A stretch of DNA of 64,000 nucleotides, taken from the NCBI GenBank assembly GCA_027533395.1, contig JAPZUF010000007.1, positions 1 through 64,000 on the forward strand, read 5' to 3'. The translations under genes were made by a program, and so were the position numbers. Position 1 is the first letter of the stretch. Each line of letters opens with the position of its first letter. Positions 1 to 64,000 of the stretch are shown here, piece after piece. Under the pieces are notes generated by a model. It was given only the letters and a program-made list of their open reading frames with translations. It was not told where the DNA came from and searched no databases. Source of the DNA: Cyclobacteriaceae bacterium (GTDB lineage: Bacteria; Bacteroidota; Bacteroidia; Cytophagales; Cyclobacteriaceae).

Positions 1-384
1 TAACCCTTCCGTTAATCTATTCCTATCCTCTTCTTTTAGAATTGACCTATATCTATAAATCCCCAAACAGACATTTGCTAAATCATCTGTCCAGTATCCT
101 AAATATGGTCCGCTATCAATTACATTATTTCAATGAACGTTGCAGTTTGAATCTTCATTCTCACTACCTGTTGCTTATTAAAGTTTTCACTTCTAGAAGC
201 TTTTTCCCTGTTCCATCTGAAAGGGGTTGCAAAAGTATTATTCATTTTTCCGATTTGCAAGTACTTAACAAAATATTTTTTTGTTTGGTGCTTTTTGCAA
301 ACGGGCCTCAAAAGTAATATCCAAGCTTAATTAAACAAGCTAAATGCTTAAAATTTTATCCACAAAGTGGATTTTAAACTTTCG
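1..384. other. Intergenic region with promoter and leader, no recognised gene
   Basis: No convincing protein gene lies here; the short open frames on both strands lack recognisable character. The region holds a consensus Bacteroidota promoter on the minus strand (230-260) whose transcript would run off the left edge. A palindrome, ATCCAC-AAA-GTGGAT (358-372), lies just past the DUF2480 stop and may act as a weak transcription end for the rpmH-to-DUF2480 operon. Confidence 0.6.
230..260 (-). promoter_or_regulatory. Strong Bacteroidota-type promoter, possibly of an rRNA operon
   Basis: On the minus strand the -33 TTG (258-260) and the -7 box TACTTTTG (230-237) are separated by 20 bp, an exact match to TTTG/TTG-N19-21-TAnnTTTG. 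The transcript begins near position 225 with a pyrimidine-rich stretch and contains GTTCATTGAAATAATG (about 124-139), which resembles the conserved leader element before 16S rRNA in this phylum. No 16S sequence is inside the window, so the rRNA assignment is inference. Confidence 0.6.
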
Positions 385-903
385 TTACTGAGTTTTTGCC
401 TTTTTATATAAAGGCACTGTTGAACAGGGTTCGCCAAACATTATACTGTTTGCAATGGGCCTTAACTTATTTACTACTTCTACAAATAATGATTGAGGTA
501 CATTTATTTTGCTGCAACCTTTAATTACAATTTTGCAATTAGCGAATTCTGTCCAATTTATTTCTAACATTTTTTGTTGAAATATTTCTCTCTCTAAGTC
601 TTCTAAAGTACCGAAGACAACTTTTTTTGCAAAGGGAGAAACATAAATCGCAATCAACATGTAGGCCCAAGTTGGAATAATCGCATCCACTGAACAGGTT
701 AGTGCAACAAATTTATTTTCGAATGATGACCAGTTTTGAGAACTAACATATTCTCTTACATCCTTTTCGCGCAAGATTTGACCTTGAAAAAGTAAATCTT
801 TTATATCTATCACAACTCTTTCTCCTTCGATATAGTATTTCTCTAAATCGAAAGTAATGATATTGCTATTGGCTACTCTGTTTACTATCTCTTCACTTTT
901 CAT
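385..903 (-). CDS. DUF2480 family protein
   Basis: A 172-residue soluble protein that I recognise as DUF2480, a family found essentially in Bacteroidota; its function is unknown. There is no signal peptide or membrane segment. It is the last gene of the rpmH-rnpA-protease-tsaB run, and its ATG overlaps the end of tsaB by 11 bp, so the two are probably translationally coupled. Length and overall character fit the family. It may be functionally tied to translation or tRNA modification by context, but nothing in the sequence shows this. Confidence 0.75.
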   Translation of the reverse strand: MKSEEIVNRVANSNIITFDLEKYYIEGERVVIDIKDLLFQGQILREKDVREYVSSQNWSSFENKFVALTCSVDAIIPTWAYMLIAIYVSPFAKKVVFGTLEDLEREIFQQKMLEINWTEFANCKIVIKGCSKINVPQSLFVEVVNKLRPIANSIMFGEPCSTVPLYKKAKTQ

Positions 904-1609
904 AATTCTCTCTTTTGATTACAGGAGGAAACAAAGGTTTGGAACTCTTTTTAACTTGAAAATCTTTTAAATAATAGGGTTCGAATTCAATTAAGTTTTC
1001 GTGCTTGCCTTTTTTCCACAACTCAAAACCTAGTTGAGCGATTGCGCTGGCTTTCGGCTTTATCTCATCCAAAAAAATTACTTTTTCGGATTGAATCAAT
1101 GCTTTTGTTTTTTCAGCACCAGAACCAAAAATTGCAATTGAACCTTCTTGTAAATAACCATTGAATGAATTTGGTTCCAAAATGAGGGAGGTTGTAGCAA
1201 AAATCTCCTCTTTGTTAAAAGCTTTTACAAGCTTACAATACACTTCTGTCCTTCGAGCGTCTATCGTTGGACATAAAAATGTTGCTTCGGAATTTTTGAC
1301 TTGACTTATCAAAGCATCTAATGTATCTATAGCCACTAATGGAATTCCTAATGCATAACACATTCCTTTTGCAGTGGAAGTACCAATTCTTAGGCCAGTA
1401 TATGAGCCTGGTCCGGCTGATAAAAAAATTCCATTGAGTGTGGACGGTTCTATCTCACTCTCGCGTAGTAACTCGTTTATTAAAAGTGTAAGTCTGGATG
1501 CATGCGCATTGTTATCCAACGCAGTTCGCTCAGCTATCACATTATTATCGATACTTAATGCTACGGAGCAAATTTCTGAGGATGTTTCTATGCATAAGAA
1601 ATAACTCAT
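893..1609 (-). CDS. tsaB: tRNA threonylcarbamoyladenosine biosynthesis protein TsaB
   Basis: TsaB is the inactive ASKHA-fold paralogue of TsaD and scaffolds the TsaBDE complex that makes t6A37 on ANN-decoding tRNAs. The 238-residue protein shows the N-terminal strand with ETSSEICSVALS (about 8-19) and the hallmark GPGSYTGLR (66-74). Length is typical for full-size TsaB. The partner tsaD is present at 20944-21948 but not adjacent. The gene lies 4 bp downstream of the S41 protease gene and overlaps the DUF2480 gene, indicating one operon. Start is a clear ATG. Confidence 0.93.
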   Translation of the reverse strand: MSYFLCIETSSEICSVALSIDNNVIAERTALDNNAHASRLTLLINELLRESEIEPSTLNGIFLSAGPGSYTGLRIGTSTAKGMCYALGIPLVAIDTLDALISQVKNSEATFLCPTIDARRTEVYCKLVKAFNKEEIFATTSLILEPNSFNGYLQEGSIAIFGSGAEKTKALIQSEKVIFLDEIKPKASAIAQLGFELWKKGKHENLIEFEPYYLKDFQVKKSSKPLFPPVIKRENYEK

Positions 1610-1613
1610 CCTG

Positions 1614-3272
1614 CTATCGGTTTAGTAATTTTTCGAAAGTGGTGTTATCTGTTAAAATACTTTGCGCTTGGATAAAGGCTTCATCATCCGGTAAGGCTGA
1701 AATTACTAATCCTTTGGTAAGTTGTAGGTGAAATGCTATTTGTTGTTTTAGTATTCTCCTAATTGTAAGTTGATGATTATTCAAATCTTGTACTTTATCT
1801 TGTTGAATAATTGATTGGATATTTTCTAGTTGTTTCTTTAATTCGATAGCACTTTTTTCTTTTTCGATTGCTTGAGCTAGCTGCTGAACTTGTTTATTGA
1901 GTGGTGAACTGTAGCTGAAGTTTTCTTCTTTCACGAATTTGATGAATGACTGAAATTCAGGTTGACCAATTTCAATTTCATTAATGTCTATTTGGTTGAT
2001 TGTCTTTGAATTTACAAATTGCGTAGCAAAATCAAAAAATAAACCTTCTTCTATCAATACATTAATTACGGAGGGAAAACTTTTCTGTTCGATAAAAATA
2101 TCGGGTGCAAGACCGTCATCAGCATAAACAATTCTACCAGCTTTGGTTTTAAATTCTGCTCTGATTGTATCGCTCATTTTTGAAGCGCTTCCATCTTCTT
2201 TTCTTTGTGCATAATTAAGTGCTTGTATGCATCGTCCGCTTGGTATATAATATCTGGCCGTTGTAATTTTGAGTTGGGTATTGTAGGCTAGTGGTTTGGT
2301 AATCTGTACAAGTCCTTTTCCAAAAGTCTGTTGCCCTATTAGCACGGCTCTATCATAATCTTGTAAGGAACCTGCTACAATTTCACTTGCTGAAGCACTT
2401 CCATCATTTACTAAAACCACGATGGGAATAGCTAAGTCTGCTGGATTATTTAGCGTATGAAATTTTGTGTTTGATTCTTCAGTTTTTCCTTTTGTTTCTA
2501 CTATGAGCGTATTCTTAGGTAAGAAAAGATTAACAATGTTAACTGCCTCTCGCAATAAACCTCCTGGGTTATCGCGTAAATCAATTACGAGGCTTTTGAT
2601 TCCTTGAACTTTTAATTGATTAAATGCAGCTGTAAATTCTTTTGAAGCTCCCGGAGTAAATTCATCGAGTTTGATGTAACCAATATCATTGTTTAATTTT
2701 TCTGTAACACTTACGTTTTTAATTGAAATTTTTGCTCTGGTTACATCAAAAGTTAGTGGCTCTTTTTGCCCGAACCTTTTTACTACGATTTTTACTTTTG
2801 TTTTGGGTTGACCCTTTAACAAATTACTAACTTCAAATGTATTCTTTCCTTTAAGTATAACATCGTTAATTGCAATTATTTCATCTCCAACTTTTAAACC
2901 TGCGTTGTAGGCTGGGAATCCTTCGTAAGGATGCGTAATAACTAGTTTGCCTTTTACATCGCCCACCAATGCACCAACTCCGGCATACTGACCTGTTGTG
3001 CTGATGCGAAATGATTCTGCCTCTTCTTCCGGAATAAAATCTGTGTAAGGATCAAGCGTTTCGAGCATGCCTTGTATACCATTCTTGATGAGTTTCTCTG
3101 GTTTAACTTCATCTACATATTGAGCATTAACTTCTTTAAATAATGATGTAAACACATCTAGGTTTCTTGCTATCTCGAAATAACTGCTATTACTAATTTT
3201 AAATGCTGAAAAAATCAGCAAACAAAAAATGCTAACAATTAAAACGCGCTTTTTAGATGAAAAAAGAAACAT
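1614..3272 (-). CDS. S41 family C-terminal processing peptidase (first copy)
   Basis: A CtpA/Prc-like serine protease of 552 residues that cleaves C-terminal tails in the periplasm. An N-terminal signal anchor (about 8-26) is followed by a PDZ domain (about 95-170) and the S41 catalytic core with DGSASASEIVAG (about 290-301, nucleophilic serine) and the lysine in FGKGLVQ (about 317-323). A C-terminal helical tail of about 120 residues follows. I used the ATG at 3272 and not an upstream TTG. It is 15 bp downstream of rnpA. A close paralogue lies at 30114-31766 with the same domain order and shared motifs, indicating an old duplication. Confidence 0.9.
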   Translation of the reverse strand: MFLFSSKKRVLIVSIFCLLIFSAFKISNSSYFEIARNLDVFTSLFKEVNAQYVDEVKPEKLIKNGIQGMLETLDPYTDFIPEEEAESFRISTTGQYAGVGALVGDVKGKLVITHPYEGFPAYNAGLKVGDEIIAINDVILKGKNTFEVSNLLKGQPKTKVKIVVKRFGQKEPLTFDVTRAKISIKNVSVTEKLNNDIGYIKLDEFTPGASKEFTAAFNQLKVQGIKSLVIDLRDNPGGLLREAVNIVNLFLPKNTLIVETKGKTEESNTKFHTLNNPADLAIPIVVLVNDGSASASEIVAGSLQDYDRAVLIGQQTFGKGLVQITKPLAYNTQLKITTARYYIPSGRCIQALNYAQRKEDGSASKMSDTIRAEFKTKAGRIVYADDGLAPDIFIEQKSFPSVINVLIEEGLFFDFATQFVNSKTINQIDINEIEIGQPEFQSFIKFVKEENFSYSSPLNKQVQQLAQAIEKEKSAIELKKQLENIQSIIQQDKVQDLNNHQLTIRRILKQQIAFHLQLTKGLVISALPDDEAFIQAQSILTDNTTFEKLLNR

Positions 3273-3293
3273 AAGCAAAGGTAAGCAAGCGAG

Positions 3294-3653
3294 TTAATAC
3301 TTTGATTTAAGTGCTTCAATTCCTTTTTGCATGGCATGGAAAATTGTAGAATAAGGGTTGATTTCTTTGGCCGTGTAATGAAGACTTAATACTACTGGGA
3401 AAACAAGCATGTTGTCTTGTAAGTTTCGATAAGCTTCTCGGATTAATCTTTTGATTTTATTTCTGCTGACGGCTTTTTTGAAGTTTCGCTTACTCACTGA
3501 TATCAGCACTTGATGATCCGTTATTTCAGGTGGTGCTGGAAGAAAGGTAAACTTGATGGGGAAAGAATAAAAAGAGGAACCCTTGTTGAAGAGTTCCTGT
3601 ATGACTATTTTTTTTTTAAGTCTGCTTGATTTAGGGAATTTCCGGCTCGACAT
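3294..3653 (-). CDS. rnpA: Ribonuclease P protein component
   Basis: The small basic protein subunit of RNase P, which helps the catalytic RNA remove 5' leaders from pre-tRNAs. The 119 residues include the conserved basic signature SVSKRNFKKAVSRNKIKRLI (about 72-91), which contains the RNR-type motif. Its position directly after rpmH is the near-universal rpmH-rnpA arrangement. Here yidD does not follow; it sits elsewhere at 18497-18724, and an S41 protease takes the next slot. Confidence 0.95.
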   Translation of the reverse strand: MSSRKFPKSSRLKKKIVIQELFNKGSSFYSFPIKFTFLPAPPEITDHQVLISVSKRNFKKAVSRNKIKRLIREAYRNLQDNMLVFPVVLSLHYTAKEINPYSTIFHAMQKGIEALKSKY

Positions 3654-3687
3654 AACGATTTTGTTTCAGCCTACCGGACCGATCAGC

Positions 3688-3849
3688 TTATTTGTGCTTA
3701 AGCGATTTTTCGTCAGAAACGGTAAGTTTTTTTCTACCATTCTTTCTTCTGTTTGCTAATACTCTGCGACCATTAGCGGTTGCCATTCTTTCGCGGAAGC
3801 CGTGCTTGTTTTTGCGCTTTCTTCTGGATGGTTGATATGTACGTTTCAT
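3688..3849 (-). CDS. rpmH: 50S ribosomal protein L34
   Basis: L34 is a tiny, very basic large-subunit protein. The 53-residue sequence begins [18 protein letters not shown] and contains [22 protein letters not shown], the family hallmark. The start is the ATG at 3849; an upstream in-frame ATG would add 12 residues unlike any L34 and lies within the promoter-leader. A consensus promoter (3883-3913) sits just upstream. The C-terminal SDEKSLKHK extension is slightly longer than in proteobacteria. Confidence 0.97.
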
Positions 3850-3882
3850 GCTTTTGTGCTTTGATATCCCTAAATAGGGTCG

Positions 3883-3913
3883 CAAATATAGAAAAAGTGT
3901 TTGGTTCTACAAA
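3883..3913 (-). promoter_or_regulatory. Promoter of the rpmH-rnpA operon
   Basis: On the minus strand TTTG (3910-3913), a 19-bp spacer and TATATTTG (3883-3890) match the Bacteroidota consensus exactly. The predicted start is near 3878, giving a leader of about 30 nt before the rpmH ATG at 3849. Confidence 0.8.
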
Positions 3914-3937
3914 AATGGATGAATTGTAAATCAACAA

Positions 3938-4939
3938 TTATTGTAAATCCTTTAAAATGCTGGAAATTTCAGCTTTTGTAAGTCTGGGTCCCCATTGTGT
4001 TACCACTTTGGAAGCAGACAAAGAAGCTAATTTTCCAGCTTCTGCAAAAGAGTGACCATGCGTGATGGCAAACATAAAAGCACCGGCAAACATATCGCCA
4101 GCACCATTTGTATCTACCACATGCACTTTATAAGGTTCGATTGTAATGAAAGTATCACCATCGTATACCAGTGCGCCATTTTCTCCTAATGTAATGATGA
4201 ATTTCTTCGCTACTTTTTTCAATGCTTCTCTTGCATCATTTATTGAATTGGTACCAGTGAAAATCTGTGCTTCTTCTTCATTACAAAACAAAATATCAAC
4301 ACTTGCGCCAACCACTTCTTCCATTTGTTTTGGAAAATATTTTACCATGCTGGCATCAGAAAAAGTAAGTGCTACTTTCACGCCATTTCTTTCAGCAATT
4401 TTTTTAGTTTGCTTCATGGCTTCCAAACCTTTTGGGCTTGCCACTAAGTAACCTTCGAGGTACACATATTCAGATTGAATAATCGCATCTTCATCCAGAT
4501 GTTCAGGTGACAGGTGAGAACTTATTCCTAAAAAAGTATTCATTGTTCGTTCGGCATCCGGAGAGGTCATGACCAAACAACGACCTGTTTCGCTTTCTGG
4601 TAGTTTGTTATAATGTAAACCATGCTGAACTTGGTTATTATCCAAATCATCAATAAAAAATTTCCCTAATTCATCTTTTGCAACCAAGCAGGCATAATAT
4701 GCTTTACCACCGAACTGGCTAAGTGCGGTTACTGTGTTACCGGCAGATCCGCCTCCGCTTAATTTAGATTTTTCCATGTTGATGACTTTCATCAACTCTT
4801 GTTGTCGCTTTTCATCAACAAGGGTCATCACTCCTTTTTCGATATTATTCTTCTCAAAAAAATCGTATTCAACTTCTGTAACTATATCTACAATGGCGTT
4901 GCCAATGCCGAAAACATGGTATTTCTTAGCATTTTTCAT
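3938..4939 (-). CDS. PfkB-family adenosine kinase
   Basis: A ribokinase-fold kinase of 333 residues. GIGNAIVDIV near the N-terminus, SGGGSAGNTVTALSQFGG in the first third and DTNGAGDMFAGAF in the last quarter (GAGD supplies the catalytic base and anion hole) define the PfkB family. The early GNAIVDI form and overall layout are most like bacterial adenosine kinases, which phosphorylate adenosine to AMP; a related sugar or nucleoside substrate cannot be excluded. The ATG at 4939 is preferred to one five codons upstream. Purine salvage genes adk and hpt lie elsewhere in the window. Confidence 0.85.
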   Translation of the reverse strand: MKNAKKYHVFGIGNAIVDIVTEVEYDFFEKNNIEKGVMTLVDEKRQQELMKVINMEKSKLSGGGSAGNTVTALSQFGGKAYYACLVAKDELGKFFIDDLDNNQVQHGLHYNKLPESETGRCLVMTSPDAERTMNTFLGISSHLSPEHLDEDAIIQSEYVYLEGYLVASPKGLEAMKQTKKIAERNGVKVALTFSDASMVKYFPKQMEEVVGASVDILFCNEEEAQIFTGTNSINDAREALKKVAKKFIITLGENGALVYDGDTFITIEPYKVHVVDTNGAGDMFAGAFMFAITHGHSFAEAGKLASLSASKVVTQWGPRLTKAEISSILKDLQ

Positions 4940-4983
4940 GGCGCGAATTTGCAAATAAATTCGTTGCCATAACAGGTAAGGAA

Positions 4984-5559
4984 TTAGTTTGTGCCTGTTT
5001 TGTTTTTTGTAAGTGTTTCTTCTTTGTCTTGTACTTTAGGATACAATTTAAAGTAAGACAATTTTGTTGTGATGATTTTACGACCATGAGATTGAGAGAA
5101 TTGCCCTTCGAGTAAATCGGAATGGGTTAATAACATGGAAAAAGAAAGAATTTCTCCTTTGGGTTCGATGTGTTTATATACATAACCACTTCCATCAGCA
5201 AGAGCTGTTAAATCGCCAACAATGGGATACAATGTAGCATCTTTAAAACTGAGCGAAACTTCAATGAAATCGCGGTTGGTGTTCATGGTTTCTTTAACAA
5301 TGGCAACGCGTGCGTAATTGTCTTTTCGTTGAACAACTCTTACTATTTCTTGACCAGTAAGCCAATGTCTTTTTGTCTTAAGTATAATACATGAAACAGA
5401 ATAAATTCCTTCTACAGCTTCAACAGGAGAGCCATCTCTGTGAAGATAGCGCTGAATCATATCTTCGAAACCCACTTTTTCATATTGAAAGCGTTTGTTT
5501 CTTGGCTGAGCCCAAACTAATGTCGGAATTAAAGCTATGAGAAAAAGACAGGTTTTCAT
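4984..5559 (-). CDS. Secreted protein of unknown function
   Basis: A 191-residue protein with a cleavable signal peptide (MKTCLFLIALIPTLVWAQ, cleavage probably after WA) and a mature domain with alternating beta-strand-like segments. I do not recognise the family. There is no lipobox at the cleavage site and no T9SS tail, so the product is probably periplasmic. It lies 44 bp upstream of the kinase gene on the same strand, so cotranscription is possible but a functional link is not evident. Confidence 0.65.
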   Translation of the reverse strand: MKTCLFLIALIPTLVWAQPRNKRFQYEKVGFEDMIQRYLHRDGSPVEAVEGIYSVSCIILKTKRHWLTGQEIVRVVQRKDNYARVAIVKETMNTNRDFIEVSLSFKDATLYPIVGDLTALADGSGYVYKHIEPKGEILSFSMLLTHSDLLEGQFSQSHGRKIITTKLSYFKLYPKVQDKEETLTKNKTGTN

Positions 5560-5694
5560 GTGTTGATTATTTTACTTTCATAACACATGGAATAGTAGAA
5601 AATGACAAATTTCTTAAAAATGAATTCTCTTCTATTTCATTGTTTAGTAAAGTGATATACGTTTTTATATGTTAAAAGTTTATAACCCATTCAT

Positions 5695-7179
5695 TTAAAA
5701 TTCTATATCGGCATATTCTCCATTGATATTGGATCTGCAAGAGAGTCTTGTTTTTAATGCAGAAGGCTTAAAGGTAGATTTTCCCATCAACATTCTTACA
5801 CATTCTTGTATGCCTTCGGTTATAGATGGATGTGGATGTACGCATTCAGCTAACTCTTCAATTCCTTTATCCATTGAAATTAACAATGCCACGGCTTGTA
5901 TCGCACTTGATGCATGATTACCCACTACTTTCATGCCTAAAATTTTCATTTCGGCATCGTTGGTTACTAATAGTTTGATAAAGCCTTGCGTATTGCGTTT
6001 AGCAATGGCACGTGGTATACAACTATAATCGAGTGTTACTACCTTATAATCTATTCCTTTTTCGCGTGCATGAATTTCATTTAAACCCACACCAGCCACT
6101 TCAGGACTTAAAAACATGATCGTGCTTATGTTTTCATAAACTAATTTGCGAGCAGGATTTCCAAATATTTTTTCTACTGCGTAACGACCTTCTAGTTCAC
6201 CAACATTCACTAATGATATATCGGCTGTTAAATCACCAATGGCAAAAATGTTAGGTATGTTGGTTTGCGTATCGTTATCTTCGATGCCACGCTTCGAGAT
6301 GTTGATTTTCACTTTGTCTTCGTCCCACAAATCTTCTAGGTTTGGAATGCGACCCACTGAAACTAATGCCTTCTCTACATTGAAAACTTCTTTGCTGGAG
6401 TCATTGTATTCTAGTTCATATTCAACTCTTCCATGTTTAATTTCCATGCGCACCAAACGCGAATTACGGTGTATGAGTACACCATTATTTTCCATGTTTC
6501 GTTCAATCACTTTTACTACATCTTCATCTTCGAACGGAAGTATTCTATCTCCTTTATCAATAAGATGAACCTTAGTTTTGCCAAAGCCAGAAAAAATAGT
6601 AGCATACTCGCAACCTATAACACCCGCGCCAACAATTACCATGCTCTCCGGAAAATCAGTTAACTTCTCAATGCCTTCGCTAGTTAAAACAATTTTTTCA
6701 TCGATAGGTAATTCAGGTAAGTAACGCGGTCTGCTACCGGTTGCTAAAATTACATAATCCGTTTCAATCACTTCCTTTAGATGACCGTTCGTAATTTGAA
6801 CTTGGTTTTGACCAATCAGTTTAGCTGTTCCTGTTTTAAAGGAAAGTAATTTTTCGCCTTTGGTGTTGCGCAGAAAACTCATGTGCTCGTTTAGCATAGA
6901 CATTCTTTCTTCAACAGCACGCTGTACTTCTTCTTGTATTTCTTTGTAGTTTATGCTTGGAACCTGAAGGTTAAATCTTCTTAAATTTTTTCTGAATGAT
7001 GCTGTTTCTCTGCTTAACTCCCACCAGGTTTTAGATGACAAAGCGCCATTGGTTACGCCAGCACCACCTACTTTACTTTTCTCAATCAATAAAACTTTCT
7101 TTTTAAAATCGAGGGCGCGCATTGCAGCGGCATAACCGGAAGGACCCGCTCCGATGACAACTAAATCAAATTTTTCCAT
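5695..7179 (-). CDS. Dihydrolipoamide-dehydrogenase-like flavoprotein lacking redox cysteines
   Basis: A 494-residue protein of the two-dinucleotide-binding flavoprotein family: FAD-binding GAGPSG (10-15), NAD-binding GAGVIGCEYA (mid-protein), the second FAD motif in IPNIFAIGD, and a C-terminal dimerisation domain with the HPHPSITEG His-Glu dyad. At the active site, where lipoamide dehydrogenases have GGxCLNxGCIPSK, this protein has GGAGVTNGALSSK (about 38-50), so both disulfide cysteines are gone. It therefore cannot carry out the usual disulfide chemistry; a transhydrogenase or other NAD(P)H oxidoreductase role is possible. The substrate is unknown. It stands alone, without 2-oxoacid dehydrogenase genes. 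Confidence 0.85.
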   Translation of the reverse strand: MEKFDLVVIGAGPSGYAAAMRALDFKKKVLLIEKSKVGGAGVTNGALSSKTWWELSRETASFRKNLRRFNLQVPSINYKEIQEEVQRAVEERMSMLNEHMSFLRNTKGEKLLSFKTGTAKLIGQNQVQITNGHLKEVIETDYVILATGSRPRYLPELPIDEKIVLTSEGIEKLTDFPESMVIVGAGVIGCEYATIFSGFGKTKVHLIDKGDRILPFEDEDVVKVIERNMENNGVLIHRNSRLVRMEIKHGRVEYELEYNDSSKEVFNVEKALVSVGRIPNLEDLWDEDKVKINISKRGIEDNDTQTNIPNIFAIGDLTADISLVNVGELEGRYAVEKIFGNPARKLVYENISTIMFLSPEVAGVGLNEIHAREKGIDYKVVTLDYSCIPRAIAKRNTQGFIKLLVTNDAEMKILGMKVVGNHASSAIQAVALLISMDKGIEELAECVHPHPSITEGIQECVRMLMGKSTFKPSALKTRLSCRSNINGEYADIEF

Positions 7180-7236
7180 AGACAGCTATAAAAGAATTAA
7201 GCTTATGAAAGTACAAATAAATCGATTGCAAAAAAA

Positions 7237-8157
7237 CTACTTTTTATCAACATGAATTCCGCCTACCATGCAACGTACACTTCCGCCTCCAATTTTTTCT
7301 ATCGTAGGAATTTTCAATGGAATAATATCTGCCTGTTTAGACATGGCATCCAGCTGACCGGGCAATAGGGTATCGAAGGCAGATTGAGAAAGTAGAACAT
7401 AATATTCGCCATCTTTATTTTTTACTTCCAGTAAATTGCCAGCAAAGTTTAGCATTTGATGATAACTAATGGCGATCACTTTGCGATTGGTTTTACTAAA
7501 AGCAACAAGCAATATTTCTTGTTGTGTTTCATTTCTGATAGCATCCAAACAAATAACAACAAAATGAGAGGCGATGCTCAGTACTACATTAGTATGATAA
7601 ATGAGTTGACGATTTTCTGTTTCTGCATGAAATAGAATGGCTTCGTAACCTAAGTCGTTTGCAATTTGTTGTGTTAGTTTTGCATCGGTGCGAGGAGAAA
7701 GTGCAGCATAAACTTTTTTATAAGGATGATCAAAAACAAGACTTCCTGTACCTTCCACTATTTGCTGTTGTTTTTCGAAATGCGAATAATCAATAAGTTC
7801 TTTAATAGAATATTTTTCTTTAATTTGATTAACAAAATCCATATTTCGCTCCAACCTACGATTAGGTGTTAACATAGGAAACAAAATAAGTTTACCATCA
7901 GGCATAGATGCCAACCAATTGTTAGGAAAAACTGCATCGGGTTTGTGTGGTTCAAGCTGATCTTCGAAAATAGTTATGTCGATGTTATGGTCTGATAAAA
8001 TTTTTACCATTTCATCAAATTCGTTTTTGGCTAATGTTGCAGAATCAAGATTTACCAAATTGCTTTGAAAGGAATTAGAATTTGCTGTTTCTGGATTAAA
8101 ACCAAATGCTGCCGGCTTAACCATGAAAAGTGCGTAAGGTGCTTGTTCAATTTTCAT
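7237..8157 (-). CDS. ctlX: Citrulline utilization hydrolase CtlX-like (arginine deiminase superfamily)
   Basis: A 306-residue guanidino-group-modifying fold enzyme. The C-terminal GGGSVRCMVGGIH carries the expected catalytic cysteine, and PDAVFPNNW in the first third and the YHTNVVLSI region (catalytic histidine) fit the amidinotransferase/deiminase superfamily. The closest named family I know is CtlX, a citrulline hydrolase, but substrate specificity cannot be read from sequence and arginine or dimethylarginine hydrolases look similar. Its ATG overlaps the divergent histidine kinase ATG in a CATG tetranucleotide. Confidence 0.8.
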   Translation of the reverse strand: MKIEQAPYALFMVKPAAFGFNPETANSNSFQSNLVNLDSATLAKNEFDEMVKILSDHNIDITIFEDQLEPHKPDAVFPNNWLASMPDGKLILFPMLTPNRRLERNMDFVNQIKEKYSIKELIDYSHFEKQQQIVEGTGSLVFDHPYKKVYAALSPRTDAKLTQQIANDLGYEAILFHAETENRQLIYHTNVVLSIASHFVVICLDAIRNETQQEILLVAFSKTNRKVIAISYHQMLNFAGNLLEVKNKDGEYYVLLSQSAFDTLLPGQLDAMSKQADIIPLKIPTIEKIGGGSVRCMVGGIHVDKK

Positions 8158-10216
8158 GCTTCAATATGCACGAAAGAGCAATTCTATCCTTATTATTGTT
8201 AAAATAATTTGTGTTGTGCTATTTTTAGATAAAATCACAAGCGTTGGAATTACAAATCAAACTCCAGAATCGACCAAACGCGGCATACTGCTAAGCAATC
8301 AGGTTGGATTAGTTTTATTCGGCCTAAGTGGTATTTTACTTACTCTTTACCTCATTTACTACCCCATTAATGTTATAACTTTCGCTATTCCATTTGTAGG
8401 GATTTTCTGTTTGTTTAGCTTGATATTAAATGCTTTTGGTTTAACTAGTTTAAGTAGAATTTTTATAAGTGTTTTCGTGCCCATTGCCGGAATTGCTTTT
8501 TCGATTTACGCTAAAAAAGTAACTGTAGCCAGTGGATTTGATGTAAACTATTTCACCTACAGATTTGTGATTTTGGCAGCTTCCATTTTGCCCGCTATTA
8601 TGTTTTCAACTCGCGAACGTGTTGCCTTGGTTGGATGCTTAGTTTTCAATTTATTAATCCTTATTTCTTTTGATCCTATTCATTATTATTTCGGTGTAGG
8701 TTATTCAGAAAATGGTATTGATTATAGAACCTATGAATTTACCAACTACGTAATCATTATTGCCTTCTTTGTTGAATTAGGCGCATTGTTGTTTTTAAAG
8801 GTAAATTTAGAAAGGGCTGATAGAAGAAATCAAGCTTTGTTATCAGAAACAAGACTAACTAACGAATTACTAAACAAACAAAATGTTGAGATAGAAAACC
8901 AACACAGTACATTGCAACAACAAAGCGAACAATTGTTTAACAAACAAAAGCAATTGACACAAGCGTATGAGTTAATTGAGAAGCAGAAGAAATCCTTAGA
9001 AGGACATAAAGAAAGTTTAGAAGCTGAACTTATACTTAGAAACAATGATTTATCTGAAGCCAACTCAGAGCTTATAAAATACAATAACGAACTCAGGCAA
9101 TTCTCTTACACTATCTCGCATAACTTACGCGGGCCGGTTGCCAGTTTATTAGGGTTAACCCATCTTATTAAAACAGAAGAATTAAATGATGAAGCAAAAG
9201 AAATCTTTGATCACATACTATCTTCCTCCAAAAGATTAGATACCATCATCAAAGATTTGAATAAGATAATCGATATACGAAACGATATTTTCAGAATCAG
9301 GCAAAAAATATCGCTCAGCTATGAGATTGAACAAATTAAACTTATTTTAAAAAATGAAATAGAATTACACAAACTTAAACTTCACGTTAATTTTAATGAG
9401 TTAGCCTACATTTATTCTGTAAGGCCAATGATCCACAGCATTTTGTATAACTTAATAAGCAACGCCATTAAATACAGAGCACCAGAACGCTTACTTACTT
9501 TAACGATACATGCCTTGCAGGATGCAGAATTTTACAAAATAATGATAGAAGATAACGGGCTAGGCATAGATTTAACCAAACATCGCGATAACATTTTTAA
9601 ATTATACAAGAGATTTCATCATCACACAGAAGGAAAAGGAATTGGCCTATACCTGGTAAAATTACAAGCCGAGGCTTTAGGAGGAAGTATTGAAGTAGAA
9701 AGTGAGATGAATAAATTTACACGGTTTATTTTAACCATTCGCAAGCCGGAAAATATAGAAAGACAAATTTTGTATAAAGAAAACCATGCCACCATTTTTT
9801 TTGACGCCAGCATTAACGCAGTGGGTGTAGTCTGGAACGGGCCCATCAGCAGTAAGCAATACAGAGAAACTTTTTTAAAATGTTTAGAGTTCGTTAAAGC
9901 ATTTAACACCGTAAACTATATTTCAGACATTTCTAATCAAGGTTTTGTTTCTACCGAAGATCAACAATGGATGCTTACATCTATTGTGCCCGAAGCCATA
10001 CATTCTGGTTTGCGAAGAATTTGTAATGTTAAACCTGCGTATGCTGCAAAAGAATCTAATGAGTATATCGATAAAATAAGAGAAAACTTGCTTAAACTTG
10101 GTGCGCAATATGAAGTGTTTCCTTCCTTGTATGAAGCTACCCAATGGATACAAGAAGAAAACGGTAAAGAATTATTATTGCTAACCTTGCAAGATGAAAA
10201 CAATACAGGAGTTTGA
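8156..10216 (+). CDS. Membrane sensor histidine kinase with C-terminal STAS-like domain
   Basis: A 686-residue kinase. The N-terminal 220 residues hold about six hydrophobic segments, followed by a glutamine-rich coiled coil (about 230-310), a HisKA domain with FSYTISHNLRGPVASL (phospho-acceptor His322) and a HATPase domain with DNGLG (466-470) and GKGIGLYL (about 493-500). Residues about 550-686 form an extra domain after the ATPase that resembles the STAS-like domains seen as stand-alone proteins in this phylum. No response regulator gene is adjacent. The start is the only ATG before the first membrane segment and it overlaps the ctlX start codon. The stimulus is unknown. Confidence 0.88.
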   Translation: MLQYARKSNSILIIVKIICVVLFLDKITSVGITNQTPESTKRGILLSNQVGLVLFGLSGILLTLYLIYYPINVITFAIPFVGIFCLFSLILNAFGLTSLSRIFISVFVPIAGIAFSIYAKKVTVASGFDVNYFTYRFVILAASILPAIMFSTRERVALVGCLVFNLLILISFDPIHYYFGVGYSENGIDYRTYEFTNYVIIIAFFVELGALLFLKVNLERADRRNQALLSETRLTNELLNKQNVEIENQHSTLQQQSEQLFNKQKQLTQAYELIEKQKKSLEGHKESLEAELILRNNDLSEANSELIKYNNELRQFSYTISHNLRGPVASLLGLTHLIKTEELNDEAKEIFDHILSSSKRLDTIIKDLNKIIDIRNDIFRIRQKISLSYEIEQIKLILKNEIELHKLKLHVNFNELAYIYSVRPMIHSILYNLISNAIKYRAPERLLTLTIHALQDAEFYKIMIEDNGLGIDLTKHRDNIFKLYKRFHHHTEGKGIGLYLVKLQAEALGGSIEVESEMNKFTRFILTIRKPENIERQILYKENHATIFFDASINAVGVVWNGPISSKQYRETFLKCLEFVKAFNTVNYISDISNQGFVSTEDQQWMLTSIVPEAIHSGLRRICNVKPAYAAKESNEYIDKIRENLLKLGAQYEVFPSLYEATQWIQEENGKELLLLTLQDENNTGV

Positions 10217-10775
10217 TCAGGAACTTTTACTTTGGTTCAATCAATTTCACTACCCGTGGTTAGATGAGATTATGTTTTGGTTAACCAAAACGGTTGTGTG
10301 GATTCCGTTGTTTGCTTTTCTTATTTATCTTTTATTCAATGTTTTTAAGGAAAAAATTTGGTTTCCGCTTTTGGGTGTTGGTTTCAGTTTATTGCTAACC
10401 GATAGAATTACAAGCGGATTTATGAAACCCTTTTTCGCTCGTTTACGCCCATCGCAAGAGCCCGATTTAGAATCTGTTTTGCATATAGTAAACGGCTATC
10501 GGGGTGGCATGTATGGCTTTGCCTCCAGCCATGCGGCCAACACAATGGGAATTGCTTTTTTCTTATGGCTTTTACTGCACAAGAAATATCCTAAAATTTA
10601 TTGGCTATTTGTATGGTCTTGCTTTATGGGGTATACCCGCCTTTATTTAGGCGTGCATTATCCTGGAGATGTTGTAGTTGGTTTTATAGTTGGCTTACTT
10701 TCTGCTTTTATAAGTTTTAGTATTTTAAAATATATAGCCAAACGTTATTTCAAACAAAATCCTTTAGCGATTTAA
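10194..10775 (+). CDS. PAP2-family membrane phosphatase
   Basis: A 193-residue membrane protein of the phosphatidic acid phosphatase type 2 family, acting on lipid phosphates such as undecaprenyl pyrophosphate or phosphatidate. The three catalytic motifs are visible: KPFFARLRP (KX6RP), FASSHA in place of PSGH, and TRLYLGVHYPGD (RX5HX3D). Five or six membrane segments surround them. The start overlaps the histidine kinase gene by 23 bp, so translation is probably coupled. The 3' end overlaps the convergent VOC gene by 12 bp. Confidence 0.9.
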   Translation: MKTIQEFDQELLLWFNQFHYPWLDEIMFWLTKTVVWIPLFAFLIYLLFNVFKEKIWFPLLGVGFSLLLTDRITSGFMKPFFARLRPSQEPDLESVLHIVNGYRGGMYGFASSHAANTMGIAFFLWLLLHKKYPKIYWLFVWSCFMGYTRLYLGVHYPGDVVVGFIVGLLSAFISFSILKYIAKRYFKQNPLAI

Positions 10776-11252
10776 TTCCCCAAGCAAATCATTAAGATCT
10801 AATGCTTTTGTAAACATTTCTAAGGAACCATCTGCTTTTTTTGGCCATACTTCTTTTGGTTTATCCCAGTATAATTCTACTCCGTTTTGGTCAGGATCGT
10901 TTAAATACAAAGCTTCTGAAACTCCATGATCGGCAAAACCAGTGAAAGGATATTTATAATCAGTTACTCTTTTAAATATCATGGCTAAATTCTTTCGGGT
11001 TGGATAGAGGATAGCCGTATGAAAAAGTCCGGTACTCCGTGCTGGCGGTGGAGGAGCGTTTAAACTCTGCCAGGTGTTTAAACCAATATGATGATGATAA
11101 CCTCCGGCAGAAATAAAAGCTGCCTGTGTGCCGTATGTTGTAATTAATTCAAAACCCAATAAACCACAATAAAAATCTAAAGCGCGTTGCAAATCGGCTA
11201 CTTTTAAATGTACGTGTCCAATGCGAGTTTGGACTGGTAGTTGGTATTCCAT
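10764..11252 (-). CDS. VOC-family (glyoxalase/extradiol dioxygenase-like) protein
   Basis: A 162-residue protein of the vicinal-oxygen-chelate fold. GHVHLKVADLQRALDFYCGL at the N-terminus and DPDQNGVELYWD near the C-terminus are typical: the histidine and the glutamate are probable metal ligands, with another histidine in the YHHHIGLN segment. It most resembles the N-terminal half of catechol 2,3-dioxygenase CatE-like proteins, but no aromatic pathway genes are near. The ATG at 11252 is used because an upstream one adds 30 residues without fold features. The 3' end overlaps the PAP2 gene tail-to-tail. Confidence 0.82.
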   Translation of the reverse strand: MEYQLPVQTRIGHVHLKVADLQRALDFYCGLLGFELITTYGTQAAFISAGGYHHHIGLNTWQSLNAPPPPARSTGLFHTAILYPTRKNLAMIFKRVTDYKYPFTGFADHGVSEALYLNDPDQNGVELYWDKPKEVWPKKADGSLEMFTKALDLNDLLGELNR

Positions 11253-11315
11253 TCTTACTTTATATGTTTTAATCAACAACAATAAATTGCTAAATTTCAT
11301 TCCATCATCAAAAGA

Positions 11316-11834
11316 ATGATCAAAAAAGAAATTCGATTTCAAGCGGTATTAGAAAAATACCAACAGAAAGGTGAAAAGAGCGGTTGGACTTTTCTGGCGA
11401 TACCATCATCCACAGCTAATAAATTAAACCCAGGAGTAAAAAAAAGTTTTCGGGTGAAAGGAAAACTAGATAAAGTTACAATTAAACAAGTAGCGCTTAT
11501 CCCTGTTGGGGAAGGGAATTTTATTTTACCGATAAACCAAACGTTAAGAAAACAATTAAAAAAGATAATAGGTGAAAAAGTTTCGCTTGTGCTTTCTGTT
11601 GATGAAACAGCATTTACTTTATCAGAAGACTTATTGAATTGTATGCAAGGTGAGCCTGCTGCTTATGATTATTTCAAAAAATTAGCACCTTCGCATCAGC
11701 GTTACTTTAGTAAATGGGTTGAAGAAGCCAAAACATCTTTCACGAAAGAAAAAAGAATTTTACTAACACTTGAAGCTATGAGCAAGCAAAAATCATTTGG
11801 TGAAATGTTGAGAGAACAGAAAAAGATTACATGA
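11316..11834 (+). CDS. DUF1905/YdeI family protein
   Basis: A 172-residue soluble protein with an N-terminal DUF1905 beta-barrel-like domain (about 1-95) and a C-terminal helical YdeI-type segment (about 108-160) containing YFKKLAPSHQRYFSKWVEEA and TKEKRILLTLEAM. Function is unknown; the family occurs in both monoderm and diderm bacteria, often isolated. The reading frame ends within the convergent riboflavin synthase gene (8-bp overlap). Confidence 0.83.
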   Translation: MIKKEIRFQAVLEKYQQKGEKSGWTFLAIPSSTANKLNPGVKKSFRVKGKLDKVTIKQVALIPVGEGNFILPINQTLRKQLKKIIGEKVSLVLSVDETAFTLSEDLLNCMQGEPAAYDYFKKLAPSHQRYFSKWVEEAKTSFTKEKRILLTLEAMSKQKSFGEMLREQKKIT

Positions 11835-12423
11835 TGTGTTGTTTCTTCAATAAGCGCTGCATGTATTTACCTAGAATATCAAATTCTAAATTTACGGTTG
11901 AGTTAACTTCCACTTCTTTTAAATTTGTGTGTTCGAACGTGTAGGGAATAATCGCTACAGAGAAAGCATCATCTGCCACATCGAAACACGTTAGGCTAAT
12001 ACCATTTACACAAACCGAACCTTTTTCTACTACAATATTTCCTGTTTGTGCATAGAAGGCAAAGCGATACAACCAACTTCCGTTTTTATCTTCTCTCTTT
12101 ATACAAGTTGCGGTTTGGTCTACATGACCTTGAACTATGTGTCCATCAAAACGACCATTGGCGGGCATGCATCTTTCTAAATTTACAGCCGAACCAAGTG
12201 TTAACGCTCCAAGATTGGTTTTTTGTAAAGTTTCATCAATTGCTGTTACCGTATGCGAAGCATCGTTTTGCGATACAACTGTTAAGCAAACTCCGTTGTG
12301 CGAAACACTTTGATCAATCTTTAATTCTTTAGAAATAGGGCTTTTAATCGTAAAAGTTGTGTTGGTTCCTTCTTTAGAAATAGCAGAAACCACTCCCATT
12401 GCTTCAATAATGCCTGTAAACAT
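11827..12423 (-). CDS. ribE: Riboflavin synthase alpha subunit
   Basis: Converts two 6,7-dimethyl-8-ribityllumazine molecules into riboflavin and the pyrimidinedione. The 198 residues form two lumazine-binding repeats: MFTGIIEAMG at the start with NGVCLTV in the first half, and GHIVQGHVDQTA with NGISLTCFDV in the second. The ATG at 12423 matches the canonical MFTGI start. The promoter -7 box ends only 3 bp before this ATG, so the message is probably leaderless or nearly so. No other rib gene is close. Confidence 0.95.
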   Translation of the reverse strand: MFTGIIEAMGVVSAISKEGTNTTFTIKSPISKELKIDQSVSHNGVCLTVVSQNDASHTVTAIDETLQKTNLGALTLGSAVNLERCMPANGRFDGHIVQGHVDQTATCIKREDKNGSWLYRFAFYAQTGNIVVEKGSVCVNGISLTCFDVADDAFSVAIIPYTFEHTNLKEVEVNSTVNLEFDILGKYMQRLLKKQHIM

Positions 12424-12426
12424 GGC

Positions 12427-12458
12427 CAAAACTAAGTCGAAAAAAAATTTTTAACAAA
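12427..12458 (-). promoter_or_regulatory. ribE promoter
   Basis: On the minus strand TTTG (12455-12458), a 20-bp spacer and TAGTTTTG (12427-12434) match the phylum consensus. The box ends 3 bp before the ATG, placing the likely start site at or next to the initiation codon. Its -33 element abuts that of the divergent promoter, making the palindrome CAAATTTG (12455-12462). Confidence 0.75.
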
Positions 12459-12490
12459 TTTGGTTTATTTTATAAACTACTTTATGTTTG
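12459..12490 (+). promoter_or_regulatory. Promoter of the membrane protein/regulator gene set
   Basis: TTTG (12459-12462), a 20-bp spacer and TATGTTTG (12483-12490) match the consensus exactly. Transcription would start near 12496. It is back-to-back with the ribE promoter. Confidence 0.75.
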
Positions 12491-12506
12491 TTTCGTTATT
12501 AGTCAT

Positions 12507-13082
12507 CTGAAACAAGAAGAAAAGCCATTAAGCCCGGAACAAAGTCTGGAGTTGATTTCCAGCATTATCCGCCAAACACAAGGAAATGTAAGTTCTAGCA
12601 GTTTCTATTTTTTATTGTGGGGCTGGGTAATTACACTTTGTAATGTGGGCATGTATATTCTATTAAAAACAGAGTATGCCGATTACGCTGCAATGGTTTG
12701 GTTGCTTTGCATACCCGCTTGGATTACCACGATGATATATGGTAACAGACAGGATAAGCAACGAAAAGTAACAACACACTTAGATAAAATAAGCATGTGG
12801 CTGTGGATAGGCATTGGTATTACCATTTTACCCACGTGGATTTTCGGAGAAAAACTTAATTGGAATATTAACGCAGTGGTATTAATGCCTGTTGGTTTAG
12901 CCACCTTTTTATCTGGCATTATTATTAAATACAAACCTTTACTAGCTGGAGGTATTGTATTTTGGATTGCTGGTTTCGTTTGCTACTTAGTTGCTCCTAT
13001 TGATCAATATTTAGTTGGCGCAATAGCCATGGTATTAGGTTATTTAGTTCCGGGTTACGGATTAAGAAAACTGAATATGTAA
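12507..13082 (+). CDS. Small integral membrane protein, start codon not ATG
   Basis: About 190 residues with five or six hydrophobic segments (SFYFLLWGWVITL, AMVWLLCIPAWI and others) and charged loops. The polar N-terminal segment LSPEQSLELISSIIRQTQGN precedes the first membrane helix and looks genuinely coding, but no ATG or GTG exists in frame. Candidates are CTG at 12507, ATT at 12498 and TTG at 12552; 12507 is used provisionally. The promoter at 12459-12490 places the transcript start near 12496. The winged-helix regulator follows after 1 bp, so they form one unit. Function unknown. Confidence 0.65.
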   Translation: MKQEEKPLSPEQSLELISSIIRQTQGNVSSSSFYFLLWGWVITLCNVGMYILLKTEYADYAAMVWLLCIPAWITTMIYGNRQDKQRKVTTHLDKISMWLWIGIGITILPTWIFGEKLNWNINAVVLMPVGLATFLSGIIIKYKPLLAGGIVFWIAGFVCYLVAPIDQYLVGAIAMVLGYLVPGYGLRKLNM

Positions 13083-13083
13083 T

Positions 13084-13368
13084 ATGTTTAAAGAACTTGA
13101 TCCACTGCTACATTCGCAACTACGGTTAGCTATAATTTCCATTCTGATGAGTGTGGATAGCGCAGAGTTTACCTACCTCAAAGAACAAACGCAATCGACA
13201 GCCGGTAATTTAAGTGTACAACTAGATAAGTTATCGGAGGCGGGGTATATACAAATTGATAAATCGTTTAATGGAAAAAAACCATTAACAACATGTAGCA
13301 TCACCAAAAAAGGAATTAAAGCCTTTGATGATTATGTAAAGACATTACAAGGATACATCAAAAAATAA
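13084..13368 (+). CDS. Winged-helix transcriptional regulator
   Basis: A 94-residue DNA-binding protein of the MarR/ArsR-like winged-helix type. LRLAIISILMS is helix 1; FTYLKEQTQSTAGNLSVQLDKLSEAGYI contains the helix-turn-helix; and KPLTTCSITKKGIKAFDDY is the wing and last helix. There is no effector domain. It sits 1 bp after the membrane protein gene, an arrangement common in this phylum, and may regulate the adjacent membrane genes. Confidence 0.87.
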   Translation: MFKELDPLLHSQLRLAIISILMSVDSAEFTYLKEQTQSTAGNLSVQLDKLSEAGYIQIDKSFNGKKPLTTCSITKKGIKAFDDYVKTLQGYIKK

Positions 13369-13410
13369 TTTTTTTATGTTTTTAGTTTATAATTTAAACC
13401 AGTTTATGTT

Positions 13411-14061
13411 ATGAAAAAAGTAAACATTCTTCCGATTCTTTGTCTAATCGGTTTTTGGTTAATCAGTCACATGGCATTTGCGCAAGAGCGTGGCTCAGCC
13501 TTTTATCTTCTGCAACAAGTACAGTTTTTCAGAACGCCCAATTTAAGCGATGCACTTAGCAACAGCAACCTTAGCGATTTGCCAGTAACATTCGGCAGCG
13601 GTGTAGGTGGTTATGGCTACAATAGAAATTTTGTTATTGGTGGCGAAGGCACTTATTTTTCTGGAGAAAGAAAAAATAACAACACCCAAACGGATATTGA
13701 TGGTGGTTGGGGATACTTTTATACGGGCTACCGCTACGCTAAAAACAAGTTAGTAGTACAACCTACCGCAGGTATTGGTTTTGGTGGATATACAATCACA
13801 CTACTAAATAAAGAAAATCCGATTACCAGTTTAAATGGAGGAACCGACAGACTTGTGCGTGTTAACAATGGAAATTTTTTAGTACACTCAGGTTTATTGC
13901 TAGAGTATGCTATTAGTTCAACCAATGCAATCGGGGTAAAATCAGGATACAACTTTTCTTTAGGCAAAAGAGCATACGAAAGCGATTTTGGTGATCTGAA
14001 CATCGAAGATCCGTTCTCCGCTTTCTACATTAACCTTACGTTTAGCTTTACTTTAAAATAA
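13411..14061 (+). CDS. Secreted, probable outer-membrane beta-barrel protein
   Basis: A 216-residue protein with a signal peptide ending HMAFAQ and a mature region rich in glycine and aromatic residues in alternating patterns (GVGGYGYNRNFVIGGEGTYF, GWGYFYTGYRYA). It ends in INLTFSFTLK, a terminal strand typical of small outer-membrane barrels. I do not recognise a specific family. It follows the regulator by 42 bp and precedes two inner-membrane proteins, so it may be part of one regulated envelope unit. Confidence 0.65.
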   Translation: MKKVNILPILCLIGFWLISHMAFAQERGSAFYLLQQVQFFRTPNLSDALSNSNLSDLPVTFGSGVGGYGYNRNFVIGGEGTYFSGERKNNNTQTDIDGGWGYFYTGYRYAKNKLVVQPTAGIGFGGYTITLLNKENPITSLNGGTDRLVRVNNGNFLVHSGLLLEYAISSTNAIGVKSGYNFSLGKRAYESDFGDLNIEDPFSAFYINLTFSFTLK

Positions 14062-14062
14062 T

Positions 14063-14545
14063 ATGATTGCGAGCATCACACATTCATGGATTGGGCAAGT
14101 ACATTTACTTGCCTCCATTATATCTCTTATACTCGGAACGTTAATCCTATATTTAACGAAAGGTACAAACTTGCATAAGCAAATCGGATATGTATATACT
14201 ATCGCTATGCTTATCGTTAACATTACTGCTTTTGGAATTTATAGACTGTTCGGTGGTTTTGGTCCGTTTCATATTACTGCCATCATCAGTCTTGTTTCTA
14301 TTATAGGAGGTATGTTGCCCATTTATTATAAATCAAAAATTTCGGGATGGTATTTTTACCACATGGCATTCATGTATTACTCCGTTATTGGGTTATATGC
14401 TGCCTTTCTTTCAGAAATTGTAACACGCATACCGGGTTTAAACTTTGGCATTATGGTAGGTGTAGGTACGGGCCTGGTTATGCTTGTTGGTGTTACTTTT
14501 TTTCAGATGAAGAAAAACAATTGGGTTACTTATTTTAAAAAATAA
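14063..14545 (+). CDS. DUF2306-like integral membrane protein
   Basis: A 160-residue polytopic protein with four or five hydrophobic helices. WIGQVHLLASIISLILGTLI near the N-terminus, a cytoplasmic KGTNLHKQIGYVYTIAM loop and FGPFHITAII are consistent with DUF2306, in which conserved histidines within membrane helices suggest a cytochrome-b561-like haem or redox role. That role is inference. Only 1 bp separates it from the preceding barrel gene. Confidence 0.7.
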   Translation: MIASITHSWIGQVHLLASIISLILGTLILYLTKGTNLHKQIGYVYTIAMLIVNITAFGIYRLFGGFGPFHITAIISLVSIIGGMLPIYYKSKISGWYFYHMAFMYYSVIGLYAAFLSEIVTRIPGLNFGIMVGVGTGLVMLVGVTFFQMKKNNWVTYFKK

Positions 14546-14549
14546 TACA

Positions 14550-15131
14550 ATGGAAACACTTACAGAACAAAAATTAAAGCTAAGTCAAACTAATTTACGC
14601 GGACTGGCTTTTTTATTAGCTGCCAGTTTGTATTGGCTTAGCATGGGTTGTTTAGCCATCTTTACATCAACAAAAGTAGCGTTTACATTTTCGTTGTGGG
14701 GAGGAGGTTTAATTCTGCCACTAGCCTTGTTATTTACCAAAATGTTGGGCACCACTTTAGGGGGAAAAGGCGATCTGTCTACATTAGGCTTATTGGCAAA
14801 TGTGTTTCAGCTTTTGTTTTTTCCGATGGTGATTAGCTTAGGATTTAGCTATGGTTATCATTATTTACCTTTAGTATTGAGCATATTAATGGGGGCACAT
14901 TTCATTTTTTATGGCTGGTTATACAATAGTAAAACCTATTACATCATTTGTGGTGTCTCCGTTCTATTTACGTACTGGGTATGGTTTATTACACCACAAC
15001 AAACATTTGTATATTTAGGCTTCTTTAATTTTGTTTTACTCAATGCAGGAGTTGTGGGGTTGATGATGGAGAATAATGCTTCTATAAAAAAATTTAATGA
15101 AACTCTAAAAGAATATCCGGCAAACCTTTAA
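14550..15131 (+). CDS. Polytopic membrane protein of unknown function
   Basis: A 193-residue protein with about six hydrophobic segments (GLAFLLAASLYWLSMGCLAI, FSLWGGGLILPLALLF, FQLLFFPMVISLGFSYGYHY and three more) and short polar tails. I recognise no catalytic motif. It lies 4 bp after the DUF2306-like gene and ends the tightly spaced run beginning near 12507. Confidence 0.65.
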   Translation: METLTEQKLKLSQTNLRGLAFLLAASLYWLSMGCLAIFTSTKVAFTFSLWGGGLILPLALLFTKMLGTTLGGKGDLSTLGLLANVFQLLFFPMVISLGFSYGYHYLPLVLSILMGAHFIFYGWLYNSKTYYIICGVSVLFTYWVWFITPQQTFVYLGFFNFVLLNAGVVGLMMENNASIKKFNETLKEYPANL

Positions 15132-15169
15132 GGTTGTAAATTCAATTCATTATCGATTAGTTTTACGAT

Positions 15170-15880
15170 ATGAAAAAGATAATTATGCTTGTGTTACTAT
15201 TGCTTATTGTATGTAATGCCTGCCAACGACCTAAACAAACTGAATTAGTAAGCGACTCTACACTCGTTCAGCATAACTCAAATTCTGAAAGTATGGATAC
15301 TATTGAATTAGAAGAATTCAATGAATCTGATTACGGATCTCCTGGTGTTACCGATACTTGGAGAACAGAACGCACCAATCTTGAATCAAATTTTTTTGAA
15401 GCTTTAAAGAATCCATCTCAAAATTCAGAATTATTTGTTTTTGATTCCATACCTTTTATAACTGCAAGCCAAGGTATTTATGCTCAAGTAAAATGGTTAA
15501 AAGAACCATCTGACTTATTAGGAATAGATGAGTTTATTCAATTAGTAAATCCTAATTCATCGTTTAGTAATAATAATTTAAGATTGAATGATTGGCCTTT
15601 CGAAGATGAATGCCAGCTTGAAGAATTCCCAGATGGTATTTATACCAACGGTATGATTGATGAAAATAATTATCTCTCCTATCCTGTTGAAGAAGATGAA
15701 CAAAAGGAATTGAATTTTCTCAAAATAAAACTCAAAGAATTTAACTTCGACTTAATTAAAACTTATTATTTCTATTGGCGCACAATATCTGATGAAAAAA
15801 TAAGCATCAAAATACACACTGTAAAAGTTAACCAGACTCTAAAAATTTTTGCGATTAGTAATTTTGTTTGTGGGGGTTAG
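15170..15880 (+). CDS. Putative lipoprotein of unknown function
   Basis: A 236-residue protein with a type II signal peptide: MKKIIMLVLLLLIVCNAC with lipidation expected at Cys18. The mature part is acidic and mostly hydrophilic, with no recognised domain. The sequence after the cysteine (QRPKQ) lacks an aspartate at +2. The upstream TTG-N21-TAGTTTTA is close to the promoter consensus, suggesting it may be transcribed separately from the preceding membrane genes. Confidence 0.65.
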   Translation: MKKIIMLVLLLLIVCNACQRPKQTELVSDSTLVQHNSNSESMDTIELEEFNESDYGSPGVTDTWRTERTNLESNFFEALKNPSQNSELFVFDSIPFITASQGIYAQVKWLKEPSDLLGIDEFIQLVNPNSSFSNNNLRLNDWPFEDECQLEEFPDGIYTNGMIDENNYLSYPVEEDEQKELNFLKIKLKEFNFDLIKTYYFYWRTISDEKISIKIHTVKVNQTLKIFAISNFVCGG

Positions 15881-15903
15881 CACAAATTGAAGTATTTTTC
15901 AGA

Positions 15904-16797
15904 ATGGATTTCGGTCGCCTTCCTTTAGAAGAATTAAATAACATTTCTTTTACGTTCCCACATGAACCTCAACAACCAAACTTCTTCTTTAACCTATCTG
16001 CAAAAAGTTCTATCAGACTAGGCAGCACTTCCTGGGGTAAAAAAGATTGGGTGGGTTCTGCGTATCCATCTCATGCTCGGCAAAAAGATTTTTTACATTA
16101 TTATTCGCAAGTATGCAAAGCCATCGAATTCAATACAACCTATTACCAGATTCCAAGTATCGATCAAATCAAAAATTGGAAGGAACAAGTTGTAGATGAT
16201 TTTCATTTTTGTCCAAAACTAACCGGACAAATCACGCACATGCGCAGATTGAAAAACAGCAAAGATATTCTCAATCGTTTTATCGATGCTGTGGTACATT
16301 TCGAAAACAACCTTGGTCCTATTCTCATCGTTTTGCATCCAGGCATGGGGCCGTCAACATTATCAACTGTAGAGGAGTTTTTACAACAAATACCCGAAGA
16401 CTTAAAAGTCGCTTTAGAATTTCGACATCCGGATTGGTTTCTTCCAGAAAATTTAAATCGATTAACAGATGTATTACAAAAATACAAAGCAGGGTTTGTG
16501 ATAACCGACACAGCAGGCAGGCGCGACTGCTTGCATCTTCAATTAACTACAACCTTTTGTTTCATCCGTTTTGCCGGCTATAGTTTACATCCGAGTGATT
16601 TTTTTAGACTTGCGCAATGGGCCGAAAAAATAAAAACGTGGCAAGAAAAAGGCCTGGAAAATATGTATTTCTTCATTCATCAACCCGAAGATGCATTTGT
16701 GAAAGAAAGTCTTTCTGCTTTTTCCGGTCAGCTTACAAGTTTAGGCGTTACAGGCATGCCCGACTTTAATGCTTATAAAAAGCAAATGCTCTTCTAA
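15904..16797 (+). CDS. DUF72 family TIM-barrel protein
   Basis: A 297-residue protein of the DUF72/YecE family. IRLGSTSWGKKDWVGSAYP near the N-terminus, FCPKLTGQITHMRRL, LIVLHPGMGPS, VALEFRHPDWF and ENMYFFIHQPEDAF are the characteristic strand ends of this barrel. The biochemical function is not established. The ATG at 15904 is preferred; the frame is open slightly further upstream into the end of the lipoprotein gene. Confidence 0.88.
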   Translation: MDFGRLPLEELNNISFTFPHEPQQPNFFFNLSAKSSIRLGSTSWGKKDWVGSAYPSHARQKDFLHYYSQVCKAIEFNTTYYQIPSIDQIKNWKEQVVDDFHFCPKLTGQITHMRRLKNSKDILNRFIDAVVHFENNLGPILIVLHPGMGPSTLSTVEEFLQQIPEDLKVALEFRHPDWFLPENLNRLTDVLQKYKAGFVITDTAGRRDCLHLQLTTTFCFIRFAGYSLHPSDFFRLAQWAEKIKTWQEKGLENMYFFIHQPEDAFVKESLSAFSGQLTSLGVTGMPDFNAYKKQMLF

Positions 16798-16869
16798 ATG
16801 AGATGTTAAGTAAAACGAAAGGCTGCTTTCTTTCGTTCATAAGTGTTATTTTCGCACCACGAAAGCATT

Positions 16870-18378
16870 ATGAAGTTATACGAGCAATATCCGGTTTCAA
16901 TTACCAATTCATTATCTGGTAAAAAAGAAGTTTTTAAAAGTTTGGTTCCTGGCTACGTAGGCATGTATGTATGCGGCCCTACAGTTTACAACAATGCACA
17001 CCTTGGTAATGCCCGCACTTTTTTAACCTTCGATATTGTGTCGCGTTACTTTCGTTTCTTGGGTTATAAAGTAAGGTATGTGCGCAACATTACTGATGTT
17101 GGACACTTAGTTGGCGATAGCGATGAAGGTGAAGATAAGATTGCCAAAAAAGCGCGCCTAGAACAACTTGAACCTATGGAAGTCGTTAAGCATTACACAG
17201 AGGATTTTCATCAGGTGATGCGCCAAATGAATATTTTGCCTCCGAGCATCGAACCTTCTGCCACTGCGCATATTATCGAGCAAATTGATATTACAAAAAA
17301 GTTAATCGAAAAGGGGTTAGCGTACGAAGTGAATGGAAGCGTATATTTCAACGTTAAAAAATACAATCAGCAAAATCATTACGGTATATTATCCGGTAGA
17401 AATATTGAAGAGTTGATGGAAAGTGGTCGCGATTTAGATGCGCAGGATGAGAAAAAAGAGAAAATTGATTTCGCACTTTGGAAAAATGCTTCGCCTGAAC
17501 ACATCATGCGCTGGCCTTCTCCTTGGGGAAATGGTTTCCCTGGTTGGCACATCGAATGTACAGTAATGAGTACAAAATACTTAGGAGAAACGTTTGATAT
17601 ACATGGAGGTGGCATGGATTTAAAATTTCCACATCACGAATGCGAAATTGCGCAAGCTACCGGGGCTAATGGTAAATCGCCTGTTAATTATTGGATGCAC
17701 TCTAACATGCTAACAGTTAACGGACAAAAAATGAGTAAGTCGTTGGGTAATTCTTTTTTACCTGCCGAATTGTTTAGTGGTAATCATCCTTTGTTAGAAC
17801 GCGCTTACAGCCCCATGACTACGCGATTCTTTATGTTGCAATCGCATTATTCAAGCACGTTAGATTTTTCTAACGAAGCTTTGCAAGCAGCTGAAAAAGG
17901 ATTTAAAAAACTTAACGCTGCTTTACTACTTGCCAAACAACTTGTTAAGAATATAGAAGCATCAGCAACGGCTCAACAAGAAATACCGGAGTGGAATAAT
18001 TTAGTAGATGCTTGTTTCAAAAATATGAGTGATGATTTTAATACGGCTAAAACCTTAGCTGTGTTATTCGAAATGGCGAGTCGCATCAACGATATTAAAG
18101 CTGGAGTTGTAGATGCAAAGAAAATTAAAACAGAAAGTCTTCAGTATTTTTTAAACCACTACATCGGTTTTATGGAAGATGTGTTGGGATTGCAAGAAGA
18201 AAGCCAAGGTAATTCTGATGCTTTAGCTGGAGCTATGCAAGTCTTAATTGAATTGAGAAAGAAAGCACGTGCAGACAGAAATTACGCATTATCTGATAAA
18301 ATCAGAGACGATTTAAAAGCGAATGGCATTCAATTGAAAGATGGCAAAGATGGAGAGATGACGTATGAGTTAGATTAA
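16870..18378 (+). CDS. cysS: Cysteinyl-tRNA synthetase
   Basis: A class I aminoacyl-tRNA synthetase of 502 residues charging tRNA-Cys. YVCGPTVYNNAHLGNART contains the HIGH-type motif (HLGN) and the first zinc cysteine; WHIECTVMS and HHECEIAQ contribute other zinc ligands; KMSKSLGN is the second signature. The C-terminal anticodon-binding region ends ADRNYALSDKIRDDL, typical for the family. The ATG at 16870 gives the expected N-terminus; an upstream frame extension is spurious. Confidence 0.96.
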   Translation: MKLYEQYPVSITNSLSGKKEVFKSLVPGYVGMYVCGPTVYNNAHLGNARTFLTFDIVSRYFRFLGYKVRYVRNITDVGHLVGDSDEGEDKIAKKARLEQLEPMEVVKHYTEDFHQVMRQMNILPPSIEPSATAHIIEQIDITKKLIEKGLAYEVNGSVYFNVKKYNQQNHYGILSGRNIEELMESGRDLDAQDEKKEKIDFALWKNASPEHIMRWPSPWGNGFPGWHIECTVMSTKYLGETFDIHGGGMDLKFPHHECEIAQATGANGKSPVNYWMHSNMLTVNGQKMSKSLGNSFLPAELFSGNHPLLERAYSPMTTRFFMLQSHYSSTLDFSNEALQAAEKGFKKLNAALLLAKQLVKNIEASATAQQEIPEWNNLVDACFKNMSDDFNTAKTLAVLFEMASRINDIKAGVVDAKKIKTESLQYFLNHYIGFMEDVLGLQEESQGNSDALAGAMQVLIELRKKARADRNYALSDKIRDDLKANGIQLKDGKDGEMTYELD

Positions 18379-18402
18379 ATAATAAATAAAACCTCACCCC
18401 CT

Positions 18403-18423
18403 CCCCTCTCCAAAGGAGAGGGG
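18403..18423. repeat. GC-rich 9-bp hairpin (CCCCTCTCC-AAA-GGAGAGGGG)
   Basis: A perfect 9-bp inverted repeat with a 3-nt loop lies 24 bp after cysS, inside a C-rich stretch unlike the local base composition. Such CCCTCTCC/GGAGAGGG elements are, to my knowledge, dispersed intergenic repeats in many Bacteroidota. A transcription-end role for cysS is possible, although no T-run follows on the plus strand. Confidence 0.7.
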
Positions 18424-18496
18424 AATCCAAACCAGAACAAAGCAGCTTTACTTTCGATTTAAATTTTAGAATCAGAAATAATTTTATCGTTAAACA

Positions 18497-18724
18497 TTGA
18501 AAAAACTTTTCATTTTTTTTATTCGTGTGTATCAAGCTACACTTTCGCCTTTGTTAGGTGCTAATTGCAGGCATACCCCCACTTGCTCTCAATATACAGT
18601 GGAAGCCATCCAAGAATGGGGTGCTATAAAAGGAATGTGGTTAGGAATGAAAAGAATTTCTAAGTGCCATCCGTGGGGAACCAGCGGATATGATCCTGTG
18701 CCGAAAAGAATTAAAAAATTGTAA
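18497..18724 (+). CDS. yidD: Membrane protein insertion efficiency factor YidD
   Basis: A 75-residue small membrane-associated protein that assists YidC-mediated insertion. The family core is visible: [24 protein letters not shown], then [24 protein letters not shown] and GYDPVP. Cysteines in CRHTPTC and KCHPW are conserved. The start is TTG at 18497. In many bacteria yidD lies between rnpA and yidC; here it is detached and ends directly against the convergent HNH gene. Confidence 0.93.
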
Positions 18725-19216
18725 TTAAGAAAGAAATTCTTCCCACTCGTTGTGGTTACCTGTTTGGTCTTTTAAGAAAATCGCGTAAGAAGGTTTAACT
18801 GGTTTGTGGCGCAAAGGCATATTGGCTTCTTCGGGTGTGTAATCTCCTTTTTTAGCGTTGCATCTTTTACAAGCCGTTACAAGATTTGTCCAGGTATCTT
18901 TTCCTCCTCTTGCTTTTGGTATAACATGATCAATGGTTAACTCGCGCCTAGTGCCACAATACTGACATTCGTTGTTATCACGCTTAAATATATTTTGTCT
19001 CGTTAAGTTTACGCCCTTATAGGGTGCGTTACCATATCGGTTTAACCGGATAACCGATGGCATCGGAAAACTTTTGGTGATGGAGTGCAGCTTATGACCA
19101 TTCGCACTTTTCACCATTTCGCTTTTGTTGAGGTAAACAAGAATAAAGGCGCGTTCCACTGAGCAGACCATCAGCGGACTGGAGTCGTTGTTGAGTACAA
19201 GCACACGATTATTCAT
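18725..19216 (-). CDS. HNH endonuclease family protein
   Basis: A 163-residue protein. An N-terminal domain (about 1-75) beginning NNRVLVLNNDSSPLMVCSVE is followed by the HNH module: CQYCG and CKRCN are the zinc-binding cysteine pairs, with LTIDHVIPKARGGKDTWTNL between them supplying the catalytic histidine and asparagine. This stand-alone type is common and its role is not established; it carries no mobile-element context. The ATG at 19216 is used instead of one six codons upstream. Confidence 0.88.
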   Translation of the reverse strand: MNNRVLVLNNDSSPLMVCSVERAFILVYLNKSEMVKSANGHKLHSITKSFPMPSVIRLNRYGNAPYKGVNLTRQNIFKRDNNECQYCGTRRELTIDHVIPKARGGKDTWTNLVTACKRCNAKKGDYTPEEANMPLRHKPVKPSYAIFLKDQTGNHNEWEEFLS

Positions 19217-19274
19217 ATTGAAATATAGTTCCAATTCATAAAAGGAACAAGTATCTCAATTTAATGTTTTTCGT

Positions 19275-20066
19275 TTAAGCTAGAATTCTACGAAGGTGAG
19301 AAAAGGTATGGGTTTTCAATTGGGTTTCAGCATGAAAAATCCCTTCTTCGGTAAGTTGATCTATTCTTACTTTACCCGATGTATGCAAAATTTGATTGTT
19401 GGCCAATACAATCCCTACATGCACGATAGCTTCTTTTTCGTTTTTAAAGAAAGCCAAATCTCCTGGTTTTGAATCAGCAAAAATTCTTACCGCTTTGCCT
19501 TGTGTAGCTTGTTGACGTGAATCGCGCATGAGCGAGTAGCCACAAACCTTATAAACCATTTGGGTTAAGCCTGAACAATCGATACCGAATGGAGTTTTAC
19601 CTCCCCATAAGTAAGGTGCATTTAAATATTTTCCGGCTGTTGTTCTTAAAAATTCGTATTCGCGTTTTTGTCCAATATTTTTGGCTTCCCCATTAAAAGC
19701 AAATTGTTCTTCCATCTTAAACAACTCTGCGCTGGTAATAGGAATGATGCTTCCTAATACAATTGGTATTTGAATTTTATTGTAGAGAATACTGCTTGTG
19801 ATGTCTGTTGTGATTTTTAACTCTGCTCGGTTGAGGTAATCGAAATAATTTTCTTCAATAGCATGGTGTTGTTTGGCATCGATCCAACCTTCGTAACTAT
19901 CAAAAGCGATATGAACCTTCAACCATTTTTTATCAACACTGATATCAATTACTTTGTAATGATCACCAAAAAGCAATTGCGTTACCATTTCGGCTTGGTC
20001 GGCTGGGCTTACACGCACAGCCAGCAAACTAAGTCTGCAAACACCAAAGCCATTTGTTTCTACCAT
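19275..20066 (-). CDS. NlpC/P60 (C40) peptidase with N-terminal SH3 domain
   Basis: A 263-residue cell-wall endopeptidase candidate. The N-terminal part (about 1-75) is a bacterial SH3-like domain followed by a second linker domain; the C-terminal NlpC/P60 domain has the catalytic cysteine in FGIDCSGLTQMVY, the histidine in IVHVGIVL and the third polar residue in NNQILHTSG. No signal peptide is evident, so it may act intracellularly on muropeptides or be exported otherwise. It is 3 bp downstream of smpB. Confidence 0.9.
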   Translation of the reverse strand: MVETNGFGVCRLSLLAVRVSPADQAEMVTQLLFGDHYKVIDISVDKKWLKVHIAFDSYEGWIDAKQHHAIEENYFDYLNRAELKITTDITSSILYNKIQIPIVLGSIIPITSAELFKMEEQFAFNGEAKNIGQKREYEFLRTTAGKYLNAPYLWGGKTPFGIDCSGLTQMVYKVCGYSLMRDSRQQATQGKAVRIFADSKPGDLAFFKNEKEAIVHVGIVLANNQILHTSGKVRIDQLTEEGIFHAETQLKTHTFSHLRRILA

Positions 20067-20069
20067 AGT

Positions 20070-20534
20070 TTAAAATTTAACTCTGCTTAGTTCTCGCTTT
20101 ATATCGCGCTCTTTAATGGAGTCGCGTTTGTCGTGTAATTTTTTTCCTCTGGCTAAAGCCACTTCTATTTTGGCTAAACCTTTTTCATTAATGAATAATT
20201 TTGTTGGTACCACTGTAAATCCTTTCTCCTCTGTTTTTCTTTCCAGCTTTACCAACTCTGCTTTCTTCAATAAAAGTTTTCTTTCTCTGGTTGCTTCATG
20301 GTTATAATGTGTACCCTGACTGTATTCGCTAATGCGAACGCCTTTTACAAATAATTCACCATTATTAAAATAACAATAACCATCTTCTAAGTTTACTTTG
20401 CCTTCGCGAATGGATTTTATTTCTGTTCCTTTTAAAGCGATACCTGCAATGTATTTATCTAACAACTCGTATTCAAACGAAGCTTGTTTGTTACGTATTG
20501 AAATGTTATTCGAAAATCTATTCTCCTTCGCCAT
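20070..20534 (-). CDS. smpB: SsrA-binding protein SmpB
   Basis: A 154-residue tmRNA-binding protein required for trans-translation rescue of stalled ribosomes. NKQASFEYELLDKYIAGIAL, GTEIKSIREGKVNLEDGYC and the basic C-terminal tail with KLHDKRDSIKERDIKRELSR are the family landmarks. Length is normal. It lies in a tight run with the thioesterase (4-bp gap) and the NlpC/P60 gene. The tmRNA gene itself was not found in the window. Confidence 0.96.
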   Translation of the reverse strand: MAKENRFSNNISIRNKQASFEYELLDKYIAGIALKGTEIKSIREGKVNLEDGYCYFNNGELFVKGVRISEYSQGTHYNHEATRERKLLLKKAELVKLERKTEEKGFTVVPTKLFINEKGLAKIEVALARGKKLHDKRDSIKERDIKRELSRVKF

Positions 20535-20538
20535 GCCA

Positions 20539-20925
20539 TCAACTGTTTAACAATTTTTCTATTTTTTCTTTGGCAAAAACTTTTTGCCCGGTGGTACCGG
20601 TTGCCACTACTTTATTTTGAACACTCGCCTGATAACGGCAAACAATTTCGTTTTGTTCCAGTCGCTCTATCCAAGCTTCGAATAAAATAATTGAGCCAAC
20701 TTTTGCTGGTGCTTTATGTTCTACTGTAACAAACGTTCCGATTCCTTCTTCGTGTTCTTCCTTTAAGTCGAGTACAAATTGTCTGGTTGTCCACTCGGCT
20801 TCACGTGCAAGGGTAAAAGTAGAGCAAACAGGATGCACCACGTTACCATGAAAGGCAGCCACATCTTTGTCTGTAACCACAAACTGGTATTCCTTTTTAT
20901 CGCCAACCGAAAAAATGTTTTTCAC
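20539..20925 (-). CDS. Hotdog-fold thioesterase, FlK-like
   Basis: A 128-residue single-domain hotdog protein. CSTFTLAREAEWTTR and VTVEHKAPAKVGS place Thr/Ser, Glu and His as in the fluoroacetyl-CoA thioesterase (FlK) family, which hydrolyses acyl-CoA. Substrate is unknown, and fluoroacetate is not implied. It lies between tsaD (18-bp gap) and smpB (4-bp gap) in one operon. Confidence 0.8.
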   Translation of the reverse strand: MKNIFSVGDKKEYQFVVTDKDVAAFHGNVVHPVCSTFTLAREAEWTTRQFVLDLKEEHEEGIGTFVTVEHKAPAKVGSIILFEAWIERLEQNEIVCRYQASVQNKVVATGTTGQKVFAKEKIEKLLNS

Positions 20926-20943
20926 AAAGCAAAGATAAGGTTT

Positions 20944-21948
20944 CTACTGAATTGGCATTCTGGCCAGTGGTGTTACCGATTGGTCGGTGAAATCTTGTTT
21001 TAAAAATTTATAATGCGCAGCTATGGCAATCATACCTGCATTATCGGTGCAATATTGAAAGGCAGGTATGTAAACTTTCCAGTTAAATTGTTCTGCTGTT
21101 TGTTGTAGTGTTTGTCGTAACCCACTATTAGCGGCAACTCCTCCTGCAATGGCAATTTCCTTAATACCTGTTTGCTGAGCCGCTTCTTTCAATCGCTTCA
21201 TCAACATATTAATTAAATGATGTTGAATCGAAGCACACAAGTCAACTTTATTTTGCGAAATGAAATCTGGATTTTGCAAAAGCTGATCTCGCAAAAAATA
21301 CATGAACTGGGTTTTGATACCTGAAAAAGAAAAATCTAAACCAGGCATATGTGTTTCAGTAAATGAAAAACGTTTGGAGTTTCCTTGTTGCGCATATTTA
21401 TCAATCATGGGGCCACCCGGATAGGGCAAACCCAATAACTTTGCGGTCTTATCAAAGGCTTCGCCTACGGCATCATCTTGCGTTTGTCCGATAACTTCCA
21501 TATCCAGATAATCCTTCACCAAAACGATTTGTGTATGGCCACCACTTACCGTAAGACATAGAAATGGAAAAGCAGGTTTAGGATCATCGATGAAATGTGC
21601 CAACACATGCGCTTGCATGTGGTTTACTTCTATCAAGGGTAATTTCAACGAAAGCGCCAAGCCTTTTGCGAAAGAAACTCCCACATGCAAAGAACCAATT
21701 AAGCCTGGCCCACGTGTAAAGGCTATGGCTTGTAATTGCTTGGGCAGTACACCTGCCGCTTGCAAAGCTTCGTTTACAACAGCTACTATATTTTGCTGGT
21801 GGGCGCGCGATGCCAATTCAGGCACTACTCCACCATATTTTTGGTGAATGGCCTGCGTTGCAATAATATTATTAAGTACCTTGCCGTTGCTGATAACAGC
21901 AGCAGAGGTCTCATCGCAAGACGATTCGATGGCAAGAATAGTAGACAT
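20944..21948 (-). CDS. tsaD: tRNA N6-adenosine threonylcarbamoyltransferase TsaD
   Basis: The catalytic subunit of the t6A37 machinery, transferring threonylcarbamoyl from TC-AMP to tRNA. The 334 residues contain SCDETSAAVI at the N-terminus, the metal-binding NHMQAHVLAH (HxxxH), LTVSGGHTQIV, GGVAANSGLR and the final metal aspartate in YCTDNAGMIA. Length is standard. Its start codon lies only 9 bp from that of the divergent tamB-like gene. Confidence 0.96.
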   Translation of the reverse strand: MSTILAIESSCDETSAAVISNGKVLNNIIATQAIHQKYGGVVPELASRAHQQNIVAVVNEALQAAGVLPKQLQAIAFTRGPGLIGSLHVGVSFAKGLALSLKLPLIEVNHMQAHVLAHFIDDPKPAFPFLCLTVSGGHTQIVLVKDYLDMEVIGQTQDDAVGEAFDKTAKLLGLPYPGGPMIDKYAQQGNSKRFSFTETHMPGLDFSFSGIKTQFMYFLRDQLLQNPDFISQNKVDLCASIQHHLINMLMKRLKEAAQQTGIKEIAIAGGVAANSGLRQTLQQTAEQFNWKVYIPAFQYCTDNAGMIAIAAHYKFLKQDFTDQSVTPLARMPIQ

Positions 21949-21957
21949 GTTACCCTA

Positions 21958-24900
21958 ATGACTTCGCAAATTATTAAAAATAGGCTTCGGAAAATCTTTG
22001 CGTACACATTTAGTGGAACAATATTTCTTGTATTATCCTCTTTTTTATTGTTGCAGATACCACCTGTGCAACAATCTATCATCAATTTTTATCTACGACA
22101 AATAACTGAAGTAAGTGGTTTTCAATCGAAAGTAAAATCGATGCATCTGTTGTGGTTTGATCACCTTGATTTACAAGGTCTTGAAATTCTTGATCCGCAA
22201 AAAAATGAAATGATTGCCATCGAAAAACTACGCGTAGATTTCAGGTTATTTGATATGATTACAGGAAACAATGTCTATATCGATGGCATTGCCTTAAATG
22301 GAACACGCGTTTTTCTAAAATACATTCCGGAAACAGATACGAGCGAAAACCTGAATATCAATATTCTGATTAACCGATTATCAGGTAGTGGCGGTGGTGG
22401 TGGAAAACCTCCTATTATCAACATCGGTGAAGCCATTCTTGAACAAGCTCAATTCAAATATGATGATGGTAATCCCGACTCCTTGCAAGGTTTCGATCAT
22501 CATCATTTCAATTTAACAATTGATGAAGCCTCGCTTCAGAAATTTTATGTATTGGGCGATACCATTGCCTTTGATGTTCGATCGTTAATGGTGGAAGATG
22601 AAAAAACTGGTTTACGCGTTAAAGATTTTCAAACTAATTTCAGGATATCGCAATCAGCGATGGAGTTTTATGATTTGAATTTACGCGTTGGCAATAGTTA
22701 TATAGCCGACACTATTGTATTTACTTACAATTCTCAAGCTGATTTAAGTGACTTTAATAATTTAGTTCGAATAAAGGCTAAGCTTAATCAAATTATTATT
22801 GACCCTAAAGATTTAGCTCTTTTTATAGAGGGCGCAGATAAAATACCGCAAACTTTTACGCTTTCAACATTTTTTAACGGTCAGATAAATGATTTTACTG
22901 CTAACAACTTAAATTTAACCATTGGCCAATCTCAATACACAGGTAAACTGAGCATGGAAGGTTTACCTTATTTTGAGGAAACTTTTATAGAAGCCAGACT
23001 AAGAAATTCTACAATTGATGTTGATGATATTGCCTTCCTAATAGATGATGATTTTGCCAATAGACTTAAGCCACTTGGTAAAACAAAAGTGAACCTGGAG
23101 TTTATTGGTTACCCTACTGATTTTGTTGCGAATGGAAAAATTAATACAAGACTTGGAGAAATTCGTTCTGATATCAACTTAAAAATTAATGAAAAGGATA
23201 AAAGTCGCTCGACTTACTCCGGTAATTTATCACTACAAGAATTTAATTTAGGATTATACTTAAATGATACGACCACCTTTCAAACCGTTTCGTTGAATGG
23301 AAATATCAATGGAGCAGGATTAACCATTCAAACAGCAGATTTTAAATTGAAAGGTGATATTGATAAATTATTTGTATTTAAGTATCCTTACCAAAAAATA
23401 AAAACCAATGCGCGCTTCGCCAACGAATTTTTTAATGGTGATGTAAGTATCAATGATCCTAATCTTCAAGCATCAGCTAAAGGCTCCATTGATTTTAGAA
23501 ATGAAAAGAATCTCGTACAAGTTATTGGCACTATAGATACCGCTAACTTACATCATCTCAAATTATCAAAAGATGTTCTTGCCATTAAAACAGATGTTAA
23601 CATTAACTCAACAGGATTGGCACTTGATAGTTTACAAGGAATGGGTGAACTCAAAAACTTACAATTGCATTATCAGAAACAATGGTTGGAGCTTGACGAA
23701 TTAAAAGTAATAGCAGATAAAACTACGAACTCACATGAACTCAAACTTTCAAGCGATTTGGTTTCAGCAGAAGTGAAAGGTGATTTCTTTTATTCAGATT
23801 TAATTGCTGATGTACAGGAATTGGTGAAAGAATTTAGATTGAACATTATCAATGATAAAAAGGAAACCTTTGCTTATTACAGCGCCAATAAAAACAGTGG
23901 AAAAAATTACAAAGCAGATTTTACCGTGTGGTTGCACAACTTAAAACCATTGGCTGCTGTACTCAATGAAGATTTTTCCATTTCGCCAAAAGTAAAACTA
24001 GAAGGAAACTTTAGTAATGGTATTACCACAGCGTTTTCAGCTTTCGCTCATATACCTCAACTTAGGTATCAAGGATTTAGTTTTAATAATACCACTGTCG
24101 ATGTTAACGCCTCTAAACTAGCAGATAGTACAGCAGTATTGGCGATGGTTTTTATTCAATCGGAAAATCAAAAAATTGAAGGTGTAAAAACAAAAAATCT
24201 TTTAACTGAAGCCATCTGGAACAACAATCACATCGATTTTAGTGTTGAAGCAGACCAAGCCGACATGGACAATAACGTTAGGCTAAAAGGAACTATTGAC
24301 TTTAAAGACAGCACGCAATTTACTTTACAAAATTCCACCATCAAGATTCTAGATAAAATCTGGAAAATAAATGACAATGCAAATATTAATCAGCTAGGAA
24401 GAGAATGGTATTTAAACCATGTCGGATTTACAGAAGGCAACCAAAAAATCGATATAACAGGTGCCATTTCTGAAGATGTACAAAAACCTCTTAAAATAGT
24501 TGTTGAGCAACTTGAATTAGCATCGTTTAATCCGTTGATAACAGAAAAACTAAATGGAATCGTTAACGCTGAAATATTATTAAAAGATATTTACAACGAA
24601 ACTTCAATTGAAAACATTGTTAATGTAAAACAACTCACTGTTAATAACTTTCTTGTTGGTGACATCAAAGGCAACAATATTTGGCAAAAAGAAGAAAATA
24701 AATTCCTGATTGATTTCCTTGTAAACAGAAAAGAATTAAAAGCTATAACCATTCAAGGTGAATATGATCCTGAAAACAAAACTAGCCCACTCAACCTAAC
24801 CGCGGATTTAAATCAAGCAAACTTAAAGCTTGCAGAACCTGTATTAAGAGGTCTATTTAGCCAAATTGATGGAACAGTAACGGGTAGCTATACTATAAAA

Positions 24901-26508
24901 GGAACTTTAGCCAAACCTTTAATTCGCGGTACTGGCAAAATACAAGGTGGACAAATGATGGTTGACTACCTCAAAACTCTGTATAAGTTTGATGGCACCC
25001 TTGGTATGACCCCAACCTCTATCTATTTTGAAAATATTGTTTTAGAGGATGTATACAAAAATAAAGCTACTCTCGATGGATTCATAGCGCACAAAAACTT
25101 CAATTCGATGCGCATTAATATAGATGCAGCTTTCACTAACCTAATGGTGCTGAACACAGGCATCAAAGATAATTCGCTTTTCTACGGACAAGGATTTGCC
25201 ACGGGAAAAGTTAATTTCTTTGGCCCGGCTGATAATTTAAAGATTTCAGCGACAGCCAGAACAGAAAAAAACTCGAAACTCTTCATTCCTATAGGCAGCA
25301 CTTCCACTGTTGAACAAAGTGAATTTATTCGCTTCGTTTCCTTTGCTGATACAACAAAAGTAAGTAATGCAGAAACTGACAACAAAAAAACATTAACAGG
25401 ATTAACCATAGATTTAAATCTGGATATAACACCTGATGCTTATTGTGAAATTATTTTCGATATCAAGGCTGGAGATATTATACGAGGCCGTGGTAATGGA
25501 GACCTTCGTTTGCAACTCGATACACGTGGCGAATTCTCAATGTTTGGTGGTGTTACTTTTGAAGAAGGCGCTTATAATTTTACTTTATACAATGTGATCA
25601 ATAAGGAATTTGAAATACAGAAAGGAAGTCGCATTACTTGGGCTGGCGATCCTTATGATGGTCAATTGCAAATCAAAGCTGCCTATAATCAGTTGGCATC
25701 GCTTGCACCAATCATCAATAATCCTGACATACAGAACGACCCCATTCTGAGAAGAAAATATCCCATGCAGGTATTGTTAAATTTAGAAGGTGCGATGTTA
25801 GCACCACAAATCACATTTGATATCGTTGCAAAAGATCTGCCTCCATCCATCAATATCAATGGAACTAACGTGCGCTTAGGTTTTGAATTTGATGCCTTCA
25901 AAGCTAAGCTCGATGAACAAGAGTTAAACAAACAAGTTTTCAGTTTAATTATTCTTCGCAGGCTATCATCTATCAATGAAGGTATCACTGCCACGGGTTC
26001 AGTTACCAATAGTGTAAGTGAATTACTATCCAATCAATTAAGTTATTGGATGAGTCAAGTTGATGAGAATTTAGAAATCGATGTTGACCTCGGTGCCTTG
26101 GATCAACAAGCTTTTAATACTTTTCAATTGCGGCTATCTTACAGTTTCTTTAATGGAAGATTAAGGGTAACGAGAGATGGCACTTTTGTGAATCAAAGTA
26201 ATGTAAACGCTACAACACCTAATGCCAATTCAAACACAGCTGCCTTAGTGGGCGACTGGACTGTTGATTACATGCTTTCAGCAGATGGTAAATTCAAAGT
26301 AAGGATGTACAACAGAACCAACGTTAACCCTATACAAACGGCTATCAATAACCAAAATACCATCACAACAGGGTTTAGCTTACAGCACACACAAAGCTTT
26401 AATGTATTTACAGATTTATGGCGAAGTGCGCGAAAAAGACGAGAGAAAGAATTGGCCGATGAGAAAAATAGTGAAGCTGTAATCCCGAAAGAAGATGAAG
26501 GTCTTTAG
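21958..26508 (+). CDS. TamB-like translocation and assembly module protein
   Basis: A very large envelope protein of 1516 residues. It has an N-terminal membrane anchor (about 10-35), a long array of short beta-strand repeats typical of AsmA/TamB proteins that bridge the two membranes, and a C-terminal DUF490 domain (about the last 350 residues) with GDLRLQLDTRGEFSMFGGV and a terminal amphipathic region. TamB proteins aid outer-membrane protein assembly or carry phospholipids. The ATG at 21958 is used because the upstream frame lies within the divergent tsaD. A basic tail (WRSARKRREKELADEKN) follows DUF490. Confidence 0.88.
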   Translation: MTSQIIKNRLRKIFAYTFSGTIFLVLSSFLLLQIPPVQQSIINFYLRQITEVSGFQSKVKSMHLLWFDHLDLQGLEILDPQKNEMIAIEKLRVDFRLFDMITGNNVYIDGIALNGTRVFLKYIPETDTSENLNINILINRLSGSGGGGGKPPIINIGEAILEQAQFKYDDGNPDSLQGFDHHHFNLTIDEASLQKFYVLGDTIAFDVRSLMVEDEKTGLRVKDFQTNFRISQSAMEFYDLNLRVGNSYIADTIVFTYNSQADLSDFNNLVRIKAKLNQIIIDPKDLALFIEGADKIPQTFTLSTFFNGQINDFTANNLNLTIGQSQYTGKLSMEGLPYFEETFIEARLRNSTIDVDDIAFLIDDDFANRLKPLGKTKVNLEFIGYPTDFVANGKINTRLGEIRSDINLKINEKDKSRSTYSGNLSLQEFNLGLYLNDTTTFQTVSLNGNINGAGLTIQTADFKLKGDIDKLFVFKYPYQKIKTNARFANEFFNGDVSINDPNLQASAKGSIDFRNEKNLVQVIGTIDTANLHHLKLSKDVLAIKTDVNINSTGLALDSLQGMGELKNLQLHYQKQWLELDELKVIADKTTNSHELKLSSDLVSAEVKGDFFYSDLIADVQELVKEFRLNIINDKKETFAYYSANKNSGKNYKADFTVWLHNLKPLAAVLNEDFSISPKVKLEGNFSNGITTAFSAFAHIPQLRYQGFSFNNTTVDVNASKLADSTAVLAMVFIQSENQKIEGVKTKNLLTEAIWNNNHIDFSVEADQADMDNNVRLKGTIDFKDSTQFTLQNSTIKILDKIWKINDNANINQLGREWYLNHVGFTEGNQKIDITGAISEDVQKPLKIVVEQLELASFNPLITEKLNGIVNAEILLKDIYNETSIENIVNVKQLTVNNFLVGDIKGNNIWQKEENKFLIDFLVNRKELKAITIQGEYDPENKTSPLNLTADLNQANLKLAEPVLRGLFSQIDGTVTGSYTIKGTLAKPLIRGTGKIQGGQMMVDYLKTLYKFDGTLGMTPTSIYFENIVLEDVYKNKATLDGFIAHKNFNSMRINIDAAFTNLMVLNTGIKDNSLFYGQGFATGKVNFFGPADNLKISATARTEKNSKLFIPIGSTSTVEQSEFIRFVSFADTTKVSNAETDNKKTLTGLTIDLNLDITPDAYCEIIFDIKAGDIIRGRGNGDLRLQLDTRGEFSMFGGVTFEEGAYNFTLYNVINKEFEIQKGSRITWAGDPYDGQLQIKAAYNQLASLAPIINNPDIQNDPILRRKYPMQVLLNLEGAMLAPQITFDIVAKDLPPSININGTNVRLGFEFDAFKAKLDEQELNKQVFSLIILRRLSSINEGITATGSVTNSVSELLSNQLSYWMSQVDENLEIDVDLGALDQQAFNTFQLRLSYSFFNGRLRVTRDGTFVNQSNVNATTPNANSNTAALVGDWTVDYMLSADGKFKVRMYNRTNVNPIQTAINNQNTITTGFSLQHTQSFNVFTDLWRSARKRREKELADEKNSEAVIPKEDEGL

Positions 26509-27394
26509 GTTTTTCTATTGGTGGTTATGTGTGCTGTTATTTAATTTTTGTTCTTTCACAAAAGCTGAAGCTCAATACCGATTATACGATACCATCCCGC
26601 ATCAACCTAAAAAATTAACCAAGCTAGTCTTATACAGCAGCGGTATCTATACAGCCGGGTTAATAGGATTAAATGAAGTTTGGTACAAAGAAAATCCACG
26701 TCAGTCTTTTCAGTTTTTTAATGATGCCTCTGAATGGAAACAAATCGATAAGATAGGTCATTTTTATTCAACCTTTCATATCAGTGCACGGGCAGCCAAT
26801 GCCATTAATCAAACAGGTATACCCGCAAAAAAATCAGCATGGTTAGGTGCAGCTACCGGCTTTGTTGCGCTCAGTGCTATCGAAATTTTAGATGGGTATT
26901 CTGCTGCTTATGGCGCTTCAGCATCCGACCTCCTCGCTAATGCAAGTGGTAGTTTAGCTTATATAGGCCAACATGCTTTATGGAATGAAATAAGAATCAT
27001 CCCTAAGTTTTCATTTCACCGAACGCATTTAGCAAAACTAAGACCCAATACTTTAGGAGATAATTTGCCCAGTGAGATTTTAAAAGACTATAACGGTCAA
27101 ACTTATTGGTTATCCTTTGATATGGATAAGTTTATCAAATTTCCTAAATGGCTAAACTTGGCCATTGGATATGGCGGACAAAACATGCTTTATGCTAATG
27201 ATGCTGCCAATACCGAAGCTGGTTTAAAGCATTACAGGCAATATTATTTAGCTGTTGATTTCGATTTGAGTAGCATCAGAACAAAATCAAAAGTGATTAA
27301 ATCTTTATTAACTGTTGTTTCTGCTATTCGATTACCTGCACCTGCACTGGAATACAATAAAAATTCATGGAGATTTCACCCCTTCTACTTTTAA
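26495..27394 (+). CDS. DUF2279 family protein
   Basis: A 299-residue protein with a signal peptide (hydrophobic core WWLCVLLFNFCSF, probable cleavage after AEA). The family features include DKIGHFYSTFHISARAANAI, ATGFVALSAIEILDGYSAAY and SASDLLANASGSLAY. DUF2279 proteins are envelope-associated with unknown function. The gene overlaps the 3' end of the TamB-like gene by 14 bp, suggesting translational coupling and a shared role in the envelope. Confidence 0.85.
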   Translation: MKVFRFFYWWLCVLLFNFCSFTKAEAQYRLYDTIPHQPKKLTKLVLYSSGIYTAGLIGLNEVWYKENPRQSFQFFNDASEWKQIDKIGHFYSTFHISARAANAINQTGIPAKKSAWLGAATGFVALSAIEILDGYSAAYGASASDLLANASGSLAYIGQHALWNEIRIIPKFSFHRTHLAKLRPNTLGDNLPSEILKDYNGQTYWLSFDMDKFIKFPKWLNLAIGYGGQNMLYANDAANTEAGLKHYRQYYLAVDFDLSSIRTKSKVIKSLLTVVSAIRLPAPALEYNKNSWRFHPFYF

Positions 27395-27444
27395 TTCAAG
27401 AATAGAAGTTGTATTTTTTACAAAAATCCTAAATCCTTTACTCC

Positions 27445-27843
27445 ATGAACTTATTTCCTTTTATCAAGCAATATGCCGACCAAATTGGTGGACAGTTCAC
27501 ACAATATGACCAAACAAAAGCTGTTGTAGTTGTACCTTTAGGTGTACACCGTTTCCAAACAGTGTTAGCTTTGATACAAGCCAGTAAATTTTCAGGAAGA
27601 GATTTAGCTGTCTTTACTTCCAAAGTTTGTGAGTTCAACGGAGCGATTAATCTGAAAGAGTTATTGGAAGAAAATGCACGCTTTGATTATGCCAAGTTTA
27701 TGTTGGAAGACAATTACATCAAACTGGAAGCAGCGTGTACAGCCACAACCGTTACGGAAGAACAAGTGAAAGAAATGATTCAGGAAGTAGCTACGATGGC
27801 CGACCGTTTCGAGCACATTTTAACTGGTCAGGACATCCATTAA
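27445..27843 (+). CDS. Small soluble protein of unknown function
   Basis: A 132-residue acidic protein with an alternating strand-helix layout (TKAVVVVPLGVHRFQTVLAL, KFMLEDNYIKLEAACTATTV, EEQVKEMIQEVATMADRFEH). The final helix after a five-strand region is reminiscent of YbjN/type III chaperone-like folds, but that is a weak impression. It ends with a 4-bp overlap against the convergent NUDIX gene. Confidence 0.65.
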   Translation: MNLFPFIKQYADQIGGQFTQYDQTKAVVVVPLGVHRFQTVLALIQASKFSGRDLAVFTSKVCEFNGAINLKELLEENARFDYAKFMLEDNYIKLEAACTATTVTEEQVKEMIQEVATMADRFEHILTGQDIH

Positions 27844-28529
27844 TTGGTGATTTTGTTTTCGCCAGTTTGTTTGTAGTACATTTCAAAAACGTAAGCTATC
27901 GATTTATAAGAATCATGTAAAGCATGGTAAGATTCTTTTGCATTCATCCACCTTACTTGCTCAATATCTTCTTCAATGCTTGGCGCCATCTGGCTATCAT
28001 CAATTAAATCCATTGCATACCATTTCGTTTTCTTTAGCATGGCATGTTTATTCATGGTATAGGTGTGCCAAGTAGTACAAATTTTCTTACCGATTTTTAC
28101 GCGCACACCACATTCTTCTTCAATCTCTCTTACAGCAGTTTCTTTGTACTTCTCCCCTCTCTCTTTCTTGCCTTTTGGGAGATCCCATTTTTTTAAACGG
28201 TAGATCATCAGTAGTTTATCTTTTTTCCTTACTAATCCACCTGCAGCTTTGATTACCTTAAATCTACTTTTCAAAAATGTTTTAGCTCCTTCATAATCTA
28301 ACACCGAAATATGCAGAGATAATAAATGAAGAGGAACTTTGCTGTTAAGCAGTTCTAAAAGAATACCTAATGTTTTATCATCAGCTTGCTTTATCCACAC
28401 ATGATGCAAGAGCTGGGATGCGCCCGGTACTTGATTTTGGGCATCTACAACATGATTATAACTTCCCTCGGCTGGTAGTTCGGTTGGTTTATACAGTGTT
28501 ACGCGTATATCGTTAATAAAAATAACCAT
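27840..28529 (-). CDS. NUDIX hydrolase
   Basis: A 229-residue protein with a C-terminal NUDIX domain that hydrolyses nucleoside-diphosphate-linked compounds. The full NUDIX box is present as GKKERGEKYKETAV followed by REIEEECGV (GX5EX7REUXEEXGU). The N-terminal 90 residues (VIFINDIRVTLYKP onward) are an additional domain I do not recognise. Substrate cannot be predicted. Confidence 0.88.
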   Translation of the reverse strand: MVIFINDIRVTLYKPTELPAEGSYNHVVDAQNQVPGASQLLHHVWIKQADDKTLGILLELLNSKVPLHLLSLHISVLDYEGAKTFLKSRFKVIKAAGGLVRKKDKLLMIYRLKKWDLPKGKKERGEKYKETAVREIEEECGVRVKIGKKICTTWHTYTMNKHAMLKKTKWYAMDLIDDSQMAPSIEEDIEQVRWMNAKESYHALHDSYKSIAYVFEMYYKQTGENKITN

Positions 28530-28621
28530 CAGATAAGGTTAATCTCTGCAAAAGAATAAATAATTTCCATGCTTACAATACCCAATAAGTTTTTTTACCA
28601 ATTTCGCCTAAAGTTATTTTT

Positions 28622-29263
28622 ATGCTAATCGAACAAAGCACTGCCCAAGCTGTAGCACAAGCCTTATTGCAAATTGAAGCCATAAAGCTGAATATAGAAA
28701 AACCCTTTACGTGGAGCTCCGGCTGGAAGTCACCGATTTATTGCGATAATCGATTGGCTTTATCCTTTCCAGCTGTAAGAAATTTAGTTAAGCAAGGCTT
28801 GGTAGATGCCATCAAAAAACATTTTCCAAAAGTGGAAGCCATAGCAGGGGTTGCAACCGCAGGCATTCCACAAGGTGCATTGGTTGCTGATGCCTTAGCC
28901 ATTCCATTCGTTTATGTTCGACCAAAACCGAAAGATCATGGCATGGAAAACCTGATTGAAGGCAAAATCACAAAAAACCAAAAAGTAGTAGTGATAGAAG
29001 ACTTGGTTTCCACAGGCGGAAGTTCTTTAAAAGCTACTGAAGCTTTGCGCGATGCAGGCTTCGATGTAATCGGTATGACGGCTGTGTTTACTTATGGATT
29101 TGACGTAGCCGAACAACAATTTAAAAAAGCACAAGTTCCTTTAGTTTGCTTAAGTGACTATAACCATTTGATTGATTATGCTTTAGCAAGTAAAAGTATT
29201 TCTGAAGCACAACTTACCCAATTGAAAGCTTGGCGATACGACCCAGCTAATTGGTCGGTTTAG
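28622..29263 (+). CDS. pyrE: Orotate phosphoribosyltransferase
   Basis: Adds ribose-5-phosphate from PRPP to orotate, giving OMP in de novo pyrimidine synthesis. The 213-residue protein has the PRPP-binding loop VVVIEDLVSTGGSSLKATEA, KPFTWSSGWKSPIYCDNR near the N-terminus, and FVYVRPKPKDHG in the flexible loop region. Length is standard. It ends with a 17-bp overlap against the convergent alpha/beta hydrolase gene. Confidence 0.95.
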   Translation: MLIEQSTAQAVAQALLQIEAIKLNIEKPFTWSSGWKSPIYCDNRLALSFPAVRNLVKQGLVDAIKKHFPKVEAIAGVATAGIPQGALVADALAIPFVYVRPKPKDHGMENLIEGKITKNQKVVVIEDLVSTGGSSLKATEALRDAGFDVIGMTAVFTYGFDVAEQQFKKAQVPLVCLSDYNHLIDYALASKSISEAQLTQLKAWRYDPANWSV

Positions 29264-30113
29264 TAACTTCTTCCATTTTAAAAATGGCTTGATGAATCAA
29301 CTCCGGGTTCGTCCACGGCACGAAATGATTCATCTCTTTTTTAGTGAATAAAAATTTCGGCGCAGCTTCATTTAATTGTTGTTGAATGAAATCAACATTT
29401 TGATAAGGAACCAATTGATCGCGTTCACCATGCACAATCGCAACCGGACAAACAATGTTTTTCCATTGCGGTAGCATGTATTCTAATTCAGTTCTTAAAT
29501 CATAGATTTCTTCATTCGATACACGCATCGAAACCGGTAAAATCCATTTTAAAAAAGGTGTTCGCAGCGGACCGCGAAACCATCTTTCATTGGGTTCTAA
29601 CTTTGGATCAACAGAGGCTGCAACTAATATTATTCCTCTTACATGTTGAGGATATCTCATGGCTAAATTAGCGATAACAGGCCCGCCTAAACTGTGACCA
29701 ACCAAAATTACTTTACCTGAAAAAGATTGAATGATTTCGGTTATAATATCTGCTTGTAAATCTATAGAAGGCTCAGCCCAACCATAATTGGCGTAACCAA
29801 AACCAGGTCTATCGACACTTACTAATTGAAAGTGTTGACGCAAAGTTGAATCAGATAAAAAATCCAGAAATGCACTGTAAGACCCTGGAGAACCATGCAC
29901 AAAAACAATGGTTGTTTTTTTCGCATCACCCGTTTTTACGTAATGTAATTTTCTATGACCGAAATTGGATAATACTCTTTGAAAAGGAACTTGTTTTTCT
30001 GCAAAATATTTCTTGAGTTGTCTCGGTGTTTTAGTAAAAGTGAAACAACCTTGCAACACAAAAGCAAATACGATTAAAGTGAAACCATTTCTATTTTTAG
30101 AAAGAAAAAGCAT
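29247..30113 (-). CDS. Alpha/beta hydrolase, putative lipoprotein
   Basis: A 288-residue hydrolase with a probable lipoprotein signal (FVLQGC, Cys23). The fold is shown by the oxyanion segment FVHGSPGS, the nucleophile elbow VGHSLGGP, the acid in HGERDQLVP and the catalytic histidine in MNHFVPW. Substrate is unknown. Its ATG immediately follows the stop codon of the S41 protease gene (TAGATG), so both are cotranscribed. Confidence 0.85.
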   Translation of the reverse strand: MLFLSKNRNGFTLIVFAFVLQGCFTFTKTPRQLKKYFAEKQVPFQRVLSNFGHRKLHYVKTGDAKKTTIVFVHGSPGSYSAFLDFLSDSTLRQHFQLVSVDRPGFGYANYGWAEPSIDLQADIITEIIQSFSGKVILVGHSLGGPVIANLAMRYPQHVRGIILVAASVDPKLEPNERWFRGPLRTPFLKWILPVSMRVSNEEIYDLRTELEYMLPQWKNIVCPVAIVHGERDQLVPYQNVDFIQQQLNEAAPKFLFTKKEMNHFVPWTNPELIHQAIFKMEEVTKPTN

Positions 30114-31766
30114 CTACAAGTTGCCATCTAAAATTTGTTTGCACTTGGTAGGGTTCTTCAACAATTGAATAGATTCGCTCAATTCATTATCATATTTAAA
30201 TCCGGCTTCTACATTGCCTTTCTCTGCAAAGTAATGTGTTAATATTTCGGATTCGATGAATTGCTTAATCTCTTGTTTGTAAACCATTAAATCGTTTTTC
30301 TTTTTCTCAGCTAATACGCTTTCTATTTTATCTATTTCTGGTTTAAGTGTTGCCAGATTTTGTTCTTGTTTGGCTTGTTCTTTTAATTCTTGTAAAGCCC
30401 GATCAGCCTCTGTTTCGTAGCGATATGTTTTTCCTTTCATCCATTGTACAAATTGATTGTAGTCTGCATCGGAAAGTGAAAAAGCAGCAGGACTGGATGG
30501 CACAGCATGACTGTACGCATATTGTGTAGCAAAATCAAACAGATGCCCGTTGATATAAAGAGTTTGCACCACTGGATGAATTTCTTTGTTTTTAACAACT
30601 ACATCCGGGTCGATACCTCCACCATCATATACCGTTCTGCCTTTGCTGGTTTTGAACGGACGCTTCAGCGAATCGGGAATAGAAGCAACTGATCCATCTG
30701 GTCTTCTGTGTGTGTAGTCTAATACTTGAATGCATCTTCCACTAGGTGTATAATATTTTGCTGTGGTGATTTTTAATTTAGAGTTATAAGAAAGATCGCG
30801 GTTGATTTGCACCAATCCTTTACCAAAAGATTTTTCACCTAAGACTATGGCACGATCATAATCTTGTAATGTTCCGGCAACAATTTCACTGGCAGATGCG
30901 CTTCCTCTGTCAATCAACACGATAACAGGAATTTCTAAATCCACAGGAGGATTTAAAGTTTTGTATGTAACATTATGTTCTTTGATTTTACCTTTTGTTT
31001 CTACAACAGTTACACCTTTTGGTAAAAACAAATTGCAAATGTTTACAGCTTCTTGCAACAAGCCACCTGGATTTCCTCTCAAATCCAAAATCAGATTTTT
31101 TATTCCTTTTTCTTTTAAACTGATTAAAGCTTGTCTTACTTCTTTACCTGCATCTGGTGTGAAATCTGTTAGCTGGATGTAACCTGTTTCTGTAGTAACG
31201 GAAGCATAATGTGGCACATTGCTCACTTTGATTTTATCTCTTTTAAAAGAAAGTACAAACGGTTTTTCGACACCGGGTCTTTTTATAGTCAAATTTACTG
31301 CTGTTCCTAACTGACCTTTCATTAAGTTGCCTGCCTCTTCTTGCGTAATTTCCGCAAGATTTTTTTCATCAATTTTTAACACTTCATCTCCTACTTTCAA
31401 TCCGCCTTTTTCTGCAGGAAAACCAGTCATCACCAACGTAACAACTGTTCTCTTTCCTATTTGTCTGGTTATGGCGCCAATGCCACCATACTGCCCTGTG
31501 TTTTGTGTTCTGTAGCTTTCTATTTCATCCTCAGGAATATAATTGGTATAAGGATCTAACGAAGCCAACATCGCATCAATGCCCGAACGCATCAAAGTAT
31601 TCGGATTTACTTCATCAACATAATTGTTATTTACCTCTTTAAATAAAGTGGCAAAAACATCAAGGTTTTTGGCGATTTCGAAGTAACGATCTGCAGGTTT
31701 GGTATTAGCCATAACCAAGAGAATGACCACTAATGCAATCGGAATGAAATATCTTTTCTTCATCAT
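30114..31766 (-). CDS. S41 family C-terminal processing peptidase (second copy)
   Basis: A 550-residue protease with an N-terminal membrane anchor (about 5-20), PDZ domain (about 90-160) and S41 core: RGSASASEIVAGTLQDYDRA (catalytic serine) and FGKGLVQ (catalytic lysine). It parallels the copy at 1614-3272 throughout, from NLDVFATLFKEVNNNYVDEV near the N-terminus to a helical tail, yet the two differ at many positions. Both retain the catalytic residues, so both are probably active, perhaps on different substrates. Confidence 0.9.
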   Translation of the reverse strand: MMKKRYFIPIALVVILLVMANTKPADRYFEIAKNLDVFATLFKEVNNNYVDEVNPNTLMRSGIDAMLASLDPYTNYIPEDEIESYRTQNTGQYGGIGAITRQIGKRTVVTLVMTGFPAEKGGLKVGDEVLKIDEKNLAEITQEEAGNLMKGQLGTAVNLTIKRPGVEKPFVLSFKRDKIKVSNVPHYASVTTETGYIQLTDFTPDAGKEVRQALISLKEKGIKNLILDLRGNPGGLLQEAVNICNLFLPKGVTVVETKGKIKEHNVTYKTLNPPVDLEIPVIVLIDRGSASASEIVAGTLQDYDRAIVLGEKSFGKGLVQINRDLSYNSKLKITTAKYYTPSGRCIQVLDYTHRRPDGSVASIPDSLKRPFKTSKGRTVYDGGGIDPDVVVKNKEIHPVVQTLYINGHLFDFATQYAYSHAVPSSPAAFSLSDADYNQFVQWMKGKTYRYETEADRALQELKEQAKQEQNLATLKPEIDKIESVLAEKKKNDLMVYKQEIKQFIESEILTHYFAEKGNVEAGFKYDNELSESIQLLKNPTKCKQILDGNL

Positions 31767-31846
31767 AAGAGAATAACGAAGGTACTGAACTTCTGTTGCA
31801 GGAAGAAAAAATAAGGCGAATAATGTACACCAAAGGTAAAATCAAA

Positions 31847-31879
31847 AAGCCAAAACCTGTCTTAACCAGATTTTGGCTT
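31847..31879 (-). terminator. Intrinsic terminator of the DUF2807 gene
   Basis: AAGCCAAAA (31847-31855) pairs with TTTTGGCTT (31871-31879), with an additional CTG/CAG pairing inside the loop. Read on the minus strand the hairpin is followed by TTTTTGATTTT. It lies 23 bp past the stop of the DUF2807 gene. Confidence 0.8.
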
Positions 31880-31902
31880 CATCAATGTAGGATAAAAGAT
31901 AG

Positions 31903-32580
31903 TTAATTCGATTTTCTTACAGAACCGCCCGAACTGGCATGCGTGTTCGATTTATCCGGATTACCTCTGTAACGAATGCTTCCGCCTGAGCTTGCATCGG
32001 CATTGAGTTCTGTTTTTACCGAAACTTTAATAACACCTGCGCTGGCTGCATCAGCTGTTACGGCATCACTATTTAAATCAAATGCATCTATTTCTCCAGC
32101 ACTGCTGGCTTCCAAATAGGCATTTTTTGAAGTACCTGTTATTTCAATTTCTGCCGCACTGCTGGCTTCTGCTTCTAAAGTATTTACCTCAATTTGAAGT
32201 TCCATGTTACCGGCACTGGATGCATTTAACTCCAACTTGTCACTCTTTAAAACTCCTTCGTGGTAAACTGTTGCAGCAGAACTTACGGATACTTTATTCA
32301 ATTGAACATAAGTAACATACACTTTAACTGTCTTATTTCTATAACGACCATCTTTCATGTGAATTTTCAAGTAGTCACCAGATAATTCTGTTAATACCTC
32401 GCTGGTAGCAACACCTGTAGCTTCTATTTTAACTTCTTCTTTAATACCTTTTTTTAGGTAAACATCAATCGCTTCTTGTGCCTTTATTCCTCTGAAGCTA
32501 CCTACGCTACGGGTTTCTTTATCTTGCCCTAAAGCAACAAACCCAACCAACATTAATACTGAAAAAATAATACCTTTCAT
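31903..32580 (-). CDS. DUF2807 (head GIN) family secreted protein
   Basis: A 225-residue exported protein. The signal peptide MKGIIFSVLMLVGFVALGQ is followed by a right-handed beta-repeat domain with the recurrent ASSAG/ASSGG turns (EASSAGEI, DAASAGVI, ADASSGGSI, HASSGGSV), typical of the putative auto-transporter adhesin head GIN domain. Function is undetermined; surface or periplasmic location is expected. The ATG at 32580 is used, since the upstream extension would precede the signal peptide. Confidence 0.87.
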   Translation of the reverse strand: MKGIIFSVLMLVGFVALGQDKETRSVGSFRGIKAQEAIDVYLKKGIKEEVKIEATGVATSEVLTELSGDYLKIHMKDGRYRNKTVKVYVTYVQLNKVSVSSAATVYHEGVLKSDKLELNASSAGNMELQIEVNTLEAEASSAAEIEITGTSKNAYLEASSAGEIDAFDLNSDAVTADAASAGVIKVSVKTELNADASSGGSIRYRGNPDKSNTHASSGGSVRKSN

Positions 32581-32732
32581 AATCCGAAATTTAAACCAAT
32601 GACAATCCATTCATACTAAGGTTGCATAAGATTTATGAAAACTTTTTGTCAGATGTATTAAATACTCGCAAATTTCACTAATTTTCTCATCTATAAGTTC
32701 AATTTTTGTGGTAAGAAACCCAATCTAGATTT

Positions 32733-33134
32733 ATGACATTCGATAAAAAATCAGAGCTGAACATCTTAATTAACTTAGCTGCCAGCGACAACAAGGTGGA
32801 GGATAAGGAAGCGAAACTTATCCATGCCATAGCTAAAGCCAATGGCATTGAAAAAGACGATGTTGATGCGATGATCCAAAACCCCAAACCGATTGCGGAT
32901 GCTTCCGGCATGACGCAAGAAGAAAAGTTTGCTCATTTGTATTACCTGATTCAGTTAATGAAGATGGACGGACAAGTTTTCCGTAGTGAAATTGTTTTCT
33001 GCGAACAGGTTGCCGAAAAGCTTGGCTTTAAGAAAGGCGTTGTTGGCGAGTTATCTGCCCACATCTACAGCGACCCTTCTATTACCAGCGATCGCGACAT
33101 GCTCTGGAAAAAAGCAAGTAAGTTTTTTAAGTAG
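32733..33134 (+). CDS. TerB-like protein
   Basis: A 133-residue all-helical protein resembling the TerB tellurite-resistance fold: LNILINLAASDNKVEDKEAKLIHAIA and HLYYLIQLMKMDGQVFRSEI each present acidic metal-binding-like positions (D and E after a helix). No other ter gene is near, and a single TerB domain usually does not indicate tellurite resistance. A bidirectional terminator separates it from dnaA. Confidence 0.78.
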   Translation: MTFDKKSELNILINLAASDNKVEDKEAKLIHAIAKANGIEKDDVDAMIQNPKPIADASGMTQEEKFAHLYYLIQLMKMDGQVFRSEIVFCEQVAEKLGFKKGVVGELSAHIYSDPSITSDRDMLWKKASKFFK

Positions 33135-33145
33135 ATTGAATAAAT

Positions 33146-33177
33146 AAAAAGACCACGATTTTAAACGTGGTCTTTTT
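33146..33177. terminator. Bidirectional intrinsic terminator
   Basis: AAAAAGACCACG (33146-33157) pairs perfectly with CGTGGTCTTTTT (33166-33177) around an 8-nt loop. The A-tract and T-tract flanks make it work in both directions, ending the TerB-like gene on one side and dnaA on the other. Confidence 0.92.
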
Positions 33178-33197
33178 ATTTGTAGCTGATTCCTTTT

Positions 33198-34619
33198 CTA
33201 TTGAACTCTCATTTTTAATCGCTTACCTAATTCTTCAACTGTATTTTTAAAATTAGGATCTGTTTTCATCATGTCTTCTACAGATTCCAACGCGTGAATC
33301 ACGGTACTGTGGTCTCTTCCCCCAAAGTTTTCACCAATTAAAGCAAGCGTTAGTTGTGTGTACCGCTTACAGAAATACATGGCTACCTGGCGCGGAATCA
33401 CAATTTCTCTTTTCTTCACTTTACCTTTCATTGATTCTAGATCAACTTTGAAGTGATCGGAAACTGTTTTTTGTATAAAATCTACACTTACATCGCTTTG
33501 AATTTCTTTGATGATGTTTTTTAACACTTCTTTCGCTAATTCTAAATCGATGTCTTTCTTTAGTAAAGTGGCGTGAAAGATAAGTGAGTTTAAAACTCCT
33601 TCCATATCGCGCAAGTTAGTATCTACACTATAGGCTAAATATTCTGCCACTTCTTTCGGCATGTCTATGCCATCCGCTTGCATCTTGCGATGCACGATAG
33701 CCAACTTCGTTTCAAAATCAGGTTCTTGTAAGTCTGCCGTTAATCCCCACTTAAAACGCGACAATAATCTTTCTTGAAATCCTTTTAAATCGCGTGGCGG
33801 GCAATCGCTCGTCATAATAATTTGTTTCCCGGTTTGATGCAGTTGATTGAAGATATGGAAAAACATTTCTTGTGTTTTTTCTCTTCCTGCTAAAAACTGC
33901 ACATCATCCAAAATCAAAACATCTACCTGTAAATAAAAATTTTGGAACTCCTGCATTTTATGATTTTGCAGTGCATTTAAAAACTGACTGGTAAAATCAT
34001 TTTGATCCACATACAAAACAACTTTGTTAGGCAGATTACTTTTTATTTCGTTGCCGATAGCTTGCACCAAGTGTGTTTTACCTACACCTACACCACCATA
34101 CAACATCAACGGATTAAAAGAAGTAACACCGGGTTTCTTGGCAACCGCTAAACCCGCAGAGCGTGCTAAACGATTACAATCGCCTTCAACAAAATTATCG
34201 AAACTATAATTAGGATTAAGACGCGAGTTAACCGTTTGCGGATTTAATGCTTTAAATGTAAAAGGTGAATAGTCATCAGCACCAATGCTGTTAAGTGCCG
34301 ACTTGCGATTAGTTGATCCATTCGGATAATTAACTGCTACTGCTGGCGCTTGTTGATTGCCACTGTCTACGATCACTGAATATTCTAATCTGCCGGTTGG
34401 GCCCAACACTGTGTGAATCGCCTTTTTTAACACGGGTACATAATGTTCTTCTAACCACTCATAAAAGAATTGCGAAGGAACTTCAATTGTTAAAACATCA
34501 GCATCTACACGTATTGGTTTAATAGGTTTAAACCAAGTACCGAAATTTTCTTCGCCAACTTCGGGGCGGATGATGTCCAGACAATCTGTCCATACAGTTT
34601 CGCAACTTACTTCTATCAT
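33198..34619 (-). CDS. dnaA: Chromosomal replication initiator DnaA
   Basis: Initiates replication by binding DnaA boxes and melting oriC. The 473-residue protein has the N-terminal helicase-loading domain (VWTDCLDIIRPEVGEENFGTWF), an AAA+ module with Walker A GGVGVGKTHL and Walker B VLILDDVQFL, and the C-terminal DNA-binding domain IV with GRDHSTVIHA. Domain II is short. dnaN is not adjacent, as is usual in this phylum. Upstream lies a promoter-like element containing one perfect DnaA box. Confidence 0.97.
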   Translation of the reverse strand: MIEVSCETVWTDCLDIIRPEVGEENFGTWFKPIKPIRVDADVLTIEVPSQFFYEWLEEHYVPVLKKAIHTVLGPTGRLEYSVIVDSGNQQAPAVAVNYPNGSTNRKSALNSIGADDYSPFTFKALNPQTVNSRLNPNYSFDNFVEGDCNRLARSAGLAVAKKPGVTSFNPLMLYGGVGVGKTHLVQAIGNEIKSNLPNKVVLYVDQNDFTSQFLNALQNHKMQEFQNFYLQVDVLILDDVQFLAGREKTQEMFFHIFNQLHQTGKQIIMTSDCPPRDLKGFQERLLSRFKWGLTADLQEPDFETKLAIVHRKMQADGIDMPKEVAEYLAYSVDTNLRDMEGVLNSLIFHATLLKKDIDLELAKEVLKNIIKEIQSDVSVDFIQKTVSDHFKVDLESMKGKVKKREIVIPRQVAMYFCKRYTQLTLALIGENFGGRDHSTVIHALESVEDMMKTDPNFKNTVEELGKRLKMRVQ

Positions 34620-34671
34620 GCTAAAAGAGTTAAAGGTTGATTAAAGCCAATCCTTTTTTTTGAAAGGGAGA

Positions 34672-34703
34672 CAAAGATGTGATAAAAGTTGTGGATAAAT
34701 CAA
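34672..34703 (-). promoter_or_regulatory. Putative dnaA promoter with embedded DnaA box
   Basis: On the minus strand TTG (34701-34703), a 21-bp spacer and CATCTTTG (34672-34679, one mismatch to TAnnTTTG) make a plausible promoter. A perfect DnaA box (TTATCCACA on the minus strand, 34690-34698) lies between the two elements, and an inverted repeat AATCAAG/CTTGATT adjoins it. This layout would let DnaA repress its own gene. Confidence 0.55.
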
Positions 34704-34814
34704 GGTGTGCACCACTTGATTTTTTCGATTTTTTTTTGCTAATGGATATACTGTATTTTTCTTGCAAGCGATTGCAAAAAAATCTTCCTAAACTTGTCTT
34801 TTTATTCGCTGACT

Positions 34815-37800
34815 ATGGCATTTCAACATTATAAATCATTGTTTAAATCGTTTAATCGCCATTCTGAACAAGACTGGATACAAGCTGCTGCAAAAGAAAT
34901 CGGTCATGAAAATCCGATGGAAGCTTTAGCATGGCAAATCAGCGACATCAAAAATTTAAAACCTTATTATCACGCAAGCGAAATAAAAGAAAAAATTATT
35001 CCGCAATTGCGTGTTTCAGATAACGAATGGTACGGAGCGCGTGCTTGGCAAAACATGCCATTACTGCAGGTAAAAGTTGCGAAGGAAGCCAATCAACTTG
35101 CCTTACAACTGTTAGAAAGTGGTGCCGATGGAATTATCTTCGACTTAAACCAACAATCTTTTTCTTTTTCAGATTTACTCAACAACATCAACTTACCTTA
35201 TTGTTCTGTAGGATTTATCCATGCTTATGAAAAATCCATTGACCACTTCAACAGCTTTATCAAAGAGAAAAATTGGGATCACGAAAAATTGAATGGTTTC
35301 TTTATTGTATCGAAAGAAATATTTTTAAATCAGAACTTTCAACCTATAGCTGGCATTAAAAAAGGATTTTCATTTTCTTGCCCAAATGTAAAAAACGACA
35401 TCGCTGCGTTTATCCGTGAAATCAAATCGCAGAAAGAAAAATATCAGCAACAAAATTCTTTTGTTCTCTCATTACAAGCAACAGATAATTTCTTTTTAAA
35501 CATTGCGCAACTAAAAGCTCTTCGCTTTGCTTTAGAACAAACTTTGTTAATTCCTATTAGCATGCATGTTACGGCTACTAAATGGACAAAAGAAAATTTT
35601 CAACCACATGCTAATCTTTTGCGAAACACCGTACACGCCATAAGCAGCGTAGTAGGTGGCTGCGATTACTTAACTGTTTTGCCAGAAGATGAAAGTCAAC
35701 AAACATTTCGCAGAATTGCGTTGAATGTTAGTACCATCTTACGCGAAGAATCACACTTGAATAAAGTAGCAGATGCCAGTGCTGGTGCTTACATCATCGA
35801 TGCACTAATGAAAGAAATTTTAAACGCTTCAGAAATTGATTTTTCTTCAATCAAAAATACAAAAGCTTCAACTCCTTACAGTCAACCAAAAAACTGGGAA
35901 AGCCCCGAAGGAATTTCTATTCAACCCGAATATCATGCAGATGATATTCGAGAGTTAGACCATGTTTATTTCACTGCCGGCCTTCCTCCCTTTTTACGCG
36001 GACCGTATGCCAGCATGTACACACAAAAACCATGGACGGTTCGTCAGTATGCTGGGTTCTCAACTGCTAAAGAATCGAATGCTTTTTATAGAAAAAATTT
36101 AGCTGCCGGTCAACGTGGTTTATCCGTTGCCTTTGACTTAGCCACGCATCGTGGCTACGATAGCGATCATCCACGTGTATCGGGTGATGTTGGTAAAGCA
36201 GGTGTTGCCATCGATACAGTAGAAGACATGAAAATTTTATTCGATCAAATTCCATTGGATAAAATGTCGGTGTCGATGACGATGAATGGTGCCGTTATTC
36301 CTATCATGGCCTTTTACATTGTAGCTGCAGAAGAATCACCAGAAAAAGTAAAACCATCTTTATTAAGCGGCACCATCCAAAACGATATCTTAAAAGAATT
36401 CATGGTGCGAAACACCTATATCTATCCACCTGCTGCATCCATGCGCATCGTGTCAGATATTTTTGCTTACACATCGCAACACATGCCGAAGTTTAATAGC
36501 ATCAGCATTAGTGGTTATCACATGCACGAAGCAGGTGCGCCTGCACACATCGAGTTGGCATATACACTGGCAGATGGTTTAGAATATTTACGAGCAGGTG
36601 TACAAGCAGGTATTGCCATAGATGATTTCGCTCCGCGCTTATCTTTCTTCTGGGGCATCGGCATGAATTTTTTCATGGAGATAGCCAAGATGCGCGCAGG
36701 CCGTTTATTGTGGGCTAAATTGGTACAGCAATTCAATCCGAAAAATCCGAAGAGCCTTGCCTTGCGAACACATTGCCAAACTTCAGGCTGGAGTTTAACC
36801 GAGCAAGACCCATACAACAACGTTACGCGAACTGCAGTAGAAGCATTAGCTGCTATTCTTGGTCACACACAATCCTTGCATACGAATTCATTAGATGAAG
36901 CCATTGCTTTACCTACTGATTTCTCCGCGCGCATTGCACGCAATACACAATTGTTCATCGAAAAAGAAACAGGAGTTACTAAAGTAGTAGATCCGCTCGG
37001 TGGCAGTTATTATGTTGAAACACTTACAGCAGCGTTAGTGGATAAAGCGTGGGCATTGATAGAAGAAATTGAAACCTTAGGTGGCATGACGAAAGCCATT
37101 GAAAGTGGTATACCTAAAATGCGCATCGAACAAGCGGCCGCAGCGAAACAAGCTCGCATCGATTCAGCGAAAGATGTTATTGTAGGGGTAAACAGATTTA
37201 AGGTGGATGAAAAACCAGACTTCGACATTTTAGAAGTTGATAACACCGCAGTAAGAGAAGAACAAATCGCAGGCTTACAAAAAGTAAAAAGAGAAAGAAA
37301 TAACGCTCAGGTACAAGCTCGTTTAGATAACATTACGGAAGCTTGCACAACTGGCAAAGGAAACTTATTAGCCTTAGCAGTAGAAGCAGCCAGAAGCCGC
37401 GCTACACTTGGCGAAATTTCTGCTGCGATGGAAAAAGCATTTGGTCGTTACCAGGCCACCATTCGTTCTATTGCAGGTGTTTACTCCAACGAAATGAAAA
37501 ACAACCAGGAATTTGAAACAGTAAGAAAATTAAGCGATGCAGTAGCCGAACAAGAAGGAAGAAGACCACGCATCTTAATTGCTAAAATGGGACAAGACGG
37601 CCACGACCGTGGCGCCAAAGTAATTGCTACCAGCTTTGCCGATTTAGGTTTTGATGTAGACATCGGTCCCTTGTTTCAAACTCCGGAAGAAGTAGCCATG
37701 CAAGCAGCCGAAAACGATGTGCATGTAGTGGGTGCATCTTCTCTTGCAGGCGGACATAAAACTTTGATTCCTGCTTTAGTCAATGAATTAAAAAAATTAG

Positions 37801-37949
37801 GAAGAGAAGATATCTTAGTAGTTGCCGGAGGTGTAATACCCGAACAAGATTACGATTATTTGTTTACGAAAGGAGTGGCCTTTGTATTCGGACCGGGAAC
37901 TCCTATTACTGAAAGCGCGAAGAAGATTTTAGAACGAATGAAAAGTTAG
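34815..37949 (+). CDS. Methylmalonyl-CoA mutase, small and large subunits fused
   Basis: A 1044-residue protein. Residues about 1-340 resemble the small (MutA) subunit without its B12 domain; about 345-1044 form a complete large (MutB) subunit: the TIM barrel with [20 protein letters not shown] and [16 protein letters not shown], and the C-terminal cobalamin-binding domain with [14 protein letters not shown] (DxHxxG, His930). It interconverts methylmalonyl-CoA and succinyl-CoA. No GTPase domain separates the parts, so it is not IcmF. The ATG at 34815 is preferred over an upstream TTG. A GTPase chaperone (meaB) and epimerase are not in the window. Confidence 0.88.
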
Positions 37950-37954
37950 TTTTT

Positions 37955-37975
37955 CGAACATCGTTGTTCGTTTTT
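37955..37975 (+). terminator. Short intrinsic terminator after the mutase gene
   Basis: CGAACA (37955-37960) and TGTTCG (37965-37970) form a 6-bp stem with a TCGT loop, followed by TTTTT. It starts 6 bp after the mutase stop codon. Confidence 0.65.
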
Positions 37976-38105
37976 CAATTTCAAAATGCCAAATTAAAAA
38001 TTTGAAATCTGGAATTTTGTCTAGTCCTAGAATCGGTTTATATCAAGCGTATAGAATACTCAGAGTCCCTTAAGGATGACTATGAGTAGGTTCAAATAAA
38101 ATTCT

Positions 38106-38831
38106 TTAAACTCGTTTATGCAACTCGTACTCTGGCATTTCATCGTAGGTACGGCCATTTAATAAGCGGCCATTTGCCTTTTTATTTCTTCCGCCCCATT
38201 GCTTAAAGAAAAAGGCAACGTCTGCTTTTTCGCATTGTTCTTGAATATCTAATACCCAATCCGGATCCATAGGTCGGGGTTTATGACCACTTTCTCCACC
38301 TACAATTACCCAATCAATTTTTTTAAGATTTAATTTTTTTAGTGGACCAATTAGTGGTTCGCAGGATAAAAACTTAACCTTTGCTTTTGTTTTTCGCAAG
38401 AAGCGGATTCTATCTATTACATTTTCATTTTCTACAGAAACGCCCATCCAAATATTATGTGTCCATTTTAATTCGTTCTGTAATTCGTATAATCGCTCAG
38501 CTCTTTTGGTTAACACCTGAAAAACATGCTGAGGGTTTTCGTTCATTACTTTAAAAACTTTCTTAATAAATTCTAATGGAATGTCTTTATGAAAAAGATC
38601 GCTCATAGAATTAACGAATACAACTTTAGAAGATTTCCACGTGTAGGGAATATTAAGTTGGTCTTCGTGAGTTCGCACCTTAAAGCCATCTTTGTATTTT
38701 TCTATGCCCATGGCTTTTAATCTTTTAGACATAACCTCGGCATAACAAAATTTACACCCTGTTGAAATTTTTGTACACCCTGTGGTAGGGTTCCAAGTCA
38801 TTTCTGTCCACTCGATACTTGATTGTGCCAT
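38106..38831 (-). CDS. DUF5131 family protein (phage Gp37/Gp68-like)
   Basis: A 241-residue protein of a family found in bacteria, phages and defence-related neighbourhoods. The N-terminus [14 protein letters not shown] leads into three clustered cysteines (Cys19, Cys26, Cys29: [13 protein letters not shown]), suggesting an iron-sulfur or radical-SAM-like site, followed by the characteristic [32 protein letters not shown] and WVIVGGESG segments. The reaction is unknown. In other genomes it often pairs with a three-Cys-motif partner (TcmP); none is visible here. It opens the accessory block. Confidence 0.85.
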
Positions 38832-38942
38832 ATTTATAGTAGATACAAATTCAATTAACCAAGAGTAAATGAAAAACCAAGAAAAAAATAATTAAAAAAC
38901 TTATTTTTAAAATAAATAAACTTGCCACTAGAATTTAAAAAA

Positions 38943-39638
38943 ATGATTCTCTTCTTGTTCAATTCCTTACAACTGGTAATTAAATTTTTAAAAATATATA
39001 AGAATGAATCCTTAATAATTAAGTGGTATAAAGAAAGCTTGAAAAAAATATTCACATATTTTACAACAATAGAAAATGAAAAACTAACAACTTTTCTTTT
39101 TTCGGTATTTCTAACTTTATCTATTGATTTTGCTTTAGCCAACTTAATAATTAAATTAAGTACAGGTAAGGAAATAGATTCATTTTCAACTATATCACTT
39201 TCACTTTTTTGTTTTTCAATTTTTGTGCTTGTTACAAAAGAAAGTTACAACGAAGCAAAAATTAATTTATTAAAAGTAATTAAAAATACTGTAGGCTTAT
39301 TGCTTTTATTCATTCTTGCAATTATCTATTTCGTATATAATAGGATCTATGAGAAGATACTATATTTTGATTTAAACGAAATTAAATTCTTTGGAGCTTT
39401 AATATTTATTATTCTAATTTTACTAATTATTATATTCGGATTAGCGTTTTTGTATTTAAAATTAAGGCAAATTATAACTAATTTAATTTGTGATTGGATT
39501 AAGAATTTCTCAAATCACTGCATTGTAAAAAATAAAGATGAGCCACAAGAAGTTTTGATTATTTGGACAGAACTATTTTTTTACATTTATCAATTATTCA
39601 TCTTCATTATTGCTATAATAAGTTTCAAATTATTATAA
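38943..39638 (+). CDS. AT-rich membrane protein of unknown function
   Basis: A 231-residue protein with about four strongly hydrophobic segments (LTTFLFSVFLTLSIDFALAN, SLSLFCFSIFVLV, TVGLLLLFILAIIYFVY, FGALIFIILILLIIIFGLAF) and a further C-terminal one. Codons are extremely A/T-biased relative to the flanking core genes, consistent with acquired DNA. No family was recognised. It is transcribed towards the deoxyribosyltransferase-like gene and separated from it by a palindrome. A role as membrane effector or transporter of the accessory block is speculation. Confidence 0.6.
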   Translation: MILFLFNSLQLVIKFLKIYKNESLIIKWYKESLKKIFTYFTTIENEKLTTFLFSVFLTLSIDFALANLIIKLSTGKEIDSFSTISLSLFCFSIFVLVTKESYNEAKINLLKVIKNTVGLLLLFILAIIYFVYNRIYEKILYFDLNEIKFFGALIFIILILLIIIFGLAFLYLKLRQIITNLICDWIKNFSNHCIVKNKDEPQEVLIIWTELFFYIYQLFIFIIAIISFKLL

Positions 39639-39648
39639 ATATCTCCTA

Positions 39649-39680
39649 ATTACCAAGTTAAATCAATTTAACTTGGTAAT
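39649..39680. repeat. 15-bp perfect inverted repeat between convergent genes
   Basis: ATTACCAAGTTAAAT (39649-39663) and its exact complement (39666-39680) flank a 2-nt centre. The right arm encodes the last residues and stop of the minus-strand gene. It probably terminates transcription of both convergent genes, although neither side has a clear T-run. Confidence 0.75.
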
Positions 39681-41152
39681 CCTGCTTTTGGATTTTGTGT
39701 TTTATCAAATTGATTCCAAAAACAATGTGCTAAAACTCCCCATCCAGTCATAACTCTAACTACACTATTAGTTTCTCTTTCTCTTAATACAATTCCATGT
39801 TGTTCATATCGAATATCTACATCCAGTGAATTGGTTAAAATTTTATATAAAATTTTTGAACATTCCTCTGGCGTCCTTACAACAATCACACCTCTAGCAA
39901 CACCATCATATAAGCCAACCTGAAGTCCTAATGGATGAAAATCTTTGAAAGTTTTTGCTCTTTTCTCTAAGGTTTCCTTTTTTGTAGCAAGCTTAGCTAG
40001 TTTTTCATTTTCATTTTCAATTTCAGCTATATCAATGTCAGTTATTTTGGGAATAGGCACGTAAACGATAACTGGCTTACCTTGGGCCATAGTTGCTGCT
40101 AACTCACTATCTTTTCCGAAAGTATCTCCCTCTTGGGCACAATAAATTGTTACCTTTGAACTTCTAACTAATAAACATTCAATAACACCCTTATCAATTC
40201 TACTTTCGCAATAACAAAGAGTTGGATCAAAGTATCTAAGATTTAAAGATTGTATTTTTTCATCTTTAAAAGTCTCCTCGACAAAGTTGTACATATCATG
40301 ATACTCAGCATCATTTCTCATAGAAGTTGCAACATAAACATCTATGCTTTCGATATTTCTTAAATAATGTTCTTGATTTCTCTTTCCAATTTCTTTTAAT
40401 AACTCTATTTTCTCAATAGTTTCAGATATTTGCTTTCTAAAATCAGCTAACACTATTTTGGTAGATTCAAGTTCGCTTGATGAAAATAGATCAAGGTTTT
40501 TTATTTCCTTTAACTTATTAAACTCTTCGATCTTATTCTTTATTTCAGGTTTCTTTTTTGAAAGTTTTTCTAAAATCCTTTGTGAAATTTCTTGACTAGA
40601 TAAATCGACATACGAACTGCTATTTTCTTCTAATTCTGTTACAACCAACTCAGCAAATCCTAATAATTCTTGTTGATGCTTTGGTCTTTGACCAGAAACA
40701 TAACCTAAAAAACCTCTATCTGAAGGATTTATTTGTTCTACTAAACTCCAGGGTAATCGTCCTTTTAACTCTTCAACATGAAATGAATGCTCATTAAAAT
40801 ATGACTCAATACCTACCATATCCGAAAGAGATAAGTAGGCTCGCCTTAAATCTCCAAAATGCCAAAGTGCATCAACGATAAACTTGTCAAGTCCGGCTTT
40901 AAATTCTTGAACTGAAACAATTGTTACAGGGAAATATCTATTGAAAAATTCATTGTTTATCGGTGGTAAATTCCAGTTATTAGCTAGGATATTGAATCTT
41001 TCACGATCCAATTCTATATTTCCATCACTAAACATTAAATCTATAGTTTCACTAAATCCAGAGGGAACTTTATCATCTTTGAGTAATGGTATTTCACTCT
41101 TAATTGCGGTAAGCAATAATTTTGATATTTTTATATCATTCATAATTTTCAT
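39668..41152 (-). CDS. Protein with nucleoside-deoxyribosyltransferase/TIR-like domain
   Basis: A 494-residue soluble protein. Residues 1-180 are a domain I do not recognise, about 185-265 are predicted coiled coil, and about 268-370 look like the nucleoside 2-deoxyribosyltransferase/TIR/SLOG-like fold: ESIDVYVATSMRN, then SRIDKGVIECLLVRSSKV and DSELAATMAQGKPVIVYVP, where Glu350 occupies the usual catalytic position. A C-terminal domain (about 400-494) follows. Related domains in immunity proteins cleave NAD or nucleotides; by analogy this could be an abortive-infection effector, but no activity can be proven. It lies upstream or downstream-adjacent to the methyltransferase gene on the same strand. 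Confidence 0.65.
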   Translation of the reverse strand: MKIMNDIKISKLLLTAIKSEIPLLKDDKVPSGFSETIDLMFSDGNIELDRERFNILANNWNLPPINNEFFNRYFPVTIVSVQEFKAGLDKFIVDALWHFGDLRRAYLSLSDMVGIESYFNEHSFHVEELKGRLPWSLVEQINPSDRGFLGYVSGQRPKHQQELLGFAELVVTELEENSSSYVDLSSQEISQRILEKLSKKKPEIKNKIEEFNKLKEIKNLDLFSSSELESTKIVLADFRKQISETIEKIELLKEIGKRNQEHYLRNIESIDVYVATSMRNDAEYHDMYNFVEETFKDEKIQSLNLRYFDPTLCYCESRIDKGVIECLLVRSSKVTIYCAQEGDTFGKDSELAATMAQGKPVIVYVPIPKITDIDIAEIENENEKLAKLATKKETLEKRAKTFKDFHPLGLQVGLYDGVARGVIVVRTPEECSKILYKILTNSLDVDIRYEQHGIVLRERETNSVVRVMTGWGVLAHCFWNQFDKTQNPKAGLPS

Positions 41153-41215
41153 AATAAATGTTATAGACTTTTAAACACTTGTTAAAACAAATCTAGAATT
41201 TTAAAGACATTATTA

Positions 41216-41235
41216 TATAGGTATTTCTACCTATA
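41216..41235. repeat. 8-bp inverted repeat TATAGGTA-TTTC-TACCTATA
   Basis: A perfect palindrome lies in the 139-bp gap between the methyltransferase stop (41292) and the start of the deoxyribosyltransferase-like gene (41152). It could be an operator upstream of that gene or a weak terminator of the methyltransferase transcript; base composition does not decide between them. Confidence 0.65.
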
Positions 41236-41291
41236 CACATCAGTTAGTTGGAGGAAAATTGAAAGTTACAAAGAGAAGTAAAAGTAAAACT

Positions 41292-43667
41292 CTACCTCTT
41301 CAAAAACCCATATTCATACACTTTGGGTTCTATTTTGGCTGCGAGTTGTTTAAGTTGCTCGCGCAGGGTGTTGATGTGCCCCATGTAGATTTCGTCTGTG
41401 CTTTTGTTGTTCATTTTACCTGCTTCGTTTCTGCCCTGGAAATACTCGCGTATATCGTATAGCGAAGCGTTAACGTTGTGGTGTGGCTGTTGGTGGTAGT
41501 ATTGCCACAAAGCACGGCCGGCATTTAATACAGCCTGTGCTTGTGCCGAAAACACAAGCGGTGTGCTGCGGTGTTGCTGTGCGCCAAACAAATCGGTAGT
41601 GGTGCTTGGTTTTAGTTTGCCCGCTATAAACTGACTCATAAAATTACTCTCGAACTTATCGCGTGCGTTTACTTCTTTTTCGGTGAAGGGTATCCAATGG
41701 TTAATACCATCATTGGAGGTAATATAATTCTGATGATGAAAGAGTGAAAATGTTAAGCAGTCGTTTTGAAATTCATAGTCATCTGACCATTCTCTATTAG
41801 GATATAAGTATTGGTCCCTATCATTAAGCCAAGTTGCCTCTATACAATGACGTATTGTAAGATAAATACATGAAATAAGAAGATTAGATTGAGTAATTAA
41901 GAACTTACCATCCCCACCTAAAACAATTGTTTCAAAATTTGTTATTCGAATTCTGTTCTGATGTTGAAAATCATTACTGTTAAATATAAGCTTCGCAACT
42001 GGATTTAATTTGTCTTTAAATAATACCAACCACTTATTTAGAAATAAAGAATTATCATATGTTGAAAATTCTTTTCTACTAATTTGAATTCTATTTTCAT
42101 CAAAAACATCTGCAATTATTGAACTAAAAATTTCATCTTTATTTGAATTATATATTTGAAATCCTATAGGAAATTTACCTTTAACATTATCAAATGTATT
42201 AGCAGGTACAACAAACAATTTTTCAATTTTTGCTTTGAATAAACTTCTCAATGTTTGAAAATCAGGGGCATTCAGCATTTTCAACTTAGAAAAAATTCCA
42301 ATTTTACAGCCTTTAATTTCCTTATAAATTCTAAACAAAAACTGTATGTATAACTCATCTTTTGCCTCACCTAATTCATCACTATGCCATGTGGTATTTG
42401 CTACTCCTAAACCTCGCTTGTAAGGCGGATTAATGTACATCACTAACTTTTTTCTTTTCTCGGGGTTGTTTATAATGTCTTGCAAGCCCTGGGGTAGTTT
42501 GGTAAACTCATCGTTTAAAAAATCGAACTGAAATACGTGGTCGTGCAAAAGGTTAGCTCCGTTGTTTATGCGGTCGTGCATTACTTCTACATCTTGCCTG
42601 TCGAGGGTTGAGGCCCAAATATTATACTTGTTCGTTAGTCCGTTTAATAAATTGCCTGTGCCTGCGGCACAGTCCCACACGTAGTATTCGTCTTGCCAAT
42701 CTTCGCCCAATACATCGGTTAAATATTTTTGCGAGAGTTCTACCCAAATTTGGGGTGTAAAAAAACTGCCTTTGCGCTCGCGCACATCTTGTGGCACTAG
42801 CAGGTCTCTACGCTCAACTATATAATCCCAGTATTCTTCTTTAGGTGGGCGGTCGTATTTATTCCAAAATTGTGTGTGGGCTGCTTGCTTATCGGTAAAC
42901 TCGGTTCGCTTGCTGCTAAACATGCCTGCTTCGTCTATTTTTCTGTCGAGCTCGTAGTGGTCGTGCTTCAACAATACAAATAGTTTTTCTTTTAAGGTGT
43001 TGTTTTCTTGCGAGAGTAAATCGGCCAAATAAAAATCGCCATCGATTATGCCATTTTTTTTGGCGGCATCCCAATTTACAGCAATGGTTGGTTTTACATA
43101 TTGCAACCATTTGTTGTAAATAACCGTGAAATTGTTTTTGTCTATTCTGGTTTTGGTTAAACCGAATTTACCAACAACAAAATTCTTCTTTATAAATTGT
43201 TTTAGTTCTTTATCGTCTGTATCAAAATAAAAAAGTGTTGCTTTTTTAGTGATGATGCTTTTTACTTTTTCGAGTACGAGTTTAAACTCTTTGGTATCGT
43301 GGTTAGAGGGCGTAACGTTCCAATTAAAATCGTTGATGTAAAAAATATCGTGTATATCGTTGTAGGGTATGAAGGCAATTTTTTCGCCATCGAAGGCGCC
43401 CAACATATCGGGTGGTAAAAATTTATCGAAGGTGCGGGCTTTGCCAATGGTAAGGATAAGTTGCACAATAGATTTATAAATATCAGATGCTCCTTTTTTA
43501 GATTCGGCCCATAGCAAAGATTTTTGTTCTTCGGGGTCTTTTTTAGTTTGCAGGGTGCTTACACAGAAATCTACATTGCCAATAATTTTGGTGCAATCGT
43601 ATAGCCAAAAGTAGTCTTGCGCTACTTTGTTTTTAAGTTCTTCTTCTCTAATGTTTTGGTATTTCAT
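41292..43667 (-). CDS. Adenine-specific DNA methyltransferase, type IIG-like
   Basis: A 791-residue N6-adenine methyltransferase. Motif I WDCAAGTGNLL (about 327-337, AdoMet site) and motif IV NPPY (about 412-415) are clear. The N-terminus has D33 followed by LLWAESKKG (Glu55-x-Lys57), compatible with a PD-(D/E)xK nuclease, so the chain may both cut and methylate. The segment after NPPY (about 420-650) is the probable target-recognition region and is far more AT-rich than the rest. The C-terminal 130 residues return to ordinary composition. No separate restriction or specificity subunit is adjacent. The ATG at 43667 is preferred over a GTG four codons upstream. Confidence 0.82.
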   Translation of the reverse strand: MKYQNIREEELKNKVAQDYFWLYDCTKIIGNVDFCVSTLQTKKDPEEQKSLLWAESKKGASDIYKSIVQLILTIGKARTFDKFLPPDMLGAFDGEKIAFIPYNDIHDIFYINDFNWNVTPSNHDTKEFKLVLEKVKSIITKKATLFYFDTDDKELKQFIKKNFVVGKFGLTKTRIDKNNFTVIYNKWLQYVKPTIAVNWDAAKKNGIIDGDFYLADLLSQENNTLKEKLFVLLKHDHYELDRKIDEAGMFSSKRTEFTDKQAAHTQFWNKYDRPPKEEYWDYIVERRDLLVPQDVRERKGSFFTPQIWVELSQKYLTDVLGEDWQDEYYVWDCAAGTGNLLNGLTNKYNIWASTLDRQDVEVMHDRINNGANLLHDHVFQFDFLNDEFTKLPQGLQDIINNPEKRKKLVMYINPPYKRGLGVANTTWHSDELGEAKDELYIQFLFRIYKEIKGCKIGIFSKLKMLNAPDFQTLRSLFKAKIEKLFVVPANTFDNVKGKFPIGFQIYNSNKDEIFSSIIADVFDENRIQISRKEFSTYDNSLFLNKWLVLFKDKLNPVAKLIFNSNDFQHQNRIRITNFETIVLGGDGKFLITQSNLLISCIYLTIRHCIEATWLNDRDQYLYPNREWSDDYEFQNDCLTFSLFHHQNYITSNDGINHWIPFTEKEVNARDKFESNFMSQFIAGKLKPSTTTDLFGAQQHRSTPLVFSAQAQAVLNAGRALWQYYHQQPHHNVNASLYDIREYFQGRNEAGKMNNKSTDEIYMGHINTLREQLKQLAAKIEPKVYEYGFLKR

Positions 43668-43867
43668 GCGTGTGGGCACCGTGCTAAGATGTAATATAAA
43701 ACGAGAAACAATTTTAACCTAAAAATGTGGATTATTACTTAGGTATAGAAACAATACTTGTTAAAAGAGAAGTTTGTGGGAGATTTTGATAGTAAGTGTT
43801 TTGAGAAGGTCAGTGATAATGCTTAATCCTTCATCGGTTGCCCCTATCTGACGCATGCGTGCCTCGT

Positions 43868-43940
43868 GTGCCAATCTAAAATTAAGAGATGAGCAAATTG
43901 CATTCAGGTGATAACATCTGGCAGGGCGTAGAGTGTTTTA
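43868..43940 (+). repeat. Palindromic repeat, copy 1 (degenerate)
   Basis: GTGTGCCAAT followed by GATGAGCAAATTGC leads into CATTCAGGTG-ATAA-CATCTGGCAG (43901-43924) and GGCGTA. The hairpin arms carry mismatches compared with copies 2 and 3. The flank before the hairpin is shared with copy 3, defining a unit of about 60 bp. Confidence 0.75.
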
Positions 43941-43971
43941 TTTTATACCAATCCTATTTATTAATGTGTTG

Positions 43972-44006
43972 CTGTCAGGTGATAACACCTGACAGGGCGT
44001 AAAATT
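43972..44006 (+). repeat. Palindromic repeat, copy 2
   Basis: CTGTCAGGTG (43972-43981), ATAA, CACCTGACAG (43986-43995): a perfect 10-bp stem followed by GGCGTAAAAT. The upstream flank differs from copies 1 and 3. Confidence 0.85.
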
Positions 44007-44232
44007 TGAAATCTGTAATTTGAAATCTGAAATTTCTCACTCCCTCACTCGTCCTCGCTTGTAACTAGGACGTATATCATTAGCATTTATAATGCTTTCT
44101 CCTCTACATATACTTCCCAAAGAGATGCTTCACTTCCTAACGGAAGTCAAGCCTAACGCACAGCAATTGGCAATAAAACAAACAACCAAAAACCAACATC
44201 GAACACACAACAACATAACCAAGCAAGGGAAT

Positions 44233-44301
44233 GTGTGCCAATATAAAATCTGTGATGAGCAAATTGCTGTCAGGTGATAACACCTGACAGGGCATAAAAT
44301 A
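44233..44301 (+). repeat. Palindromic repeat, copy 3
   Basis: The shared flank GTGTGCCAAT...GATGAGCAAATTGC leads into CTGTCAGGTG-ATAA-CACCTGACAG (44267-44290) and GGCATAAAAT. The stem is identical to copy 2 and the flank matches copy 1. Confidence 0.85.
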
Positions 44302-44366
44302 TAATTTCTTACGTCTTAAATCCTAAATCTACTTCGAACAATCAACAACATTCAACTAACAACAAA

Positions 44367-45356
44367 TTAATGCAAGTTTCTCCAAATCAAATCCTTCAAG
44401 GCCATGATGCCTTGTTGTGTTACAGAGGATATAAACACAACGGGTAAATCTTCCGGCAATTCTTTTTTCATCTCCGTCATTAATTCATCATCCAACATAT
44501 CCGACTTAGAAATGGCGAGTAATCTTTTCTTATCTAACAATTCAGGATTGTATTTGCGTAATTCACCAAGTAAAATATCATATTCTTTTCTGATGTCTTT
44601 TGCATCAGCCGGTATTAAAAACAAAAGCAGGGCATTGCGTTCAATGTGTCGCAAAAAACGAATGCCTAATCCTTTTCCTTCTGCAGCGCCTTCAATGATA
44701 CCCGGAATGTCCGCCATCACAAAAGATTTATCATCGCGATAAGCCACTACCCCTAAGTTAGGCGTTAAGGTTGTAAAAGGATAATCACCAATTTTAGGTT
44801 TAGCAGCCGATACAACCGATAACAAGGTAGATTTACCTGCATTAGGAAAACCAACCAAGCCAACATCAGCTAATAATTTTAATTCGAGAATGATCCACTC
44901 TTCAATGCCGGGCTCTCCGGGTTGTGCATAATCGGGTGCGCGATTGGTAGAGGTTGCAAAAAAAGCATTGCCTTTTCCGCCTCTTCCTCCTGGTGTTAAA
45001 ATAACTTCTTGTCCATCTTCTGTAATCTCACACACTAATTCTCCTGTATCTGCTTTTCTGGCTACTGTGCCAAGGGGAACTTCAATGATTTCATCTTTAC
45101 CCGAAGCACCCGTTCTATCTTGCGCATCGCCTCTTTCTCCTGCTTCGGCAATAATGTGTTTGCGGTATTTCAAATGCAAGAGCGTCCACATTTGTGCGTT
45201 GCCACGCAAAATAATATGTCCACCCCTTCCACCATCACCACCATCAGGCCCACCATTAGGGTTGTGTTTCTCTCTGTTAAAATGCAAATAGCCTGGTCCA
45301 CCTGCGCCTGAGCGCGAACAGAATTTTACGTAGTCAATAAAGTTGGGAGCAGACAT
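44367..45356 (-). CDS. obgE: GTPase ObgE/CgtA
   Basis: An essential ribosome-associated GTPase of 329 residues. The glycine-rich Obg fold ([34 protein letters not shown]) is followed by the G domain: GFPNAGKST (G1), [16 protein letters not shown] (G3) and SKSDML (G4). The C-terminal domain found in some Obg proteins is absent, as is usual in this phylum. The ATG at 45356 is the canonical start ([10 protein letters not shown]). It is followed by the repeat-rich region. Confidence 0.96.
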
Positions 45357-45414
45357 GAAAACTTTTGTATGAAATAAAAAGTCGATGAACAACCATCAAC
45401 TCACCTATAAAATC

Positions 45415-45978
45415 TTAGCCGATAATCTTGCAAATACTTTGGAAAATGTTGTCGATTTCTCCAATGCCATTTACAGCAGATAACCTGCCTTGTTGTTTGT
45501 AATATGGCAACACGTGAATGGTTTTGTTGAAATACTCGCTGATGCGTTTGTTCAGTTTATCTTCTTCATCATCAGCTCGGTTATCAATTAATTTTCTTTT
45601 TGCAATTCTTGCGCGCACTTCTGCTTCTGTAACTTCTAATGCTACAACATGATGAATAGCAGAATTATTTTCTTGCATGAAACGATCTAAGGCTTCTGCT
45701 TGTGCAACTGTTCTAGGAAAACCATCGAATAAAAATCCTTTGGCTTGTGGATTTTTATCTAGTTCTTCTTTCAACATAGCGATGGTAATTTCATCAGGAA
45801 CCAACTCACCGCTGTTCATGATTTCTTTCACACGTTTACCTAAAGCTGTATCGTTTTTAGTATGCCACCTGAACAAATCTCCGGTTGAAATATGTACAAA
45901 TCCGTACTTGGCAATCAGCTTTTCGCTTTGCGTGCCTTTGCCTGCACCAGGAGGGCCAAACAATACCAGGTTTACCAT
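45415..45978 (-). CDS. adk: Adenylate kinase
   Basis: Interconverts AMP, ADP and ATP. The 187-residue protein has the P-loop GPPGAGKGTQSE, the AMP-binding FLFDGFPRTVAQAEAL, and RIAKRKLIDNRADDEEDKLN marking a short LID without the zinc-binding cysteines. It lies 58 bp upstream of obgE on the same strand. A near-consensus promoter (46000-46030) precedes it. Confidence 0.96.
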   Translation of the reverse strand: MVNLVLFGPPGAGKGTQSEKLIAKYGFVHISTGDLFRWHTKNDTALGKRVKEIMNSGELVPDEITIAMLKEELDKNPQAKGFLFDGFPRTVAQAEALDRFMQENNSAIHHVVALEVTEAEVRARIAKRKLIDNRADDEEDKLNKRISEYFNKTIHVLPYYKQQGRLSAVNGIGEIDNIFQSICKIIG

Positions 45979-45999
45979 GCTTTGCTTTTTAATAAGCCT

Positions 46000-46030
46000 G
46001 AAAGATACGCACGAAAATTTAAAATGCCAA
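46000..46030 (-). promoter_or_regulatory. Putative adk-obgE promoter
   Basis: Minus strand: TTG (46028-46030), 20-bp spacer, TATCTTTC (46000-46007), which differs from TAnnTTTG only at the last base. It lies between hpt and adk. Confidence 0.5.
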
Positions 46031-46033
46031 TTG

Positions 46034-46561
46034 CTACTCCTTTGCCTTCAGGATGTGGTCAGTATTGCGACCAAGTCCATCGTAATCTAATCCATAGCCT
46101 AAAACAAATTCATGATCTATTTCGAAGCCAACATATTTTACTTCTATGTTTTTTTCGCGGGCAGGTGTTTTCCTGAGTAAAGCAACAACTTCAACCGATT
46201 TAGTACCCAGACTTCGTAATTCTTCAACTATTTTTTGAAGTGTTAGTCCAGTATCAACAATGTCTTCAATGATAATGATATGCTGACCGAATAAACTCTC
46301 TTCCAAACCAATCAATGTTTTTAATTGCCCTGTACTTTGTGTGCCTACGTAAGAATTCATTTTTACAAAAGATACTTTGCAAGGAATATTAATTTGCTTT
46401 ACTAAATCAGCAGCGAATATAAACGAACCATTTAAGATAGGCAGTAAAATAGGTGTTTTATCAGTGTAATCTTTATCGATTTGTTTCGCTAAAGTTTTAA
46501 CTTTTTTCTGAACATCTTCTGCCTTGATAAATGGCTTAAACTCCAAATCTTTTACTTTCAT
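46034..46561 (-). CDS. hpt: Hypoxanthine phosphoribosyltransferase
   Basis: A purine salvage enzyme of 175 residues that makes IMP/GMP from hypoxanthine/guanine and PRPP. The PRPP loop IIIIEDIVDTGLTLQ, PILNGSFIFAADLVKQI and VGFEIDHEFVLGYGLDYD fit the family. It is separated from adk by 55 bp and preceded by its own promoter-like element. Confidence 0.94.
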   Translation of the reverse strand: MKVKDLEFKPFIKAEDVQKKVKTLAKQIDKDYTDKTPILLPILNGSFIFAADLVKQINIPCKVSFVKMNSYVGTQSTGQLKTLIGLEESLFGQHIIIIEDIVDTGLTLQKIVEELRSLGTKSVEVVALLRKTPAREKNIEVKYVGFEIDHEFVLGYGLDYDGLGRNTDHILKAKE

Positions 46562-46580
46562 AACTTTACTAGAGGGGGCG

Positions 46581-46612
46581 CAAATATAAGGTAATTTTAA
46601 ACCTCAATTAAA
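46581..46612 (-). promoter_or_regulatory. Putative hpt promoter
   Basis: A perfect -7 box TATATTTG on the minus strand (46581-46588) lies 20 bp upstream of the hpt ATG. The -33 element is weak: TTTA at 20-bp spacing (46609-46612). Confidence 0.5.
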
Positions 46613-46634
46613 CCAGCACAGCTACAGATTGTTT

Positions 46635-47579
46635 TCAAAGTTTTTCCATTAAGAAGCGATAGAGTTGTATCATGGTATCGATATCTTTTTTGTGTACACG
46701 TTCGGTTGGCGAATGGGCTCCTTCTTCTGGTGCACCGATAAAGCACCAATCGATAGGATAAAGAGAAAGTTGCAACTCACGACCATCGCTTGACCCCACG
46801 CCTTCTACTTCTAACTGAAAAGGAATTTTACTTTGTATAGCCAACTTTGTGATTTTATTTAAAAAAGTTTTTCTCGGCAAATTTCTATCGCGTAAAGAAA
46901 CAACAACTCCTTTGCCATGATGCACGCCATCGGTAACCCAGGTAATATCTGAAACCAAAGCTTGTCTCACTTTATATTTCTCGAACATAATTTTTGCTAA
47001 ATATGGCACGGCACCTCCACCGTGTTCTTCCCAACAAGAAAAAATAATCAAACCATCCTTTAACGTTTCTGCTACATGTAAAGCGTTTAAAATACCCAAC
47101 CGATTATCTAAATAAGCTGATTGAATAAAATCTTTTTCTTCTTTAAAGTTTATCTCATAGGTTAATGTTGTGCCCCTGTCTATGGTACGACCAAATTCAT
47201 ACAAAGCATGATTATCGTGATCGTACTGCAGTTTGCATCGAATCGATCCTATTGAATCTTCACCTACCAAATAGGTGCCGGCTGGTGCATCCGGACTGCC
47301 AATCGGAACCAATTGGTTATCGTATCGAACAGTAAAACCCACTGAATCCATGTGTGCATAAATGGCAGTGCGTGGCTTTCCAAATTTTAAGATGATGCAA
47401 TCTTGTAAATCATCACCTGCTAGCACAACGGGCTTTTGTTTCCAATGCTTACTATTCTTTTTGATGTATGAAAGTAAAAGCGCTTTCATGGTGCTTTCGC
47501 TTCCTGCTGGAGCGTGCACCTTACACAAAGCTTCCAGTAGTGAATAATTAACTTTTATTTCTTGTTTTTTAACAGGCAT
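46635..47579 (-). CDS. M42 family metallopeptidase
   Basis: A 314-residue co-catalytic zinc aminopeptidase. The metal ligands and catalytic residues appear in order: YAHMDSVGF (His), DNRLG (Asp), CWEEHGGG (catalytic Glu and metal Glu), VSDITWVTDG (Asp) and EEGAHSPTERVH (His). M42 enzymes trim peptides or serve as glutamyl/deblocking aminopeptidases. The ATG at 47579 is chosen because the longer frame runs into the divergent upp gene. The divergent start codons are 36 bp apart. Confidence 0.85.
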   Translation of the reverse strand: MPVKKQEIKVNYSLLEALCKVHAPAGSESTMKALLLSYIKKNSKHWKQKPVVLAGDDLQDCIILKFGKPRTAIYAHMDSVGFTVRYDNQLVPIGSPDAPAGTYLVGEDSIGSIRCKLQYDHDNHALYEFGRTIDRGTTLTYEINFKEEKDFIQSAYLDNRLGILNALHVAETLKDGLIIFSCWEEHGGGAVPYLAKIMFEKYKVRQALVSDITWVTDGVHHGKGVVVSLRDRNLPRKTFLNKITKLAIQSKIPFQLEVEGVGSSDGRELQLSLYPIDWCFIGAPEEGAHSPTERVHKKDIDTMIQLYRFLMEKL

Positions 47580-47615
47580 TCGATTTCTTTCTTTAAATTT
47601 TCGAAAAGGAAATTT

Positions 47616-48257
47616 ATGCTTGTAAACATCGGAAAAGAGAACTCGGTTGCCAAACATTTCCTCAACGAATTGCGAAACAAAGAAACCCAAAACAACCGAC
47701 AACTATTTCGACATAATGTATATCGGTTGGGGCAAATCATGGCTTACGAATTATCCAAGCGTTTAACTTATCTGGACATACAAATACAAACTCCATTAGC
47801 CAATCATCCTACACATCATCTTAAAGAATCACCTGTATTGATTACCATTTTACGAGCAGGACTTCCCTATTTCGAAGGCATGTTGGATTTCTTCCCTGAA
47901 AGTGATGCCGGTTTTATCGGTGCTTACAGAGTAGAATCAAAAGAGATTGAAATCAAACTCGATTATTTGGCCACTAATAATCTAACTAACAAAATTGTAT
48001 GTTTGATAGATCCGATGTTAGCAACCGGAAGGTCGATTGTTAACTCTATTGAGTTACTCAAGAAAAACGGAACGCCCAAACATTGGCATATTGTTTCATT
48101 ACTAGCTGCACCAGAAGGAATAGCTTACATTGAGAATAATTTAAAACAAGATTTTACTTTGTGGACATTTGATGTTGAAGAAAAGTTAAATCTACACGCT
48201 TATATTATTCCGGGTTTAGGAGATGCCGGTGACCTTTCATTTGGAGAGAAGATATAA
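47616..48257 (+). CDS. upp: Uracil phosphoribosyltransferase
   Basis: Pyrimidine salvage enzyme of 213 residues making UMP from uracil and PRPP. TILRAGLPYFEGMLDFFP, VCLIDPMLATGRSIVNSI (PRPP loop) and YIIPGLGDAGDLSFGEK (uracil-binding C-terminus) are all present. The ATG at 47616 gives the expected length. It precedes a small membrane protein gene after 12 bp. Confidence 0.95.
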   Translation: MLVNIGKENSVAKHFLNELRNKETQNNRQLFRHNVYRLGQIMAYELSKRLTYLDIQIQTPLANHPTHHLKESPVLITILRAGLPYFEGMLDFFPESDAGFIGAYRVESKEIEIKLDYLATNNLTNKIVCLIDPMLATGRSIVNSIELLKKNGTPKHWHIVSLLAAPEGIAYIENNLKQDFTLWTFDVEEKLNLHAYIIPGLGDAGDLSFGEKI

Positions 48258-48269
48258 TACAAAATTTGT

Positions 48270-48719
48270 ATGTGGGAAGAGATTGTAAAAGCAATAACCT
48301 TGGTGGTGCTGCCCAGCATGTTAAAATTTATTATCGGTCCATTTGCCGGCAAAGCTGCCGGCTTGCATTTTCTTATCACAGCTTTTTCTACCGCTATTGG
48401 CATGATGATTTCAGTTTTTGCTTTTACTTATTTCGGAGAATTTATACGAACTAGAATTTTGCGAAAGTTGGTTCGCAAAAAGAAAGATGTACCTCCCCTT
48501 AAAAATAAGTCATTTGTAGCTCGTTTCGGATTAGCTGGTATTGCTTTTTTTACTCCTATTCTGCTTACTCCTATAGGTGGAACGTTATTAGCTGTAAGTT
48601 TCACCAGACAGAAAGAAAAAATAATTTTGTTCATGAGCATCAGCGCGCTCGCGTGGTCTTTTATAATTACTGCTGCTGTTTACTTAGGCTATAATGCCAT
48701 CATGAAATGGATTGCTTAA
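48270..48719 (+). CDS. Small integral membrane protein
   Basis: A 149-residue protein with four hydrophobic segments: VVLPSMLKFIIGPFAGKAAG, FLITAFSTAIGMMISVFAF, GLAGIAFFTPILLTPIGGTL and ISALAWSFIITAAVYLGYN. The prolines in the third segment suggest the small multidrug-export (DUF2751/COG2426-like) family, but this is uncertain. It follows upp by 12 bp and overlaps the convergent downstream gene by 4 bp. Confidence 0.65.
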   Translation: MWEEIVKAITLVVLPSMLKFIIGPFAGKAAGLHFLITAFSTAIGMMISVFAFTYFGEFIRTRILRKLVRKKKDVPPLKNKSFVARFGLAGIAFFTPILLTPIGGTLLAVSFTRQKEKIILFMSISALAWSFIITAAVYLGYNAIMKWIA

Positions 48720-49111
48720 TCATTAATTTTTGTTTGACGAGTTACAAAAGTTAAAGCTTCTTCTTCTAAGTCAAACGCTTTAAAGTTCACATTCATAAAG
48801 TAAACAATACCTTTTAGCAAGGCTACCTTAGGTCCGTTGATTCCTAAAAATGCACCACAGGCAATATTACTTTTTGTTTCTTCTGTAAACTGATAAGCAG
48901 CTTTCATATAGGCAGGCGTTCCATACGTTCCGATGTAATTGGCAATGAAACTCGTGTTCAGTTTTTCTTGCACCCACAAACGATGGTAATCCGTAAGATT
49001 AATCATCTCACGTTCTTTCAAATAGCTGTAATCAACCAATACTAATTCAGTATGATTGAGTTGAACAACCCGAAACCTGTTTTTGCCATCAAAGAGCGGT
49101 AGCGCAATCAC
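48716..49111 (-). CDS. STAS-like domain protein of unknown function
   Basis: A 131-residue single-domain protein. The layout (RFRVVQLNHTELVLVDYSYL, an internal YRLWVQEKLNTSF helix, KVALLKGIVYFMNVNFKAFD) resembles the SpoIIAA/STAS-like domains common in Bacteroidota, such as the C-terminal part of the histidine kinase at 8156-10216. Function unknown. It directly follows the DUF502 gene (3-bp gap) on the same strand. Confidence 0.6.
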   Translation of the reverse strand: MIALPLFDGKNRFRVVQLNHTELVLVDYSYLKEREMINLTDYHRLWVQEKLNTSFIANYIGTYGTPAYMKAAYQFTEETKSNIACGAFLGINGPKVALLKGIVYFMNVNFKAFDLEEEALTFVTRQTKIND

Positions 49112-49114
49112 AGT

Positions 49115-49687
49115 TTAATCTTTCGGATTTTCAGCAAAGCCGGAAACACCTCCAGAAACAATGTATTTCATTGCCACTGGCCCGCTGATGTTCAAAGGTT
49201 TTATAGATGATTTAGGAACGAGATAATGCATACCAGAAAAAGCATAGGAATGTGGTATATAAACGGATATCATATCATCCAACCCTAACGCAGTTAAATC
49301 TTGTTGTGTAACAAAGCCAATTTGATGCAGTGTATTTTCTTTATTGATTTGAATAAGCACGGGTTTATTAAACTTCTTCTTGTCTCCTACAAACGCACTA
49401 AGTAAATCCTTTAGTGAAGAATAAATCAGTTTTACCAATGGAATGCGATTCATGCCATGATCGAACCAAGTTGATAAAGTTTGAAACGCGAGGTTAGAAG
49501 TTAAATAACCAAAAGCAGTAATCGCTACTAAAATAATCAACAAACCAAGTCCCGGATAAGGCAAGCGAAGCAAGCTATCGAGCCAGGTGAAGGATACATA
49601 AATGAAATAGGCTGTTGCTGTTAACGGAACAATAAACAATGTTCCACTAAAGAAATAGCGTAAGATTTTTCGAAAGGTAGATTCCAT
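49115..49687 (-). CDS. DUF502 family membrane protein
   Basis: A 190-residue membrane protein with two N-terminal hydrophobic helices (YFFSGTLFIVPLTATAYFIY and GLGLLIILVAITAFGYLTSN) and a soluble C-terminus containing IPHSYAFSGMHYLVPKSSI and AMKYIVSGGVS, diagnostic of DUF502. Function is unknown. Its start is 10 bp after the terminator of the nqr operon, so it has its own promoter or reads through. Confidence 0.88.
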   Translation of the reverse strand: MESTFRKILRYFFSGTLFIVPLTATAYFIYVSFTWLDSLLRLPYPGLGLLIILVAITAFGYLTSNLAFQTLSTWFDHGMNRIPLVKLIYSSLKDLLSAFVGDKKKFNKPVLIQINKENTLHQIGFVTQQDLTALGLDDMISVYIPHSYAFSGMHYLVPKSSIKPLNISGPVAMKYIVSGGVSGFAENPKD

Positions 49688-49693
49688 AAAAGC

Positions 49694-49724
49694 AAAAAGG
49701 CTTCCGATAGTAGTCAGAAGCCTT
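49694..49724 (-). terminator. Intrinsic terminator of the nqr operon
   Basis: AAGGCTTC (49697-49704) pairs with GAAGCCTT (49717-49724). On the minus strand the stem is followed by TTTTTGCTTTT. It lies 20 bp past the nqrE stop and confirms that the operon ends at nqrE. Confidence 0.88.
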
Positions 49725-49744
49725 CATTATGTCAAAGTATAATT

Positions 49745-50359
49745 TTAAAGTGCGAAACCTAAGAAGCTTAAAAAGCCTAAGGACATCAAACCTACTAAAA
49801 TAAAAGTGATGCCCAAACCTCTTAACGGTGCCGGAACATTAGAGTAGCTCATCTTTTCTCTTACACCAGCTAAAGCTACAATGGCTAACATCCATCCAAT
49901 TCCGGAACCAACTCCATAAACAGTTGCTTCTGGCAAAGTATAACTTCTGTTCACCATAAATAATGCACCACCAAGAATCGCACAGTTTACAGCGATAAGT
50001 GGTAAGAAAATCCCTAGAGCTCCATATAAGGCAGGTGAAAATCTTTCTACTGCCATTTCAGTTAATTGCACCATAGCAGCGATTACAGCGATGAAAACAA
50101 TAAATTGAAGAAAGCCTAAGTCTACACTCGCAAAGTCCTCACCAAGGAAAGCTAATGAACCTGGCGTTAATAATTTGTATTGAATTAACCAGTTGATGGG
50201 AGTTGTTATGCCTAATACGAAGATAACGGCAACTCCTAAACCAAAAGCTGTTTTTACTTTTTTAGAAACTGCTAAGAATGAGCACATACCCAAAAAGTAT
50301 GCAAATATCATATTGTCGATAAAAATCGAACGAATACCAATGTTAATCAGATTTTCCAT
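49745..50359 (-). CDS. nqrE: Na+-translocating NADH:quinone reductase subunit E
   Basis: One of the membrane subunits of Na+-NQR, forming with NqrD the sodium/electron channel. The 204-residue protein has six helices with [40 protein letters not shown] (the conserved iron-sulfur-coordinating cysteine region) and [19 protein letters not shown]. It is the last gene of nqrABCDE; nqrF does not follow. Confidence 0.95.
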
Positions 50360-50360
50360 A

Positions 50361-51020
50361 TTAATGCTCTCTGTAACCGTTAATTGAACGCTGAACCCAA
50401 ATGATTAGTCCTACCAAAATACATGCACCTGCAGGCAACAACATTAAGCCGTTACCTTGATAATGAATACCCGCTGCTTCAAATATTTTGAAACCGAAAA
50501 TAGCACCACTTCCCAAAATCTCTCTAAAGAAAGCGATGATCATCAGAATCATACCATACCCTAAACCATTACCAATACCATCTAAGAAAGAAGGCCATGG
50601 TTTATTTCCCATAGCATAGGCTTCTAATCTACCCATCACAATACAGTTGGTGATGATCAATCCTACGAATACTGATAATTGCTTAGAAACATCGTAAACG
50701 TATGCCTTTAGCAACTCGCTTACTAATGTTACCCATAGAGAAACAACTGCCAATTGAACAATGATTCGGATTCGGGATGGGATAGTATTTCTTAGAGCAG
50801 AAATTGCTGCGTTAGATGATGCTGTTACAACAGTTAAGCTTAAGGCCATGATGAAAGCCGGTTTCATCTGTGTTGTTACTGCTAGTGCAGAACAAATTCC
50901 CAATACCTGTACAGTAATCGGGTTGTCTATATCTAGCGGATTGGTAATTAATTTTCTGTTTTTCTTAGAGAAAAGCGGTTCACTTTTCTTTACCTCTTGT
51001 ACTGCTGTTTCTGCACTCAT
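50361..51020 (-). CDS. nqrD: Na+-translocating NADH:quinone reductase subunit D
   Basis: The 219-residue paralogue of NqrE, six membrane helices. [20 protein letters not shown] and [20 protein letters not shown] carry the two conserved cysteine-containing half-helices that bind the intramembrane iron-sulfur centre with NqrE. It is 1 bp from nqrE and 3 bp from nqrC. Confidence 0.95.
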
Positions 51021-51023
51021 GAC

Positions 51024-51737
51024 TTAAGGTTGTTTTGTTTTCTTTATGTAATTCTCGTAACACGCTAAGTAATCTTTTAACATGTTGTTAACGCCTTTAG
51101 CTGTTAAAGTTGCTCCCGACATGCCATCTACTTTGTGTTGTTCAGATGAATAATCGTTGCCTTCTCCTTTCATCATCTCCACTGATGCTAGTGTTTCTCC
51201 TTCAAAAACTTTTTTTCCTTTGTAACGGTCTTGTATATCGGCTGATGAAATTCTCGCACCTAAGCCTGGAGTTTCTCCTTTGTGCTGAAATACTGTTCCC
51301 TGAATAGTATTAAAATCTGATTGAAGTGAAACATATCCCCAGATTTTATCCCACAAACCAAAACCATGAATAGGTAGTACCACATATTCAATTTTGTTAG
51401 GATCTGCTTCGCTTCTAAACTCATACACAGGCAAAAGTCTATCTTGCGCTGGCTTTTTGTATTCGGCTTCAACAACAATGTCTGTTGTTTTCTTGCCTTC
51501 AACAACATTGCCTTTAAAATCAACAACAAAAGCTTTTACTCTTTTATTGTACAACTCAGCTGCGTTATCATTTTCACCAAGTGTCATTACTGTCGATAGA
51601 ATATTTTGCTTTTGTTCTAAAGCTATATTCTCTTGCTGCTTTTCTTTTAAGCTTTCAGAAGCGAAAGCTAACAGACCACCACATACAATGGTGAGGACTG
51701 CAGCGTAAAATACGATATAAAGGTTAGACTGTCGCAC
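51024..51737 (-). CDS. nqrC: Na+-translocating NADH:quinone reductase subunit C
   Basis: Flavoprotein subunit of 237 residues with one N-terminal membrane helix. The C-terminal HKVDGMSGATLTAKGVNNML contains the threonine to which FMN is covalently bound (SGATLT). GETPGLGARIS is the other conserved signature. The gene overlaps nqrB by 14 bp. Confidence 0.95.
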   Translation of the reverse strand: MRQSNLYIVFYAAVLTIVCGGLLAFASESLKEKQQENIALEQKQNILSTVMTLGENDNAAELYNKRVKAFVVDFKGNVVEGKKTTDIVVEAEYKKPAQDRLLPVYEFRSEADPNKIEYVVLPIHGFGLWDKIWGYVSLQSDFNTIQGTVFQHKGETPGLGARISSADIQDRYKGKKVFEGETLASVEMMKGEGNDYSSEQHKVDGMSGATLTAKGVNNMLKDYLACYENYIKKTKQP

Positions 51738-52926
51738 GTTTTAATCTTCTGGTTTTGTTTACACTTACTACAAAATAATCAATTAGTGGAGCGAATACGT
51801 TCATCAACAATATCGCCAACATAATACCTTCAGGATATGCAGGATTAAACACACGTATTAAAACGGTGAACACCCCAATTAAAAATCCATAAACCCATTT
51901 ACCTGTTTCGGTTTGTGCAGCCGTTACCGGATCAGTAGCCATAAACACAGCACCAAAAGCTAAACCTCCCATTACTAAATGATAATGTGCTGGTAAAGCC
52001 ATAAATGGATTAACAGCTAATGCGTTTAACAATAATCCCATGGCGTATGCGCCACCAAAAACACTTACGATAATTTTCCAGCTACCGGAACCTGTTGCCC
52101 ATAAAATAAAGGCACCAATCAAACACATTAAAGTTGATGTTTCGCCAATGCTACCAGGCATTAACCCGATAAACATATTTTGTAAGGAGTAAATTCCTTC
52201 TGCCCAACCTGCGCCAAAACCACTGAGTTGTGTAACAGCATTTCCTCCTGACGTAACAGTTTCAGCTGCAATTGCAAGTGGTGTTGCTCCGGAATATCCT
52301 GCTACAACCTTTGCTCCTTCCGGTAAGTAGGTCCAAACTTCTCCTGAGATTTGAGTAGGATAAGCGAAGTACAAAAAGGCACGAGCTGTTAAGGCTACGT
52401 TTAGCACGTTCATCCCTGTTCCGCCAAATGCTTCTTTGGCTATTAAAACAGCAAACACTGTGGCTACAAATACTTGCCAAAGTGGAATGTTGGGTGGCAT
52501 CACCAACGGTATTAACATACCGGTTACTAAGAAGCCTTCGTTGATCGGGTGTTTTCTAAATACAGCGAAAATAGCTTCAACGATCCCTCCAGCTGTGTAG
52601 GAAACAATAACGATGGGCAATACTTGCATTAACCCAACCATGATTTTATCCATCATAGTAGCTTGTTGGCCTAACGCTAAAAAGTGCTGATGTCCAACAT
52701 TTACAATACCAAACAACAAACAAGGTGTCATCGCGATGATAACGGTCATCATCAATCTTTTTAAATCGATGGCATCGCGTACTTGTACACCTTTTGCTCC
52801 TGCGGTTGTGTTAGGCGAATATAAAAATGTATCTAAGGCTTCATACACATAGAAGTACTTATGGTACTTGCCTCCTTCTTCAAAATTGTGCTTGGCTTTA
52901 TCAAGCGTGTTTCTCAAAAACTTCAT
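51724..52926 (-). CDS. nqrB: Na+-translocating NADH:quinone reductase subunit B
   Basis: The main membrane subunit of 400 residues carrying covalent FMN and riboflavin. GYSGATPLAIAA contains the FMN-attachment threonine; about ten hydrophobic helices are visible, including FLVTGMLIPLVMPPNIPLWQ and FGAVFMATDPVTAAQTETGK. It is encoded 1 bp after nqrA. Confidence 0.95.
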   Translation of the reverse strand: MKFLRNTLDKAKHNFEEGGKYHKYFYVYEALDTFLYSPNTTAGAKGVQVRDAIDLKRLMMTVIIAMTPCLLFGIVNVGHQHFLALGQQATMMDKIMVGLMQVLPIVIVSYTAGGIVEAIFAVFRKHPINEGFLVTGMLIPLVMPPNIPLWQVFVATVFAVLIAKEAFGGTGMNVLNVALTARAFLYFAYPTQISGEVWTYLPEGAKVVAGYSGATPLAIAAETVTSGGNAVTQLSGFGAGWAEGIYSLQNMFIGLMPGSIGETSTLMCLIGAFILWATGSGSWKIIVSVFGGAYAMGLLLNALAVNPFMALPAHYHLVMGGLAFGAVFMATDPVTAAQTETGKWVYGFLIGVFTVLIRVFNPAYPEGIMLAILLMNVFAPLIDYFVVSVNKTRRLKRATV

Positions 52927-52927
52927 A

Positions 52928-54292
52928 CTATGCGTTGGCTAATAAATCTATACCTTCTCTAACAATTTGTTGCACGTGGTGTTTGCTCACATCAACAAAT
53001 TCGCAGAGTGCTAAATCTTCTTCAATTACTTCGTAAATCCCGAGCGCTTCCATTTCATCATAATCTTCGGCCATGATGGCTTTAATTAAATGCGTAGGCA
53101 ACACATCCATCGGTACTACTTTTTCGAACACACCACTTTGTACAAAAGCACGTGGCTCGCCATGTGTGTTAGAATCTAACACAGCTTCTTTTCCTCTGGA
53201 TAAAAATGACAATAAACCAAAGGAACGTTGGAAACTTATTTTTTTGGTTGATGGTGTTATCCACCCTAAGAATTCGTAGTAATCACCTTCAGGAATAACA
53301 GAAATTAGTTGATCATAAAAACCTAAATGACCTTCTTTTCCGATGGCTGTTCCTGTTAAAACATTACCTGCAATAACGCGAACGTGGTCTTGCTTTAAAT
53401 TATTTTTCAATAATGGTTTTACGGAAGCACCTGTATATGTTTTGTAGTATTGAGGCTCATTAACTTCTGAACCTGCAACTGCTACAATTTTAGATGCATC
53501 TACAATGCCTTGCAAAAACAATTTGCCGATTTGAATAACTCCAAACGGATTGATTGTCCAAACTATATCTCCTTTATTAATGGGGTCTATGTGGTGAATT
53601 TGAACACCTACACAACCAGATGGATGCGGTCCTGAAAATTTGTTTAACTCAGCTCCTTTTACTTGAGAGAAAACAGGCGAAATTTCTTTTTCTGAATGAA
53701 CATTAACGTGCACTGCTCCACTGGTTAACTTCTTCAATACATCTACACCTGCTTGAAAATATTGTTCATTGCCTTTATAGATGAAACTGAAATCGGGTGC
53801 CAATGGGTGTGAATCGAACGCAGAAATAAAAATAGATTTAGGCGTATGATCGGGATTAGCCACAATACCATAAGGTCTTTCTACTAAATTCAACCAAACA
53901 CCACTTTCCAATAATTGTGTTTGTGCTTTCTCTCTGCTTAATGATGATAAATCAGAGACAGAATACTTGTTGAATGAAAGAGACTCTACTGTTTTGTCGG
54001 CCAGGATTTTTACTTCTATCAACTTGCGTTTCTCGCCTCGCTTAATTTCCACTACTTCTCCACTAACGGGGGCGGTAAAAACGATTTTCTCGTTTTTCTT
54101 ATCATGGAAAAGCGGTGTACCTGCTTTAACCTGATCGCCTTCTTTAACCATTACCTTGGGCATATAAATGCCATGGAAATCGTCTGGCTTGATGACACAT
54201 GTTTCCGGGTGATCGGCATTACCGAATTTAAGAGCGGCTTTTCCCGCCAGGTTTATATCAAACCCTTTTTTTAACCGAATGAATTTTCCCAT
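52928..54292 (-). CDS. nqrA: Na+-translocating NADH:quinone reductase subunit A
   Basis: Peripheral quinone-interacting subunit of 454 residues. The N-terminal barrel-sandwich (KVMVKEGDQVKAGTPLFHDK) and Rossmann-like regions, plus GPHPSGCVGVQIHHIDP and FDSHPLAPDFSF, are typical. The first gene of the operon, with a promoter-like element at 54323-54352. Confidence 0.95.
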   Translation of the reverse strand: MGKFIRLKKGFDINLAGKAALKFGNADHPETCVIKPDDFHGIYMPKVMVKEGDQVKAGTPLFHDKKNEKIVFTAPVSGEVVEIKRGEKRKLIEVKILADKTVESLSFNKYSVSDLSSLSREKAQTQLLESGVWLNLVERPYGIVANPDHTPKSIFISAFDSHPLAPDFSFIYKGNEQYFQAGVDVLKKLTSGAVHVNVHSEKEISPVFSQVKGAELNKFSGPHPSGCVGVQIHHIDPINKGDIVWTINPFGVIQIGKLFLQGIVDASKIVAVAGSEVNEPQYYKTYTGASVKPLLKNNLKQDHVRVIAGNVLTGTAIGKEGHLGFYDQLISVIPEGDYYEFLGWITPSTKKISFQRSFGLLSFLSRGKEAVLDSNTHGEPRAFVQSGVFEKVVPMDVLPTHLIKAIMAEDYDEMEALGIYEVIEEDLALCEFVDVSKHHVQQIVREGIDLLANA

Positions 54293-54322
54293 GATGGGCG
54301 CTAATTTTGGTTATGAAAGCGG

Positions 54323-54352
54323 CAAAATTAACAATTAAAACGACAATAAAAA
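54323..54352 (-). promoter_or_regulatory. Putative nqr operon promoter
   Basis: Minus strand: TTT (54350-54352, within ACTTTT), 19-bp spacer, TAATTTTG (54323-54330), a full -7 match with a weak -33. It lies 30 bp before the nqrA ATG. Confidence 0.55.
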
Positions 54353-54395
54353 GTGAACTTCTTTAAGCTTGAAAATTTGTTTAAACGGTAAATTC

Positions 54396-55082
54396 TTACT
54401 CCGAAACCATACGGGAAATGGCTAAACGAACAACTTCTTCAACTTGTTCTTCTAAGGTTATAAATGAGGTGTCGATTTCTTTGGCATCCTCGGCTTTTCG
54501 TAGTGGACTTTCCACCCTGGTCGTATCGATGCGATCGCGCATGATCAGGTTCTCGATTACTTCTTCTAAATCAACGAGTTTGTCGTTGGCTAATAACTCT
54601 TGTTGCCTGCGGTACGCTCGAATATTCATGTCGGCAGTCATAAACACTTTTAATTCTGCATCCGGAAACACAACCGTACCAATGTCGCGGCCATCCATTA
54701 CCACGCCTTTTTCTTTTCCCATTTTTCTTTGTTGCGCCACCATGGCTTCGCGCACTTGTTTTAAAGTGCTAACCTGGCTCACATTATCTGAGATGCGCAT
54801 TTTCCGGATTTCCTTTTCAACATTCAATCCATTTAAAAATGTTTCGGATTGTTTTTCTGCATTTAAATGAAACTGAATTTTAATATCGTCTAAGGCTTTG
54901 CTTACTTCTTTCGGATTGGTAAGGGATATATAATGATCTAAGAAATAAAGAGTAACTGCCCTATACATCGCTCCTGTATCAATGTATTTATACCCTAAAA
55001 TTTTTGCTACTTGTTTGGCTGTAGAACTTTTGCCACAAGCTGAGTAACCATCGATTGCAATTACAATTTTCTTTAATTTCAT
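54396..55082 (-). CDS. cmk: Cytidylate kinase
   Basis: Phosphorylates CMP and dCMP. The 228-residue protein has the P-loop GYSACGKSSTAKQ, YIDTGAMYRAVTLYFL, VVMDGRDIGTVVFP and the LID region MRDRIDTTRVESPLRKAEDA. The start ATG at 55082 overlaps by one base the stop codon (TGATG) of a small lipoprotein gene not previously evident from longer frames, indicating translational coupling. Confidence 0.95.
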   Translation of the reverse strand: MKLKKIVIAIDGYSACGKSSTAKQVAKILGYKYIDTGAMYRAVTLYFLDHYISLTNPKEVSKALDDIKIQFHLNAEKQSETFLNGLNVEKEIRKMRISDNVSQVSTLKQVREAMVAQQRKMGKEKGVVMDGRDIGTVVFPDAELKVFMTADMNIRAYRRQQELLANDKLVDLEEVIENLIMRDRIDTTRVESPLRKAEDAKEIDTSFITLEEQVEEVVRLAISRMVSE

Positions 55083-55207
55083 CAGCAATCTTTTTGAGGA
55101 CAAGGAATAGGTTTGCCCGGTTTTAGTTTTTTATTGCGTGGCTGGCTAGCACACGAAATAGCGATACACAAACTAATCAGCAAAACAATTTTGGTTGCGT
55201 TTCTCAT
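55082..55207 (-). CDS. Tiny lipoprotein (41 residues), sister of the next one upstream
   Basis: A 41-residue reading frame with a type II signal peptide: MRNATKIVLLISLCIAISC, Cys19 in the lipobox. The mature peptide of 23 residues ends KLKPGKPIPCPQKDC. The same NxKLKxGKPIPCP motif ends the lipoprotein at 55314-55430. The conserved motif in two neighbouring frames, and the TGATG junction with cmk, argue that it is real. It should be anchored in the inner or outer membrane. Function unknown. Confidence 0.75.
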   Translation of the reverse strand: MRNATKIVLLISLCIAISCASQPRNKKLKPGKPIPCPQKDC

Positions 55208-55313
55208 TGTGTAAAGTTAAAAAAACAAAGACACGGGAGAAAGCAATACGCTTGAAATAAAATCCAAGTTTTTTAAAGAGTGATTATCAATAAGATAAAT
55301 CATTCATACCTTA

Positions 55314-55430
55314 TTAAAATCGTGGGCAAGGAATTGGTTTACCTCTTTTTAATTTTTGATTGGGTTTATGTGTAGTACAAGAAAAAAATAGAAAAATAAG
55401 GAAGATGAAAACGAAGAGATTTAGTTTCAT
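55314..55430 (-). CDS. Tiny lipoprotein (38 residues), first of the pair
   Basis: A 38-residue frame with signal MKLNLFVFIFLIFLFFSC (lipid-modified Cys18) and a mature peptide ending NQKLKRGKPIPCPRF. Its ATG immediately follows the TAG stop of the preceding 231-residue gene. It lacks the C-terminal QKDC of its sister. A 106-bp gap separates the two. The shared proline-cysteine motif suggests a common partner or metal/thiol chemistry, which is conjecture. Confidence 0.72.
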   Translation of the reverse strand: MKLNLFVFIFLIFLFFSCTTHKPNQKLKRGKPIPCPRF

Positions 55431-56126
55431 CTAGCTGGGTTGTTGTTTGTCATAACTCATTTTAAATCCAATTTTTTGTCCGGCACCTAAGGCTGGAGTG
55501 TGTTCTAACTTTTGATATAAGGTAATGAATTTTACATCCGTATAAGGCGGTGCCATTAAGTCATTTTCTATAGCAATGGCTAAACTTAATTTCACAAGGG
55601 TTTGTAATTGAAGTGCGCTGATCTCGTTTTCAGAAATTTTATCCTGCGCGATAGCCATTGGCCCTTCACCTTCTACAAAAAATCTGTTTTCGTGATTGAT
55701 CATGATGCGTGCCAACAAATAACCCGGATCGTTGATGCGATTAAACTTTAACGAATCCGACATGAAATTATAAATGTTGATTTGTCCGAAATACCGATTC
55801 ACTTCATTTTGCAATACGTAAGGATCTTTCATCACAGGATGCTCTGCATCGAAAGTGACAACATTTGTATGCAAAACGAAAATCAATAAATCTCCAGCAA
55901 GCTTTACTGAAAATTCATGTTCATTGATTTCTTTGAATTCAATGGTTACATCAGGGTCGCCAGGTCTTGCAAGTTTCTTTAAGGCTTCGCAGGTAATTTT
56001 AGATTCTTCTTTTAAAATTTGAAAGGCTGATAATAAATGTTTGTAAGTTCGTTGCTTGGCATCAGATTTAGATTCGAGCAAATCTTTTAAATACACGAGC
56101 AAATCTTGGGTAGAAGGTTGATTCAT
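55431..56126 (-). CDS. Conserved soluble protein of unknown function
   Basis: A 231-residue cytoplasmic protein without signal or membrane segments. An N-terminal helical region (TQDLLVYLKDLLESKSDAKQ) is followed by strands (IEFKEINEHEFSVKLAGDLL) and a long helical C-terminal half with LSLAIAIENDLMAPPY. I recognise no named family. It heads the small operon containing the two tiny lipoproteins and cmk, suggesting but not proving a connected role. Confidence 0.65.
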   Translation of the reverse strand: MNQPSTQDLLVYLKDLLESKSDAKQRTYKHLLSAFQILKEESKITCEALKKLARPGDPDVTIEFKEINEHEFSVKLAGDLLIFVLHTNVVTFDAEHPVMKDPYVLQNEVNRYFGQINIYNFMSDSLKFNRINDPGYLLARIMINHENRFFVEGEGPMAIAQDKISENEISALQLQTLVKLSLAIAIENDLMAPPYTDVKFITLYQKLEHTPALGAGQKIGFKMSYDKQQPS

Positions 56127-56167
56127 CTTACATTTGATTACAGAACGAAGGTAATTAAATTATTTTT

Positions 56168-56455
56168 ATGGAAGACCAAACCAAAGAAAGCGGAAGTGCC
56201 GAAAACTTCTTTAAAAATCTCGGTAAAAGAATAGATGCCTTTACTAAAGAAGTAAACGAGTCAGGAGAAAAAATTCAGGAAGAGTTAAAAATACGATTTG
56301 AAGAATTAAAAACTTCTGCCGAAAAACTAAAAACTGAAGCTGAAAACAAAGAACGCTGGAAGGAAGTAGAAGAAAGTTTAAAAAAAGCCGGTGAAGAATT
56401 GAATAAGGCAGTGAAAGCTGCTTTTAAAAAGAGAGAAGAAAAAAAAGCTGACTAA
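56168..56455 (+). CDS. Small charged coiled-coil protein
   Basis: A 95-residue, lysine- and glutamate-rich protein. Almost the entire sequence after residue 10 is predicted coiled coil (heptads in IQEELKIRFEELKTSAEKLK). No membrane segment or known motif. It is divergent from the 231-residue gene, 41 bp away. It may be a structural or scaffold-like protein; function unknown. Confidence 0.6.
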   Translation: MEDQTKESGSAENFFKNLGKRIDAFTKEVNESGEKIQEELKIRFEELKTSAEKLKTEAENKERWKEVEESLKKAGEELNKAVKAAFKKREEKKAD

Positions 56456-56494
56456 GTTTATTGTCAGCTTTTATTCTAAACTTTTTATAGCATT

Positions 56495-57061
56495 TTAATT
56501 CTCAATAGATTTTAATACGTTAAGGAATTTATCTTCATCGAAGTTCTCTTTATACTCTCCATTTATTAATTCATAAGTAAATACTTCTTCTTGAAAACAC
56601 TTTAAAATAAAACTAAATAAGCTAGTCAAACTAGAAAATGCTTTTGCGTTTTCTCCATCATGTATGTACTCGATTATTGAATTTTCTTTTTCTAATTCCC
56701 CTTTTACATCAATACAAAATCCATTACTATCTATTCTACTGAAAAATCGCAACCAATACTTTCCCCAAGCAATGTTATTATTATCATTAAATTCTGTTAA
56801 ATTATCATTACCATCTTCCCATTGGTTATATACAACTTCAATTTCATCGAAGTAATTCATATTAAAAAAGTATTCATAATTTGAACTATCTTGACCATTT
56901 CTCCATTTATACAATTCGACAAATTCCTCTGGAAAGCTAAATCCAAATTTTTCCTGCCAATATCTTATTTCTTCATCTGTTAATCCATTATTGAGAGATT
57001 GATATAATGTCGGCCTTTTGATTTTTATCCAATTTTCTAATTCACTTAAAAGCTCATTCAT
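56495..57061 (-). CDS. SMI1/KNR4 (SUKH) family protein
   Basis: A 188-residue acidic protein of the SUKH superfamily: LTDEEIRYWQEKFGFSFPEE followed by FVELYKWRNGQD is the typical N-terminal signature, with a beta-sheet core (AWGKYWLRFFSRIDSNGFCI). Many members are immunity proteins of polymorphic toxin systems. No toxin gene with a nuclease or deaminase domain lies beside it, so it is either an orphan immunity gene or has another role. Codons are AT-rich relative to neighbours, consistent with acquisition. Confidence 0.82.
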   Translation of the reverse strand: MNELLSELENWIKIKRPTLYQSLNNGLTDEEIRYWQEKFGFSFPEEFVELYKWRNGQDSSNYEYFFNMNYFDEIEVVYNQWEDGNDNLTEFNDNNNIAWGKYWLRFFSRIDSNGFCIDVKGELEKENSIIEYIHDGENAKAFSSLTSLFSFILKCFQEEVFTYELINGEYKENFDEDKFLNVLKSIEN

Positions 57062-57171
57062 TTATACAAAAATTTAATCTCAATATTACTGAATGAGAAA
57101 TTAAACTTTCTGATTTTTTGTATGCTCAAAAAATCTATTTATATAAATTAAAATTCATAAATAACGCTCAA

Positions 57172-58578
57172 TTATACTTTTGTAGATTTCCATTTGCCTC
57201 GTTTAAAAATAATAATAGCTGCGATGGCCATTAAAGATTCGGCAAGTGCAATGGCAAGAAAAATTCCTTTCGGTCCCCACCCTAGCTGAATAGCAACTAA
57301 ATATGCAAACGGTATTTGAAATACCCAAAAACCAAATACATTTAAAATAGTTGGCGTATAGGTATCGCCTGCGCCATTCAAGGCTTGTGCCATCACCATA
57401 CCGTAGCCGTAAAAAATATATCCTAAGCTAACATACCGCAACGCTTGTGCACCGTAGAATAATACTTCTTGCTTATCGGTAAAAATATCAATGATAAAAG
57501 GCGACAAGGTTAAGAATAAAATCATCACAAATCCCATGAAGAAAGCATTGTAATAAGCAGCACGCCAAACGGATTGTTCCGCTCGTTCGGGTTGCCTGGC
57601 ACCTAAATTTTGTCCTACTAACGTTGCACCTGCATTGGCCAAGCCCCACGAAGGCAACAAGGTAAAAATGAAAACGCGAATGGCAATCGTATAACCGGCT
57701 ACTGCTTCATCGCCAAAATTCGACATCAACTTCATCAAGAAAATCCAACTGGCCGAACCGATGATGAACTGCAAAATACTTCCAACAGAAATTTTAATAA
57801 CCTGAAAGATAATGTTGGCTTTCATCGCCATTTGTTTCCATCCTATTTGAATAATGCTTTTAGCATTGAATAAACAATACAATTGAAACAACACACCAAT
57901 TCCTCTACCAATATTAGTTGCAATGGCTGCACCTTCAACACCCATGGCCGGCACAGGACCTAAACCAAAAATAAATAATGGATCGAGAATAATATTTAAT
58001 GTATTAGATAGCAACAAGGCTTTCATCGCAATGGCTGCATTGCCTGCCCCACGAAAAACTGCATTGATTAAAAAAAGTAACGTTACTGTATAGTTCCCGG
58101 CAAACATCCACAAGGCATACGATGAACTGGAGTCGATAACAGCTTGAGAAGCGCCCATCAACCTTAAAATATCTTTGTAATAAAAAATACCTATTAAGCT
58201 GATAACAAAAGCAATGATTAAAGCCAGATAAATAGCTTGCACAGCAGAAATGCTTGCGCCCAATTTATCGTTCTCTCCAACTCTTCGCGCCACAATGGCT
58301 GTTGCGCCCATGCCTAAACCCATAGCTAACGAATACAATATACTAAGTACAGATTCTGTATAGCCAATGGCTGCAACTGCGTGTTCATCGTTCAGTAAGC
58401 TGACATAAAATATATCAACAATAGCAAAAATGGATTCCATACCCATTTCTACAATCATAGGAACGGCTAAAAGAAATATGGCTTTGTTGATGCTACCTGT
58501 AGTAAAAGATTGTTCGGAGCCAGATAAGGCTTCTTTTAAATGATTAAAAAATGAATTTATTTTTTGCGTAAACGACAT
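57172..58578 (-). CDS. MATE family efflux transporter
   Basis: A 468-residue exporter with about 12 membrane helices in two homologous halves. INKAIFLLAVPMIVEMGMES, YTESVLSILYSLAMGLGMGA and GAGNAAIAMKALLLSNTLNI fit the family, and NAGATLVGQNLGARQPERAE is the characteristic cytoplasmic loop. MATE proteins use Na+ or H+ gradients to expel drugs or metabolites; the substrate here is not predictable. Confidence 0.92.
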   Translation of the reverse strand: MSFTQKINSFFNHLKEALSGSEQSFTTGSINKAIFLLAVPMIVEMGMESIFAIVDIFYVSLLNDEHAVAAIGYTESVLSILYSLAMGLGMGATAIVARRVGENDKLGASISAVQAIYLALIIAFVISLIGIFYYKDILRLMGASQAVIDSSSSYALWMFAGNYTVTLLFLINAVFRGAGNAAIAMKALLLSNTLNIILDPLFIFGLGPVPAMGVEGAAIATNIGRGIGVLFQLYCLFNAKSIIQIGWKQMAMKANIIFQVIKISVGSILQFIIGSASWIFLMKLMSNFGDEAVAGYTIAIRVFIFTLLPSWGLANAGATLVGQNLGARQPERAEQSVWRAAYYNAFFMGFVMILFLTLSPFIIDIFTDKQEVLFYGAQALRYVSLGYIFYGYGMVMAQALNGAGDTYTPTILNVFGFWVFQIPFAYLVAIQLGWGPKGIFLAIALAESLMAIAAIIIFKRGKWKSTKV

Positions 58579-58742
58579 ACCGATTGATAAATGATTGAAA
58601 TAAATTAAATGTTGATGATTCCTTTATCAGGAAACACGTTGTCAAATCTTATACTTACCACGTGGATAAGTTCACTTAGAAAATCATCGGCATTAAATAT
58701 TGAACCTTTCTTTACGAAGATGAGAAAATAAAGGTTACAAAA

Positions 58743-58770
58743 AAAAGGCTGCCATTGCTGACAGCCTTTT
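58743..58770 (-). terminator. Intrinsic terminator of tsf
   Basis: AAAAGGCTG (58743-58751) pairs with CAGCCTTTT (58762-58770) around a 10-nt loop; on the minus strand it is followed by TTTTTT-rich sequence. It lies 21 bp past the tsf stop and ends the rplM-rpsI-rpsB-tsf operon. Confidence 0.88.
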
Positions 58771-58791
58771 AAAAAGATTGAATGGTTAAAA

Positions 58792-59622
58792 TTACCCGAT
58801 CAATACACGCTTAAATTCAGCAACAGTTAATCCTTTGGTAATACCATCTAAGTATTGTGCTACGGTTTTTGAATTGTCTTTTACAAATGTTTGTGGTAAA
58901 AGTGTATTCTCTTTAAAGAATTTATTCAGTTTACCGGCAGCTATTTTTTCTACCATGTTTTCTGGTTTGCCTTCTGCAATAATTTGTGCTTTAGCAATTT
59001 CCATTTCTTTGGCGATTAAATCTTTATCAACTTGTGTTTCGTCTACAGAAACAGGATTCATCGCAGCGATTTGCATGCCTACATCTTTTCCAGCATCGGT
59101 TACATCTTTTCCGTTAACTCCTTTCAAAGAAACCAATACACCTAATTTAGATCCTGCGTGGATGTAAGGAATTACTGCTTCACCTTTCATGTGCACGTAT
59201 TCGCTTACTTCTATCTTCTCTCCTATTTTACCTACAAGTTCGATGATCTTATCGTTAACAGTTAAGCCACCAGCAACAGATAAGGTTAATAGTTCTTCTT
59301 TGCTTGCTGGTTTATTTTGGAAAGCAGCATCAAGAATCATCTTTCCTAAATTTTGAAACTCTTCATTCTTACCTACGAAGTCGGTTTCGCAATTTAAAGC
59401 AATTAAAAAAGCTTCTTTTTTATCGTCAGTATTTTTTACAAACACCGAGCCTTCTTTTGCATCTCTGTCGGAGCGGGAAGCAGAAACTTTTTGGCCTTTC
59501 TTGCGAAGGATTTCAATTGCCTTTTCGAAATCGCCTTCTGCTTCTGTTAATGCTTTTTTACAGTCCATCATACCCGCGCCTGTCATGGTGCGGAGTTTGT
59601 TTACATCTTGTGCTGAAATCAT
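58792..59622 (-). CDS. tsf: Elongation factor Ts
   Basis: The nucleotide-exchange factor for EF-Tu, 276 residues. KLRTMTGAGMMDCKKALTEA is the UBA-like N-terminus, followed by FLIALNCETDFVGKNEEFQN and the core/dimerisation domains. Length matches the family. It lies 95 bp downstream of rpsB, in a gap filled with simple AT-rich repeats. Confidence 0.96.
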   Translation of the reverse strand: MISAQDVNKLRTMTGAGMMDCKKALTEAEGDFEKAIEILRKKGQKVSASRSDRDAKEGSVFVKNTDDKKEAFLIALNCETDFVGKNEEFQNLGKMILDAAFQNKPASKEELLTLSVAGGLTVNDKIIELVGKIGEKIEVSEYVHMKGEAVIPYIHAGSKLGVLVSLKGVNGKDVTDAGKDVGMQIAAMNPVSVDETQVDKDLIAKEMEIAKAQIIAEGKPENMVEKIAAGKLNKFFKENTLLPQTFVKDNSKTVAQYLDGITKGLTVAEFKRVLIG

Positions 59623-59636
59623 ATCGTTTTTAAATT

Positions 59637-59715
59637 AAAAAATTCAAGATTCAAAATTCGAGATTCAACAAGTGAACCCAGAATTTTGAATGTTGAATTT
59701 GAATTGTTGAATTAC
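59637..59715. repeat. Simple-sequence stretch of ATTCAA/GAATTT units in the rpsB-tsf gap
   Basis: The 95-bp gap contains imperfect reiterations of ATTCAA-like hexamers (ATTCAAGATTCAAAATTC, then GAATTTTGAATGTTGAATTT) forming an extended inverted arrangement. This resembles intergenic simple repeats seen elsewhere in Bacteroidota. It may form a hairpin or be a processing site; no gene is present. Confidence 0.55.
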
Positions 59716-59717
59716 TA

Positions 59718-60479
59718 TTAAGCTACAGTTTCGTCTACTTTGCGCTTTTCTTCTTCTTCTTTCTTAGAAGCTACATCTTCTTTATCCTTCTTGCGCTCTG
59801 CTAACCCTTCTTCAATTGTTTTACCAATGTGTTTTACAATGATAGAAATTGATTTGAAGGCATCATCATTCGCAGGAATAGGGAAATCTACTGATGTAGG
59901 ATCTGAGTTGGTATCTACCATAGCGAAAACAGGAATGTTTAATTTCTGTGCTTCGGTCACGGCAATGTGTTCGCGCTTTACATCAATAATGAATAATGCA
60001 GCAGGCAAACGGTTAAGATCAGAGATACCGCCTAATAACTTTTCCAATTTTGCTTTCTCGCGAGAAACCTGAAGACGTTCGCGTTTTGCTAAGTTATTGA
60101 AAGCTTCGTCTTTCATTAACTTTTCGATTTGCGAAAGTTTCTTTAGTGACTTACGTATAGTTGCAAAGTTAGTAAGCATACCACCTAACCAACGCTCAGT
60201 TACGAATGGCATGTTCAAACGTTTTGCTTCATCGCTGATGATATCTTTCGCTTGTTTTTTAGTGGCAACAAACATGATTTTGCGACCTGAGCGAACGATG
60301 TTCTTCAATGCGAAAGAAGCTTCGTCTAAGCAAGACAAGGTTTTGTTTAAGTCTATAATGTGGATACCATTGTTTTCCATGAAGATGTACTCTGCCATCT
60401 TTGGATTCCACTTTCTGGTGAGGTGACCAAAATGTACACCTGCTTCCAATAAATCTTGATACGTGATTTTTTCTGCCAT
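59718..60479 (-). CDS. rpsB: 30S ribosomal protein S2
   Basis: S2, 253 residues: AGVHFGHLTRKWNPKMAEYI at the N-terminus, TERWLGGMLTNFATIRKSLK and VFAMVDTNSDPTSVDFPIPA near the C-terminus are diagnostic. A charged C-terminal tail (RKKDKEDVASKKEEEEKRK) extends beyond the conserved core. It follows rpsI by 12 bp and precedes tsf, the usual rpsB-tsf pairing. Confidence 0.97.
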   Translation of the reverse strand: MAEKITYQDLLEAGVHFGHLTRKWNPKMAEYIFMENNGIHIIDLNKTLSCLDEASFALKNIVRSGRKIMFVATKKQAKDIISDEAKRLNMPFVTERWLGGMLTNFATIRKSLKKLSQIEKLMKDEAFNNLAKRERLQVSREKAKLEKLLGGISDLNRLPAALFIIDVKREHIAVTEAQKLNIPVFAMVDTNSDPTSVDFPIPANDDAFKSISIIVKHIGKTIEEGLAERKKDKEDVASKKEEEEKRKVDETVA

Positions 60480-60491
60480 TGTCTTTGTCGA

Positions 60492-60878
60492 TTAACGCTT
60501 GCTGAATTGGAATCTTCTTCTTGCCTTTCTGCGGCCGAACTTCTTGCGTTCTACCATTCGAGAATCGCGAGTTAATAGGTTCTCCTTCTTCAAAGCAGGT
60601 TTGTTTTCTTCGTTTACGCTTACAAGCGCACGAGCAATGCCTAGGCGAATAGCTTCAGCCTGGCCTTTAATTCCACCGCCTTCAACATTGATAGCGATGT
60701 CGTACTGTCCATCTGCCTGAATAGCCGTTAAAGGCTGCTTCACGGTAGTTTGGTGTATCTCAGACAAAAAATATGTTTTTAATTCGCGGTTATTCACGAG
60801 AATTTCACCTTTACCCGGCTTAATGTACACGCGGGCAATGGATGTCTTTCTTCTACCGACTGCGTTTTTGGTTTCCAT
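60492..60878 (-). CDS. rpsI: 30S ribosomal protein S9
   Basis: S9, 128 residues: NAVGRRKTSIARVYIKPGKG, GGGIKGQAEAIRLGIARAL and the basic C-terminal GRRKARRRFQFSKR (the tail contacts P-site tRNA) are all present. It is 3 bp downstream of rplM. Confidence 0.97.
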   Translation of the reverse strand: METKNAVGRRKTSIARVYIKPGKGEILVNNRELKTYFLSEIHQTTVKQPLTAIQADGQYDIAINVEGGGIKGQAEAIRLGIARALVSVNEENKPALKKENLLTRDSRMVERKKFGRRKARRRFQFSKR

Positions 60879-60881
60879 GCG

Positions 60882-61325
60882 TTAGAATTTAATCTGTTTA
60901 GGTTGTTGTGCTTCGTGTGGGTGTTGGTCACCAACATACACGTGCAAGCTTCTGTACAATTCGTTGCCTAATTTGTTTTTAGGTAACATACCGCGAACAG
61001 CATGCTCGATGAGGCGTTCAGGATGTTTGCTCAGGATCATCGTAGGCGTATGTTGGCGCTGGCCACCCGGATAACCGGAGTGTGTAAAAATTACGCGCTG
61101 TGTTAGCTTACGGCCTGTCATCTTCACCTTATCGGCATTGATAACGATTACATGGTCTCCACAATCCACATTAGGTGTGAAGTTAACTTTGTTTTTTCCA
61201 CGGATAATGTTTGCCACCTGGCTGGCTACTCGACCTAAAACCTGGTCTTTTGCGTCAACCAATACCCAATTCTTCTCAGCAGTTGCTTTGTTGGCGTGAG
61301 TGGTTTTGTAACTTAAGTGATCCAC
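60882..61325 (-). CDS. rplM: 50S ribosomal protein L13
   Basis: L13, 147 residues: WVLVDAKDQVLGRVASQVAN, the central HVIVINADKVKMTGRK and GMLPKNKLGNELYRSLHVY fit the family. The start is GTG at 61325. It heads the rplM-rpsI-rpsB-tsf operon, with a consensus promoter at 61375-61405 and a possible attenuator hairpin in the leader. Confidence 0.96.
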   Translation of the reverse strand: MDHLSYKTTHANKATAEKNWVLVDAKDQVLGRVASQVANIIRGKNKVNFTPNVDCGDHVIVINADKVKMTGRKLTQRVIFTHSGYPGGQRQHTPTMILSKHPERLIEHAVRGMLPKNKLGNELYRSLHVYVGDQHPHEAQQPKQIKF

Positions 61326-61348
61326 TTGATTAAGTTTTAATGGTTTAA

Positions 61349-61372
61349 AAACCCTTCTTTTCTAAAAAGGGA
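61349..61372 (-). promoter_or_regulatory. Possible leader hairpin before rplM
   Basis: On the minus strand the leader contains CCCTTTTTAGAAAAGAAGGG (CCCTT/AAGGG pairing) followed by TTTTT. It lies within the 45-nt untranslated leader and could attenuate transcription. The stem is short and the effect is inference. Confidence 0.35.
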
Positions 61373-61374
61373 CA

Positions 61375-61405
61375 CAAAAGTAGAAGTTTGATTCTGAATA
61401 TCAAA
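61375..61405 (-). promoter_or_regulatory. Promoter of the rplM-rpsI-rpsB-tsf operon
   Basis: Minus strand: TTTG (61402-61405), 19-bp spacer, TACTTTTG (61375-61382), an exact consensus match. The predicted start near 61370 gives a leader of about 45 nt. Confidence 0.82.
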
Positions 61406-61494
61406 GCCTTAGCCATGAAAAGAAATACAGATCAACTTCTTTATACTTGATTCTCAAAGGATTAAAGAATTAAATCGGCCTGGATTAATCGATT

Positions 61495-62214
61495 TTACCT
61501 TAGATTTTGCTCTAATTGGCGCACCAAAGCCTGAAAATCTTTAGGGTAAGGAGCTGTAAAAACCCTGCTTTCCCCATTCATCAACTTAAATTCGAGGGAA
61601 TAAGCATGCAACGCCATGCGTTTCATGAGCGGTTGTTCTTCTGTAAATTTTTTAAGGTTAAAGCCTCTTTTTATTTGAGAGAGGAAAACTGGTTTTCCAC
61701 CATATTGGTCGTCTCCGGCTATGGATGCCCCTAATGTGGCCAGGTGAATACGGATTTGGTGCATGCGACCGGTAACAGGTCGGCAATCTAGTAGCGTGTG
61801 TTGTTTATAGGATTTGATGGAAGTAAAATAAGTTTGCGCTTCTTTTCCCTGATTGGAAATTTTTACTACGCCATCATCAGCTTTTAAAATGGGTAGATCA
61901 ACCAATTGATTTTGAAAGTTATGAATGCCATCTGCGATAGCGTGATAAATTTTTGTGACTTCACGATGTTCGAATTGCATGCTGGCGTGGCGATAGGCTT
62001 CGGGATTTTTAGCAAAACACAAAACACCGGATGTGTCTTTATCTAAACGGTGACAAACTTGCGCATCGGATGAAAACTTTTTTGCCAAAGCCAATAAGTT
62101 CTGCATCGAGTTTCTGTCTTCTAACGTGGCAATGAAGGGTGGCTTGTTGATTAAGAAGAAATCGTTGTCTTCGTAAATCAAAATATCTTCAATGCTCAGC
62201 TTGCTTGTTTTCAT
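61495..62214 (-). CDS. RluA-family pseudouridine synthase
   Basis: A 239-residue RNA pseudouridine synthase. The catalytic segment VCHRLDKDTSGVLCFAKN contains the active-site aspartate (HRLDxxTSG); GRMHQIRIHLATLGASIAGD is the family C-terminal motif. No S4 RNA-binding domain precedes the catalytic domain, in contrast to RluC/RluD. The exact rRNA or tRNA target is unknown. The ATG at 62214 is preferred to one 17 codons upstream. Confidence 0.9.
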   Translation of the reverse strand: MKTSKLSIEDILIYEDNDFFLINKPPFIATLEDRNSMQNLLALAKKFSSDAQVCHRLDKDTSGVLCFAKNPEAYRHASMQFEHREVTKIYHAIADGIHNFQNQLVDLPILKADDGVVKISNQGKEAQTYFTSIKSYKQHTLLDCRPVTGRMHQIRIHLATLGASIAGDDQYGGKPVFLSQIKRGFNLKKFTEEQPLMKRMALHAYSLEFKLMNGESRVFTAPYPKDFQALVRQLEQNLR

Positions 62215-62281
62215 CGGATGGCAAAGGTAAGGAAAAAATGTTCCTCCACTAAGATTGCCATTCATGTGCTTATCATAAATG

Positions 62282-64000
62282 CTATTGAATAATGAGTCTG
62301 TCAGTTATTGTTTTGTGATTCTGATTATCAAAAAGTTTTAGGATGTAAACTCCTTGAGGCAAATTAATATCATCGGCAGTAAAAGTATTTTTCTTTGAAT
62401 CAAGAGATAAAACTAAATCACCGCTAACGTTATACAATTCGATTGTAGTGATTGTTTCAGTCTCAATATGCAGTGATTGTGTTTGCTTGTGCCAAGGGTT
62501 TGGATAAATCTTTAAGTAACTTTGGAAGTTATCTAGTTCAAACTTTATTACTTTAGAATAATCATAAGCACCATTAACATCAAACTGTTTAATTCTGTAA
62601 TACGAAATTTGTTTGCTTGACTGATCTTGGTAAGAATAGTTTTGCTGCTGGTTTGTATTGCCTTTGCCTTGTATTCTTCCTATTTCATACCAATGAGAAC
62701 CATCCAACGATTTTTGTATCTCAAAATAGTTGGAATTAATTTCTGTAGCTGTGCTCCAGCGCAATTCAATATCATTTTGGTTTTCTATTACATAAAAATC
62801 TAACCATGTTACTGGTAAGGGATTGCCATTTCCATTTACTGATGCAAAGGTGAAGTGACCGTATTGAGATACTGCATTGGTTAAATTAACAGTTAGACTT
62901 CCTTGTTCAGTTCCAACTCCACAAGGATCTGAGTTAGCATTAATTGTTGTTACAACAGCAGACCATTCTGTTTGTCCTACTGGTAATCTTGCCATTAATA
63001 AATCTTGTGCTGGAATAGTGTTTGTATTGGTGATATCGGACCAACATGCATCTTTATAGAAAAAAGTTAAGGTGACATTAGCGGGAAATACCGGTACAGC
63101 ATTCGGTGGATTAGGGACAACTTGGATTTGCCAATATTCTGCACCTGAAACATGATGTAATGTTACATTAGTTGATAAAACACTGTGAGCCGTATTAAAA
63201 TAATCTATTTCAAATCGTGTATTCCCATTTCCACTTCCATTGGTGTTTATAAAAACAGGTGCCCACTTTTGATCTCTGCCAATAGGGAAAAAAGAATTTG
63301 TTACTCCTAACTTCACTAAACCTCCTGTTATAAAACTTTGGGGATTGCCTTCGTTAGCAGTTGCTGTGGTCGTCATGATAAAATTATTTACACCACCTGT
63401 GTTGACAATTCCATTTTGCATGGTTAACACTCTGCTTACATTAATAACTCCACCTAGTGTAAGGGGCACGCCAGACGTATTGTTAATCGTTAAATTTTCA
63501 TATCGGCCTGTTATGGGTGGTATTTGTTGAGAAGTATTACCTGAAAAAATAACCGTTGTTATAGCTGCATCTATATTTGTTTGCAAGTATCCTTGTGTTG
63601 TATTAATTACATTTCCTTTTAATTCTAAAATTCCTCTTGTAGATAAATATAAATTATTGTTAGTACTAAAATTATTATCTATAAAAACTATATCTCCATT
63701 TATCAATGTCATACCATCTGATAGAATTTGAAATCTGTTAATGTCTTGAATTTGGTTTACCCCTTCATATTTAAAAATTAAGTTATCTTCAATTACTAAT
63801 GTTGTAAAATCCGTAACAGTTACAACATTTTTTTCATTATCAGTTGCGGGGCTGTTGAATGCTAGCGTTCTTAACTCCAATGTTCCTTCAATATTTACAC
63901 TTGCATTGCTATCGGTAGTATTTGCTCCTAAAGAAAACCTAATTCCATCATTTACTGTTTCTGTTGTTCTTTCAACATTCAATAACACATTATCGGTAAT
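62282..64000 (-). CDS. Secreted T9SS-sorted protein, N-terminus outside the window
   Basis: The reading frame is open to the right edge, so only the last 572 residues are present. The visible part has repetitive beta-rich segments (SNVTLHHVSGAEYWQIQVVP) that look like a cell-surface passenger, then a domain with LRWSTATEINSNYFEIQKSL, and finally a type A Por/T9SS C-terminal sorting tail: LKIYPNPWHKQ, ELYNVSGDLV, LPQGVYILKLF and TDRLIIQ. The tail directs secretion through the type IX system and surface attachment. Function of the passenger is unknown. The closest in-window start (GTG at 63988) is not likely to be the true start. Confidence 0.88.
   Translation of the reverse strand: MTDNVLLNVERTTETVNDGIRFSLGANTTDSNASVNIEGTLELRTLAFNSPATDNEKNVVTVTDFTTLVIEDNLIFKYEGVNQIQDINRFQILSDGMTLINGDIVFIDNNFSTNNNLYLSTRGILELKGNVINTTQGYLQTNIDAAITTVIFSGNTSQQIPPITGRYENLTINNTSGVPLTLGGVINVSRVLTMQNGIVNTGGVNNFIMTTTATANEGNPQSFITGGLVKLGVTNSFFPIGRDQKWAPVFINTNGSGNGNTRFEIDYFNTAHSVLSTNVTLHHVSGAEYWQIQVVPNPPNAVPVFPANVTLTFFYKDACWSDITNTNTIPAQDLLMARLPVGQTEWSAVVTTINANSDPCGVGTEQGSLTVNLTNAVSQYGHFTFASVNGNGNPLPVTWLDFYVIENQNDIELRWSTATEINSNYFEIQKSLDGSHWYEIGRIQGKGNTNQQQNYSYQDQSSKQISYYRIKQFDVNGAYDYSKVIKFELDNFQSYLKIYPNPWHKQTQSLHIETETITTIELYNVSGDLVLSLDSKKNTFTADDINLPQGVYILKLFDNQNHKTITDRLIIQ

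What the first reader, a model, noticed from the sequence alone, without database searches (positions are those of the whole stretch)
41292..43667. Base-composition mosaic in the methyltransferase gene: swapped target-recognition region
The central part of the gene differs sharply in composition: 42121-42180 has 12 G/C of 60 (20%), while 42661-42720 has 32 of 60 (53%). The AT-rich segment (about 41700-42410) begins right after the NPPY motif and covers the expected specificity domain, while both ends are richer in G/C. This suggests recombination has exchanged the recognition domain.
Basis: partly seen in the sequence, partly recalled or inferred. Interest (0 to 1): 0.6.

Follow-up and report, generated by a model that had tools for sequence, protein, structure and literature searches.

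The report
Restriction-modification enzyme with swapped recognition cassette
A bacterial DNA-cutting-and-protecting enzyme keeps its two ends but has had the part that should read the DNA target replaced as a block by recombination, and its relatives do this so often that the family looks like a natural swap kit for DNA-recognition modules.

Summary
The finding holds. The gene (43679-41292, minus strand, 795 aa) has an AT-rich centre: 27.6% G+C between parts of 39% and 46%; its contrast was reached in 0 of 20,000 codon shuffles. A same-genus homologue is 97-99% identical in DNA over residues 1-420 and 661-795 but 56% over 421-660; the left border falls on the last base of NPPY. The window's middle is closest to genes from other assemblies instead. 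In 79 family members the ancestry of the middle is nearly unlinked to the rest; 6 of 7 pairs with backbones at least 90% identical carry different middles. Composition alone was a weak clue: 76 of 83 members have a lower-G+C middle.

The protein is predicted to be a single-chain Type IIG restriction-modification enzyme: PD-(D/E)XK-like nuclease, spacer, gamma-class methyltransferase, recognition domain, helical tail. The exchanged block also holds the post-NPPY loop and the second half of the catalytic fold. Relatives occur in tandem arrays, mostly with similar backbones and different cassettes, including nuclease-less companion copies. Exchange of recognition domains is known elsewhere; family, junction and arrays look like a new variant. 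Activity and target sites are untested.

The parts
41292..43679 (-). Whole gene, 795 aa: predicted single-chain Type IIG restriction-modification enzyme
   Evidence: ORF; AlphaFold2 model from an alignment of 61, mean pLDDT 85.1; best Foldseek match BpuSI, E 6.2e-11
43176..43667 (-). Predicted PD-(D/E)XK-like nuclease domain, residues about 5-168
   Evidence: D37, E59 and K61 (GTG numbering) invariant in the 59 sequences of A2; domain model best matched by BpuSI 14-168 (Z 7.9, 3.4 A, 130 aligned) and DrdV (Z 7.4); Foldseek alone gave no match at E<=0.001
43497..43505 (-). ExK motif, E59-S-K61
   Evidence: Alignment A2; sequence
42810..43175 (-). Spacer between nuclease and methyltransferase, residues about 169-290
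   Evidence: Helices plus a few strands in the models; position as in MmeI (PMC4833311, passages)
42420..42809 (-). Conserved first half of the methyltransferase fold, residues 291-420
   Evidence: Mean pairwise identity 0.83 in 79 members; fold matches over 292-789
42654..42674 (-). Motif I, DCAAGTG (SAM binding)
   Evidence: Sequence; D336, G340, T341, G342 invariant and C337, A338, A339 nearly so in A1
42420..42431 (-). Motif IV, NPPY (catalytic); its last base is the left border of the cassette
   Evidence: change-point between L007 and L038 at residue 420, third codon position
41700..42419 (-). Exchanged specificity cassette, residues 421-660, AT-rich
   Evidence: 56% nt identity to L038 against 97-99% on both sides; right change-point at residue 660
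42345..42419 (-). Hypervariable post-NPPY loop, residues 421-445
   Evidence: 79 of 82 other members carry an insertion here, median 16 aa; in MmeI, base-contacting residues 487-489 follow NPPF 481-484 (PMC4833311, passages)
42135..42344 (-). Second half of the catalytic fold, residues 446-515, travels with the cassette
   Evidence: Nearest-neighbour agreement with 516-605 in 24 of 79, with N, catalytic and C segments in 3-6 of 79
41865..42134 (-). Core of the target recognition domain, residues 516-605
   Evidence: Most variable part: mean identity 0.30-0.33 in the 30-aa windows from 522 to 611; position after the methyltransferase fold
41700..41864 (-). End of the cassette, residues 606-660; the right border differs between pairs (about residue 597 to 746 in 14 pairs)
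41295..41699 (-). Conserved C-terminal helical region, residues 661-795
   Evidence: 98-99% nt identity to L038; helices in the model
37943..44381 (.). Island holding the gene, a SLOG-like gene, a hydrophobic ORF and a DUF5131 gene; absent at the matching place in the sister species
   Evidence: G001 has 1.67 kb of other sequence between the two matched flanks

Best explanation
The gene encodes a single-chain Type IIG restriction-modification enzyme whose specificity cassette (residues 421-660) has been exchanged by homologous recombination. The conserved first half of the methyltransferase (up to NPPY) and the conserved C-terminal part act as homologous arms; what lies between is replaced as a block. 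Shown: sharp borders, unlinked ancestry, conserved ends under purifying selection. Inferred: the nuclease and methyltransferase are active, and a new cassette changes the target of both activities at once, so the cell stays protected while gaining a new specificity. The post-NPPY loop is probably included because in MmeI the residues just after this motif touch bases. The direct donor is unknown. Two routes fit: recombination with incoming DNA, or an earlier tandem copy of which each lineage kept a different one. I put these at about 45% each.
For: Sister-species comparison: nt identity 0.97 and 0.98 (residues 1-290, 291-420), 0.56 (421-660), 0.98 and 0.99 (661-720, 721-795). Backbone dN 0.004, dS 0.114; cassette 421-605 dN 0.60, dS 1.4. 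The cassette's nearest relatives are L093, L029 and L030, those of the ends L038. Across 79 alleles identity of N correlates with catalytic at 0.62, with C at 0.52, with the middle at 0.11; 6 of 7 pairs with backbones >=0.9 carry different middles. Of the supported splits of the middle, 39 of 43 conflict with a supported split of N; N against C conflicts in 9 of 30 and N against catalytic in 8 of 30. Nearest-neighbour agreement falls into two blocks. Tandem copies in L077: nt identity 1.00, 0.99, 0.59, 0.95, 1.00 over the five segments. Fold: BpuSI, DrdV, CamA, M.BseCI, MmeI; N-terminal domain. Weak family hits: PD_DExK in 2 of 61, MTase_II in 23 of 61, Pfam N6_Mtase in 6 of 61 members.
Against: The window protein itself matches no Pfam or PADLOC model and only two NCBIfam models far below cut-off. 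Whole-chain superposition is poor (TM 0.21, rmsd about 20 A to BpuSI), so only domains are matched. Foldseek on the N-terminal domain alone had no match at E<=0.001 (best 0.28), and Z 7.9 is just under the tool's caution line of 8. No cassette closer than 78% aa was found in 390 genomes of the order. The own genome holds one copy only, so no local reservoir remains. Parts of the backbone conflict too (8-9 of 30 splits), so the ends also recombine or are poorly resolved. The plain correlation of the loop 421-445 with 516-605 is only 0.07; that they travel together rests on nearest neighbours. Many comparison loci are metagenome assemblies. Activity, target site and its change are untested.
Confidence: 0.86

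Rival explanations
1. No exchange: the middle is simply fast-evolving under diversifying selection and diverged in place by point mutation.
For: The middle is the most variable part (mean pairwise identity 0.41), and cassette dN is high.
Against: Backbone dS of 0.114 between L007 and L038 leaves too little time for a cassette dS of about 1.4. Similar cassettes sit on more distant backbones (L007 with L093, L029, L030; L078 with L095 at 0.96 against 0.84 in N). The borders of L007/L038 are sharp to the codon.
Confidence: 0.03
2. The composition step reflects protein structure or a family-wide habit and says nothing about exchange.
For: 76 of 83 members have lower G+C in the middle; the sister allele L038 has the same AT-rich middle (-0.131) although its cassette is different.
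Against: The size here is unusual (rank 5 of 83) and GC3, which protein structure hardly constrains, shows it too (-0.27). GC3 of N and C parts correlates at 0.88, GC3 of middle and flanks at 0.65. Exchange is shown independently of composition.
Confidence: 0.06
3. The protein is an orphan methyltransferase with a non-nuclease N-terminal domain; the swap changes methylation only.
For: No library recognises the N-terminus of the window protein; Foldseek alone is not significant.
Against: D37, E59 and K61 invariant in 59 sequences; the helix-strand order of a PD-(D/E)XK core (pattern recalled); the best ranked matches are the nuclease parts of BpuSI, DrdV and EcoR124I HsdR. Nuclease-less companion copies exist beside full ones, which suggests that the N-terminus has a function of its own.
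Confidence: 0.12
4. A dedicated site-specific recombinase or invertible shufflon swaps the cassette.
For: The left border lies at residues 419-423 in 13 of 14 pairs (390 in one). One locus, L143, has a partial copy and a full copy on opposite strands about 6 kb apart.
Against: No repeat pair flanks the cassette within 37900-44400, the genome has one copy, the other arrays read are direct, and right borders scatter from about residue 597 to 746. A common left border is expected wherever conservation ends.
Confidence: 0.03

Closest known systems
Type IIG enzyme BpuSI (PDB 3s1s)
   Same: Predicted domain order nuclease, spacer, gamma-class methyltransferase, recognition domain in one chain; best Foldseek match and best match of the nuclease model
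   Different: No sequence match of the window protein in the PDB search at E<=1; whole-chain superposition poor
Type IIL MmeI family
   Same: Same order, including a C-terminal helical bundle, and one chain with a shared recognition domain (PMC4833311, passages); base contacts just after NPPF
   Different: No sequence match; in the passages seen, MmeI-family diversity is described by residue changes and covariation, not by exchange of a block that begins at motif IV
Domain movement and TRD exchange in Type I S genes and a Type IIG S gene of Helicobacter pylori
   Same: Recognition domains move by recombination at flanking repeat sequences (PMC3077401, passages; PMC3983042, passages)
   Different: There the moving domains lie in separate S subunits with two TRDs; here one cassette inside a fused nuclease-methyltransferase chain, with half of the catalytic fold
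Type ISP enzymes LlaGI and LlaBIII
   Same: Single-chain homologues with different targets (PMC4872093, passages)
   Different: They carry a helicase-like motor; the model here shows none
Type IIG enzymes that need a partner methyltransferase
   Same: PMC3936762 (passage) states that some Type IIG families need a second methyltransferase for the other strand; relatives here have a nuclease-less companion gene
   Different: The companions here are near-copies of the enzyme's own backbone, 7 of 8 with another cassette; their role is not shown

Membership tests
Type IIG (single-chain) restriction-modification enzyme | Nuclease domain in the same chain as the methyltransferase | tested here: met
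   By motif and predicted fold only: invariant D37, E59, K61, best matches BpuSI and DrdV; Foldseek alone not significant
Type IIG (single-chain) restriction-modification enzyme | Gamma-class adenine methyltransferase, motif I before motif IV | tested here: met
   DCAAGTG at residues 336-342, NPPY at 417-420; fold matches over 292-789
Type IIG (single-chain) restriction-modification enzyme | Recognition domain C-terminal to the methyltransferase in the same chain | tested here: met
   By predicted fold: alignments with M.BseCI and CamA run to residues 786-791; position of the hypervariable part
Type IIG (single-chain) restriction-modification enzyme | Cuts and methylates DNA at one site | not testable with these tools
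   Needs purified protein or methylome data
MmeI (Type IIL) family | Sequence homology to MmeI | tested here: not met
   phmmer of the window protein against PDB chains: 0 sequences at E<=1, although MmeI is in that set; the 60 rows shown of 94 in the profile search hold no MmeI
MmeI (Type IIL) family | Methylates one strand only, without a second methyltransferase | not testable with these tools
   The window gene has no companion copy beside it, which would fit
Invertible specificity shufflon | Inverted repeats and silent partner genes in the same genome | tested here: not met
   No repeat pair at the cassette borders within 37900-44400; one copy in the genome
Invertible specificity shufflon | Recombinase gene beside the locus | not tested
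   Only four ORFs of the window were scanned; none was named a recombinase

The most novel reading that the evidence does not exclude
The family is a self-diversifying restriction system built from direct tandem copies. A full enzyme is followed by a nuclease-less methyltransferase copy; gene conversion keeps their backbones alike while each keeps its own cassette, and certain cassette pairs stay together across lineages because they read the two strands of one site. The window gene would be a solitary derivative that took or kept one cassette of such an array.
Probability: 0.3. Interest if true: 0.75.

Novelty: new variant of a known kind. Interest (0 to 1): 0.52.

Why it matters
Joining nuclease and methyltransferase to one recognition domain should let an enzyme change target without self-damage. 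This family is a natural record of such changes: 52 groups of middles (single linkage at 65% identity) in 79 alleles on one conserved scaffold with a nearly fixed left junction. The start of the abstract of PMC4872093 (listing) calls engineering new specificities an unaccomplished challenge; these natural junctions suggest which block to move, including the post-NPPY loop, and give many cassettes whose targets could be read by methylome sequencing. The arrays of enzyme plus companion make it testable whether gene conversion maintains a stock of specificities.

Tried and rejected
Spurious matches: the family profile matched Rab GTPases weakly in the middle region (best E 0.0017) and one member hit Pfam Ras (E 1.3e-6). 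I treat this as chance because the region lies inside a methyltransferase and recognition-domain model; I did not test for GTPase motifs.

Conserved partner genes: of 69 loci longer than 9 kb, a DUF5131 relative was found in 2, TcmP in 1, the SLOG-like and hydrophobic ORFs in none. L030 (4.3 kb, left out for length) also shows a DUF5131-like match in DNA. The gene is not part of a fixed operon with them.

Donor search: the window cassette was sought in 390 genomes of the order (36 with a match, own genome included; best other 78%) and in viral contigs (one relative at 42%). No donor found. Whole-protein search of phage records: no match.

Inverted repeats or shufflon in the window: none at the cassette borders.

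Matched cassette pairs: of 12 neighbouring pairs tested, three (L136, L137 and the first two copies of L061) carry the same two cassette groups, in both orders. Permuting partners reached 3 double matches in 53 of 5,000 (mean 0.34) at threshold 0.55; at 0.60 and 0.65 only one double match remains. The test was post hoc and left out L134 and L079, whose two copies share a cassette. I keep it as a lead only. Three searches in families rich in the gene were run to add arrays and gave too few new complete ones.

Rows dropped: 94 copies were extracted after leaving out duplicate and fragment loci. L025 and L026 (26% identical) were dropped before the alignment; conservation used 82 other members of at least 760 aa; composition used 83 with the window gene; linkage and trees used 79, dropping L084, L085, L092 and L107. 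The 80 genome loci are the best of 163 found.

Full report
1. The observation. The two 60-base counts are exact, and the gene on the minus strand (43679-41292) has an AT-rich centre of 27.6% G+C (41700-42410) between parts of 46.2% and 39.2%. A codon shuffle never reached the contrast (0 of 20,000), and the other 7 window genes of at least 1500 nt show less than half of its GC3 contrast. GC3 of the conserved ends (0.41-0.52) lies above, and that of the middle (0.19) below, the mean of the other 36 window genes tested (0.31, sd 0.04), so both parts look foreign.

2. Composition alone is weak evidence. I aligned the gene with relatives found in genome contigs (163 stretches encoded a relative, 80 kept), in related genomes (11 of 98 with a match, the own genome and short fragments included) and on one viral contig. 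In 76 of 83 members the middle has lower G+C than the flanks, by 0.047 on average over all; this gene is 5th of 83. Middle GC3 follows flank GC3 less well (rho 0.65) than N follows C (0.88). That fits cassettes that move between backbones, but a family trait is mixed in.

3. The exchange itself. The homologue in G001 of the same genus is the key (locus L008; a contig of the same length and match appears as L038 under the title Flammeovirgaceae bacterium). DNA identity is 0.97 over residues 1-290, 0.98 over 291-420, 0.56 over 421-660, 0.98 over 661-720 and 0.99 over 721-795. The change-points fall on the last base of NPPY and at residue 660. Backbone dN/dS is 0.004/0.114, cassette 0.60/1.4: the ends are recent and under purifying selection, the two middles are old and different. 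Over residues 446-605 the window cassette is closest to L093, L029 and L030 (71-79% aa; next best 67% and 40% in the two halves), while each of the five segments outside the cassette is closest to L038.

4. It is a habit of the family. In 79 alleles, pairwise identity of the N part correlates with the catalytic part at 0.62 and the C part at 0.52, but with the middle at 0.11. 39 of 43 supported splits of the middle conflict with a supported split of N, against 9 of 30 for N with C and 8 of 30 for N with catalytic; 31 of 34 supported splits of the whole backbone conflict with the middle. So the ends recombine somewhat too, the middle far more. Seven pairs have backbones at least 90% identical; six carry different middles, one (L047/L052) the same. 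Nearest neighbours agree within two blocks, {N, catalytic, C} in 16-27 of 79 and {421-445, 446-515, 516-605} in 24-29 of 79, and rarely across (2-8 of 79); 606-660 sits between (7-12 of 79 with all). I conclude that the loop, the second half of the catalytic fold and the TRD core travel together. Against this, the plain correlation of loop and TRD core over all pairs is only 0.07, and of 446-515 with the core 0.42; the link shows among close relatives. Left borders lie at 419-423 in 13 of 14 pairs and at 390 in one; right borders vary from about residue 597 to 746. Single linkage at 65% identity gives 52 middle groups.

5. What the protein is. No Pfam or PADLOC model matches the window protein, and two NCBIfam matches are far below cut-off. 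Among 61 members, Pfam N6_Mtase matches 6, PADLOC MTase_II 23 and PD_DExK 2, all weakly. A model from that alignment (mean pLDDT 85.1, pTM 0.62) has BpuSI as best Foldseek match (E 6.2e-11), then DrdV and CamA, with M.BseCI and MmeI further down; whole-chain superposition is poor (TM 0.21 for BpuSI), so it is the domains that match. VIA-align gives Z 13.8-17.1 in the 50 rows shown, most of them over the methyltransferase and recognition region. The first 296 residues from the ATG modelled alone (pLDDT 87.3) rank BpuSI (Z 7.9, rmsd 3.4, 130 aligned), DrdV (7.4) and EcoR124I HsdR (5.9) first, though Foldseek alone found nothing at E<=0.001. D37, E59 and K61 are invariant in 59 sequences. I read this as a Type IIG enzyme with the domain order of MmeI: nuclease, spacer, methyltransferase, TRD, helical bundle (PMC4833311, passages). 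In MmeI, motif IV is 481-484 and residues 487-489 contact bases, which would explain why the cassette starts right after NPPY.

6. Where the DNA lies. In G001 the flanks of the window locus (window 37942 and 44382) are 1.67 kb apart and lack the gene; there the gene is on another contig, beside a TcmP-like gene (name recalled; PADLOC PDC-M41A) and DUF5131. The DUF5131 gene is 97% identical in DNA in both genomes. Flanking DNA is 90-95% identical on the obgE side and about 87% on the other, less than the gene's own ends. The gene therefore moved, or was acquired, as part of an island. Distribution is patchy; counting the own genome, 6 of 395 genomes in a phylum sample, 18 of 395 in a class sample, and 36 of 390 in the order when the cassette is sought.

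7. Tandem arrays. Six loci of the first collection hold two or three copies head to tail (L048, L055, L061, L065, L077, L079). In L077, nt identity over the five segments is 1.00, 0.99, 0.59, 0.95, 1.00. Of the 49 same-genome pairs listed, 48 have middles at most 67% identical in protein; L079 is the exception at 96%. Fetching further places showed a recurrent pair: a full gene followed at once by a nuclease-less copy of 514-539 aa whose match begins at residue 283-300 and which keeps motifs I and IV. There are 8 such pairs in 6 genomes, one companion cut short at 340 aa. In 7 of 8 the cassettes differ (33-46% aa); in L134 they are alike (93%), as after a recent conversion or duplication. Within a pair the catalytic parts are 87-100% and the C parts 71-99% identical; in 7 of 8 pairs the companion's closest catalytic part is its own partner. 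One locus, L143, has a partial and a full copy on opposite strands. One genome (G529) holds 16 family matches, some of them partial. One search lists two stops in one companion of G529; its range begins upstream of the start, and one search found the 522-codon frame open.

8. Mechanism. Shown: block exchange between conserved arms, and tandem copies with similar ends. Inferred: homologous recombination or gene conversion; change of target; nuclease activity. In L007/L038 nt identity stays at 0.96-1.00 in the 15-codon blocks next to both borders, so the exchange ended close to them or the donor had nearly the same backbone, as a tandem copy would. The own genome has one copy, so such a copy would have been lost. 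Both routes remain open.

9. What is known. TRD movement by recombination is described for Type I S genes and for a separate Type IIG S gene (PMC3077401, PMC3983042; passages). Type IIG enzymes are said to change specificity more readily because both activities share the TRD (PMC4833311, passages). PMC3936762 (passages) reports Type IIG genes that change specificity by adding a small domain. I saw no description of this family, of a junction after NPPY, or of enzyme-plus-companion arrays in the listings of eight searches; these cover openly licensed papers only, and REBASE was not searched.

10. Verdict. The system is a new variant of a known kind; the arrays with companions are the most novel part and lie outside this window.

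Noticed in passing
L133, L134, L135, L065, L136, L137, L138, L139: Full enzyme followed directly by a nuclease-less copy with similar backbone and, in 7 of 8, another cassette; the same two cassette groups recur in L136, L137 (reversed) and L061.
   Followed up: partly
L121:1122-4487 (G406): A 1121-aa family member with about 310 extra residues in the linker near residue 693-705: short repeats around a stretch that resembles a Vsr/DUF559-type endonuclease (resemblance recalled, not tested).
   Followed up: no
L142 and G508:C53:73003-76816: Two places in one genome where the gene is split near residues 307-346 with 1-1.4 kb of other sequence between its parts.
   Followed up: no
L143 (G561:C162): A partial copy at the contig start and a full copy on the opposite strand, about 6 kb apart.
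   Followed up: no
43898-44328: Three copies of an intergenic repeat, two of them with the palindrome TCAGGTGATAACACCTGA, between the gene and obgE.
   Followed up: no
39668-41152: 494-aa neighbour with a weak SLOG-cluster match below the cut-off (E 0.03), GC3 0.19; in the sister genome a TcmP-like protein (PDC-M41A) lies between the gene and DUF5131.
   Followed up: partly
38106-38831: DUF5131 protein, matches PADLOC PDC-M41B and PDC-M30B; 97% identical in DNA in the sister species at another locus.
   Followed up: partly
plasmid records NZ_KM583817.1, AP026445.1, NZ_LC523991.1, NZ_CP090070.1: Relatives (29-46% identical) on small plasmids of Helicobacter pylori, Fluviibacter and Acinetobacter, annotated as hypothetical protein or without annotation under the match.
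   Followed up: no
L061:7299-8000: A small gene between two tandem copies, by eye a stand-alone nuclease-like protein; not searched.
   Followed up: no
L038:6853-7758: GHKL-ATPase protein beside the homologue with a PADLOC DrmA match (E 2.3e-14) over a short part of that profile.
   Followed up: no
L109 and L132 (IMG/VR contigs): Family members on contigs classed as viral.
   Followed up: no
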